Assembly: GCA_001642005.1 (NCBI GenBank)
Contig: LWCA01000052.1
Span: forward strand, 1-64,000
From: Intoshia linei
Lineage: Eukaryota; Orthonectida; Rhopaluridae
Length of the DNA stretch: 64,000 bases
Direction: 5' to 3'
Below, in pieces: positions 1 to 64,000 of the stretch. Each line of letters starts with the position of its first letter. Position 1 is the stretch's first letter. The translations under genes were made by a program, and so were the position numbers. Below the pieces are notes generated by a model, which did not search any database, had not been told where the DNA came from, and worked only from the letters and a program-made list of their open reading frames with translations.

Positions 1-508
1 TTATGGGTTCGGCGTATTCAGATGAATAATGTACTTAATTTTCCATTATTAGAATAACATTTATGTGAAAATTAAATATAGTTTTGCATTTTGAGACTCT
101 AAAAGACTATTTTGATGAGTATTTTTCACCAGGCGAATTAGATGGCGATGAAGGGTGGATAATTAATCCATTGAAATTCAATATGGAAATAATTCCTGAT
201 AATGAAATATTTAAGAAAGATTTAATTGATTTAAAAGTTGATCAATTTATGGAGATGCAATTTGGTGTTAATGATTTAACAAATTTTTGGTGCATAGCAC
301 TTCAAATTATCCAAATATTGCAGAAATAGCACTTGATATACTTCTTCCCTTCTCAACCTCTATTTATCGTGAAATTGGATTTTCAGTATTATGTTACTTA
401 AAAAACAAATATCGTAATCGTCTTAATTTAAAAAATGACATACGCGTTTCTTTAACATCGAAACAACCAAGATTTCACAAAATAATTAAAAATAAAAATT
501 ATAAATAA
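1..508 (+). pseudogene. hAT transposase C-terminal remnant (FAM200/ZBED5-like), frameshifted
   Basis: Three pieces in different frames read like the C-terminal part of a hAT transposase of the type domesticated in vertebrates as FAM200/ZBED5. Frame 1 at 1-55 gives a tryptophan- and arginine-rich piece ending FPLLE and then a stop. 84-320 gives a DYFDEYF segment and a DLTNFWC motif. After a frameshift near 290, 290-508 carries the hATC dimerisation region (EIALDILLPF, KYRNRLNLKND). The stops and frameshift show it is dead. Two related remnants lie at 22771-23350 and 37318-38293. The 5' part is outside the window. Confidence 0.8.
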
Positions 509-1571
509 ATATAAATTAATATAGAATCGAAAAAGTTGTATTTAATAGTCTCTGTTACAACCATGCAAAGTATCTATTCTGTCAGATTAATAATTCTCAA
601 TTTTTCATGTATCTATTTTTGAGGAAGTAGAGTTTAACTATTTATTTTATTTGATTTTTTTTAATGCACATGGTATCATAGTTACAATAAATAGAAATTA
701 TGATGGTGTATCAAATTATGATTTTTTAGTTTAGGGTACCAACTGCCAATTATGTTGAGAACGTTAAAATTAGAAGTAAGCTTGTCGTTTATACATTTAA
801 GTATTACATGTAATTAAAGGTAAAAAAGAAATTGAGTGTTATCTTTAGTCATAAAAATCACAGAAACCGCAAGAAAGGTCGTGATTATGCTTCAACAGTT
901 TGATTATGTTTATACATTAAGTTAAAAATGCAAGGTATTTTCTTTTTTAATTACCGTGAGAAATTATAACTCAAGCGAGATTACCAGCTATGTGAATCTG
1001 AATCAGCAATGAACATTCAACTCGTTGAAACTACATTAACTTTAAACTTTAAATCAGCATTTCTCAACCGGTGCACCCAGCGAAAACTTCTCTACATTAC
1101 TATACGCCCATAAACCAGAAATGTATATTAATCAGATGCATTATATTTTTATTTGTGTTACAGAATCGGTTGACTTAATTTTAGTTTTTCTACCACAATC
1201 AAATAAAACGGTAACATTTTTTATTTACCTGTCAGTTCCATAAAAAGGATAATATGGTTCCATCTATCAGTACATTATTTGGCACGCCCAAAATATTTAA
1301 TTTTTAAATACCAAACAAGTGAGCCCTTAAACAAATGTGAGTAACACTAGCAATCGATATACCGTTATAATTGTAAATGTATTAATTATTTAGCATTAAT
1401 GAAATTACTTTGCATAATTCTGAGATTCAAACTAATTTTCCGATTAAAATATGAATATAATTGAATCAGTTTCCATTTATTTTAAAAATAAAAAACAAGA
1501 CTTACAATAGATGAAACCAGTTTTAAACAATATACTATTAAATAATGTATTATGTAATGGTTGTTAACAAA
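509..1571. other. Intergenic spacer, no gene seen
   Basis: AT-rich sequence between the hAT remnant and the G6PD stop codon. I see no open frame with recognisable coding content and no clear inverted-repeat element. The G6PD 3' untranslated region must lie in its right-hand end. Confidence 0.6.
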
Positions 1572-4500
1572 TTATTTGTGCCATTTATAAGAGTCCGAGT
1601 AAGTATAAAATCTAGAAATAAGATTGTCTGCTTCCTTGAAACTTCGACTAAAACGACAAATTATTAATAACAAGTAAAATAAGTAAAATTATTAATATGA
1701 TTGAACCTGCCATATTGATAAGGAACAGGTTTGATATTGTTCTGAGTTATATAATCAAGTAATGGCGTAAAAATACGCCACGATTCTCTTAGTTCATCAC
1801 TTCTAACACAATTCAACTGACTTCCATTGATTACATCAAATATTAATCGCTCATAAGCGTCCGCGATGTATACACTCTAAAAATCGGATTAATTCACAAT
1901 AAAAACTAATAAATACCGGATATCTTTGATTATACGTTAAATCCAACTCAGTTTCCGATAAATCATAATGACTTCCTGGTTTTTTAACAGTAACCTTCAT
2001 GTATATTGATTCTTGCGGTTGAATGCGGATAATAAGTTCATTGTTTATTAATTTATTAGATAAACTTTTAAATAATTTAGTGGATTCTGTTTTTTTGAAC
2101 TGTATTCGAATTTCACATTTTCTTTCATTCATAGCTAGATTTAAATTTAACATTGGTAAAAATATGTTATGTTTACTGGTATATAGTTGTTTCTAAAAAT
2201 GTGTTTGTCTATGTATTACAATGTCTAATCATTCAAGTACAATCTACTTAGTGCAGTGTCCTCATCCACGTGTTCGCGATGAAATTTAAGTTTTTATGAA
2301 AAAAATTTTTTTTGTTACTATAAATTATGTAATATAAATAAATTACAATGTAAAAACACTCCCAGAACTTTTGGTCTTTTAAATTCTACGATTCTTTTTA
2401 TTTAAAAAAGGGCTAATTTAGGTTTTTGACCATGATGGCATCAATTCCGAGAATCAAATTTGCAAAAAAAGATCACTCTAGAAAAATGTAATAGAAATTG
2501 GTGTTTTCTAAATTCTAGAACTCTTATTTATGATTTCTATTTAGATGTTTTTTTTCGTGGAGCGCAGTGCTATTATTATAACTTTATTAATTTTTTAATT
2601 AAACGTTAACTGTTAACGTATACATAAAATAGAAATTTAATTTTATACAATCATTACTTATATAATATGCTAACCAATATTTGTGTATGTGTGTTCCACT
2701 TTATTTCAATAACTACCAGTCTCAGAATTTTATAAAGTCCATATTTCAATTACAGTTTTTTCGGGGTGATAATAATATAAAATTCAACCTCCCAAACTCA
2801 CATCTTACGGGTCAAAAAACAAAATTTTTCTTTTTTTTGAAAATCAAACGAGTTGGTGAATCTAAAAAAATATATACGCTCATACGGATTTTAAAATCAT
2901 TTTTTTGGAAAAGTCAAATAGAACATTATAACCTCTCACACTGCAAAATATTGATCCTATAATTTCAAAAAAAATGTGAATTGAACGTCTTCACATTTCC
3001 AATAAAGAAATATGGGTGAAAATCTATATAATTCTTTCCTTCGCAATTTTTAAATTTCAAATTCTCATTTTCAAATTTTGTTTCAAATTTAAACTACAAC
3101 AACGAAACTAAAAGTAATACAACTTTGTTATTATCATTTTTATATTTATTACAATCCTTTATAATATTGGTAAAATTCGCCGTAAATTTTAAAAATGTTT
3201 ATAAAGTGAAGATTCGGTTAATTATTGATACATAATTGGTATTTTTAAGTATTTATTAAATTGGTACTGAATATATATCATCACATTAAAAATGACAAAA
3301 TAGGTTTTTATAATTTTGTTTTTTCTGGAATTTATGCTATTTATGACAATTTTTAGGATTGGACTGTTTTTACTTTACTTTTAATATTATACACACATTT
3401 TACTAATAAATTAAAAAAATGGGATAAGAATTGTTTTTAAAATTCTGTATGCAAATGTTCACAAAAAAATTAAGATGGAATAATGCATTTTAAAGTAAAA
3501 AGTAATGTGATATGATGGTTCCACCTGAAAAAAGTTTGGGAAACACTCCTTTAAAGGATTGATAATAGTAAATAGTAGGATTTTCAACGTGAATTTATTT
3601 TTTGGTATAATAAAAATGTCCCTCGGCAGAGCTAGGTTGTGTTTGTACGTAGAACATAACAATCAACCTATATTTTATAGTTAAATTATAAAATGTGCCT
3701 ATCCGTCAAAAAGGTGAGGACTCTGAGTCGGGGCTTGACTTAGTATACCACCAAACCAATCATGAATACAAATATTTTGGTTTACAATGTAAACTTTACA
3801 TGAAAAAATTTTTATTCTCAATAACTGGTCTGCAAATATTGATTGTCAAGTGAATACGCTGAGTAAATAACATTGTAAATTTACAAAAGCTTACACAAAA
3901 AAGTCACTTTCATTCAACCATCTTTTAAGAAAAAATCCACTTTTACCATTTTATTTTGTCCAAAAACAGTACTAAATTGATGGTAAACCTTGTAAATTTC
4001 TGATTGAAATGTATGAAACTCTGCATTACTTTCTTATGGGTAAATTTAATGATGGCTTCATCGTGATTGGAAAGTTTTCGAGTTTTTATTCATTGAAAAA
4101 ATGGATATATGATTTAAGAGAACATTTAAAAGTTTTGTAGTAAAATTAATGAATATGAAGATGTTAAAAAATGGTTTTTTTCAATTTCACATACGACAGA
4201 ATCGACTCTAGTAAAAATAACAACAAAAAGTATGTTAAAGGTACATATCATTTATTTTAATTTAATATTAATTCTCGTCGGGTAGACTATAATCACTTAA
4301 ATCGGTAGATTCGTCATTATTAATTAAAGATATTTGCTCAACTTTAGCGTCACTTGTAAGATATGAGATTCTATATTTTCTTTTTTTTCTATGAAAATAT
4401 CCGTATTGCAATATAAACAATAACAGTATTATGGAAAAAACGAATGATACCGTGTAAACAATTCGATGGACTTTAATTACAACGGGATGAAAACTTGTAA

Positions 4501-7500
4501 TGTAAGTTTCTATAACATCATTAAATTTTGAATCGGTACAATTATCACCCGTGTCACTAATTGAATATTTTAGTAAAGACTGTATTTTTTCGGTGTTGCA
4601 CATATGAGGATAATGTAAATCACTGGCATAAGGTTCATAACCTATAGACGTTATTCTTGTTATTTTATTATTTATACACGTATACCCTACATTGATAGAA
4701 TTAAAGTCTTCATTCGGAAGACATTTATTAGTTTCTTCGTCTCTTAAATATCCAATAGAACAGATAAAATCGTTTTCGTCACACAAACAATTATTATTTT
4801 TTTCAAAGACACGTTTATATAATGAAACATAGCAAAAGTTATCTAGAGAACCAGAAATTTCCTTATCGGAATATATGTACAATTCACCACTATCACAATG
4901 GTTTGGAATTGATTTTTCTTCAATTTTGCATTCACTAATTTCAATTTTAATGATAAATTCAGTCATTGTAACGGAATTTATATCAAACACTACAAATTCA
5001 ACATTTTGTATTAAATGGTTATGCCTCGCATACATATACTTGTTCATATTGTGCTGACTTAAATCATTATCAGACGTCGATAAACTCTGAAAAATTTCTT
5101 GATGAGCAGATATATCAATTGTGTACCACGAAAGGCCTGCAGACAGAGAAATATAAAGGATGCTTTTGCAATGAATGATTATCATTTGATATCTACTAAT
5201 CGGGAAAAACTTGGTATCCATAGACAAATCTGACACCGGCATTTTCCACGACTTACAACCATCAAAAGTAATATAATAGTGAGATAAACCATTTTGAGGG
5301 CTTTCCCTAATTCCAATGAACCCCAATTTTTGTAAATAATCATCTACATGAACAACATGGATATTCTTTCCGTCAACTTGAATATTTTTCCAACTGTCAC
5401 CACTGTTAAACGATATAAAAGAGGAAGAATGAATTGTCAATATAGGAAACACGAATTCATCCTTTGAAGTACACCAAAATTGTATTTCGTTGTCGACATC
5501 CTTCAAAATGTTGATAAACTTGGTAGGTTGATAAACGTAGCCATGAATGTCACTAATAAACAGATCAGAATTCACCTTCCCACTTGAGGCATCCGTTTCA
5601 TGCATGAATAACAATACTCTATTTCGAATAGAAAAAATATTTTTTATGGAAAATTTGTTGGTATGATACACGCTTTCGTGGTTTTTTATGATGGAAGAAG
5701 GTAAATGAGAAACATTATTTAAATGGCTGCCTCCAATAATGTGCATACAAGTAAAAATATTACCCTGGTCCGCTGAAACCATTTTTTTCCCGTCCAAATT
5801 GACCAAAAAAATGTACTTATCTTTCGTATATAGATTCATAATATTATTATCCACATGTTCTATAGTTTCCTTTTCAGCGACATATCTATATAAACTATTT
5901 TTGGAATCACGTATATAAGCCACGTGTTCATTAAGATTAAAAAAGAATCCAAAATTCTTTCCATCAACCCAAACAATACTGACAATATCACCCTTAAGAT
6001 TATTTAGATTAACATTTACCATTGTATTTTTCAAAACATCAACAATGTACAATTTACGAGAATTATAAAGAGCAATAGATGAAAATGCATTTCCCCTTAT
6101 TGTAGACGCCTTTAAATCAGTTGCAACTATTTCCACGTCTCCAGAAATTTCAACACTATTTCCATCATTTCCGATTATGATGTGAACAACATATTTTTTC
6201 TTTTTGGGAATATATACATTCATACGAGTAAGACTGACATTATTTATAATGTACCCTCTGTCATTCGTACCATTTATGGAGAAGGGTGTAACACTTTGTA
6301 TATCATCTAATATTTCCATCACTTCCATTTTTTTATCGTCAAGATTCCACTTGAAAAGAGCACCATTTTTATCATTGTTGAATAATACAAAATACACATT
6401 TCGAGTTACCCACTGAAATTTGAGTTTACTTTGAGTATGTAAGTTTTGAGGGAAAATTTCTTGCGCCAATTTAATTAAATTTAAATGTTTAAAACATGCC
6501 ACGTAACGCAAAATATAAACAATCATCATCAGCTTTAGAATCATTTTATTTTGATGAGGAATCTTTAAATAAAAATTTGTAGTATTATAGTTTGTAAATA
6601 AAATCGTTTATTGACAGTATGAATTTGACATTGCAGATCAAATGATTATTTTAGTATTTATGGTACTATTAACTTGTAGAAAAAATTTTTAATCCAAATT
6701 TTCGAGGCGCATTGTTAAAATAAAATGAATAAACTATCTCACATTACATGTTAATAAGGTTGACTGTTATGTACTATGTACAAACAACTATGCCGAGGAC
6801 GGACTTTTTTAATTCTACACATAAAAATAAATTAACAATGTAAATAAAAAAATCTAACTTAAAAATGCTATTATTCACTATTATCAAAACTTTAAAGGAG
6901 TCGTTCCCAAACTTGTTTCACGTGGACCCGTCATATCACATTACCTTTTAATTTAATTCCACCAGGTGAATTATTCCACCTTAATTTTATTTTGTTAACA
7001 TTTGTGTAAAGCAAAGCAAGAATGTGGAGCGAAGCGATAAAAAAATTTTAGGGTCCCTTTTTAGAAAACAGGGTATACGGTTGGTTGGAGACTTAGATTT
7101 TTATTTCATTAAGTATTAATAAAAGCATTAAAAGATATTATGTAGGTTTCTAGTAACTTTTATTTCTTTTACAAAAACTTACTTTATATTGAACAAAGTT
7201 TACTTTTTCATTTGAAAATATGCATCATGCAGTCACAAAAAATTCTTGAAAATTCTTCACAAATGTTGTTTTCTCACTTTTTCTGAGTGAAATCAGATAT
7301 GATATTATCAAAACTGATATCATTCTCAATTGACATTAAGGAGAGCGCATTCAAACGAGGTTGATATTGAAATTCGGCGCCTCTTTTTAAGATATAAATG
7401 TAAAGTACTTTTATTAATTTGGGCCTTTTTTAATGAATGACCCTGGGCTACAGCCCATATTGGCCATGCCTTAAAACGGCTCTGCACTTGCATATAAAGT

Positions 7501-10437
7501 AATTGAGTTAAAAATGTAGGTCCATTTGTTTGTCGATCTGTTGATTTAAGAATGTAAGGAGTCAAATTTTAAAAATGCAATATTTCTTTTACAGTTTTTC
7601 TAGAGTGTGTTAAAATATGTAATGTTATGTTAATTTTATGGCAAATTTCTTTTTTAGAATTGAGTCCTTGAAGGTCAAAAACCCCAATTGTCCTTTTTTT
7701 TAAATTCAAACCCGACCTAGAATTATTAAAAATATACAATCTGATCAAGATTTTAAAATCATCAACATTATGATTAGTTTCAATTTCAAAATATTATATC
7801 TTTACGGCCAAAACCACAAATTACCTTTTTTTGAAAAAATGAAAAAAGGTCTAGGATTTTATACAACCTAAATTCCGGGATTGTTTTTAAATTCATAAGC
7901 AGTATCATAAATGGCAACCTAAAAAAGATCATTTTCATGATCAAAAACCCAGATTAAAAATGAAAAATCTTAGAATTTCAAAAAAAATTACAGATGATAC
8001 AGTTATATCAAGTTAACACACACAAAATTTTTTAATCTGACAAAGTGACGCTTTCACGGTCAAAAAACCACTTTAATATTCATATTTTTTTATTTCGAAA
8101 CTATTTTATTAAAACATATACAATAATGTAATTTGAAATAATTAACTGTCCTATAATTAGAAAAAAATTATTCTGATAGTTTATTCCAGTTGACATAAAT
8201 ACAAAATTTTAACCCTAGACATCTACGAATTCCCTTTGAAACATTTTTAATATATTATCAACGAATATTTTTTAAATGTTGGATTAAAATTAAAAAGTTT
8301 ATAATCATTCTACAATTTAAAAAAATAAATATGGGTGGAAATCTATATAATTGATTCCTTAGAAATTTTTTTCTTGCTACGTAATTTTTCATTCTCAAAT
8401 ACTCATTTTCAAAAAATTTGAAATCACTTTGTACAAAATTTTAATTTAAAATTGCTACAAAAAAGTACTAGAAAGAACAACTTACTTTCTTAAATAAGCT
8501 GGAATAGACGGAAAATAATCAAACAAATATACATTTTTAACTAGATTACTTTACATAAGTAAATATAGCTCTAAGAAAATTTATTAAGCTTCGTAGATAG
8601 TAAAAGTCAGTTTACTGGGAAAGACTAAATTTTAACAATTTTCCTTTATACATTTTTAATCAATAAAACACAACCAGTTGATTGATATGAAACGTATTCT
8701 GCAAGAAGATGATGTGTATGACATTTGTTTGTTTTAAAGTAGAGTGGCCAGAAAAAATACGTACTTTCAATTTTAGTTTATTTGGTGATAAATATACAGC
8801 CAAAACAATCTATGATGATTGATGACGAATAAAAATTTATTCCAAATAAACTAAAAGTGATAGTACGTATTTTCTGGCCACTTTACATAAATACGTTTTT
8901 GAATGATTAAATGATGGTTGAATTCCTCATAATTAACCAAAAACTCTAGATAAACCTCAATATGAACTTTGAAAAACCAGAATAAATGAGCTGGAACTGA
9001 ATTTAAAAAAATGGTAAACCCAATGTATTTAACCCATGAAATAAATTAGCCATAGCAACCAACTTAAAACTGACATAACACCAATTGTGTTCTATAAATG
9101 TTATAATTAATTCAAATACATTTAGTGAAGGGTAAATTTACTAATTTAAAAAAACGATTTCGTAACCAATATTCAAAAAAATATTAAAATAGTGACGGTA
9201 CCTTAAAAAGGACCATGCCAGATATAGTCGAACCGACAATGCTTGAGCCCTATATGTGAAAAATCTAAAAAACGTGCGTAACGCCATATACCTCTAGCCA
9301 GCTCTGAACCAGTTTATGATAAATTAAAAAAACCTTTTCCACATTTCAAAATAAAAGGAACACCTCTCCATCTGTTATTATCTATCGTGAGAACAGTGCA
9401 AGCATATGTAGGAGTAATTGAATTTTTGGGAACACCATCTTCATCAAGATACGAAGTAGATTCCGCAACGTCATTATTTTTAACATATTGTCCTAAAACA
9501 GTGGTATCCATTTCTGCTGGTAATATATTCATCAACACGTTAACCTTAGCATCACGCACATCTGAAACTGAATCAGAGTTTGGTTTTTCCATAGCCACAA
9601 GAGATACAAGTTGCATTAAATGGTTCTGCATAGCATCTCTAATCATACCGTACTGGTCAAAAAATGAAGCTCTTCCACTAATACCAAAAGGTTCCTTAAA
9701 TGTAAAAGTAATGTTTGCTATACGGTCATTATTCCAAATTGATTCGAATATCATATTCGAAAATCGTAAAACCATAATATTCTGAACCATCTCCTTTCCC
9801 AAATAATGATCAATCCTGTAGAGTTCCTCTTCTTTAAACAAATTTGACAAGGTTTTAGATAATTCCAAGGAAGAGGCACTATCGTGACCAAAAGGTTTTT
9901 CGATTATTAATCTTGTTTGGAAACCATCTGTGACTCTTCTGGGTCCTTCGATTTTTTCAACCATGTTACTTACAGAAATGAAAACATTAGATGGCAATGC
10001 TAAATAGTAAATTCTATTTGCGGATGGATCAATATCATTCAAAAAATTATCAAATTTGATAAAATCATCAAGGTTATCGTATGAACCTTGATAATATAGG
10101 TTCATTTCGCTAAAAAATTTATCAAACATTTCCTCTTCCTTTTCAGACTAAAAATAATGTAATTTGGCATTGAAACAAAATAAAAAACTTTTAAAGTAAT
10201 GTACTTTTTGACGCTACATTTTATTTTTTCTACACTAATATCAGATCTAGCATATCCAATCACTTTTATAATCTTGCCCATCCAGTTGTCTCGATATAAA
10301 CACCTAAAATTAAAATAAAACTTTCAATCTTACCATAATGATGGATATATCTTTTTCTTGGCAAGATCACCCTAATTCATAATAATATAGTGTATTATTT
10401 CAGATTTTACGGAAGCTCCAAATAGAACAAAGAACAT
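1572..10437 (-). CDS. G6PD: Glucose-6-phosphate 1-dehydrogenase, 7 exons
   Basis: Cytosolic first enzyme of the pentose phosphate pathway; oxidises glucose-6-phosphate and makes NADPH. Exons (minus strand): 10437-10411, 10371-10334, 10303-10189, 10147-9334, 2134-1917, 1876-1707, 1647-1572. All junctions are GT-AG and in phase, summing to 1458 nt (485 aa; human about 515). Visible: the NADP-binding GASGDLAKKK (residues 7-16), EKPFG, the active-site RIDHYLGK (about 171-178), [10 protein letters not shown] joined across the big intron to [13 protein letters not shown], and [11 protein letters not shown] followed by DAYERLI. Introns are 30-59 nt apart from one of 7.2 kb, which holds a complete sortilin-like gene and many repeats. 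The start is the only in-frame ATG before the NADP-binding loop; an extra upstream exon cannot be excluded, since family members usually have about 30 more N-terminal residues. Confidence 0.95.
2340..2540. repeat. Fragment of dispersed repeat family R1
   Basis: Carries the family's characteristic stretches (pale copies of 'gtttttgaccatgatggc' and 'aaattctagaactctta'), in the same orientation as the copy at 27300-28420. It lies in the large G6PD intron. Confidence 0.5.
2640..3690 (-). repeat. Dispersed repeat family R1, near full-length copy, inverted
   Basis: About 1.05 kb, matching the reverse complement of 27300-28420 along most of its length: a start near a TATTTGTGTATGTGTGTTCC motif, then 'caataactaccagt', 'cctcccaaactcacatctta', 'tttttaggattggactg', and the end 'ctcggcagagctaggttg'. 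It has no long open frame. The family is not one I recognise. Confidence 0.8.
4268..6544 (-). CDS. Sortilin-like VPS10-domain receptor, intronless, nested in G6PD intron
   Basis: 758 aa type I membrane protein. It has an N-terminal hydrophobic signal (about residues 1-18), then a VPS10 ten-bladed propeller recognised by Asp-box/BNR motifs ([33 protein letters not shown]), then the cysteine-rich 10CC module ([16 protein letters not shown] and the following cysteines), one transmembrane helix (about 693-715), a basic stop-transfer KKRK, and a cytosolic tail of about 41 residues ending in an acidic serine-rich stretch. VPS10 receptors sort ligands between Golgi, surface and endosomes; the tail would carry the sorting signals, but no textbook acidic dileucine is obvious. 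The gene is one uninterrupted ORF on the same strand as its host, the 7.2 kb G6PD intron. An AATAAA-type signal lies just past the stop. The lack of introns, where neighbours have several, suggests a retrocopy; this is inference. I am sure of the family but not of the subfamily. Confidence 0.9.
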   Translation of the reverse strand: MILKLMMIVYILRYVACFKHLNLIKLAQEIFPQNLHTQSKLKFQWVTRNVYFVLFNNDKNGALFKWNLDDKKMEVMEILDDIQSVTPFSINGTNDRGYIINNVSLTRMNVYIPKKKKYVVHIIIGNDGNSVEISGDVEIVATDLKASTIRGNAFSSIALYNSRKLYIVDVLKNTMVNVNLNNLKGDIVSIVWVDGKNFGFFFNLNEHVAYIRDSKNSLYRYVAEKETIEHVDNNIMNLYTKDKYIFLVNLDGKKMVSADQGNIFTCMHIIGGSHLNNVSHLPSSIIKNHESVYHTNKFSIKNIFSIRNRVLLFMHETDASSGKVNSDLFISDIHGYVYQPTKFINILKDVDNEIQFWCTSKDEFVFPILTIHSSSFISFNSGDSWKNIQVDGKNIHVVHVDDYLQKLGFIGIRESPQNGLSHYYITFDGCKSWKMPVSDLSMDTKFFPISRYQMIIIHCKSILYISLSAGLSWYTIDISAHQEIFQSLSTSDNDLSQHNMNKYMYARHNHLIQNVEFVVFDINSVTMTEFIIKIEISECKIEEKSIPNHCDSGELYIYSDKEISGSLDNFCYVSLYKRVFEKNNNCLCDENDFICSIGYLRDEETNKCLPNEDFNSINVGYTCINNKITRITSIGYEPYASDLHYPHMCNTEKIQSLLKYSISDTGDNCTDSKFNDVIETYITSFHPVVIKVHRIVYTVSFVFSIILLLFILQYGYFHRKKRKYRISYLTSDAKVEQISLINNDESTDLSDYSLPDEN
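6755..7015 (+). repeat. R1 repeat fragment (left end)
   Basis: Matches the start of the 27300-28420 copy: 'gttatgtactatgtacaaac', 'tgccgaggac', 'ccgtcatatcacattac'. It lies in the G6PD intron upstream of the sortilin gene. Confidence 0.7.
7590..8410 (-). repeat. R1 repeat fragment, inverted
   Basis: Reverse complement of the central and right part of R1, including 'tgacgctttcacggtcaaaa', 'ttattccagttgacataaat' and 'atgggtggaaatctatataa'. With 6755-7015 it forms an imperfect inverted pair in the G6PD intron. Confidence 0.75.
8742..8883. mobile_element. 142-bp inverted-repeat element (Tc1/mariner-type MITE)
   Basis: The first and last roughly 45 bp are inverted copies of each other (GAGTGGCCAGAAAAAATACG at the left; CGTATTTTCTGGCCACTT at the right), flanked on both sides by TA. 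Terminal inverted repeats with a TA target duplication are typical of Tc1/mariner derivatives. It has no coding capacity and lies in the large G6PD intron. Confidence 0.85.
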
Positions 10438-11410
10438 TTTATTCTGATCCAAAATTATGCGAAATATCAACAGTAAAACTTTATTGAATGCTTTAAAACT
10501 ATCTTACCATACATCACAATAACATAACATGACCTTACAAAAGGAACTTGGAAACAAATATATAAATGGTGTAGTTGAACTATTTTTAGATGAGTATTTA
10601 ATACATTTTGTATGTTTAAACTTTAGACAGGTATATAGATACATTGCTATTGCACTAATCTTGATTCGAATGTATACTTTTTATATAACGCACATGTAAT
10701 GCTTACTTGATAGAGGGTTTATAGTCATTCATTATGTACTATGAGGTATGAGATGGAATCACGATTTAATTAAGCAAGTCACCCATAGTCTAACCTAGTG
10801 TTTCCCAAATGAGGCGCTTGGCCCCACCAGGGTGGCTTACAGAGTCTGAGGGAGACCGTAGATTTAAGAAAAATTTTAAAATTAACTTAGAATCATTATC
10901 ATTAATTTGAGTTAGTATTTGATATTTAATTAATATATTCTTGAAATTTGGATTAATTGTAAATTATAATAAATTTAAGTTATTAACCCTTACGCGACAA
11001 TAACATGTATATAAACAAAAAAGAACAATCATAAATTTACAATTTTTGTATACTAGGCCCTAATAACTAGGAGTCAACTATATTAAAGTATGATTTATAA
11101 CGAAAATAAAACTAGTAATATTAAAAGATAATATTTTTTTAATCGGTTATAATAATATAATAAACATTCACTATTTTGTGTGTTAAATTTAAACTCTGAA
11201 GTGGAAGACCTTGGAGAAGTGACTAGGAGATACATGATATTACATTTCGTTTAGTAATATTTATAGGGTCTATTTTTTATTTTTGGTTTGATCCGCCCGC
11301 ATGGTAAGTTTGTCTCTAAGTTCATCTTTAGGAAAGACTACTAATCATTGTCGTATATTACACTGTAAAATAGTTTGATTTTGAAATTTTAATGGAATAA
11401 ATACAAAATG
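10438..11410. other. Spacer between G6PD and MTFMT
   Basis: Contains the G6PD promoter side (10438 onward) and, at about 10797-10870, a GC-richer stretch beginning like a hAT-type terminus (CTAGTGTTTCCCAAATGAGG). I see no open frame with coding character. Confidence 0.5.
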
Positions 11411-13936
11411 TTAGTTCAAAATCACATTGTTCTTGCTCAGGTATCCGTTAATAAAATCTTTTGCAGTCATTCGATTACGATACAATAAATTCTCTACTTC
11501 AATCCAACCATCCTATAAAATATTCAATAAATAAAAATTAATGAAATTTAACTATAAAAATACTAATACTAGTGAAGGGCTCCCAACATTTTTTTAGCAT
11601 GGGCTGGTAATTTCGAAGTAACATCACGAAAGCATTATCACGATTTTTTTTAAATTCTAGAACCATTAATTATATCAAATTTTTTGAAATACAATAAAAT
11701 AGTTACCAAATAAAAAAATAAATACCAAAATGTTTTTTTGACCGTAAAGGCGTCACTTTATCAGATTCAAATTTTGTGTGTGTCAACTGAATATAAATGT
11801 ATCATCTGTAATTTTTTTTAAATTTTGGAACAAATTTCGCGATTACCCGATTACAGGATTACTGATAGAATATTATCATTACCCTCAGTTTTGGGGGCAC
11901 TTTTCAAAAAAGATGCCCCAACACGGGGTTATACTGTATAACAGAATCGGCAATCCTAATCATATTATAATTACCAGACATCGAATAATAACCCTTCCAT
12001 TATTGTAAAGTATTTGTCCATAACTATATTTTTGATTTTTTAATAAATCTAAAAATGTAGTTATATTTAAAATAAAATAAATAATTTACAAAACCTCCAA
12101 ATAATAATGGGTATTTCAAAAACTGACCCTGTGATTTTAAAACTTTAAAAAGTGTATGCCTATTCTACAATTGATAGAGGCCTCTTGGATTTGGGTCGAT
12201 GATAAATTTAAATAGTAACGATTTAGTGGCTAAAACGTAGTTCTCAAACTGTCCAACAAATGAGATGAGAACCTACAATGCTAGTCCAACATTGAAAGGG
12301 TAATTATCTTTCAAAATAACCACCACAATAATTTTGCTTTTAAACTTTAAAATCACCCATAAACATTTAAAATATATTACCTTGGGGAAAATCATCCAAG
12401 TTAGGGTTAAAACGTATATTTAAAAATCGAATAATGTGGTCGTTCCAATAAGAATACAGCATATTCTAAATTTAAATATATTTTAAAATCAATTAATTCA
12501 AATTAATTAAAAATTACTCGTTCTGAAAGAGCCAAATATTGACATTCAATAAACCGACACGAACGTGTCCAGTGAATTCTACTCATTTTCTTATTAATTT
12601 TAGGCGCTAAATAATCTGTTTTATTTTAAACTTGAAACAAGTTTTATGGTAATTTTTAAAACAAATTAAAGGAGTTTTTTGGTAAATTCAACTTTACATC
12701 TGTGGATAGCATCAGTTTTCAAAACATTTTCGTTGTACAGTAGTTATCCCATCATTAAAATGAAATGAATTAAAAACAAAACCAAAACCAAAACGTGGTA
12801 TCAAGATGATATAAAACAGTCATTCTTAAACTTAGAAACTTACCTACTGCTCGAAGTCACCGAAAATAAAAATAGAACCTGAAAAAATTTTGAAAACAAT
12901 GATTAATACCATATACCCAGCCATTTCTCCACGGGCCTGGATTCGACACTTTAAATTTGACACAAAAATTAATTAATAGTCAAAAATACAATTTTATAAT
13001 GTTCAATTTTGAAAAATGAGGGCTGATTTTACAAATATTTCGTCGAGGCCCTGAAGAGGGTACGGCAATCGTATACAATATATAAACTATACTATAAATA
13101 TTTACCTTTATTAGATACGAAACCAGTAATTTTAACTGGATTAAATAAATATTTCTGTGGGTTTTTCAAGACATTAATCACCTAAATAAAAAGTATCACT
13201 TAAAAACAAAATAAATGTACCATTGAAGCTCCATTTAAAGCCAATTTTTGCGTCAGTTGATTGGAGAACAATTTGTTGTCTGAAATATTAAGAGATTCTT
13301 GCATAACAACTGGACCTGAATCAAATCTAGTAAATAGAAAAATCAAAATAATGCATACGATTTAGGAATGATTTTCATCAATGTCACACCAGTAAACTCT
13401 TCATTATTTAAAATGACATGTTCAACTGGAGCTGGACCATAATATTTGGGCAAAAGGCTTGGATGAATATTGTATATTCCACTAAATCAAATTAAATTTT
13501 TTAAATTTTAAAAAAATTACAATTTACAAATATGAATATACAATTCAGGTATTAATTTACCAAAAGATGCAACAATACCAATATCAAATTGATTTTTTAA
13601 AAATTCACTGTTTGGCCAATTTGTACAAAAATTTAATTTTTTGTCTGTGCAATAATTGTGTACAATTGTCTAAATATTGAAATAACGAAAAAATAGACAA
13701 AATAAAAAAAATTAAAAAAATTACATTTTTCTTACAAATTACTGACAGATTAAATTCTTGCCTAAAAATATTTTTAAATTATAATTTAAATTATTATTTT
13801 ACCTTCTATATTCATTAATCTTTTTAAGATGTACAATGGAAAATTTATCGCTTCCAAAAAATAATAAACTTTTTATTTCGCTGTGAAAGTTCTGAAAGAT
13901 AAATTTCGAGAATTGCCATTTTTTACCCAGTATCAT
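11411..13936 (-). CDS. MTFMT: Mitochondrial methionyl-tRNA formyltransferase, about 8 exons
   Basis: Formylates initiator Met-tRNA for mitochondrial translation. Exons (minus strand): 13936-13803, 13761-13725, 13669-13521, 13481-13359, 13326-13221, 13181-13106, probably 12878-about 12844, and 11512-11411. Conserved pieces: [11 protein letters not shown] (N-terminal fold), [35 protein letters not shown] (the folate-binding, catalytic HPSLLP region), ELF-like [21 protein letters not shown], then [16 protein letters not shown] and the C-terminal [10 protein letters not shown] to INGYLSKNN. The first six exons join in phase. The junction between 12844 and 11512 does not: the best donor at 12844 (TAG|GTAAG) leaves an in-frame TAG, and about six residues found in relatives are missing, so a tiny exon may be undetected. 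Compared with the human protein, a block is missing between the MQE and VKITG regions, so the C-terminal domain is short. The ATG is 271 bp from that of RCC1 on the other strand. Confidence 0.87.
11640..11835 (+). repeat. R1 repeat fragment
   Basis: Matches 61290-61450 and 27920-28090 in the same orientation ('gaccgtaaaggcgtcacttt', 'catctgtaattttttttaaa'). It lies inside the last MTFMT intron. Confidence 0.7.
12915..13085. repeat. Copy of dispersed repeat R3 ('cgtcgaggccctgaagag')
   Basis: Shares the motif 'caaatatttcgtcgaggccc' and the neighbouring TTTAAATTTGACAC-like stretch with 20440-20650 (inverted) and, more weakly, with 45380-45480 and 46330-46470. It lies in the MTFMT intron between exons 6 and 7. 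No open frame. Confidence 0.5.
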
Positions 13937-14207
13937 CAATATACAACCATTATGAAATAACTTTATTTATTTTTATTTTAAAATCTTAGTTAAAAATCAC
14001 TAATTGTTATTAATACAGTACTGTACTTGTAAATTATATTATTAAAGTTTTATATAATACACTGTAATAACAATATAAAAACGTATCAACGAGGTTTGCA
14101 GGTGATGCAGATGTTAATTACTTTAACGAGTGCCCATTATTTTAAATAAAATTAGTTTTAAATTAAAATCGTGAAAATTACAACATTTTTATTTCATATA
14201 ATTGTAA
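13937..14207. promoter_or_regulatory. Divergent promoter between MTFMT and RCC1
   Basis: 271 bp separate the two ATG codons, which point away from each other, so this interval must hold both promoters and both 5' UTRs unless further 5' exons exist. It is AT-rich, with no recognisable factor site that I would name. Confidence 0.5.
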
Positions 14208-15889
14208 ATGAAGAGAAAATACAGCAATTCAAATAACATAAATGGGTCCAAGAGACGCAGGTCCAGCTTAGCTTATATGAGAGATATAAAAAGTAATATA
14301 AAACTAATTAAAATTTAACCTATATAGTTGATACAAATGTTATAATGCAACATGAACCGGGAATATTATGCACGGTTGGGCAAGGAGACATAGGTCAACT
14401 AGGATTAGGTCCAGATGTACTAGAATTGAAAAAACCTAGAATAGTTGATTTTGGAGAAAATGTGAGTCAAGTAGTTTGTGGTGGGATGCATACTGTAGTT
14501 TTGACCGTAACCAACAAACTGTATACCTTTGGATGCAGCGATGAAGGAGCTCTCGGAAGAAATATTTTGGCCGAAAATGAAACTAGTACCGATGCCGATA
14601 GAACAATGGAGTGTGTACCCGGAATAGTTAAAATACCAAACAGCAATAAAATTATACAAATTTCCGCGGGTGATTCTCATACTGCTGTTCTCGATTGTGA
14701 CGGAAACGTTTTCATGTGGGGTTGTTTTAGGGTACTTTTATTGTCTATTAACTTTATAATTTATATTTTTTACTTTTAAGGACTCTAGTGGAGTTATTGG
14801 ATTAATTAAAGAAAGCGAAATTGAAACTAAACCAATAATTATGAAATTCAAAAAAACTATAAAAATCAGCTCTGGGTCAAATCATATTGCCCTATTAACA
14901 GACAATGGAGAAATTTACACAGCAGGTTGAATTTGATTTAATTTTTAAATAATTAATGCAGGTGCAGCCGAGCAGGGTCAATTGGGTCGTGTAGCAGAAT
15001 ATTTTGTCAACAGAGGTGGAAGAAAAGGAATAAAAAGTAATGTTACATTTATTTTATGATTTATAAATTAGACACACTTTTAAACTTGCAAAAAATTAAA
15101 GTTGTCGGATCAAAAAAAATTTACTTTACTGACGTTTGGTGTGGAGCGTTTGGTACTTATGCATATTCATCCAACGAGAGACTTTTTGCGTGGGGATTAA
15201 ATAACTTTAATCAGCTTGGAACAGATTTTAATAATAATCAATTTATTCCAGTCGAGATCAATCTTCCGTTCGAGGGAAAACCCAATAATATCGCTGTAGG
15301 TCAACATCACACTCTTATTTCCAGTCAAAGCGGAATCGTTTATTCTTTAGGTCGATATGATTATGGACGACTCGGTGTTGGGGAAAAGGATATGAAAAGA
15401 GAAGAATTTGTCCATAAACCTACGAAAATAGACTCATCGTTATTATACACATATATTGCTTGCGGTGAAATTGTATCTTTTGCTATCGATAAATCCGGTA
15501 AGACATATGCTTGGGGAATGGGGACCAATGGCCAATTGTCTCAGAATGATGAAGAAGATATTTATTCACCAACTCTTATGAAAGGAAAAAACATTGTCAA
15601 TAGGTTTGTTTTAATTTTTTACTGCTTTAAATGTGGCCTAGTTGACGTCATTTTTTTGATAATCCAAATGATAAAAAAATAATTCCTCGGTTTTTTAAAC
15701 AGCTTGGTAAAATCGGGGTTTCTAGTTAAATTTTATTAACTATTTAAAATTTAAATTTAAGTAAAATTCAAAATTATTAACTAAAACTTTTATACTGTCT
15801 TTGTACTTTTATTTTAATATAGGAAATGCTATGCTGTATCATCCGGTGGACAACATACTGCTTTAATCGTTTCCAAAGATAATATTTAA
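14208..15889 (+). CDS. RCC1: Regulator of chromosome condensation 1, 6 exons
   Basis: Chromatin-bound guanine nucleotide exchange factor for Ran; its seven-bladed propeller sets up the RanGTP gradient for nuclear transport and spindle assembly. Exons: 14208-14292, 14328-14731, 14781-14925, 14962-15036, 15072-15603, 15823-15889; all junctions are GT-AG and in phase, giving 435 aa (human 421). The N-terminus is basic (MKRKY, SKRRRS), as expected for the nuclear signal and DNA-binding tail. Then come TVGQGDIGQLGLG, GGMHTVVLT, GCSDEGALGRN, AGDSHTAVLD, GRVAEYFVNRGGR, GQHHTLIS, GRYDYGRLGVGE, WGMGTNGQLS and the last-blade SSGGQHTALIV. The blades match RCC1 itself rather than the wider RCC1-repeat family. 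Introns 1-4 are only 35-49 nt. The RTEL1 start is 108 bp downstream on the same strand. Confidence 0.96.
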
Positions 15890-15997
15890 TTTTGATTTTT
15901 TTCAAGCTTTGTAATATTGTAAATATTCTGTTCCAAAATTTATTTAAATTTTAACCTATTCGGTTAACGCAATATTAATTAATAAAGTTATATTTTA

Positions 15998-18900
15998 ATG
16001 CCTACCTTTGTTAAAACGCGCAATGTTAATGTTAATTTTCCGTTTGAACCATATCCGTCCCAAATTGATTACATGTCAAAGGTTTTGGAATGTTTGGTAA
16101 TTTGCATGTGTGTATTTTTGTTTATATTATTTAGCAAGATGGTTCTAACGGTTTACTAGAATCACCAACTGGTACAGGCAAAACTTTGTGTTTGTTGTGT
16201 TCTTCGCTTGCATGGCTAGAAAATAAGAAAGCTCAAGTCCAAAACAAAAAATTTGTTGAAATTAACAAGGAAGCTTTAAATATGCCCAATTTAGATGACT
16301 ATAGGCATCATTTAACTCAAAACCTTGATAAAGCGTGTGGTAATTGATATATCATTTTTCCCAAGTTATTTTTAATGCAGAAAATATAATAATCATGCGA
16401 AATTAAAATAATAAAACTTGAAAATATTAATAACAGTTATTTTTAATTTATATGCTTAAAAAAATGTTTTTTCATATTTGAAGATTTTAGAATATATTTT
16501 TGATTTCAATTAAAAAAAATCGTAACGGCTAAGATTGATTTTTTTAGTTTTCTACCCTCCATTCTTAATTTAAATATTTAATAATATTTATCTGAATCCT
16601 GTTTAATCATACATGTATACTAGGGTGTCAATTTTTTTTAAAATTGAAACGTAGCAGAAATATCAATTGAAATTATTTCATTTAAAGAATGCCGTTTAAA
16701 TTTTACAAAAATAATTAATATTGAAGTCTTTGTTATAATGTATATGAGTAATGTTTTTATAATTTTCTCTTTCGATTTGTTTTTGTTTTTTTTCTGATAT
16801 CATTGGATTTTCTAATTGATTCCAAATATGGATGATTTATAGTAGTGGATGGTTTTGAAAATTAAAGAATTCAATATCCTCAAAGTGTGTCTTAGATAAG
16901 TGGTCATCTTTTGCGACTGAAAAAATATTATCTAATTTATTACGATATACTTGAGCTCTGGGTAATGTTGAACTTGGTAGAATAATTCGATATTCACCAA
17001 ACAATTTTTTGATTTTATATTCAATTTTAATTAATGATGTTATATTTAAGCCAGTTTTATTATAAATGGAAAGAACTTCTTTCGATATTTGTCGAAATGG
17101 GCGTACCTTCTTTGTTTCTGTTAACCATAATAACCTCTGCAATACATTTATTAGTGTACCCATTTTTCTATCATTGAAATTAAATGAAATCAATTTGCAA
17201 TGATAATGTTTCCATTTCTTTGAGACATTTTAAAATGATTAAAAGATAAATTAGTACGAAATATAACTTTTTTTTATTATAAATATTAAAACGAGAACCG
17301 CGAATTCGTTTATGATTATTTTTATCAATTTTTTACGGGTATATGCTTAAAATAATATTTTAATTCAATTTAAATCTACACTTTTATCAAAAACAAAAAA
17401 AGTTGACACCCTAATGTATATGAACATTATATTCTAACTTGACCCTACCAAAAACTACGTTTAACAGACTTGCATGAAATCCCACTGTTAATGATTTAGT
17501 AGTCACTTGAATTAAATTGATATTTTATATTTAGGAAATTATCATTGCGAGAATAACCCAAAAATTATATATGCAACTCGGACACACTCACAAATATCTC
17601 AAGTAATGTCGGAACTGAAAAAGACGGCCTATTCACATTTTAAAACGACAATTTTAGCATCTCGAAGTAGATATTGTATCCACCCTGTAGTATCAAAAGA
17701 AACTCATGATGCTGCTAGAAATTCTTTGTGTTCCCTAAAAGTTAAAACTAGAAAATGTATATATTACAATAGAGTTGAAAATAATTTGGGTAATTTTGAC
17801 AAAATTTACACTTTGGATGAAATGGTGACTAAATCTACCAAACTGGGGGTGTGTCCATATTTTACATCGCGAGAAATGCAAAGGAATGCAGATATAATTT
17901 TTGTTCCTTACAATTATTTGTTAAGTCAAGACATGCGGAAAGTTCACGACATTGACGTAAAAGATTGTATAATAATTTTTGACGAAGCACACAATTTGGA
18001 GGGGTTTTGCGAAGATAACTTATCGGTCGAATTCACTTCAATAGACGTAGCATTATCGATTCGTGATATTGTGGATATAACACCAATTTTTTTGAGTGAA
18101 CAAGAGTTTGTTAAAGATAAACTTGAAACAAAGGGTGATAAGAAAACTAATGAACCATTAAAAATTTCTCATTTAATTAAAGTAAAACAAATTCTCGAAA
18201 TAATTGAAAAAGAGTTGGAAGCTATTCAATTATCTGGCGATCCGCCGTCAATGACTTACCCTGGAAATTACATTTACACATTTTTAGATAAAGCTGGGAT
18301 ACATCAAGGTAACAAACGGTCCATTTTGCACAATATGGAAGTTATTATTGATTATATAACAGATAAATTTGACGGTGGAATAAAAACCAAAGGAAATGGG
18401 CTGAATAAAATGTATAAAGTTTTCAAGTCCATTTTGCGTAAATCTACCAAGGACAATGACAATATATTGAATTATAAAATTTATATTGAAGAAGTAGACC
18501 CTAAACAAAAATATCAAAATTCTAATTTTACAAATAAATACAAAAGTCTCAATTTCTGGTGTTTTAATTCAGCTGAATCAATGCAAGATTTAATGAGTTG
18601 TGGAACTGTATCAATTATTCTTACGAGTGGCACTCTTTCTCCGTTTAATTCATTCAAATATATGATGGGAATAGATTTCAAGGTTACCTTACAAAACTCG
18701 CATGTTATCGACAACGATCAAATGTTGATTAGAGTCGTACCACAAGGACCAGATCAAACTTTTTTAAACCCTTCCTATAAAACCAGATTTTCTCAGAAAT
18801 ACCAAGATTCATTAGGCAATACTATAATCAATTTTTGTCGACATTGTCGGGATGGTTTTCTTATATTTTTTCAATCTTACAGTTTTTTAAATTTAATCAT

Positions 18901-20006
18901 TTCAAGTTGGAAGACTTCGGGTATTTATGCGAGATTGGAAAAATTAAAAAATATTTACGTTGAACCTAGAAACAAGGGAGAATTGTCTGTTTTTATGCAG
19001 GACTTTTATTCCAGTATAGACCAAAACGTGAAAACTGGTTCGATTTTTATAGCAGTTTGTGGAGGAAAAGTTAGCGAAGGAATCGATTTTTCTGATAAAT
19101 ATGGTAGATGTGTCGTTTTGATTGGTATACCGTTTCCCCCCAAAAATGATCCACGCATTTCTCTGAAAATAAAACATTTAAATTCTAAAAAAGATGTCGA
19201 TTTAACTGGACAAGAATGGTATACTCAACAAGCGTACCGTTCTGCCAATCAGGCTATAGGAAGAATTATTAGGCACAGGCACGATTTTGGTTGCATTTTT
19301 GTTTTTAATGTTTATATATTTATTTTTAGGTGTAATTTTATTGGTGGACCAGCGATACACGTCAAAATTTTCGCAGGATCAGTTACCCAAATGGATACAA
19401 AAAAATGTTCGCGTTTACAATTCCTTTAGTAGTTCTATAGGCGAATTGATTCGATTTTTTAAAACTAGAAATTCAAAATGTTTCCCCAAGTCTGAACTTA
19501 AAGAATTGACACAAATTGAAAATGATGTACCTTCGACTTCCACTATGAACACTAGTCTGAAAATTAATATCAAGAATCTTAAAAGAAATAAATCTATAGA
19601 TGAGGTTCATTTTTTAATTTTCTGCTTCTACAATTGTAGTACATACAAATGGTATATTTAATTTTTATGTTTGATTTACAGAAATATCAAATTCCTCAGA
19701 AAGTACCGTTAAAATTGAATAATTCTATGAATTATCTTGGAGAAATTAGAAAATTTTTGAGTAATGATGAATACGAATGTTTTTCAACTATTTTGAAATT
19801 GTATAAACAGGATCAAAATATTTTAAAAGTTATTCAAGAGTTGACCACTTTATTTCTAACTAAAAAGGAACGCAATTTTTTGTACAGAGGTTTATATTCA
19901 TTTTCTTTTATTTTAAATCTTTTTTTTAGATTTTTCTCAATTTGTCCGCAAGAGTCAACAAAAAACTTTTAACGACAGTTGGGATAAATTTGTTTGCAAT
20001 ATATGA
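15998..20006 (+). CDS. RTEL1: Regulator of telomere elongation helicase 1, 6 exons
   Basis: XPD-family Fe-S DNA helicase that takes apart T-loops, D-loops and G-quadruplexes. Exons: 15998-16096, 16135-16339, 17535-19289, 19330-19604, 19682-19889, 19930-20006, all in phase; 872 aa. Visible: Walker A SPTGTGKT (about 43-50), motif Ia ATRTHSQ, Fe-S cysteines near residues 149, 167, 176 and 208 (ending GVCPYF), DEAH box about 251-254, [18 protein letters not shown], the motif V region SEGIDFSD, and motif [17 protein letters not shown] short C-terminal extension with a harmonin-N-like stretch ([12 protein letters not shown]) follows. Human isoforms are about 1200-1400 aa, so the second harmonin repeat and RING/PIP region appear to be missing. 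Intron 2 (1195 bp) holds a 793-bp transposon. An AATAAA at about 15981 lies just before the ATG, probably the RCC1 polyadenylation signal. Confidence 0.94.
16621..17413 (-). mobile_element. 793-bp DNA transposon in RTEL1 intron 2, with an antisense ORF
   Basis: The termini are inverted repeats (TAGGGTGTCAATTTTTTTT left, and its complement GTTGACACCCTA right), flanked by near-identical 8-bp duplications (ATGTATAC / ATGTATAT). It encodes a 118-aa ORF on the minus strand (17193-16837), with a segment ([11 protein letters not shown]) reminiscent of short ORFs repeated in many invertebrate genomes. No transposase catalytic motif is visible, so it is probably a non-autonomous derivative of an 8-bp-TSD superfamily (hAT or similar). 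Confidence 0.75.
16837..17193 (-). CDS. Transposon-borne ORF, unknown function
   Basis: 118 aa, basic, with a C-terminal stretch containing [14 protein letters not shown]. It lies wholly within the 793-bp element in RTEL1 intron 2 and is antisense to RTEL1. The region resembles a widespread invertebrate transposon-associated N-terminal module, but I cannot name it. It may be a fragment: another ATG (MSQRNGN) lies upstream in a different frame, so a frameshift may separate an earlier part. Confidence 0.45.
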   Translation of the reverse strand: MISFNFNDRKMGTLINVLQRLLWLTETKKVRPFRQISKEVLSIYNKTGLNITSLIKIEYKIKKLFGEYRIILPSSTLPRAQVYRNKLDNIFSVAKDDHLSKTHFEDIEFFNFQNHPLL

Positions 20007-20071
20007 ACAAATATTTAATGTATAATAAATTTATTACATAGGTTCAAGTTTCGTGAGTTATCTGGATTTAT

Positions 20072-23000
20072 TTAATCTTCTTCTTCGTCTTCTTCTTCAC
20101 CTAATTTTATCGTGTAGTTTTTAATTTTTAATTAATTATTAAATTTATTTTGTTAGTCATTTTATATATTTATTTTACGAAATCTTTGAGGGAGAACAAA
20201 ATTAAAGAAAAGAATAAAAACCTTATTTTTAATTTGGGTAGAATTTCTCATTTTATAAAACTAATTCTGGAAAAAATCATATTTTTTTTATTTATATTTA
20301 GAACAGGAAATATCATTTTATGATATTTTCTTGAGAAAAACCAATTATTTAAAAAAAAACAACTATATCTAAATCCTTCGAAATACACACGTTGTGAAAC
20401 TTTTTACAGAAAAACAAATCAATATATAGAATCGTACCCGAGGCTCCTCTTCAGGACCTCGACGGAATATTTGTAAAATATCAAATTTAGCATTTAAAAT
20501 ATTTTATTCTTTATTATTATAATAGTTATTGGTGTTAAATTTAAAATGTCAAGTCAACACCTCGTTTGCAATACAAAGCATAGTTTACGAAAATTGTGTT
20601 AGGGTCTATTTCAATTTCCATGGCTTCGCGATGGATAGATTCTGCTCTGTATTTATATGTTAAATAGAAATCTTACTTTTATATAAATTTTTTTATGAAA
20701 AAGTTTTATAAACTGATTTTTTTTTTATAAAAAAATTAATATTTTCACATTTCTGGAAATCTGCTTCTTTAATAAAATGTTTCTATAAAAAATATTTGAC
20801 ACAAAAATCGCAATGAAACTTTTTAAATAAAAATAAAATTTTTTAAATGTTAATAGCAAAACATAATATTGCTTTAATTTAGATACAAACTAAATTTTCA
20901 AGAAAAACTAATTTTTACTATGTCTAAAAAACTAATTACACATATGTATTCTCAATTTTACAAAAAATTAATTATTGACGAGTCTGACCGTTCATCTAAA
21001 TTTTTGAAAATATCAATGTCTATGAAACTAATTATTGAAAAAATGAAATTAATATAGATTTGAAGAAAATATATAGATTAAAATGTTAATAATATCGAAT
21101 TTCGTTAGAAATCTCAATTTTATGAGATTTTGCTCAGAAAAAATGAAATTTGAAAAATACAAAAGTTTAACATTATACATTTAACGGGAAAACCTTATTG
21201 TAGAGCTAGGGTTCTCACACTTTTTTCACCGCAAATCTGTTATTTCATATAAAATTTATCTGGGCCGCTAAAACGAAATTACTGTGTAAAATTTAAAAAA
21301 ATACGATTATATAAATTTAATAATTAAAATATTTATTGTCAAAAAATTTTAAAAAAACTTTTTGTAGAAAAATTTATTTTTACTTCATTTGATGAAAATA
21401 TTTCATTTTACATTAATTTTGTATGAAATAGTACTTGACATAAAAAATTTTGACTATAATTCAAATATAATGTATGTCGAAAAAGCCCTTTTCATAAAAC
21501 TTAAGACTTTAAAACATGTATAAATAACTTTTTAGAGATAAATCAAATTTTAATAGCATTTGACACTCAAGTACAATTTTATAAATTGACTAAATCAAAA
21601 TCCCAATTATTACTAAAATTGATGATAAATACCCATTTTTTTAAGCATTTCCGAGAAATATTAAATTTTACTGCACTTGACATGCAATGTTCGAGAGAAA
21701 AACCAATGTAGTATATAAAAATTATCAAATAATATTATTAAAATTTCATAAAACAACTTTCGATCTTTTTTCTGGGGTATACGGGGTGTTATTATCCAAA
21801 ATTATATGAAAAATTAAACAGGATCAATGATCTGTTTCAAATCAAATTTGCATATTTTAATTTCTAAAATTACCTTCTTCTTCCATTTCTGCGGCAATAT
21901 CGGCAGCTTCTTGTTGGGCAGCACGCAGTGAAGCCTATATTTAGTTTACATGTTTTAATCTTTAAATAATGTTACCTCTTCTTCAGGGGTCGGATCATCT
22001 GCTTCCGTAATTTCTGGACCACTTGGATATTCAGTCATTAACATTGGTAGTAATACTGGATCAAAGTTTTCGCCAAGGTATTTTAATCCCCAACCAACGT
22101 AAATATTTTCAAACTTTTTTTCGACGGCATAAGCAACGGCTCCCGGCCATAAATTTGATCGTATTACTGCAATAGAATATTGTGGAATAAGCCCACTAGA
22201 CAAACTTGTTGACCATGGACTAATAAATTTAATTTCAGCATCCTCTGAAAGTGGATTCAATAATGGTGGACCCGTTTCCGGCACTGGTGCATCTTCACTT
22301 TCTTCCTCCAATTCTTCTTCGTCCTCTTCAAATGCATCAGGTTGTTTTTGAACAGGATTCCACCATGTGCAACGGCCTTGTGGTAAAATATGCTGTACAT
22401 GATGTACCCAATTAGCTAATGAAACGTCGCATAATTCACGAATTGGCATGGGTTCGAAATCTACATTTACCATAAATGTATCTCGGCCATCGCTTTCCTC
22501 TAATTCCTCTTCTTCCTCATCGTCAAATTGATAATATCCTAATGGAGAAATTTGAGTTCCAGCACTGATTCTTGCTATTTGGGAACGTAGGTAATTTGAT
22601 TCGTTACCTGGGAAAGGAGGGTAGCTATTTATCTTTGAGTTTAAATTTCCACTGAAAAATGAACGAATTTGTCTTGAAATGTTTATTTGAATTGGTGTGA
22701 CATACTAAAATCTTGAAATTAAACTTTTTTAGAAAATTTAAATTTTACAAGTTTGAATTAGCATTTAGACCAGTGTTTCCCAACCCATTTGGCGTTATCG
22801 CCCATTTTTTAAAATTTTATATATTATTTTTATCGCCCATTAAAAATAAAATTTTAATTTCAAAATTTAAAGTTCTATATATTGTATGCACGAACAAATA
22901 CATTTATTTTTAGATCTAATATGTCAATGAATCTACTTTCTATGTCTTTTTTGGGATCATTGATGTGATCAACAAATTTCTTTATATCAGTACAATTTAT

Positions 23001-25546
23001 TTCGTTTTTTATAGAATGCAATCTAGGAAGTTGGTATAATTCCTTTTTTGCTAAATTATAACTAAAGATTTCTAATTTTTTAATAAACACTGAGATAATT
23101 TTGTTGCAGCATATCAGTGTCAAACTATTTTCTATCTTACTTACTACACAGATAATTGGTGTTAGATAATTTATATTTTCAAACTCTTAATAAATTAATT
23201 ATTGTTCAAATTAATTCAATTTTTTCTTATTTGATAAAATTGAAAATTTAATTTGTTGAAAAAAATTAAAAAAATATATTTTTTTTATATATTTTCGCAT
23301 TGGTCAGTAAAAAAGTCGAAATCGCCTACTATTGAGATTGGGAAACACTAATCTAGACTTTATTTATAAAAAAATATTCAAAATTTGAAAAAATGCGTAC
23401 AATTTTCATGTGTTGAATACAACTGATCCACAGTGCAGTCAATCCAAAAATTAATCAATTATAATAGAAAATAATATTTCTAATCTAATCGAAATCTCCT
23501 AAAATTTCGAATTTATTATAAAGTTTAAAGTATAAACTTTATAGGGTAACATTGAAAATTTTTAAAATATTTCTTTAAAAAATTATAATATAATATAAAT
23601 AATAAATTTAAATAAAATTTCCAAAAATCTCAAGATTTGAGTGTAATATTGGCGATTTTAAAAAAAAATTTTTGAAAAAATCGCTTTTTCCAACCAATAC
23701 CGAAAAAATCTCAATATGATTATAATTTTAACATCAATTTGAAAATTTTTTTGAAAAAGTATTATTTCTAATGAATACAGTTAAAATTTCCAAATTTTCT
23801 ATTTTTTAGGGTAACATTGACAATTTTTGAAATATTTCTTTAAAAAAATATTATTTCTAATGAATTTAAATAAAATTTCCAAAAATCTCAAGATTTAAAA
23901 GGGTAATATTAGCGATTTTAAAAAAATTGCTTTTTCCAACCAATACCGAAAAAATATCAAGAAAAGCTCAATATGAGTATAATTTTAAACCTAAATTTTT
24001 TTGAAAAAGTATGATTTCTAATGAATACAGTTAAAATCTCCAAAATTTAAAAAATTTCTTGAAAAAATTACTTTTTCCGTCTAATATAAAAAAGTGGAAG
24101 ATGGGTATAATTTTTAACAATGTTAAAAATTTTTTGTCACACAATATTTCTAAATTTCTAATAATCTTAGATATAATTTACAAAAGTATCAGGTGATTTT
24201 AGATAATATTAACGATTAAAAAAAAAATTTCAAAAAATTATATTTCTAGTGAATACAGTTAAAATTTCCAAAAGGCTCAAATTTACATGGTAAAATGACC
24301 GATTCTATAAAAATGTTATTTCTAATGAATCAAAATAAACCCACAAAAATTTAAAAACAAAAAATAAATATTTATAACCAAAATGAAAAAGTATAATATA
24401 CATTACCGGTAACCGCGTCCACGTTTCTCCGGGATTATTGCAAACATAGTAAATTTTCTTATTAACACCTGACCTCGGATCCTCACGTGGAACATCAACA
24501 GGTGGCTTGTAATCAGATTTAGGTAATTGATCAAACTCATTAGCCTCTTCATTCTCTTCTGCAGTTTCATCATTAACTTCTGCCTCTAAATTATTTGCAT
24601 TTTGATTTTTTGCGTTCTCATCTTCCTCTTCTTCTTCCTCTTCACCTTCTCGATATTCTGCTTCAACAATAATATAATTATTTACCGTTCCCAAAATTTT
24701 TCCCCAAAATCTAACATTTATTATAGGATGTAATTCCACAAGTTTTTTAATTGCTAGCCATATTTGCATAACTTCATTTGAATTAAATCCTACCCCAGCT
24801 TGCTTAAAATAGTAAAAGTTTTCCTGTAAATTTGGTAGTAGTTGTTCAGTTTCTTCATTTACAGCAGAGTCAATTATATCTTCCGTGTTTATTTTATATA
24901 ACTCGATTTGCTTTTCAGCCTTTTCGATGCTTTCTGGTACAGTTTCAATGGGTGTGAGTTTTGAGTCTATTTTCATTCTAAATTTTTTTTCTTCTCTACT
25001 TATATCTTCAAAAATATCTACAACGTCATCAGGTTGTTCATCAAGAGTTCTGGTTATTACATTTACCAAGTGGTCATAAAGTGATAAATCTGAATCTACT
25101 GAGCATTTCATTAAATACGCTTTTGCTCTTAAAAATTCTTCTTCGTCTTCTTGGTCAATGTCGTCTTCTGGTTTAATGTCCACGCCAGTATATACATTTT
25201 CTTCATTATACTCTTCTTTGTCTTTTTCTTCTTCGCCTTCATCTTCAATGGCGTCCATGCCCATTTCGCCTTCTAACGGTGCTTTTTCTACTTGGTCATT
25301 CTCTTTTTTATCTTGAGAAACAGTTTTATCTTTATTTCCATTTTCTTTTAACAATTCACTTGTTTCTGGGTTTTCTTGTTGTAAATCTTCCTTATTAGGT
25401 TCTATATCATCTGATACTACATCTTCTTCTGGAGGATCTTGTACTTTTGTTATTTCTTTTTCATCAACATTTTTAATATTTTCGACATTTTTTACTTCAG
25501 TGTCTTCAGTAGGACTTAATACTTCGACTTCTTCTTTGATAGACAT
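20072..25546 (-). CDS. RSPH4A/RSPH6A: Radial spoke head protein 4/6 homolog, 4 exons
   Basis: Structural component of the radial spoke head in motile 9+2 axonemes. Exons (minus strand): 25546-24407, 22704-21976, 21934-21874, 20100-20072; all in phase, 652 aa. The N-terminus is a long acidic low-complexity region (about 130 residues). Family motifs follow: [15 protein letters not shown]-like [26 protein letters not shown], then in exon 2 [71 protein letters not shown] and [10 protein letters not shown], ending [14 protein letters not shown]. The last exon is just eight acidic residues plus a glycine. Introns 1 and 3 are about 1.7-1.8 kb and hold repeats; intron 2 is 41 nt. The 3' end faces RTEL1, with 65 bp between the two stop codons. 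Confidence 0.95.
20101..21873. other. RSPH intron 3: repeats and AT-rich degenerate sequence
   Basis: Holds an R3 repeat copy (20440-20650), a long run of loosely repeating AAAAATTT-type units (20700-21720), and at about 21205 a hAT-like terminus (CTAGGGTTCTCACACTTTTTT). No coding sequence seen. Confidence 0.55.
22771..23350 (-). mobile_element. hAT-derived element in RSPH intron 1
   Basis: 580 bp. The ends are CAGTGTTTCCCAA and its inverted match TTGGGAAACACTA, flanked by 8-bp duplications ATTTAGAC / ATCTAGAC (7 of 8 identical), the hAT signature. Inside, minus-strand 23123-22875 encodes a transposase remnant of the FAM200/GTF2IRD2-like type (segments [16 protein letters not shown] and [20 protein letters not shown]). 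Confidence 0.85.
23530..24345. repeat. Degenerate tandem repeat in RSPH intron 1
   Basis: At least four diverged units carry the same order of phrases: 'ttctaatgaatacagttaaa', 'tttccaaa', 'gggtaa(c/t)attg', 'gctttttccaaccaatacc', 'ctcaatatgagtataatttt'. Unit length looks variable, about 100-200 bp. It ends at the exon 1 donor side. Confidence 0.7.
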
Positions 25547-25678
25547 TTAATCGGTCTGTTTATTATAAATTGCTACGATATTTCGAAAGCCCGATAAATA
25601 AGGTAAATAATGCTTAGATATAAATAACATAATTTAATAATAAATAATACAAATTTTGAAAATATTTTGATTAATTAA

Positions 25679-29136
<3,458 letters not shown>

Positions 29137-31064
29137 TTATGTATTATTTATAATTTATAATTGATACTTTGTGAGACATTGAAATACAATTTAGTTTCAT
29201 AGTAATTTGGATTGTATGTTTCTACAACACATGTTATTTATTGATAAATTAGAAATTTAATTAATTTGATATAATACATAAATATATGTAGTATTTTAAA
29301 ATGTAAATAAAATTGTATTCTTAATTATACAAAGTTGAAGAGTACGTCAAAATTATCTTTCATTAGCACCATTTATTTAATTTATATAGATTCTCATTAA
29401 TTAGGTAAAAATGGAAATTTCACGGTTAAACAAGTAAATAAAATGAAATTATAAATAAAACATCGGTGTCTTTTATGTTTGAATTTGTATAGCTTATCCG
29501 TATCGTATTCCATTAAAATGTAATGCTCATTGAACATTGGTAAAATCAAACTGACTTGTTTTTTATGCAAAATAAAATCAATTTCCATATATAAAATCAA
29601 TTTTAGACATGTTTCAAGTGATGAATTAAAATTTAATAGAAAGTTTTTAAATAATACATTTATTATTGTCATTTTAACATTTTCTTTTGAAAAGTTTTGT
29701 GAATATTATGAACAATTTCCGTACAGTGTAATTTGAACTTTAAAATGAAAAGTTTAAAGTTTAAATGATACATGTATAATTCACTAATTGTTGATTATAA
29801 TAAATAAATAGTGCCATACCAAACTCTCATTAATTTGTTAAATTTTTGATGCATGAAAAAGATGATGCAAGTTACAATTAAGATTTAATCTGGTATCAAG
29901 TAGACATTGGAGTAATGAGTATTTAAATAGTTCACTAAATTAACTAAAATAACTCCACTTTACCCTTTTAACACTTTAAGACTCGAGAACTGCATATGCA
30001 GTTTGGAATGTGAACTTCAAATTTACTTAAACAAACTTTTTAAAAACATATCAATTTTCTTATACATTTTTTCAGGTGACTGTTGAAATTGTGGCATCAT
30101 AAAAAATAAATTTAAAACAAAAAATGTCTGACTACGAAAGTGTCAATACAGTAAATTGATAAAGTCGTTACTTTTTATCTATTTGTCAAACGTGACAAAA
30201 AGAGGCACCTGTAGGTTTTTATAAATTAGTGATATAAAGGAAAAGTTTATGAACTCAATATTGAGGAATAAATTATTGTTTATAAATCATAAATGCAATG
30301 ACATGACATTGCTCTTTAATTGTTTTTTATTGTATGCCATAAAATGTTAAATGAGTTTGTTTGCTTATTTGCATCTTTTGTTGTTTAGATTTGTTAATAG
30401 GTGTAGGACATTGACTTTTATTATCGGTTGGAATTTAATAAACTCATTAATTAACGTATTAATGATGCTAAAAAAGGAATACAAAGTGTAGTCCTATTTA
30501 CATTATAACTTATAATTTATAAGTTATACATTAAATACGACCGACTAAAATTAAATTACAACTAATTCTAACTAACCAACGCTAATTCATAGCACATCAT
30601 CATATAGTCTTATTTTTTACAGTGTATAATTACAAAAATTAAAAAGTGTATATGAAAATGCAGCGTAATAGACAAATGTGGTTATGAGCCGTAAATCTAA
30701 CACAACAACAACATTTAAGCTGAGATAGGAAATGAATCAAGTGTCTATAAATAAAAGAGTACCACCTCAAAACATATAAATAAGTTGCATTGTTTGAGTT
30801 ATAAATGTGACAATTGGATAGTCTACTATAAATAAACCGTCTGCAAAACCTGAGCTATGTGGTAATGTTATTTGTAACATTTAGCAATCGAGATCATAAA
30901 AATCGACACAAAACTAAATTATGATGATTCGCAATGATCTTTCAGGTGTTAATTTAGGATATCCATATGCTCATCCAAAATTGACAATTACAAATATTTT
31001 GTGATTACATCAAATTATTATACCTTGTTGACCAAAATATACCTTATAAAATATTTCCAATATA
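29137..31064. other. Spacer between GALE and the acidic-protein gene
   Basis: Holds the divergent upstream regions of both genes. A minus-strand ORF at 29672-29397 (91 aa, ATG start) has no recognisable feature and may be chance in AT-rich DNA. Nothing else seen. Confidence 0.5.
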
Positions 31065-32039
31065 ATGTCAAAACTAACAAAGACTGATTCAAATTCTTCA
31101 ACTGTATCACTCCCCACATCTAAAAAATACATGGAAAAGGGAATTTTACCATTCAAACCTTTTATGGAAGAACTCGACAATATAAAGAGTATGGCTCAAT
31201 CCATGAACCAAATTATTAACGAAGAAGATGTTATCGTTGATTCTCTTAAAAACAAACGAGTCGACTTTTGTAAGTGGAAATCACTTGATAATATCAGAGG
31301 TAACACATTCAATAACGTATTCAACTACAAACATATTTTTGATTCATGTTGTGAAGAACAATCAGATGTGGAGCAAGATTTTTTCAATGTAAAAATTTAC
31401 CAAAAAAGTTTTTTAAAAGAATTTGCTAGTCAGAATGATATTACTTTCTCTGGTTATGAAGCGGATTGTAATTCCAGTATTTCAGAATCAATAATAAATG
31501 ATATTGGTGATTTTGTCGATATTGATGAAATTGATGGTACTGATGACACTGACGAGTTTGTGTCGGAATCAGATTCTGGGTCTAGTTCTTGTAATTCTGA
31601 TTTAGAATTTCGAGAACTTGAATCAGAATATGAATATGATTATGATGAATTGGAAAGCATTTCTGACATTTTTCAAGAATGTGATAATGTGAATTTTACG
31701 AGTGATGGAGGGAGTGAATGTTATAATAAATATTGCAATTTTTATCAATTTGATTCAGATGATGTGTTTCTTGAATCTATGGTACCTGGGAATTTTTTTG
31801 ATATTGGATTAAGTATTAGTTCCGATTCAAATAAATTTAATCAATCTGTTGACCTTTTTACAAAACAACTCAAAAATTTTACATTTAAAAACGAAAAAAA
31901 TAAATCACATGACGTTTATCCAGTACAAACTAATCCACTTGATTTGTCCATTAAAAAGATTGAAAGAAAAAGTCACAATTCTAAAATTCAACATTGTTTG
32001 CTTCAAGAAATTTCAGGTTTGCATTTTAGTTTATATTAG
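31065..32039 (+). CDS. Unknown acidic protein with a CtBP-type PLDLS motif
   Basis: 324 aa from an ATG, single exon as read. I do not recognise the family. The middle (about residues 125-245) is very rich in Asp, Glu and Ser with many short acidic clusters and a tyrosine-rich EYEYDYDE. No membrane segment or signal peptide. Near the C-terminus NPLDLSIKK (P291-S295) matches the PxDLS motif by which transcription factors bind the CtBP corepressor; an acidic domain plus PLDLS would suit a transcriptional regulator, but this is inference. The C-terminal 10 or so residues may be wrong: a possible donor (ISG, GTTTGC) lies just before the stop, so the gene could continue in another exon. Confidence 0.6.
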   Translation: MSKLTKTDSNSSTVSLPTSKKYMEKGILPFKPFMEELDNIKSMAQSMNQIINEEDVIVDSLKNKRVDFCKWKSLDNIRGNTFNNVFNYKHIFDSCCEEQSDVEQDFFNVKIYQKSFLKEFASQNDITFSGYEADCNSSISESIINDIGDFVDIDEIDGTDDTDEFVSESDSGSSSCNSDLEFRELESEYEYDYDELESISDIFQECDNVNFTSDGGSECYNKYCNFYQFDSDDVFLESMVPGNFFDIGLSISSDSNKFNQSVDLFTKQLKNFTFKNEKNKSHDVYPVQTNPLDLSIKKIERKSHNSKIQHCLLQEISGLHFSLY

Positions 32040-32159
32040 GGGTCGAAATCTGTTCTGTGTGGTCGGGTGAGATTTGTTTGTAAAGTTATTTGCAAGTTTT
32101 AGAAAGTTACAATTTTAGGGGTAGTTGTAGTACGGTTACGAAATTTTCTGAAAATACTC

Positions 32160-32830
32160 AAAAATTAAAAAAATAAAACTTTTAGAATAATTTTTAAATT
32201 TTTAGGAAAAATTTCTACAAAAACATTAAAGCAAAAAAATCAATGAATTTTAACAAAAATTCGAAAAAATAAATATTTTATAGTAATTTTAGCACTGTGA
32301 TGAAATTTTCTTAAAAAAATAAGTTAAATTAATGAATATTCACTATAATTTCAATAAATTGAACTTTGAGGGTAATTTTTTGATTTTTACCACAATTTCT
32401 TAAAAAACAAAAGAATCAATGAATTTTAACAATAATTTTAAATGAAATGATGATGAAAGAGATAAAATTTTCTTAAATAAAAAGATAAATCAATGAATAT
32501 TCACCAAAATTATAAAAAATAAAACTTTAAGAGTAATTTTTTATTTTTACCAAAATTTTTTTAAAAAAATGAAGAATTTTAACCAAAAGTCAAAAAATTA
32601 AATATTTTATTGTAATTTGAGCACCGTCTGATATTTTCAAAAAAGTATTTATATATTCAAATTAATACAACCAAGAATGCAAAAAAATAAAAGCTTTGGG
32701 TAATTTTTAAATTTTTACGAAAATTTCTATAAAAAAATCAGTGAATTTTAACTAAAATTACAAAAAATTAAACTATTAAGGTAATTCCAACATTTTCATA
32801 AAAATATTAATTGTTTTTGAAAAAAATGTA
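32160..32830. repeat. Degenerate AT-rich tandem repeat downstream of the acidic-protein gene
   Basis: Recurring phrases ('caatgaattttaac', 'aaataaatattttat', 'gtaatttttaaatttttac', 'aaaatttctacaaaaa') in the same order, at least four loose units. No coding sequence. Confidence 0.55.
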
Positions 32831-35597
32831 AATATCTGACAACCGTCATGCATCAATTATTTACCCGGACATTAATGGAACAAGGTTGCCGACCTCTCAT
32901 GTTAAAATTACATAATATATCAATATATCGTATACATAAGTAAATAAACACAATACATAAATAAAGTAAGGATTATTTAATTACATCAAAATACGGTAAA
33001 ACCCTTGATAGCAAACATATATATTATCATTCGATTTTAACTAAAGAATCTGTCAGTATCACTATTCTATATACAATTAGCTAGTTCTGTAATTCATCAA
33101 TCCTATCGATTCATATGCGTTTTTTGTATAATTATATTTTTTAACGGGGTATGAAAACCAATCACCAAGACTTACCACACCGATGACTTACCAAAACCAG
33201 AAAATAAACGTATTGCTTTAAAAAAAATTTGCAGATATATTATACATAATGTAGGTAATTATATTTAAAAACCCATAGCCACCTCTAAACAACTTTCATA
33301 TCGGATTGTTTGATTTATTAAAAAAATTGTTATAAGCATGTTAAATTCCGACAAACAAAAAATTTAGAAAAATATTTTCCAAGATATACCATTTTCTGAC
33401 TGAAGTTTAACATGAGCTATTTAGTATAAACCGCCGTAATTTTATGGGCCAATGTATAATTAAAATTCTTGTAATGAAAAATCAATTTTAATGATTGGTT
33501 GTAATTTAAATGCCTTTATTATATGTATTGTAATATTGTATTTATTGTCCAACCCGATACAGATTATTTGCAAGAAAAATTCAAATTTTCAAAAAAATAA
33601 TTTGTAGTCATTATTATGTTAATTAAAAAAAATGGAGATGATGATAATTTTCATTTTTAAATGTCACTACCGATCTCGACCTAACCTAATTTATTGTTTT
33701 CTAATAAATTTAATTCTTTACTACCTTCTAATAATTATGAAAATTGATAAAATTAAGATGAAAAGATGAAAGAGTATCTGAAAAAAAATCAATTTTAACA
33801 TCTGCTAGTTTGTAATCTAATATATAGCGTTTCACAATATTACCATTAATAACATTACATATTTAAAATTTAGATTTCATTAGCGATCACGATATTTTAA
33901 TTTTGATTTAAAAAATGAAAAATATTTCTGAACCTTTTGTTAGTTTTAACATTTTTATTATAATATCTTGAGAGGAAGCTTAATATCCATGATACAGCCT
34001 GGGAAGCAAAATTAAGACAACTGGATTTATTTGTATTATTTTATGTTTATGTCGTGCTTACTGAGTAATAAAAGTAGTAGTATTTTATTGAAACGTATTT
34101 CCAATTTTATTATAATAAAATCTTTCAGATAATAGGGCATATGTTGGGTTGTCAATCGTACTTTAATTTTATAATACTCCTTTATTCTGAAAACTATGGC
34201 TGATTTAATTATAAGTATAGTCAGTTTAGAAATTTTATTTAACAATTAATTAAGCATCATTTACAATGGGTATTTTAATAGGTAAACTATTAAATATGGT
34301 AATTTTCAAAACGCAATGGTATTTATGTCGACATTGTAAATTTTGCCACATTTATTTAATGTGTAAATTTCAAATCAAGATATACATTTAACAATTTGTA
34401 AAACTAATTTACATTGACGTTATTATAATACAAATCTATTCATGTCCAATGGACATTGTCCATTTATATTCCCAGATGGATTTTAACCGTAGGGTGCAGA
34501 TAGCATCAAAAGACATTTAAACATTAATAAATTGAGATACTTAATATGTATTTAATGTTTTAAAGCATTATTGACGGCGAAATTAGTTTTTATAAACAGT
34601 AAAACCAGAATCATGCGTTGATTTGTTTTACAGTAAAATACATATATAATATACATTGCATGTTTTAGGATGAATGATTTTGCACCTGTTAAATGTGATT
34701 TCCTTTTTATAGAAAATATAGACCAGTATCTGGCACAGTGAATACACTTAAACAAAAAATTTTCATGAATGAATATATTTATATTTTGACGTTAATTTGT
34801 TAAAATTACTACTAAAATTGAATCCAAAAATTATAAATCTAAATTTAATAATTGTATTTGATAGGCAGTGATATATTTAACCATTTAGTCAAATTTAAAA
34901 TATGAACATTAACATTGAAAACACAAAAATGATAGTTTATTGGGTGTAATCTAAACCAATTAAATGTGAATATACGTAAACTATACGCCTGGGGGTTTAT
35001 ACATACAATTGTTATTGTCTAGATTTTATTTTAAATAAGAGTAATTTAGTTAAATGGTCACATCAAATTTAACACGTGCAAAACTATTCAAGCTTAAGCA
35101 TTTATCATTATATAACAACTCAATTGAAGGTTTATATACAAAATTTCACTTTCAAATTCAAGGCACAAAAATGTACTTTTTTTTATTATAAACGCGAATA
35201 TTGTTTACAAAATAGTTATTGGACAAATTTTACAAGTTGGTTTATATTTTAGTCAGATTGATGATTAGTGAATATCGGAAATAACATTAACATTATTATT
35301 TCATTAGTTTTTTCAATTTCGGTACTTGTTTCAAGTCTTAATTTTTTAAAATGTGTATATTTTAATGTCAGTGGGTGAAGATAATTAGCGCTCATCTTCA
35401 ATGATTACAGTTCATCGACTCGATCGACATATTGATAAATGTTATAAATTGTACAAACATTTATAAATAAACATCAAATGATTATAGTATAGTTGTAATT
35501 TTATTTTACAACTTGTAGTGTTTTTTCAATGTTTTAATGAGTTTCAAATTTAGAACCAATAATACAGGATACATATGAAAGAAAATTGAAAAATATA
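32831..35597. other. Spacer without recognisable genes
   Basis: AT-rich. Near 32880 a short GC-richer string (GGTTGCCGACCTCTCAT) resembles the hAT-like terminus seen at 60950. Several ORFs under 70 codons look random. Nothing else supported. Confidence 0.5.
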
Positions 35598-35936
35598 ATG
35601 CCATTATCTGTAAGCTCACCGAATTTGCCCAATATATATTATACAAAAACCAAAAGATCAAAATCATGCCCTTCGAGATGTATTGAAGAATATGTAGGGT
35701 CTGAATTGAGAAAGTATGGTGATACGTTTCATGAAGAAATACAAGTAGTTTTTATAAATATTTTTTTTCATGTTCAATTTTAGTCATACGAAAAGATTTC
35801 CAAAATTCAATTATTTCTTGTCACGATTACTGTTGTGTGCATGAACTGTTTCAATGTTTCATTTCAAGTTATTCAATTAATATTTAAAAATGTTGTATTA
35901 ATTATTTTATTATTTTTAAATTATTTTGATTTTTAA
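35598..35936 (+). CDS. Candidate BH3-only apoptosis protein, 2 exons
   Basis: Exons 35598-35744 and 35784-35936 joined across a 39-nt GT-AG intron in phase 0; 99 aa. Residues 32-47 (YVGSELRKYGDTFHEE) fit the BH3 pattern: four spaced hydrophobic positions (V33, L37, Y40, F44), the invariant Leu, and the Gly-Asp pair at 41-42, with acidic residues after. The rest is basic at the N-terminus and strongly hydrophobic from about residue 57 to the end (two stretches, 57-70 and 77-95), fitting a C-terminal membrane anchor as in many BCL-2 relatives. No BH1/BH2 motif is present, hence BH3-only. Known role of such proteins: bind the groove of BCL-2 proteins at mitochondria to trigger cell death. The motif is short and could be chance, but the spliced frame, motif and anchor together are persuasive. 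The stop codon overlaps an AATAAA; the SAE1 stop codon lies 77 bp further on, on the other strand. Confidence 0.65.
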
Positions 35937-36013
35937 TAAATATTTTTATATACAAATTCTCATTCGATAATACCAAAAAAAAAAAATAATAGATTTAATT
36001 TCCTAAAATGATT

Positions 36014-39000
36014 TTAATTTTTGAATATTAAAACGAAGTCAATAGAATATTTTTTTATTTTAAAATCAAATACAAGTACTAAAATTTTTTAATGCTTTCT
36101 AAGTGGGTGTTTTAGACTTAAAAATGATGAAACACTTAATCGAAACGAATATACATGAAACATTTAATGTAATTTACAAATTTATGCAATATGGAATATT
36201 GTTCCAGTTCTAGTTATACCTATTGTTCATAATGTAAAAATTTAATGAAATTGAAAAATACCGTTGAATACGAAAAAATTGTGTATAACAGAATCACTTT
36301 TCGAAATAAACTAAATTTTTGTATATAAATGTATAACGCAAACATTGTAATCGTATTACTTTAATCACATCTGCAGACAAAATTCCCCCAACTATTGAAC
36401 AAATTGAAACCATAGTAATAATAAAATTTCTAAAAATATTGATAAGTCTAAAATAGTAATAAACACAATATTTCGGGTCATTCTTTTTATTCTGACCATT
36501 AATTTTAATTTATAATAGAAAAATAACGTGATCAACACTTTAAATTTTTTTATTTAGAAAAAATCCAAAATAATGAAATTCTTTACTTATTGGAAATTTA
36601 AGACTCATTATTTTAATTGACAACCCTGGATTATGAAACCACTTGTTAGAACATATTCTAAATATTACAGTGTTCCTCGAATACTAGAAAATTAATGAAA
36701 TAATTAAAATGAATGGAAAATGTTTTTATTGCTTGTTCTGAAAAGTAGAAATTAGTATTTATGGTTAGTATTAAATTTTAAAAAGATGTTCTTTAGCTCA
36801 ACCCAGTTCAGTAATTTTTAATGCACTACCCAGCATATATCAAATGTGGATCGATGGAACGAAAGCAGTCCTTATAGAAAATTTTATATAAAATAACTAT
36901 CACTGATACAAAAGATTTTGGAACGTCTGTAATATCCTAATCTTTACAAAATCACCGGTTTAATTCCTTTCAGATTAATACAGAAATAGGGAAGCATTTA
37001 CTTTTCGAAGGCCGCATTAACGTCTCCAAAAAATTTAATAAGGCCACACATTTCTAAATAAAATTTAATCAAATAGAGCAGTGCTTCTCATGGGGTGACT
37101 GGTCACCCAAAATTGTATTATTTTAATATAAGGTGAATACAAAAATTTTCGATAATTGGGGTGAATTATAATTTTTAAGCATATTTTATTCAATTTAGTA
37201 AAATTGTTTGAGAAAAAATCAAAATTTTACCAACCCTTCAGAAAAAAACCGCTTTTACTAATATTTTTCTGAAAAATATCCATTTTACCAAACTTTTAGA
37301 TCAATAACCCTCTATCTCAGGGTATCTTAACCGGGGTGCTAGAATTAATTTCAAAGGTGCTAGAAAAAATATTCTTATTATTTAAATTTTGAATAAAAAT
37401 CTAATTAAACGTATTTTCAAATTGAAATTTACTTTATCACTCAAATAAGTGTATATTGATCTATGCAAAAAATTCGCAAATAGAACAATGAATACGTAAA
37501 GTATGGATTTACTGGGCTTATAGAAATTGGTAAGAATGATAGAGCTCAATGCATGACTGTCATTTTATAATATGTTATTCCAATCTTAAACCTTGTCGTC
37601 TAAACCTAAAACACCTAGAAAAACATTCAAACGATGAAAATACATCGATTGATAATTTTCTCATTAATAGAGCAAGATATGACCAAAAAGGGAAAATAGC
37701 TGTTGTAGAACAAAGTTAGACGTTATGATTTTATCTGAATTTTGGTGTTCACAAATTAATACACATCCTAAACTTTCTAAATTTGGATTGGAAAAAATTA
37801 GCCCTTTTCCAACAACATATCTCTGCGAGAAAGCATTTTCAAGTATAATTAGATCTTATGATAATTAATTTATAATATAGCTATGCTCCACATAAAATCG
37901 AAAACTAAAAATAGATTGGGATAAGTTGTCACACGATATGAGAGTTGCCTTATCTCGAACAAAACCCAGATATGATAAACTTGTTTCCGATAAACAGTAA
38001 CAAAAATCTCACTAATTATATAATCAGTGATGATTCATCACAAATTTATAATGTAAATTAAAATATATTTTTGATTACATAGTTTTGTTGCTTTTATACA
38101 CAAATTATATTCTAGAAAAACATTGGTTTAATTGATACATAATTTAAATCTCATCAAATACAGCATTTATTGATTAGGTTCGATATGGTGATTTTTTAAA
38201 ATCTCAATATAATACGATTTTTAAGTTGAATTTTAAGGTATCATTATATAATTTTTCAGGGATGCTAAGTTTAAAAAAAATTAAGAAACCCTGCTCTATT
38301 TGATCCCAAAAGAAAAAAATCTAATTTCATCAACCCTTAAGGAAAAAACCGCTTTTACCAATATTCTTCTAAAAAATCCCATTTAACCAAAAATTAATAT
38401 TTTAAAAATAATATAATCAATAAAATAGTTTTAAATGAAAAATAATTCAAATTGTTCAGAAGGCCGCACCAAAACGTCAATAAGGCCGCACTTTCCCGAC
38501 CTCTGGTTTAATATTACATTAAATAAACGTAAAAAATGCAAATTACTAGAAATAAACAAAATACCTTTGGAATAAATGTTCATTGAAGAAATCTTTATAT
38601 TCGTTGTAATCTCGTAAAATTATAGTTTTTATCTTTTCTGTTAATTCAACATTGTTTAAATCGGAAATTTTTAATTCTTTGTTAATTTCTGATAAAACTA
38701 GACATACTTATTTATTAGTTAAAATATATACGACAAAATACCAAAATAAAAAAAATTAGATTATCCTAAATTATCCATATTTTACCTTAAACAGCCTGAT
38801 ATATGTTACTTATTGGGCAATAATCGCCACCAATTTTTTAATATAAAAAATTAATTAAATTTGTTATGAAATCAGTTGGTAATCATCGGTCATAGCTTTT
38901 TAAAACAAAAATAACCTTTTTCAAGAATAAAAACAGCATTTTGAGTATATTGCCGTTTACTTTTATTTTTTTTAAGCCATTCTTCAATAGATATTTGGTC

Positions 39001-40265
39001 TCGTCTATTGTATTTAATAAGCTAAACATGTAAAAAAATTTAATATGAATTACTTTCAATATTTCTTCATCCTGATCATTAAGTCTAAACAGAAAAATTG
39101 TAAGTTATCAATAGAGTACCACTATAATAAACTATATTAATCTAAATTCAAAATCCTGTTACGGGTTCAAGATATTTTAAATAAAAAACAATTTTACTTA
39201 AAATTTTTTCTTATGGCCTGTTAAAATATAGATGAATTTAGGGTTCACGGGAAAAAGTTTAGATAAACTCAATTATATTATACGATAAAATTAAATACAA
39301 AAAAATAAAATTACTTGATATAAGAGTAAATATCAAAATCTGTAAAGATTGTCCCATAATAATCAAAACAATTTGCAACATAAAAACCGACATGAAAAAT
39401 TCTACAGTATAAATTGAGTTGCTGTAAAGCGTGTTCTGTCATCATGTATAAACTAGATACGACAATGACTTCATATTTTCTTAAAATGTTTAAACAACTG
39501 TCCACCTCATCTTCCGATTTGTGATTCAATAAACAAGTTTCTAAAACCATTTTAATCTGTTTTTCAGGTGTAACTTTGACATGAGGATTTAATTCTGATA
39601 ATTTTGATGCAACTGATTCCATAAGCTGAAATAAAAAATGACATTAATGAAACAAATTAATTGACACATAAAATATAAAATTTACAGTTTTATCCTCGAC
39701 TGTATCAACCAAAAAATTAGTATTTACATCTGATTCTGTAACTACTTTATCGTCATATACATCAATTGTTTCTATTCCGGCTAAAACCAAATTTTTACAA
39801 ATATCGGCACCAAGAGGGTTCAACCCAATTACAAGAATATTTGATGCTTTTAATCTAAACATTATATTATTAAGGTTACTATATTCTTTTGTCAGCAAAG
39901 AACCAAAAAAATATTTAGGAATATTAAGCTCAAATTTTTAATCCGATAAAAAAAGATTTAAATAGAATCATACCGTATCTACAAAATGTGCACATTCTAT
40001 TATTAGATTTACATTGCACAATGCTCAAAACGATACAAATGGTAAAATCTAATCATTTCAAGTAATTCCGAAATTTTTACGTATTCCTGGTTATTACGAA
40101 AGTAAAAAACCTTTTTTGAAGTTGAATACCCCACAACCTAATTTGTCGGTCATATCGGTCCATTTCCTCTTTGTTTTCAGTTTTATTGACAGGTGGACAA
40201 CCCTCATACTCTTTATAATAATTTATATTATTTTTGAAAGAATTTATATTCACTTTATCACTCAT
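36014..40265 (-). CDS. SAE1: SUMO-activating enzyme subunit 1 (AOS1), 8 exons
   Basis: Regulatory half of the SUMO E1 heterodimer (with UBA2), acting in the nucleus. Exons (minus strand): 40265-40111, 39854-39686, 39625-39315, 39084-39054, 39021-38916, 38697-38565, 36447-36344, 36078-36014; all GT-AG and in phase, 357 aa (human 346). Diagnostic: RYDRQIRLWGIQLQKR (38-52), the nucleotide-fold ILVIGLNPLGADICKNL with LAGI following, and near the end SICSIVGGILSADVIK, matching the family's CAVVGGILAQE. There is no catalytic cysteine, as expected for this subunit. The middle and last exon are highly diverged: the usual FFDG turn is reduced to LVFDF. Intron 7 is 2.1 kb and is filled by nested transposons (see 37079-38400). 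Confidence 0.93.
37079..38400. repeat. Repeat R2, split by a hAT insertion, in SAE1 intron 7
   Basis: R2 begins CAGTGCTTCTCATGGGGTGA and contains a repeated phrase ('ccttaaggaaaaaaccgctt', 'ttaccaatattcttctaaaa'). The reverse complement of the same start and phrases occurs at 40815-41205. Here R2 is interrupted at 37318-38293 by a hAT element; removing it rejoins R2 across a duplicated CTCTAT(C/T)T. Confidence 0.75.
37318..38293 (+). mobile_element. 976-bp hAT element with degraded transposase, nested in R2
   Basis: Starts CAGGGTATCTTAACC and ends with its inverted match TTAAGAAACCCTG, flanked by 8-bp duplications CTCTATCT / CTCTATTT. From about 37540 to 38010 it encodes the C-terminus of a FAM200/ZBED5-like transposase in broken frames (FWCSQINTHPKLSK, SPFPTTYLCEKAF, SHDMRVALSRTKPRYD) with several stops. 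Internal deletion and stops show it is dead. Confidence 0.9.
38455..38515 (-). mobile_element. hAT-type terminus (solo end)
   Basis: Reverse complement reads CAGAGGTCGGGAAAGTGCGG followed by CCTTATTGACG, a GC-rich hAT-like end; a similar 'aaggccgcattaacgtctcc' stretch lies at 37005, so the two may be ends of one element into which R2 and the hAT were inserted. Confidence 0.45.
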
Positions 40266-40814
40266 GAATTTTTTGTTTCTATAGAGATATATAGTAAAAT
40301 TTTGTATGTAACAAAAAAGTTGCTTTAAATTATTAATTAGTTTTCAATTTAATACTGGCATTCTCGCACCTCAAACTGTTCGCACTTCTTCCCGAATTTA
40401 TATTTAATTTTTAAGTTTTATAATTTAAAATTTTGATAAAATTGTGTATCTTTATTATCGTACAAAATAAAATTAAATTGATATGGTTTTGCTATCAAAC
40501 GAAACGGTTTAATTTTAAATTGAGACTATTCATTAATATTTAAAATACTAGTTTTTAAATGATTTAAACAATTTAATACAAAAAGCAAATGGATCCAAAA
40601 ATGGCTCATTATACCTTACCACCAAAAAATGTTTTAATTTTAATTTTAAATACCAATTAAAATTAATTTTTTATTTAGATGATGGACGAACCTGTCCAAA
40701 ACTCAAAGATAATTGTAAACCGACAAATAATTTGGTTTTAATTAGAGCCGTTTTCAATAAAATTAAAATTTCTACCGTGGTATGTATAAAAATATCCCTA
40801 TAATACATTTACTG

Positions 40815-41205
40815 GGTTCTATGTAAATCTTTTGGAATCAGATAGAGGAATTATTGATCTATGTTTGGTAAAATGTGATTTTTTAGAAAAATATTGGTAA
40901 AAGCTGTTTTTTTCCTTAAGGGTGGGTAAAATTAGGTTTTTTTTTGAATCGGATAGGAGCATTTTTGATTTAAAATTTTGGTAAAATAGGATTTTTCAAA
41001 ACAATATTGTTAAAATGGGATTTTTCAAATAAATATTGTAAAAGGGGATTTGTTCCTTAAGCGCTGGTAAAATTTTGGTTTTTTCTTATAAGATTTTACT
41101 AAATTGGATGATTGAATGAAATAAGCTGAAAATTTTAGATTCGCCCACAATCATCTAAAATTTTTGTATTCACAGCCTGGAGTTACCAGTCACCAACATG
41201 AGAAG
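40815..41205 (-). repeat. Repeat R2, inverted copy
   Basis: Its reverse complement starts CAGTGCTTCTCATGTTGGTG and runs through the same 'ccttaaggaaaaaaacagct' phrases as 37079-37317 plus 38294-38400, ending near 'cctctatctgattcc', the site at which the 37318 hAT is inserted in the other copy. Thus this copy shows the empty site. Confidence 0.75.
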
Positions 41206-42248
41206 CACTGTCGTAGAACGACATAATCATAGATTTGGTTAATTAATCATATTGATTTTTTCACACAATTTATAAAGATTTTGAAGGTAATTTTGGGATC
41301 AAAATTTGGTAAGGTTTTTAAGGGAAGTTTTAAATTCTCTATCTCACCAAATTTCCTATCTCGCCAACTTATAAATCTAAATCCCAAGAATGGCAAGTTA
41401 TATGGAGAATACTGTATATCTACTCTTATTTGTAAAAACTAAATTTAATTAAATAATATATTATTATTATAGTAAATAGTATTGTAAGAAAATTATCTAA
41501 CATAAAATTAAAATATGATATAAAAAATAAATAATTTTTTTAAAAAATTGTTAAATGATATGTAAAAACTAGCAACACAACATAAAATTTAAATGTTTTC
41601 TTTATTTTATATTTTGTAATAATTTATTTTTAAAATTTCAAAATTTTTAGTAAATAAGTCGGAAGGGTTAATAAAGTATCATTTTCGTATTTAGTTTCTT
41701 ACAAATTTTTTTAGTGTGAAGTTAAAGATGTCAACAAATTTCAAATGGTAATTTTATTATGATATCAAATAAATCAGCTTCAGAGAGTCGGAGGAAATTT
41801 TTACAAATCATTAATTAATGTTAAGATACTTTTTTCTGTACAATGTACTTTTACAATAATATCGCCCTGCATTCTCTACGGGTAATTCAGTAAGCAGAAT
41901 TTGGTTCTGCTTATTTATAATATAGTTTCATGTCCATTTTAAGTCCAATGGTCTCAAAATTCATAATAAAACAGGGCTGACTACATGGTCGCATAGTAAA
42001 TATCAAATTAATTAAATTAAATCTTTTTTTTGTTAGATTATCACCAATGTTTCTCAGTGTACCCTTTGATTATTTTTGCATTTAGCTCTTTTCGGGTAGG
42101 TAATTGAGCATGTTTAAAATTTATATTGATTACTTTTATTTTTTCATATGATTCACAGCGTTCTAGATAATTCTGCAAATTCCCGTGTAAGAACCGATAA
42201 CGTAATGTATTATACGACCAATATTATTATGATTTAATGTATTTTATG

Positions 42249-42362
42249 GATCTCACTAAATAGTGAATCACAGTAAAAAATAGAAGAGAACTAAAATCTC
42301 TTTGGTCAACTGTGATTCACTATTTAGAAATTTTTTACTTTGATTCACTGTTTAGTGTGACC
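42249..42362. mobile_element. Short inverted-repeat element (MITE)
   Basis: About 114 bp with inverted ends (CTCACTAAATAGTGAATCAC left; GATTCACTGTTTAGTGTGA right) and a second inner inverted copy of CTGTGATTCACTATTTAG. It can fold into a long hairpin. No coding capacity. Confidence 0.75.
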
Positions 42363-42668
42363 GGTATTTTGTCATTCTCTTATAATTTTGTTAAGACTAT
42401 TTGAAAATTAATATTTTTAATTATTTAGGTTTATCTAAACAACTTGAAATGTATGTACAACACTAAAAAAACAATTTCCAATATGAAAGATTAAAACTAG
42501 GAACCATGTTATCTAATTAAATATAATCACATTCTTGTGTTATAAATTGCTACGAGTTTTGAGTAAATATTAATTTAATTGAATTTTTATGATTTATTTA
42601 ATCTTTAATAATTATTTGCATATTTATCAATGCTATACTGAAGCACGTTTGATATTCAATATGTGAAT

Positions 42669-43175
42669 ATGGAATCAAATAAATTCAATATAGTGAAAGC
42701 AAAAAACAATTTGCGTATAACTTTCAATAAAGGAAAAATGTATAATAGCAAACAATTTGAATTGTCTTCAAAGGGAGTTATTCCTATCAATACCAACCAT
42801 TATCAAAAATCTGAATCATACGCTTGTTTGAATGAAGCTGCTCCCCGTAAAAAACGAAAAAGGAATTTTTCAAATGATTTTATTACACAATCTCGCGTCC
42901 GGCCCGTTTACGCTGTACCTGAAGTTATCACATCAACCAGACAACCTGGCAAGTCTTTTTTCAAAGATCCTCAACATCAACTTAAAAACCGAAAATTGAA
43001 AAAACCAATGTTCAAATTATTTGCTGCCATTGGGTACATTGCACTAATTTTTGCCCCAGCTGTAATTCTCGCCATTTACTACATTTATAATTGGTACCCA
43101 AATATCTTACTTTTGTACAGCAGTAATGTAATGAAAACTTACACATCCAATTTGTTCAATACAACAAAAGTATAA
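42669..43175 (+). CDS. InaF-motif single-pass membrane protein
   Basis: 168 aa, single exon, from ATG 42669. A basic cluster RKKRKRNF lies at about 60-67; near the C-terminus (about 108-145) a segment MFKLFAAIGYIALIFAPAV running into LAIYYIYNWYP fits the InaF motif: basic residues, then a transmembrane helix with a conserved Tyr, ending LAIYY.xxW.P. InaF in Drosophila photoreceptors supports TRP channel function; vertebrate INAFM1/2 share only this motif. The cytosolic N-terminal region has no known domain. It is tail-to-tail with TEAD, with 25 bp between the stop codons. Function in this organism is unknown; the motif assignment is my reading from family knowledge. Confidence 0.78.
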   Translation: MESNKFNIVKAKNNLRITFNKGKMYNSKQFELSSKGVIPINTNHYQKSESYACLNEAAPRKKRKRNFSNDFITQSRVRPVYAVPEVITSTRQPGKSFFKDPQHQLKNRKLKKPMFKLFAAIGYIALIFAPAVILAIYYIYNWYPNILLLYSSNVMKTYTSNLFNTTKV

Positions 43176-43200
43176 TTTTGTATATTTATTAAAAAATTTA

Positions 43201-46200
43201 TTAAATACATTTGTATATATGACTGTCCGGAACTTCGTCATTTTCACAGGCTTGGAATAAGAGAACTATAGAAAAATGGTTGTTTCCAAATTTGTCTGAA
43301 ACATCCTAATGAAGTATTAATTTACATAGATTAAATTTTTTTACGTTTATTAGTCCAAAGTTGTTCAGAATTTTGTTTATTTTGTTGATTTCGTGCAGTT
43401 GCTTCAATCGCCCAAAGAAATTTATGGTTATATCACAAAGGGGCATAAAGTTGAAATTATAGGCATATATGTTATTTTCGGGTACACCACATTCTTGCTA
43501 TATGAATTTTTACTAACATTTATCAATTCATTTTTACCTTTACAGCGTTAACGACGTTATTACCGGCTATGTACAAATTGACGGTCGATATCATTTCGTG
43601 GTTATTTACTGATGTAAATCTAAAATATTATACTTTTTATCTAATGTACCAAACTTTGATTTGAAAATATATTTGTTCAGAAGTGACATGTCTATTTTTG
43701 AGATATCAATCTAATTTAAATTAGATAGGTTTAAATACTCTTACCCAGCACTTTATAATATAGAATGGTCTTTTTATATCGGCATAGTTTATACCCAAAC
43801 GGGATAAAACACTGCCAAACTTTGATACATCATGTTGCTAAAAAAATGTTGAAAATTAAAATTAATTAGTGGTATTAGCATTGTAATTATAATATTAATA
43901 AAAATGTGTAAAAACTGGTGAAAAAAAATTACCTGAATGTTTGTTATTGAGTCTGCATGTACTGATAAAATTTCATCCGAGTAAACGTGGTTCTAATTAA
44001 TATCATTACATATTCAATTTTTGTATATACAGTAATAATCCTTAATAAAGACTATTAGCGGAAGTTTGAATTATTTTTTCTTAACGAATTTGTGTGAACC
44101 AAAAATTCCGTTAATAAAAATTTTAACTCTAGAACAGGGGTGTCAGAATCAATTTGCTTTGCGGGCCGCACAAAAAAAATCTTTACTCAAAAAATTATGT
44201 TAAAAGTAACAGATTTAATTAATTTTAATTAATAAAATAAAATATGAAACAATAAAAATGGAATAAGTGTAAAAATTGAAATAATGAATAAATAAATCAT
44301 GAAAAATATATGAAAAAATTGTAAAATAAGAAATATGTGTAAAAACTTGTTATAAAAAATAAAAATTTTTATTATAACGCGGGCAGCACATTCCATAATT
44401 GTGGCCTCATAATTGATACCCTGCTTTAGAATCTATTTTTACAGACTCATAATAATGAACTAATTTTTTTAATAATAGAAATCAATTTATTACATTTTTA
44501 TCATATTTTTAATAGATATTAAATTAAATAACGTTAATTAGAAATAATTACTATCATTGCGGAAATATCATTTTTAACTTTATTTTATTTCTGTAAATAA
44601 TTTAAAATTGATAAAATTTTTCATGAACCCTAAAAAACTGCTGTGGACCCCAGAATTCCACATGGACCCCGTTGATAATGTTTTCTGTATATTACTTCGT
44701 TATGTATTATTCAAAAACTCATAATAACAAGAAATATGACCATTTAATGGTTTTTATTTCAAAAAATTAAATTCCTGTATCAAGGGTGTTAGTACGGGAA
44801 AATTTCGTAATAATTTGAAAATAAGGACAAAGACTGTATAATTCAGTTTTGATGTCTCAATTCGACCGAAAATTATAAATTTCTTAAAAAATTAAATCCA
44901 ATTGAAAAAAAGTTGATAAGGCTGAGTTAGAATAATTAAACCTGAATACATTACAATATGTATGTTCAGGAAATTATTAAAATAATTGTGGTGTCAATTG
45001 AATTTGGAATCAGTTCATTATAACTGGTTTAAGTTTTTATTTATTGTAGAAAACAAAATATAATTATCCTATACATAATATTACGTACATAGGCTAATAT
45101 CAAAAGGTTAAATTCAAAATATACAACAGATACTACATTAAAATAGTATGTGGTGGTATCATACCACCACTGACATGCAACACGATAGAAAATACATTTT
45201 TTTATAAAAATTTTGAAATAATTTTGTTTCAGAAAGATTAAACTCCTAGATAAGAGGTTGCCAGATTGTGATATAAATATAATTGTAAATATGTAGGAGT
45301 TCCACAGTGGGACACATAAAAATTCGACAAACAAAAAATATACAACATTTATAAAGGCAGTAGCGAAACAGAAACTGCTCTTCATGCCCTAGACGAATTT
45401 TTTGTAAAATCGGGCCTCATATTTCCAATTAAACATTAAAAAATTAATGACTAACACGATTGTGAATCTCAATATATCCTTGAATATCAAACTATATTGT
45501 GGATAAATTTCAAGCCAAAAGCTATGGTGTTAAAGGATATTATATATTTTTCGAAAAAAAATTTTAATAGCTTATTTACTTTCGGTTGTCTCGATTATAG
45601 TAGGTTTAGCTCTGAGTGGAAGGAAATCGCCTAATTTAGCTAGTACAAGAAATTTAATTAATTGTGGTGTCAAACAAATTTTATTTAGAAATTTAGAGTC
45701 ACACTTTGAATATTTGTCAAATTTCTAACACATTATTTTTGTAATTCAAAGGATTTCAAAATAATAGTATGATTTAAGTCCTGTGAATAACGTACGTAAG
45801 ATGTGTTGTTTGTTAAACATGTTTCTAAGATGCTAGAAATTTAAATCAAAGAAAAAAATGTAAGGCACATGTAAGCAAAATACTGAAAATGTCGACCCGT
45901 GAAAAGTTCTATAATATTAAACTACTTAACCGTTAAAATATATTTTAATCGTTGTCTGTTTAATTAAATTATAATTCAATAACCTAGTCCTAGAATTTTA
46001 AAAAACAAAAATTTTCAGTCTAAATAGAATTACTGTTTGGTATTGGAGTAATATTAAATAAATTTTATCTTCAGAAACGAATTTGACCAGATTGGCCAAA
46101 TTTGTATTTTTATATATGCAATATTGGTAATCAAAAATAAAAATTTCAATACCCAACAATCCTAGTTGACATCATATAAATGTAATTAAACAGTAACAGT

Positions 46201-48145
46201 AAAAACTACATGTAGTCGAAACATATCATAAATTACAAAGCTTAACAAGCCAAGTACATTGTATATTGATATCAAAGACAAAAAGTTGAAAATCACATTT
46301 TTTTACCTTTGTACTCAAGGCTGGGTCAAACCTACACCACCGATACCATCTTCGGCATAGACGAAATTTTTCCAAATTGAGCATTAAAAAATTATATTCT
46401 TGAAAATCAATTATTTTGTGTTAAATTTAAAATGTCAATTCAAGACCATTAGAGAGATCGCTAAGGGCTGACACTACGTACCGTGTGTGAAAAATTGTTT
46501 TGGAATTCATTTTTCATTTTAGGGTGGCCTCGAGCTGAGTAGGTTCGGTTCTGCATACACCAATTGAATTAATAAATAATTAATGTTTATTTAAAAATAT
46601 ATATTATAATATAAGTAATTCTTCAATATGCAGTAATTGCATTGCAATTATGTTGATGTAGATATTGTCCCTGAAATTTTTCAACTTTTCCATTAAGCCT
46701 AAAAGCCAAAAGTCGGTAATAGTTTATTATCCCATTTATGCAAAGTGTACGTGACTTAAAAACATGCGTTATTACAAATAACAACTTATTACTTACACTC
46801 TGTTAATAGTTCTACTTAGCCACTTGCAATGACGTGTATAAACAAACGAAAAATTAAAATTTACAAAAATATTTTGAGATAGACACACATAACCCAGATA
46901 GAAAGTTGCAGACACTTAATTATATTGATGTGAATTAAATGTGACAAAATAATAGTTTTTAGAAATACATAATCAAGATTAAAAAAATTAATATTTTGAC
47001 CATTATCTTGAACAGTGAAATAACTATTAAGGCTTACATTTGTTTTTGTAAAAGTTGGATCAAGAATAGCTACATAATTTGATAATGCCAAATTTTCATC
47101 CCCAACTGTGTCACATAATCTAAAATATAAATCTAGTTACATTAAAAATATAGGTACAATCAAGACGATGAAACCCACTTAAAATGATCCAATAGTGGTG
47201 GAATTTTAGGAAAACTAAATCAATACTATATGAATAGAATAAATAAACGAATGTAAATGGAACGATAATATAAATAAGCAAAATTTGTGGACAATGGACA
47301 ATGTTGTCACAAGACAACGTTTTTCTAGATAATATGATGGAAAATCATCATGGATTTCGAACTGAATGTTGATTCAATTAAACGTACGAAACACATCTCA
47401 CAGGAAATGATTGATTTTGTAACAATTACATTTAATCATATTTAAATTTAATTATCCACTTTTTTAAAATGGATAATTTCGCATTTTGAATATCTAATTT
47501 TAATCGTATGCACATTTATTTTGTGAAATAATTTAAATTGTACAGGTAGTATAATATAATAATAGCTATTCTTGAATAAAAACGGTAAGTAAAATTACAT
47601 GTTTGAACTGGATGAATTATTTCCCTAAAAACAAATTAACAAGAAATAACCACAATGCAACCTTGATATTGATATATTCCTTGGATTTACGTCTCGCGAG
47701 AACCTGAATATGACTGGAAACTTGTTTTCTAGTCCTACTTTTACCCGTACGCAACTTTATGTACCTGGCAATCAATTCGTTACGACCTGAATTGAGATGT
47801 AATGAGAAAAAATAAAGAGGTATTGTTACCGTACATCTTTCCTTCGTTGGAAAGTATAATTTTACGTCGCCCGCAGGGCGGATAAATAGCCAGAGCCTCC
47901 TGGAAACTTTGTTCAATGTCACATGACCAAACTCCTTCCGCATCGACCGGAGTGAGCTCTGAAGAAGAAAGATTTTTCTCATCGAGAGATTCATTTGAAT
48001 TTGTCAAATCTTTCTTTGTATATGATTCATTATTGTCATACTTGGATTGTACGTTCGTAATGTACGCATTCAAATTTTCAATATTTTTTATGGACAAATT
48101 GCTAATTTTCTTTATAGGTGAATCCATATGCGAGTGGGGAATCAT
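43201..48145 (-). CDS. TEAD: TEA-domain transcription factor (TEAD/Scalloped)
   Basis: DNA-binding effector of the Hippo pathway, partner of YAP/Yorkie. Exons found (minus strand): 48145-47830, 47786-47662 (TEA DNA-binding domain), then 43992-43933, 43837-43745, 43710-43655, 43619-43538, 43497-43345, 43305-43201 (YAP-binding domain). The TEA domain is almost unchanged: [70 protein letters not shown]. The YAP-binding domain is diverged but alignable: [32 protein letters not shown], ending HIYKCI, with the family's core cysteine (PMCEYMINF) kept in PLCDITINF. The six 3' exons join in phase. The linker and the start of the YAP-binding domain, between 47662 and 43992, are unresolved; a possible exon is 47118-47038 ([16 protein letters not shown]). 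Introns among the last exons are 34-109 nt. Confidence 0.92.
44135..44423. mobile_element. 289-bp hAT MITE in a TEAD intron
   Basis: Begins CAGGGGTGTCAGAATCAATT with GCGGGCCGCAC just inside, ends with the inverted counterpart (GTGGCCTCATAATTGATACC then CTG), flanked by 8-bp duplications CTCTAGAA / CTTTAGAA. A diverged inverted copy of the interior lies at 60420-60670. Confidence 0.88.
45380..46470. repeat. R3-like repeat copies in the TEAD central intron
   Basis: 45380-45480 ('ccctagacgaattttttgta' with 'aatcgggcctcat') and 46330-46470 ('cggcatagacgaaatttttc', 'gtgttaaatttaaaatgtca') match each other and the copies at 12915 and 20440. The rest of this 3.6 kb intron shows no coding sequence I can assign. 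Confidence 0.45.
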
Positions 48146-49439
48146 TTAAAACTAGTCTACTGATAATATTTTATCAACATTAAAATTTGACTGATGAATA
48201 CACAATACAAGTTGAGATTTTATTATCTATGTAAACAAAATTATGCGTGTTTGAAATCGAACTATCACTGAGTCAAATTATATCATTGTGCCTATAAATG
48301 TGTCGTTGACAGAGTTACACTTGAATTTAACAACAGTTTAACGGTGTGATTATCGTCATTTCAGTTTTGTCTACCTGAAAATTAGACACTTTATTTCTAT
48401 ACATTCCATAAATAGAGGGTGTCATGTTTACTTAATTAAATTAAAATTATTTTAATTTTTTATATTTTATATAATTCCATTTATAGCGCAGATGTTTTCT
48501 TTATAAACAAATCTCCATTATTTATTATGAATCAGTTTGATATTTTTTTGAATTATAATTAATAGTATATTAATTAATTTGCAAGAATTTGTCAGCGTAT
48601 TACCGTTATTTTAAATATTTTATTTTGATTCATTATTTCGATATAAAATTTATTTTAAGTATATTCACTTGAATGATAGATTGACTATCGATATTAATTT
48701 AATATTAATCAATAAAATTATTGAATTTGTGAATCGAGAGGCCTGGAACGAAATATTGGACAAATTAATTTTTACAGCTTATTAGGTAAACTAGATTTTT
48801 TAAAAAATTGAATCTTTTTACACATTTCAGTTCCTAGTTCCAAAGTGGAATATAGTTTCATAACAGATTAACATGATTGTTTAATCAATTTAGTCAAAAT
48901 TAAGATTTATAAATCGTTGTATAAGACTTATTTTTGACCTACCCTTGTTTGATTGTACAACTGTATTATCAACTAATAATTTTGAATTAATTTCATGCGA
49001 AACTCGTATTCCAAATATAGTAAAGTGAAAATTGTGCATCAGGCATGTATAACATGATATTTTTAAAATTTGACCTAATACGGACAATATTATTAGACTT
49101 TTAATTTTAGTGTATCGGTTAATTCTCATCTTGGTAACAAATGTGTATTCATCATGAGACAAAATATTAAATACGTTAATCCTCTTAGAGTAATATAATA
49201 TACTAATAGAGATTATAATTAATCGATTTAATTAAATTTTAATTAAAAATATCATACGGTTCCGACAATATGTCATGGTAGGTGAACAAGCGATTTACTA
49301 TGAAATAAGCATTTATTAAAATCATCATTTACCAACTAAATTTTAGTTACTTGCTAAAATTATTGTTTTATAAAATCTGTATAGACTTGGCTGGTGAAAA
49401 TAAAAATCTTGGTAAAGTATACAATCATTTTATTACAAT
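48146..49439. other. Spacer upstream of TEAD
   Basis: AT-rich, includes the TEAD promoter side. A minus-strand frame at 49162-48890 lacks an ATG start at its left and shows no family features. Nothing else supported. Confidence 0.5.
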
Positions 49440-50245
49440 TAGTGTTGATAACCGGTTAATTTAATTCTAAAATACAAACAATAAATAAAAGATAAAGATG
49501 TTGTGCGACTACCTTGTAAAGATGGTTTAAGCTTTAATGTTATACCCAAGAATTAATTCATTCGGAATCTTTTAAAAAATATAATTGATAATTTACCACC
49601 AAAGAGTCATTCTTCCGTAAAAAATATTATTGTGAGATTTGCTGCTGACAAAAAACAATTACAAAAATATTATAAAGAAAAAATTTAATTGGGCACTAGG
49701 TATTCTCTAACCCTAGATGAGTACACTTCCATTAAAAACGAACGCTACATAAACATTCATGAGAAAGCAAAAAATTGGTCATTGGGTCTTATGAAATTAA
49801 ATGGATCAATTTGTAATACTAAACAGATTGAAATACTTTTCAAAAAATTAAAAGAATTCAACATTTATCAAAATATACTCATAGTTGGATGTACAATAAA
49901 TGAAGCGTCAGTTAAATTTAGAAAAGATGTTGAACCACTTCACCAAATCTGTATAGCTAACACAATCCATTTAGCGATAAGTGATACACTATGCACCTCA
50001 AATAATGATAATAATCTTTCAGATTCAGATACTGAAAGTGAAGACATCTATGTAGAAAAATTTGACGATTTCGAATATATTGAAAACATAACATCTTGAA
50101 TTAAACGAAAACTATAAAAAAATTATAAAGTAAGAATAATTAGTAAAATTTTTAGAAAATCTTCGATTAAAAACGAAAAATTGCAAGATTTCGTTTATGG
50201 CGAATTTGCTAAAGAAATCAATCTATTAGTCAACATTAAAATTAG

Positions 50246-50523
50246 GGCGCACTATCAAAAGATCATAAATCATAAGATCGTAAAAATATACTAATATTCG
50301 AATTTATAATTGAATTGGATGAAAAAATATTCTCTGGTGTAAACACCACAGAATATTTCTATTTTTTTTGTAATATGGTTTGTAGGTATAATATGGTATC
50401 TTAATATTTCAGTTTTAACTTATATCTGTAGATCTACGATCAAATATTATCATATATTAAAATAAATATTAACTACGATTATAAAATACGATCTTTTGAT
50501 TTACGATCATTTGAACGGACACG
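50246..50523. mobile_element. 278-bp inverted-repeat element inside the hAT, 9-bp duplication
   Basis: The ends are inverted (CAAAAGATCATAAATCATAAG left; CTTTTGATTTACGATCATTTG right) and both sides carry TAAAATTAG, a 9-bp duplication typical of Mutator-like elements. Removing it restores the hAT reading frame through KIRWNSL. Confidence 0.85.
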
Positions 50524-50545
50524 TAAAATTAGATGGAATAGTCTA

Positions 50546-52098
50546 CACTGCGCGACAAAACTATATCACATTCATATAACTTCATGAATATTCTTTAAAA
50601 ATTATGATTTTGTTAAAAAATTTATACCCTATTATGCAACAGTTTATTGTTATACTGGAAACAAAAAATTAAGATCGTTTGTTAATTTTATAGAACTTGA
50701 ATATCAAATAAACTTTTTATTCCAATTTCAACTCGCAACAAAAGTGTGCTATACAAAGTAATTTTAAGAATTTTTATTGTCTGTTTATAGTTTTGGTCAT
50801 ATTTTTGGCAATAATTTTATAAAAAATTTAGATCATTGCATTAATAATCCAAAATATGCCTCGTGGGAACCTTTCTTTCAGATTATGTGAAAGGTCAAAT
50901 TGATGCTTTATTGTCTGAAGGAAAAATGGTCACATATATTGCAAAATCCATAGGAAGAAGCCACAAAGCCATATATAACTATATTAATAGATCAGGATCT
51001 TTGAATACACCAGCAAAAATTAAAATTACCGGCAGACTTTCAAGATTAACATGTAAAGAAAGAAGAAGGATAATTAGAAAAGCCTCAAATTCTGTCTTAT
51101 CGGTTAGAGACACAAGAGATAAGCTAGATTTGAATAGTTTTGTACGGACAATACAAATAGCTTTGAAAGCCTGTCCACATATCGAACGCCGAAAACTCAA
51201 ATGGAAACCATTTTCTTATCAGAAAAACATCGAAAAGATAGGATGACGTTTGCCCGTGAAAATTTAAAAACAAACTGGTTTTCTTCTTTTCTTTTTTTCA
51301 TACAAAAAAAGGTTTAATTTGGAAGGTCCTGATGGAGAGTCGCATTATTGTCACGATTTAAGAAAAGATGAAATGTCTAAAATGGGAAGAAAGTTTGGAG
51401 GGGTAGTATTATATTATGGGCAGCATTTGGAGTTAACACGGACAGCAAATTATGCTTTATTAACATAAATATGAATTCTAAAGTTTATATTGACGTTTTA
51501 AACAACTACCTACTACCCTTTCGAAGGTCGTTCAAAATATTTCAGCAGGATAATGCATCAATCTCAAGAAACAAAAAGGTGGCTAAATTCAAAGAGGTTG
51601 AATGTTTTGGGATGGCCGGCATGCTCTTTAGATTTAAATCCTATTAAAAATTTATGAGCAGTTCTTTCTCACATGATATATAAGAATGGCACATAATATG
51701 TGTTTATTAATAATAATACAGAAATTTAAATGAGTTAAAAACGGCAATTGAAAGTCTGGACATCCATACCAGCAATTACCATTTCTAGCATGGACGACAG
51801 GATTTTTGAGGTTATAAAGAAAGATGGTGGCCACACGCATTATTAAACAGTATTTATATGATATATTTTGATCAAAAATAAAATGATAATTGTGCTATAG
51901 TTTTGTCACACATTAAATACTTATATTTTCGATATTTAGTCATTATTATTTTTTTACTTACCATATTATAATTTCGACGGTAAAATATTTATTTGAATGA
52001 CACTGAGTAGATTTCTTAATGTAATAAATTTTACTTTTTAAAGATAATTTGGAAATATCATCAAAATTTTAAATGTGCTATAGTTTTGTCGCGCAGTG
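50546..52098 (+). mobile_element. Tc1-like transposon inside the hAT, TA duplication
   Basis: 1553 bp with 27-bp terminal repeats (CACTGCG CGACAAAACTATA at both ends, one mismatch nearby) flanked by TA. Plus strand carries a broken Tc1 transposase: MPRGNLS, then after a frameshift QIDALLSEGKMVTYIAKSIG (helix-turn-helix), FNLEGPDG, FQQDNAS; frameshifts and stops separate the parts and the first catalytic Asp region is degraded. Confidence 0.92.
50856..51660 (+). pseudogene. Tc1-like transposase, frameshifted
   Basis: The ATG at 50856 starts MPRGN in one frame; the main frame 50863-51246 holds the paired helix-turn-helix DNA-binding part (KSIGRSHKAIYNYINRSG). Downstream pieces in shifted frames carry LEGPDGESHYCHDLRK, YIDVLNNYLLPF, FQQDNAS and a final DLNPI-like region. 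At least three frame breaks, so non-functional. Confidence 0.85.
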
Positions 52099-52732
52099 TA
52101 TTACCTATGATAACACCGTTTATAAAACTAAATTAATTGTATACATAAAGCTCTCAGAGTAATTGGATCAACGTATACAGTTAACAAAACAGAATTAACG
52201 ACTTTCAATATTTTATAGATGTTTTAAGTCCTATAGAAGTTGCCAAAAAAAATAGTAAGATCAAATATAGAAATAAAACTTAAAAGATTGAATATTGACG
52301 ATAATTTTAGTGAAAAAACAATTCCATGAACCCCAAATAGATCACGATATTTTAAATAATGATAACCAATTTCAATTTTTAAAAGAATACATGCATGCTA
52401 TGAATACAAACATTATACCTATCAATAATAACATCAGCACTGTATTAAAATGTTACGAAATTACACAACTAAGAATCATTATATAGGTTTATATTGTCTA
52501 TTCAAGCAACAAGTGTGGAAGCAGAAAGAATATTTTCATCAGTTGGTCTATTTCTAACTAAAATTAAATCTTGGCTTTCAGATGAAAGTATTGATGCACT
52601 ATATTTTTTAAAACAATTTTTAAAAATGTCTAATAAATTTTATTATATATAATTATATTTTGGAATTAATATTATAATAGTAATAATAAAAAATTTATTA
52701 TATAAATTTTTTTCGGTTATTTGTCATCTCTA

Positions 52733-52969
52733 ATTACAATGTATACATCGGTTTTTGCGTTTTTATAATTTTTTAAATGGAATCATTACTATATCACTTT
52801 TTACTAAGCTTTAATGAGTTGACCAATGTAAACTCTATTTAAAAATGTATTTATTCATATAAAGAAAATTGATCTGAGTCAAAAACAATAGATCCTTACT
52901 TATATTATAATATATATAATTATATATATTCATAGCATATTATAATTATATGCTATGCAATAGTTGTTT
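52733..52969. other. AT-rich spacer with palindromic stretch
   Basis: 52895-52960 is a palindrome-rich run (TATATATAATTATATATA; GCATATTATAATTATATGC) able to form a hairpin or cruciform. It directly precedes an R1 fragment. No coding. Confidence 0.5.
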
Positions 52970-53170
52970 GTGTACGTTACCGTTTATTTCAATAACTACC
53001 AGTCTTAGAAGTTTATAAAGTCCACATTTCAATTACAGTTTTTTCTGGGAGTGCTAACAAAATAAGTTTCAACCTTCCAAACTCACATCTTACGGATCAA
53101 AAAGACCAATTGTCTTTTTTTTTGAAAATCAAACGAGTTCGAGAATTTAAAAAAACATATACTCTGATAC
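52970..53170 (-). repeat. R1 repeat fragment cut off by a Tc1 remnant
   Basis: Close match to 2690-2890 ('caataactaccagtcttaga', 'ccaaactcacatcttacgga', 'atcaaacgagttcgagaat'); similarity stops at 'actctgatac', where Tc1-derived sequence begins. Confidence 0.75.
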
Positions 53171-53974
53171 CAATATTTTGGAGACGTGTATTGGTGCGTT
53201 ATCTTGCTGAAATATCCAACTTAATCCTCCAATTGTAGAACCAATATGTTTAAGATTCGATTTATTTAACATTTTTATGTATCCACTTGAATTTAAACGT
53301 CCATTAATTACTTCTAAATTTAGCTTTCCGTTATAACCGAACGCGCCCATCCCATTATTGAACCGCCTCCATGTGCACGAGAGGAAAACAATGAATCATT
53401 TTTTTTAATATCATTCCAATAATACTGCAATCCATCAGGACCATCCAGATTAAATTTCTTTTCATCGGAAATGATGACATTTCGCCATTCCTCTCGCCAT
53501 ATGTAATATTTTTTAGCAAAATCTAATCAGCACACTTTATAGCGTTTTAGTAACCTAGGCGAAACTTTTTTTTAGTAAATTCTACCATTTTTTTCAAATT
53601 ACGTTGGATTGTACTTTTTGATTCAAATTCAAAATGATTACTATTAAATTCAAATTTTTCTTTAATTGTGCCGCTGATTCACCTTCATTGTTACTACTAT
53701 GGCGTAACAATCGTCGAACATCACTCTTACCGATTGTCATTTTTGTCCAACCTTTATTATTTTTGCCGTAGGTAGATTTTTATTTTAAGTAGTTAAAAAT
53801 TACGGATTTACTCCTATTTAATATAGATGCAACATACCTAATACTTTTTCCAGTTGCGAGGAGACTGTCAGCTTTACCCATTTCAAATTTGGTTAGTCTT
53901 TTTCCTCGACCCATTGTTTATCTGTTAATTATTAATATTTTAAATAATTGTCCCTATTCAAGTGTCGCGCACTG
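53170..53974 (-). pseudogene. Tc1-like transposase remnant, truncated
   Basis: Read on the minus strand from a terminus (CAGTGCGCGACACTTGAATA next to TA at 53975): MGRGKRLTKFEMGKADSLLA, helix-turn-helix IRYVASILNRSK, ISDEKKFNLDGPDG (first catalytic Asp), GGGSIMGWARSV in one frame and MGAFGYNGKLNLEVINGRLN, FQQDNAPIHVSK (second Asp) in another. Several stops. The distal end, including the last catalytic residue and the other terminal repeat, is missing. It is distinct from the element at 50546 but has a related terminus. Confidence 0.88.
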
Positions 53975-55030
53975 TATGTATTCCATGTTATCATATATAT
54001 GACAATAATAATTAAATATATTTATATACATTTTACAAATTTTATGACCATATGGTCACATCTCCTAACTTCTTCGTCTAGTTTCCCATTTACATAAAAA
54101 TCAAAATATGAAAGTTTGAGACAATATGTATTGACCAAAAATAATTTCGTTATGATTCATCATAAAAATGGTTCCGGTCTAAATGGGTTAACCCATGATT
54201 TTATTTACAAAATGGCAAATTGAGTTTAAATATATTTAAATATACTGTAACACACACCCAGATATTCAATTTTATATAAGTAAAGGATGCATACTATGCA
54301 TTGCATAGTTTACTCATAGATTCACATACTCCATTTTTGTATATTTGAAATTTTGATCGTCAAGAATTTTCAAGTTGTAATTTACGTTAATGTTCATGTT
54401 TTTAAAATCTGTTCATAATTTGAGTTTTTTAAAATTCCAAAACTCTGCAGTATAAAAAAAAATGGTCATTTGTGGATTTGTCCGTGAAAGTGTCAATTTT
54501 TGAATTTATCTTACTTTCTGCACCGGAAAAAACTGACTGACTTTGAATTTTTATTTTGCAATATCTGGGACTATCATTTTTCTACATAGACACATTTCGA
54601 AAAACTTTTACTTCATATAGTAAGGATTAAAGATATTAAAAAATAAACAAACTGTATTTTTCTACATGTATTCATTGACAAAACTAACCCGAATGCCTCA
54701 CTTTGAAGTTAAATTAAATATAGTATCAATTAGAAAAATCAACACCGCTATGACACATTTCCTATACAATTATACTTTCGATTTTTAAATGGGTATCATG
54801 CAGACATAATAATTAGATTTTGTGTTTATTATTGAATATATTCAACATTTTCGGAAATACATGCATATAATTAATGAAAATGTAAACTAGTGTTAAATTG
54901 AATTGTTCCATGATACAAATACTGTGTGATAATAATATATCACGATTTTTTAATAAGGTAAAAAAGTAGAACAAGTATATTATAATAAAGACTACATTTG
55001 TATAAAATTTAAAACTAAATAAAATTAAAC
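53975..55030. other. Spacer upstream of the sulfotransferase gene
   Basis: Contains small R1-like pieces (about 54250-54290 with 'ttttatataagtaaaggatg', and 54420-54520). No gene seen. Confidence 0.45.
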
Positions 55031-57677
55031 ATGAAAAATAGAAAAATAATGTCGGCCAAAGAAAGGTGCAAATTTTCAATGCCGGGTCAATACGTTCATG
55101 ATGGTATAGCGTACGCTCAACACATACCATTAAATTCAATTTTCGATATAGACAGGATGAATTTAACACAGGAAGATATAATCATAGCCACCTACCCTAA
55201 AGCTGGCACAGCTTTACTTAGTAATATAGTGACACTACTGTTGAAAAATAAAAATTCTCAGGATTTTGTTAGCAATGCCAAATCAAACATATTCGATGTT
55301 ACGTATCAAATAGAAATTGAATTGGATAAACAACGCAATGTGGACTTAATAAACAGCATTGAACCTCCTAGAGTTTTGAAATCTCATTTACAACCTGGTT
55401 ACCTCGCTAACCAAATTGAAAACAATTCACCAAAGGTTATCTACGGAATCCGTAATGTGAAAGATACGATAGTTTCATTTTACCATTTTTACAAGGCCAC
55501 CAAGTTACACGGACCTTTTAAAGGTGATTGCAAAAATATAAAAATTTTAAAATTACATTTTTTTAATAGGAAACTGGAATGAATGGTACGAGTTGTTTGA
55601 AGATCGAAAAGTTGTATTTGGAGATTATTTTGACCATGTTGTAAAGTGGTACAATTACTCTGTAGGAAAATCAAATATTTTGGTAGTAACTTATGAAGAT
55701 ATCGTTACAGATATGTCAGGTAGTGTAGCCAAAATCGCAAAATTTTTAGACATTTCAGTTAATCAGGATATCATTGCAAAGATTACCCAGGAATGCAATT
55801 TTGACAATATGAAAAAAAATTTTTCAACAGGTTTACGCAAAAAGGCGGGGATAAAAAATTATTTTAAACAAAGGAAAATCGGAATCTGGAAAGTATATTT
55901 TAAATTACATTCTCTCTACCATATCCAACATTTTTTGTGAGTCGTTTATAAATCGGGGAAATATACATTGGGTCTTTCGTATTTTAGAGCCAATAGTTTG
56001 AAGATTTTATATCAACTTTATTGAAAAAATAAATATTATCGTAAAACCACTAAATTAAATTAAAATTTATTGTTTCTTAAATTAATCTCTATATTGCAAC
56101 TAAAGACATTGAAGCAAGCATAACTTTTTGCAAACAATTCGGTTTTTCTTATTTTAATTTATTTTATTTGTGAATAGGTCTAATCAGTTCACGTAAGATA
56201 TGTCCATTGTGCAACCGGCAGATGTTTTTTTCGAAAAAGGTGTGTATAGATGTTATAAATGCAGATGTTCAGCCCGTGCCGTGTAGCAAGGTATTATCGA
56301 TAAGGAAGGATACATTTTTTGAAAAAAGTCATCTTACAATTGCTCAAATTGTGAGATTGATATATTTTTGGGCATATCAACTCTCTAGCCACACAACATT
56401 AGAAAGAGAATTAAAAATTTCTCGAAACACAGTTGTGGATTGCAAAAGTTTCACGCGAGATATTTGTATCTCAATGATGATGGAACACCCACAGAAGATT
56501 GGTGGGATTGGCATAGAAGTCCAAATTGATGAAAGCCAATTCTCCAAACGAAAAAACGTGGACAGGTATATCTTGAACAATGGATATTTGGAGGAATTGA
56601 AACAAATTCCAAAAAATGTTTCATTGTGCCAGTAGAGAATCGTACGGCTGAAGTTTTAATTGGAATAATAATGTATGCTTATCTAAATTTATTTTAATGT
56701 CAACAATTAGGAGATATATTGAACCAGAATCTATAATTATATCAGATGGATGGAGATCATATCACTCGATACGAATGAATGTATATAACCATGAGGTTGT
56801 CAATCATTCCGAAAATTTTGTGAACTCTGTGACAGGTAAGCATACCAACAAAATTGAAGGTTTATGGGCAATACTAAAAAGAAGAAATAAAATTGGTAGG
56901 GACATTAATTTTATATTTTTTATAGTCAATGTAGAATGTGGTACTTCCAGATTTTTATTGGATACTTATTTAATTGAATTTATGTGGCGAAGGAGGTTTA
57001 AAATAATATCATAGATTCTCTGAAAATAGTCCATTTAAGAACGTAATAGATCATATTTCGTTATTATATCCTCAATAAAATCAATTTTATATTTCAATTC
57101 GTATACAGATTGTTTTAATATAATTAACATTAATTATTTATTTTTTAATTCATTGATTAATGGTCATTCCTTTTTCTGCATTTTCTTGGTATTTGATTAA
57201 AAATTAAATTTATCAATACACAAGTATTATTTTTAGTATAAAATACGTCAAATATGAATTTTTATCTTGTCTATTTGTACACTAAAACTTTTGCCATCAC
57301 TGATGTATATTGTTAACAAAGAAACAAACTTTATTGAAAAAATAAAGTTTATAAAAAAATCTTCAAACTATTGGCTCTAAAATACAAGACCCTATAAATT
57401 TTATAATTTATTACCGGTCCGCCGAGAAAAAAGTGTGGGAACCCCTGTATTATATATGGTTCATGTCTCTATCTCACCAAATTCAGTTCAGTCAAAAATG
57501 TTTCTATTCCCAAGTTGAAACTCCCACCATGACAAGTAGAGAGAATAGTGTCTATTTAATTTTTATCAAAAAATTTAAATTTTTTAGGAAACCATTTCAG
57601 TTAGCCAAAATGAAAAAATTGATAGAAGAATAAACAAAGAACTAGACAAAATTGATATAGAATTTGTATACGATTAA
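55031..57677 (+). CDS. Cytosolic sulfotransferase (SULT family), 3 exons
   Basis: Transfers sulfate from PAPS to hydroxyl or amine groups of small molecules. Exons 55031-55523, 55570-55892, 57588-57677; GT-AG and in phase, 301 aa (typical about 295). Visible: the 5'-phosphosulfate loop TYPKAGTALLSN (54-65), catalytic His in VLKSHL (H119), 3'-phosphate site YGIRNVKDTIVSFYHFY (R141, S149), EWYELFEDRK, and the C-terminal KIGIWKETISVSQNEKIDRR, the family's GxWK loop split across the last intron. That 1.7 kb intron holds a Merlin transposon and a hAT-like end, yet splice sites and frame are intact, so the gene looks functional. Substrate cannot be told from sequence. Confidence 0.93.
55970..57392 (+). 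mobile_element. Merlin (ISXO2-like) DNA transposon in the sulfotransferase last intron
   Basis: About 1.42 kb with inverted ends: GGGTCTT then GTATTTTAGAGCCAATAGTT left, and the complement AACTATTGGCTCTAAAATAC with AAGACCC right. The similarity runs some 35 bp. I could not find a convincing target duplication. It carries one transposase gene on the plus strand. Confidence 0.88.
56100..57014 (+). pseudogene. Merlin/ISXO2-like transposase with three mini-introns and one frameshift
   Basis: Reading: TKDIEASITFCKQFG, intron 56142-56177 (36 nt), LISSRKICPLCNRQM (zinc-binding CxxC), SIRKDTFFEKS, LIYFWAYQLS, SRNTVVD, GIGIEVQIDESQFSKRK (ISXO2 catalytic IDES), then a 1-nt shift in an A6 run, QVYLEQWIFGGIE, PVENRTAEVL, intron 56673-56710 (38 nt), RYIEPESIIISDGWRSY (second catalytic Asp), HTNKIEGLWAILK (third, Glu), intron 56896-56925 (30 nt), and the final EFMWRRRFK. 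All three introns are GT-AG and restore the frame. The single frameshift could be a sequencing error or recent decay. The start codon was not found. Confidence 0.82.
57405..57460 (-). mobile_element. hAT-like terminus in the sulfotransferase intron
   Basis: The reverse complement reads ACAGGGGTTCCCACACTTTT followed by TCTCGGCGGACCGG, a typical hAT-type end. It abuts the Merlin right end; no partner end was identified. Confidence 0.5.
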
Positions 57678-58071
57678 CTAAAATAAACTTAAATTAGTTT
57701 TAATGATACTTGATTACAGTTGATGGGGATATTTGATGTTTTGGCGGTTATTTTAAATGTAAAATTTACTTGTAAATGACTAATTAATTATGCCGTTGAT
57801 GATACCTTGTAAGTCCGCATCTAATATAACGCTGCCATGAATCTGGTGAAATTTTTTTTTATTTTATCCTATTCATCAACACAAACCGATGAAATAGTGA
57901 AACTAATAAACATAAACTAAACTTTATTCTCAATTCAACTTTGTTTCAATCTTAATATATTTGTAATCTTGAAGATGAAATACTTTAGAACAAATAAATA
58001 ACAAAATTCAGATCAAATTGTTGTATTGACTATAAACTACTTGATATCAGTATAAATTACTGAATAAAAGA
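57678..58071. other. Spacer between sulfotransferase and FLII
   Basis: 394 bp, AT-rich, must contain the sulfotransferase 3' end and the FLII promoter. No gene or repeat recognised. Confidence 0.5.
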
Positions 58072-61000
58072 ATGAGTACAATTTTTTCCTTCATCAGATC
58101 AGTCGATTTGAGCAGCAATTGTTTCCACGATTCTAATCAGATTAATGATGTAATTAAAGTAGTTTCTGGAGTAAGAAACTTGTCAATAAATAAATCATGT
58201 ATTCAAAAATTACCCGAGAATTTTCATATTCTTGAAAATTTGGAAACCTTACATTTATCCTACAACGATTTGGAATTTTTAGGTGACTGCCTATCAAAAT
58301 TGAAAAATTTGCAAACCTTTGTTTGCAGACACAACAAAATTTCAAATTATAGTTTCCCATCCTCTTTTTTTCAATTGGAAAACTTGACAGTTTTGGATTT
58401 AGCATACAATACTCTGGGTTAGTTTTATTTCTCTAATTTTAAGCATTATTAATTTAATTTTTATTAGAATCTATTCCTGACGACCTAGATTCAGCAAAAA
58501 ATCTTATCTCATTGAATTTGAGCCATAATAAACTGACATGTATACCCAACCAACTTTTTATAAATTTGACAGACATTTTGTTTTTGGACATTAGTCACAA
58601 TTCAATTGAAACTATGCCGCCTCAATTGAGGAGATTGACTAGAATAAAAGTTTTAAAATTAAACAATAACCCCCTTATTCATGCTCATTTGAAATCATTA
58701 ACACTTTTGACCAACTTGGAATCTCTAAACATTTCAGATACTAAAAGAACCCTCAATACTGTTCCCGCGGGGCTAGTAAATTTGAAAAATATGCAAGATT
58801 TTGATTTATCTTGCAATGATTTACAACTTATTCCCACTGATGTCTATGAACTTTACAATATCAAACGATTACACATTAATGATAATAAAATTTTTGAAAT
58901 TTCGTCTGAATTAGACGGATGGGCTAATATTTCTATTCTCAATCTATCCAGAAACAAACTCAAAAGTATTCCAACCAGTATTTCTAAATTAAAAGGCTTA
59001 ACGCATCTCTACTTAAACGAAAATCTTCTCACGTTTGATGGGATTCCAGGTTTAAATATTGTGTATTTTATTTCAATTTTTATCTAGGTTCAATTGGAAA
59101 ACTAACATCCTTAAAGGTTCTCAGCTTGATTGCAAATCAATTAAAAATTTTAACTGAAGGAGTTTCGAGGTGCACAAAACTTGAAGAATTATTTTTAACT
59201 GACAATTCTCTGGTTACGTTACCAGATTCCATTTATTTTTTGAGAAATTTGAAAATTCTTGAAACCTCAAATAATCCAAATTTAGTTATGCCAGAAAAAC
59301 CGAAAGCAGTCATCGATCCGGCTAAGCAATTGGGAATTGACTTTTCTTTGGAATATCAGCTTGATAAATGCGCTCCTTTATTAAAAGAAAGGTTTAGAAA
59401 AAATTCTGTCAAGCAACATGACAGGTTCAATCGTCGTATTAGAATGCACCAAGGATGGGAGAAACGTGCTGATACGAAATGTGTATTAGATGGAATGAGA
59501 AAGATTGCTGATATTACATTATCCGAAACAGAAAGTTATATTGAAAACGGCAACCATAATATTAAGACATGGACCGATGGACTCAAAAAACCAAATTTAA
59601 ATTACAATGAACTCTTTTCTGATAACACTGGAGTTGAAGTTGGGGTATTTATTCAGTTTCTTTTGTGTGTATTTATATTGGTGATAATTGTGATCAAATT
59701 TTAAGAGGTTTTTTATGTTTTTAGGAAAAAGTAAATTTGATGAATTGCGACAGTTTGTTTATTATTAAAATAATTGAAGTTAGGGTTATTTCAGAAAAAA
59801 TAAAATAAATAATAATCGAAAACCATCAGTGATATCAAAAATATTTTTGCCCTACAAACACAAACAGGGCCGTGGAGAACCAGCAGTAGGTCCGGGTTAG
59901 ATGGAAATTATAGGCCCCTATTCAGTGTTTAATCGATCTTTCATTATCTAAAAATTAAAAATAACCGTTGGAAACCGCATTGGTTATCGAATTTTTGGTA
60001 TACTTAAGAAATTTCCAATATTACCTATTAATACATTAAAAACGTAGGTCCCTCATGCTTGTAGACACGGACTATATGGCCCCTAGTCCCTCTCCACTGT
60101 CCTGATCACAAATGTTTATGATTATAAAAAAAATTTATTTTTAAAAACAAAAATCATGGTTTTTATTTGAAAATTTTATCGCTTTTGATGTCGTAAATTA
60201 CGACTCCCAATGTTCTGATGTGAAGAATAGATTTTTATATTTTTAACAAAATTTTCTGATATTATACAACTTACTTCAAATTTTTGGATTTTTATATGGA
60301 ATTATGGAATATGAAGGAATTTTTAATATTGTAAATTAATGAATTGATTATTTTTTATTTTACACCTAGATTCTATACATAATATGTATTACATATATGA
60401 TTATTTTAGAATAAATGTGTCAATTATGGAATGTGGCGTTATGATATAAATTTTTATTTTTATAACATAATTTTTTACAAAATTGTACCTGTACTTTTTA
60501 AACAGTTTTTATATATTTTCATGATTACAATTTTAACATTAGTTTTATACACTTATTCCATTATTATTGTTTCTTATTTCATTTTATTAATTAAAATTAT
60601 TATTAATTAATTAAAACTGAGTTTAATTATGGTTTAAGTAAAGATTTTTTTTGCGACTTGCGTAATAATTTTTTTCACATTTACCCCCTTAAACAAATTT
60701 AGTCTGACCCCCTAATTCTAGAACAGGATTCAGCAACCAGTGACCTACAGAATAATGTTGGTGGCTCTTTGAATAAATGTGTAAATTATTTATTTTTAAA
60801 CTTTTAAACACAGTTTTAAACATTTTCTACTATAATTGACTCATTATATACTAGAGCCATTTCTCGTCAGTTATAATTGAAATATAGCATGTGTAAAATT
60901 CAAAAACGGGGCCGGTATAATTTTTGGTATAAAAAAATGGCCCGAGATTCACTAGGTTGCCGATCTCTTTAATTTAAATTTTAAATAAAATATTTTGAAA

Positions 61001-64000
61001 ATGAGAATTTGAGAAATAAAAAAATCCCGAAGGAATCAATTATATAGATTTCCACCCATATTTATTTATTGGAAATGTGTAGACGTTCAAAGCACTTTTT
61101 TTTTGAAATTGTAAGATTATTTTACTTTTTCATTTTTAATTTTAATCGAACATTTGAAAAATATTGGTTGATAATATATTAAAAATTATTTTTCATCTTG
61201 GGCATGCATAGACTTCTGGGGCTGAAATTTTGTATTTATATCAAATGGAATAAGCTCTATCAGAATATTTTTAATTTTAGGACCATTAATTATTTCAAAT
61301 TTTATGTTAATAAAATAGTTTCCAAATAAAAAAAGAAAGAATATTAAATTATTTTTCGGATCGTGAAGGCGTCACTTATTCAAATTAAAAATCTTTATGT
61401 GTCTTAACAGGATACAACTGTACCATCTGTAATTTTTTTAAAAGCTAGGGCTGTTTTCATTTATAAAAAAATGGTAATGTGGGGTTTTGACAGTGAAAAT
61501 TATTTTTTTTTAGGTTTCCATTTATAATAATGTTTATAATTTTAATAACTATACCAAAATTTATGTTTAAATACATTTTAAAACAAAGGATAATTTATGG
61601 ATTTGACCATGAATGTATGCGTTTCTGAGTCTGAAATTAACGACAATGTTAATGATTTTAAAATGCGTCCCAGAGTATGTTTCATTACATTTTTGGGCTG
61701 ATTTTTTTTTAAACAAAATCGATTTCTTAAGTTCTACGACTGTCAATTTTTTAAATAAACGGTAACAGACACATTCATTTTTATATAAGTAAAGGATAAT
61801 ATAATTTATTTTTTATTTACATCGAAAATCAGCGACATAAATTTTATGTTTTGAATTTTATACGTTTTGTGAACGAAGTACTTTTACTAAAATTTGAAAA
61901 AAATACTTACTGAGTTTTTATTTTGTAAAACTAAATACTTACATTATGATTAGTAACTTTATAACATTCAAATTTTTTATATATGTTAATTGGAATAAGG
62001 TGCATTAAATGTCATGTTTTTTAAAATTTTAGGACTTTTCACTTTTTACTTTTGAACTTTTTAAAATAATGTGTAATGGTTTTGGCTGTCCAGATATAAG
62101 CTTTTGAGGTTGAAATTTAAGATAATTCTATACTAATTTTATTTAAAAAAAAGGATAATTTGTGTTTTTGACCCTGAAGGACTCAATTTCTGCAAATAAA
62201 ATTTACGATAATACCTTAATCTCAAAAAATTATATTAGAAATTGTTAATTTTAAAACTCTACATCTTTTACTTTATTTAATAAATTGGAACAACCAACAT
62301 GCATTTTTAACTAAATTACATTATGTAGCAAGGGGTTTTAAAGTTTTAGAATGATTGTGATTGGGAAAATGTTACAATGTATTTTATTTTATATAATATA
62401 TAATATTTTTTATTATTTAGCTCAGTTTATGGGAAATTGATCAATTTTTACCTGTTGAAATGGAATTGGAAGATATTGGAATATTTTACCTATCTGATTG
62501 CTATATTATACTTTCATCTACACGTAACGCGACCTCAAGGAACCTAGATTACAATATATACTATCTGATTGGACCTGATTGTAGTATAGATAAAGCTACA
62601 TGTGCTGCAATGCACGCTGTAAATTTGAGAAATATGATTTCTGCTCAATGCAGAACTGTTAGAGAAGAAATGCAAGAAGAATCAGATGAATTTTTAATGT
62701 TATTTCCGCATGGGCTTCAATATTTACCTGGAGCTCACTCATCTAGCGGTCTCTTTACATTATATGATCCGATCAAAGAACACCACTTTTTTGCCGTTAC
62801 AAAAGATGACGTCCAGACTAGACCAAAATATTACCTTATACCTTACCCTTACTGCTACAAATCATTATCCTCGTCGTCCATATATATTTTAATTAGTAAC
62901 GACAAAATTATGCTGTGGATTGGAGAAAATGTACCTACTCCTCACAAAATACAGGTATTTTATTTTAAAGCATTTCATTATTTTTTTAACTTTTTGAACT
63001 GGTTCCCGATAAAGGCTTGAAATTGTGGACCCCTGAAATGTATACCCGTTGATAATCTCTAGATTTCATTGTACTATAAAGACATACAGAAAAATAAAAT
63101 ATTTGTTAAAATTATTTAAGTTTTTTTATTTTTGATGATAACATTTTTCATTTTAATGCATTTGTGCACAAAATGCGGTACACGGACCGCATGCGACCCA
63201 TTTACCGATTATGTGCGGTCCAGTAAAAAAAATTTTAAAAAATATTTCTTTTTGTTACTACCCAATTATGTTTTAATTGCTGAATTTAATAAAATTAAGA
63301 GAAGAAATTAGGAAATTTAATAGGAATGACAGGGTAAACATTTTGTATATAAGAATATTTCTAATAATATTACAGCCCATCTCTCCATACTTAATTAAAT
63401 TTCATTGAAATGCGCTTTATATTCATTTTCATAGTGTTGATGTATAAAAATGTTCATTTGTGTATTAAAATTATGATTAATTTCGTATATGCCTAATATG
63501 TACTTACATTATAATACAATATTAAAAGACTTATTTTTCAACATACGTTTGTTCAAACGAAAAAGGTTCTGCAACATTTTTAAAAGTATTGGTTAATAAA
63601 AGGGTAAAAAGTGTTTTTGAGATTGAAAATGCTGAAACTGCATTATACATTTCGTATAAAATGTAATTTGTGTTTTATAATTTCTAGGGCTTTTAAATAA
63701 TCTAACACAGAGTTGAGATTTGATGTAAGAAATCCTTACTGAGGATATAGGAGTATATGTACAACCTTAAAATTTTATTTTAGACAAAATTACTTGTAAC
63801 ATCGATATGTAACACTGATTATCAAAAAAAACCAAAAATTGTTGAATTTGAAAGAAATCATGAACCTAGTGATTTTATGAATAAATTTCACTCAAATTGT
63901 AATGAGTGCAACAATACTCTCGAAACATCTCATAGTCACAATAAACGGTTTCCAATTTTATACACAGTTGAAATGGGTTCTGGGTATTTACAACTCATCC
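58072..64000 (+). CDS. FLII: Flightless-I (LRR-gelsolin protein), 5' part; continues past the window
   Basis: Actin-binding gelsolin-superfamily protein that is also a nuclear coactivator. Exons: 58072-58417, 58468-59049, 59088-59644, 62421-62954, 63784-64000+; all GT-AG, in phase. Exons 1-3 encode about 14-16 leucine-rich repeats (SLNLSHNKLTCIPNQLF, FLDISHNSIETMPPQL, LHLSYNDLEFLG), ending at NPNLVMPEKPKAVIDPAKQL, then a charged linker with WTDGLKKPNLNYNELF. Exon 4 opens the gelsolin repeats: LSLWEIDQFLPVEM, SDCYIILSS, HAVNLRNMISAQCRTVREEM, ESDEFLMLF. Exon 5 continues to LYTVEMGSGYLQLI. The order LRR then gelsolin is diagnostic. Human FLII is 1269 aa; roughly half is present here. The 2.8 kb intron between exons 3 and 4 falls exactly at the linker-gelsolin boundary and is full of transposon remnants. 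Confidence 0.95.
59865..60104. mobile_element. 240-bp hAT MITE in FLII intron 3
   Basis: Starts CAGGGCCGTGGAGAACCAGC, ends with the inverted CCCTCTCCACTGTCCTG, flanked by AACACAAA / ATCACAAA (7 of 8 identical). GC-richer than its surroundings. No coding. Confidence 0.85.
60420..60670 (-). mobile_element. Diverged inverted copy of the 44135 hAT MITE
   Basis: Interior of 44170-44400 in reverse orientation ('acttattccattattattgt', 'ataacataattttttac', GGAATGTGGCGTTATGATAT at the left). The termini are worn. Confidence 0.65.
60724..60972. mobile_element. hAT-like MITE in FLII intron 3
   Basis: Begins CAGGATTCAGCAACCAGTGA and ends with an imperfect inverted match (TCACTAGGTTGCCGATCTC). No convincing target duplication. 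It abuts the R1 copy that follows. Confidence 0.6.
60975..61800 (+). repeat. R1 repeat copy in FLII intron 3
   Basis: Same orientation as 27300-28420; begins 'gaaaatgagaatttgagaaa' and 'tatagatttccacccatatt', passes 'ggatcgtgaaggcgtcactt' and ends 'aataaacggtaacagacaca' 'ttttatataagtaaagg'. The left end of the family is missing. Confidence 0.8.
62040..62260 (+). repeat. R1 repeat fragment before FLII exon 4
   Basis: 'gtgtttttgaccctgaagga' and neighbouring phrases match the middle of R1 in the same orientation. Confidence 0.55.
62955..63783. other. FLII intron 4
   Basis: 829 bp. A stretch at 63000-63060 ('gtggacccctgaaatgtata', 'cccgttgataat') resembles 44640-44690, and 63160-63240 ('cacggaccgcatgcgaccca') looks like a GC-rich hAT-type end. 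No coding sequence. Confidence 0.5.

Follow-up and report, generated by a model that had tools for sequence, protein, structure and literature searches.

Does a short reading frame in the genome of the orthonectid Intoshia linei encode a BH3-only protein, a ligand for the BCL-2 proteins of this animal? The initial annotation of a 64-kb stretch of its DNA (the window, taken throughout at its full length) had proposed a new cell-death gene at positions 35,598 to 35,936. We tentatively read this locus as an unannotated, tail-anchored BH3-only gene of the EGL-1/BIM kind, a reading to which we give a probability slightly short of even.

Gene model and BH3-like motif

The initial annotation had joined two exons into an ORF of 99 codons, and its coordinates and sequence were confirmed, with 147 nt, an intron of 39 nt and 153 nt including the TAA stop codon (Table 1). 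Exon 1 lies within an 80-codon stop-to-stop open frame (35541-35780). Read without splicing from the same ATG, the frame encodes 61 residues with the identical BH3 and a hydrophobic end, and terminates at 35781-35783. At the stop codon of the candidate there is an overlapping AATAAA; the chance of finding one within 60 nt is 17%. A search of the I. linei genome (34.65 Mb in 1319 contigs, as searched) with exon 1 gave a single match, and a repeat origin was rejected because only this one copy was found. An overlap could likewise be rejected for the adjacent minus-strand gene, whose C-terminal frame, with the exons joined by eye, ends roughly 300 bp from the candidate, near 36242.

Table 1. Features of the candidate locus and of its neighbours in the window.
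Feature	Position	Strand	Description
Exon 1	35598..35744	+	residues 1-49, ATG at 35598, 49 codons; Ser/Pro/Lys-rich N-terminus and BH3
BH3 core	35694..35741	+	residues 33-48, VGSELRKYGDTFHEEI; matches the strict BH3 pattern
Putative intron	35745..35783	+	39 nt, GT...TTTTAG, GC 0.15; GTAGTTTTTATAAATATTTTTTTTCATGTTCAATTTTAG
Exon 2	35784..35936	+	residues 50-99, 50 codons and TAA; hydrophobic C-terminal tail
RSPH6A region	20075-24406	-	deposited protein spans a 1702-nt gap, possibly a 1773-nt gap too, beside a 41-nt intron
Radial-spoke ORF	24305-25546	-	96% identical to a deposited I. linei protein
ORF of 324 aa	31065-32039	+	coding-like codon usage, 0.19 bits per codon; without Pfam match
ThiF-family gene	36242-40343	-	multi-exon, reads as SAE1-like; converges on the candidate; one exon matches Pfam ThiF at E 6e-9

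The BH3-like stretch can be read directly from the translation as L37-R38-K39-Y40-G41-D42, with four spaced hydrophobic residues, both as originally described. These four are V33, L37, Y40 and F44, with a spacing of 4-3-4. G34 occupies the small-residue slot, and H45 follows F44. The wider core, from I29 to I48, consists of I29-E-E-Y followed by VGSELRKYGDTFHEEI. The hydrophobic moment of the candidate BH3 is 0.54, where a set of 18 known BH3s spans 0.26-0.72 (median 0.45). The claimed absence of BH1 and BH2 was borne out, because no Pfam family matched the 99-residue protein at an E-value of 10.

With a matrix derived from 18 known BH3s, the spliced candidate scored 15.7 bits, which is inside the leave-one-out range of the known sequences (7.2 to 45.3) and at its low end. 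Three other 20-mers of the window (15.8, 14.7 and 13.7 bits) scored higher than the unspliced candidate (12.4 bits), so that the matrix alone does not discriminate. Two of these 20-mers overlap each other in the radial-spoke gene, the third lies in a gelsolin-like ORF, and all three are without LxxxGD. A profile of known BH3 peptides gave 318 matches in the PDB, with chains of BIM, PUMA, BAX, BAK, BID, BAD, BMF, NOXA and EGL-1 among the 60 listed. The profile retrieves known BH3 chains, and the yardstick is therefore sound.

The C-terminus is hydrophobic, as had been stated, with a best 19-residue Kyte-Doolittle mean of 2.29, and it may serve as a membrane anchor. The same value was reached by 2 of 59 nearby non-coding open frames of at least 30 codons.

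The objection that an intron of 39 nt is too short was rejected, since introns of 37-42 nt are present in other genes of this genome. Two deposited I. linei proteins mapped onto the DNA with introns of 41 and 42 nt, plus gaps measuring 118, 1702 and 1773 nt (the third placed by an 8-residue match only), and inspection by eye indicated introns of 37 and 39 nt in the loci L005 (caspase) and L003 (BCL-2). An intron of 39 nt is thus ordinary in I. linei. The splice sites were compared with 36 inferred, uncurated short introns, left from 119 automatic candidates (many of them false, inside coding sequence) after 83 with a GC content above 0.25 had been dropped. The donor ranked at percentile 0.58 and the acceptor at 0.42 of this set, and 15% of GT and 13% of AG dinucleotides overall score equally well. 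The sites are typical for the short introns of the genome, and not special.

Homology searches and comparison with known BH3-only proteins

No homologue of the 99-residue protein was found among 5.8 billion proteins (lengths 54-173 aa), in the PDB or in Pfam. The protein-database search needs shared 5-residue words, and distant BH3-only proteins would therefore be missed in any case. The database includes deposited I. linei proteins (P0001, P0121), and a search over lengths of 54-539 aa found none that contains exon 1. An orthologue in which to compare the LxxxGD core was sought among the proteins searched, and a paralogue in the I. linei genome, with negative results for both. The 22-residue BH3 gave one unrelated match in the PDB (E 0.64), and phmmer detected no homology of the candidate to BIM (BCL2L11) or BMF. 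No paper combining BH3 and an orthonectid was found in the open PMC literature.

A single-sequence structure model of the unspliced 61-residue form predicts a helix over residues 26-60, including the BH3, with block-mean pLDDT values of 69-84 over residues 31-60 and of 47-58 over residues 1-30. The model is to be taken as an indication of helix propensity only.

EGL-1 of C. elegans resembles the candidate in being a short protein with a single BH3, from an invertebrate with few BCL-2 proteins. EGL-1 is not known to have a membrane anchor; BIM has a hydrophobic C-terminus, a feature common to the candidate. EGL-1 was retrieved from the PDB by the BH3 profile (1ty4_C), but not by the whole candidate, and unlike the setting of EGL-1, the genome of I. 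linei contains two BCL-2 loci, of which one encodes a CARD fusion. The BH3 of the candidate, VGSELRKYGDTFHEEI, can be aligned residue by residue and without gaps to that of BIM, IAQELRRIGDEFNAYY (BIM letters match PDB 2nl9_B). Compared with BIM and BMF, the candidate has a Thr instead of Glu or Asp before F44, and a Tyr at the third hydrophobic position. The dynein-light-chain motif, a feature of BIM and BMF, was not seen in the candidate by eye.

Among spiralians, BH3-only genes are likewise described for schistosomes (Lee et al., 2011, as cited in PMC8998228), and a passage of the same source states that BH3-only sequences of nematodes did not retrieve those of schistosomes, nor the reverse. 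The candidate, if real, would be a new BH3-only protein by kind, and a relationship by descent would not be demonstrable, as that passage illustrates across phyla. Sayonara of Drosophila (PMC10107002) is another BH3-only gene that was reported late in a well-studied invertebrate. According to the title and abstract of that paper, Sayonara has experimental evidence.

Chance expectation, coding signal and alternative readings

The foremost rival to a BH3-only gene is a chance ORF in AT-rich intergenic DNA, with a BH3-like stretch and a hydrophobic tail that coincide by accident and were picked out after much scanning. We consider this distinctly possible, if below even probability. In order to estimate the chance expectation, we used a strict pattern (hydrophobic, A/G/S, any two residues, L, any two residues, hydrophobic, G, D, any residue, hydrophobic, polar), which recognises 6 of the 18 known BH3s, and a looser one, which recognises 13 of the 18. 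The patterns were counted in 420 Mb of simulated order-4 Markov DNA trained on the window, corresponding to 12 genome equivalents.

The strict pattern occurred 119 times in this simulation, or 0.018 times per 64 kb and 9.8 times per genome (34.65 Mb); a smaller simulation of 17.3 Mb contained 2 strict motifs, equivalent to 4 per genome. An in-frame upstream Met accompanied 26 of the motifs in 420 Mb, and in 7 cases a Met was located at least 15 codons upstream (0.001 expected per 64 kb, 0.6 per genome). The looser pattern with a Met and an equally hydrophobic tail was found 26 times, or 0.004 times per 64 kb and 2.1 times per genome.

The window itself contains the strict pattern once, where 0.018 are expected, and once with a Met at least 15 codons upstream, where 0.001 are expected, numbers that have to be read with the fact that the BH3 pattern was defined only once the candidate had been seen, much sequence having been scanned before. 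The looser pattern has 4 matches in the window, and an upstream Met is present only for the candidate. The candidate motif is therefore unusual for one window, but not for the whole genome. A chance origin keeps its weight because about ten strict motifs, and 0.6 with the distant Met, are expected genome-wide. It is further favoured by the frequency of hydrophobic frames in AT-rich DNA, with a 19-residue mean of at least 1.8 in 7 of the 59 nearby non-coding open frames, and by the negative outcome of the searches for a homologue or an existing annotation. Against it stand the improbability of the combination within the window and the simulated tails: a hydropathy of at least 1.8 (19 residues, one short GT-AG intron allowed) was found in 0 of the 26 strict motifs with any upstream Met. 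In addition, 200 kb of other I. linei contigs contained no strict match, and none of their 5 looser matches had an upstream Met.

Codon usage bears on the same rival from both sides. The codon test used a small non-coding reference (5.6 kb, in overlapping windows) without the region from 36.0 to 40.4 kb, which holds the minus-strand exons of the ThiF-family gene, and coding ORFs whose ends, which run into introns, had been trimmed. The GC content of exon 1 (0.33) lies within the range of the known coding ORFs (0.30-0.34 in the window) and differs from that of the surrounding 2-kb stretch (0.24), which argues against a chance ORF, as does its codon score of 8.3 bits. Among 172 non-coding open windows, which overlap, none matched this score; among 514 coding windows, 44% scored as low. 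However, exon 1 owes its coding-like score to its BH3 codons, the very part that had drawn attention: these codons score 9.8 bits, a value reached by none of 1742 non-coding windows, and codons 1-28 score -1.5, which 18% of 936 non-coding windows also attain and 7% of 556 coding windows do not surpass.

Exon 2, with a GC content of 0.20, has a codon score of -9.0; of 161 non-coding windows, 47% score at least as high, and only 0.4% of 513 coding windows were lower. Codons 1-28 and exon 2 thus both lack a coding signal, in line with a chance ORF. Low codon scores may be a general property of membrane segments in any gene. Per codon, exon 2 scores -0.18 bits, compared with -0.20, -0.10 and -0.01 for membrane-like stretches of other ORFs, too few (n = 3) to decide; three of six listed stretches were kept, as at least two, perhaps three, were probably translated introns at ORF ends. 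Altogether, codon usage speaks weakly for exon 1 and is silent or against for exon 2.

Alternatively, the locus could be a real small gene with another job, its BH3-like helix being incidental, or it could encode a small membrane protein, as judged by its tail. BH3-like patterns are easily matched: the loose BH3 definition published in PMC6927658, in the form given there in one passage, has 293 matches within the 64-kb window, and a passage of a review (PMC9171138) states that alignments of known BH3s give patterns with little or no predictive value. The strict pattern, with its four hydrophobic residues, Gly-Asp, small residue and polar residue, is nevertheless rare, and possible partners exist in the genome, so that we regard another function as unlikely. 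It is very improbable that the locus encodes a BH3 protein under another gene model, either unspliced (61 residues with a shorter hydrophobic end) or with further exons: the frame does continue past 35744 to the next stop and exon 2 is without coding signature, but the splice sites fit the short introns of the genome and the exon 2 tail is more hydrophobic than 57 of the 59 non-coding frames.

BCL-2 proteins, caspases and a possible role in cell death

A passage in PMC6343361 already reports that Orthonectida have retained caspase and BCL-2 domains. Two loci of the I. linei genome scored above the Pfam cut-off for BCL-2. One of them (L002 on C1266) corresponds to the deposited protein P0121, named 'Bcl-2-related protein A1', which combines an N-terminal CARD (E 2e-10) with a BCL-2 domain (E 4e-12). 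This gene has an intron directly after the BH2 GGW, and P0121 was the sole match (596 candidates) of a protein search with a query without the CARD part. The BH1 arginine, which pairs with the BH3 aspartate, is kept in both BCL-2 proteins, as NWSR in the CARD-BCL2 protein and as NFGR in the C240 gene. A BH3 of the LxxxGD type was not seen by eye in either of them. The predicted structure of the CARD-BCL2 protein (mean pLDDT 40.5) is too poor to show a BH3-binding groove.

Caspases were found at two loci, L004 (C1261) and L005 (C865), with 84% and 91% identity over 786 and 250 bp, which are recent duplicates or unmerged alleles. A BIR domain is present at one locus. CARD occurs at two loci only, in the BCL-2 fusion and in a CARD-PDZ protein on C1096, and a CARD adjacent to a caspase was not detected in the genome. 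The only NB-ARC locus above the cut-off (C758) matches AAA_16 better and reads as CDC6; of two weaker matches, one was read as ATP synthase beta and the other is the fragment L011. Apaf-1 was not recognised in a six-frame, exon-by-exon search of the genome, by which an intron-rich gene could be missed.

The designation as a new cell-death gene thus holds in part. The motif, the normal intron, the lack of a detected BH1 or BH2 and the presence of BCL-2 and caspase genes favour it, but exon 2 and codons 1-28 are without coding support; we consider it a credible candidate, not a finding. For a BH3-only gene, we infer that it would be transcribed and spliced, and that its product would bind and kill in the following way. 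The N-terminal half of the protein would be disordered, and the hydrophobic tail would hold it at a membrane. Residues 29-48 would fold as an amphipathic helix, with V33, L37, Y40 and F44 entering the hydrophobic groove of an I. linei BCL-2 protein and D42 pairing with its BH1 arginine. The BCL-2 protein would thereby be neutralised, and caspases could be activated, in the manner of EGL-1 and BIM.

It is also conceivable, though quite unlikely in our judgement, that a BH3 ligand acting on the CARD-bearing BCL-2 protein would free or cluster it and so lead directly to the caspase, bypassing the CED-4/Apaf-1 step. That the genome search found no CARD beside a caspase counts against such a simple shortcut.

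The distribution of BH3-only proteins is poorly known because they are too short and too divergent for homology tracing across phyla. If the candidate is a true BH3-only gene, the ligand arm of the BCL-2 pathway would have survived, or would have been reinvented, in an animal that ranks among the most reduced, and the candidate would be a concrete ligand to pair with the unusual CARD-BCL2 fusion protein.
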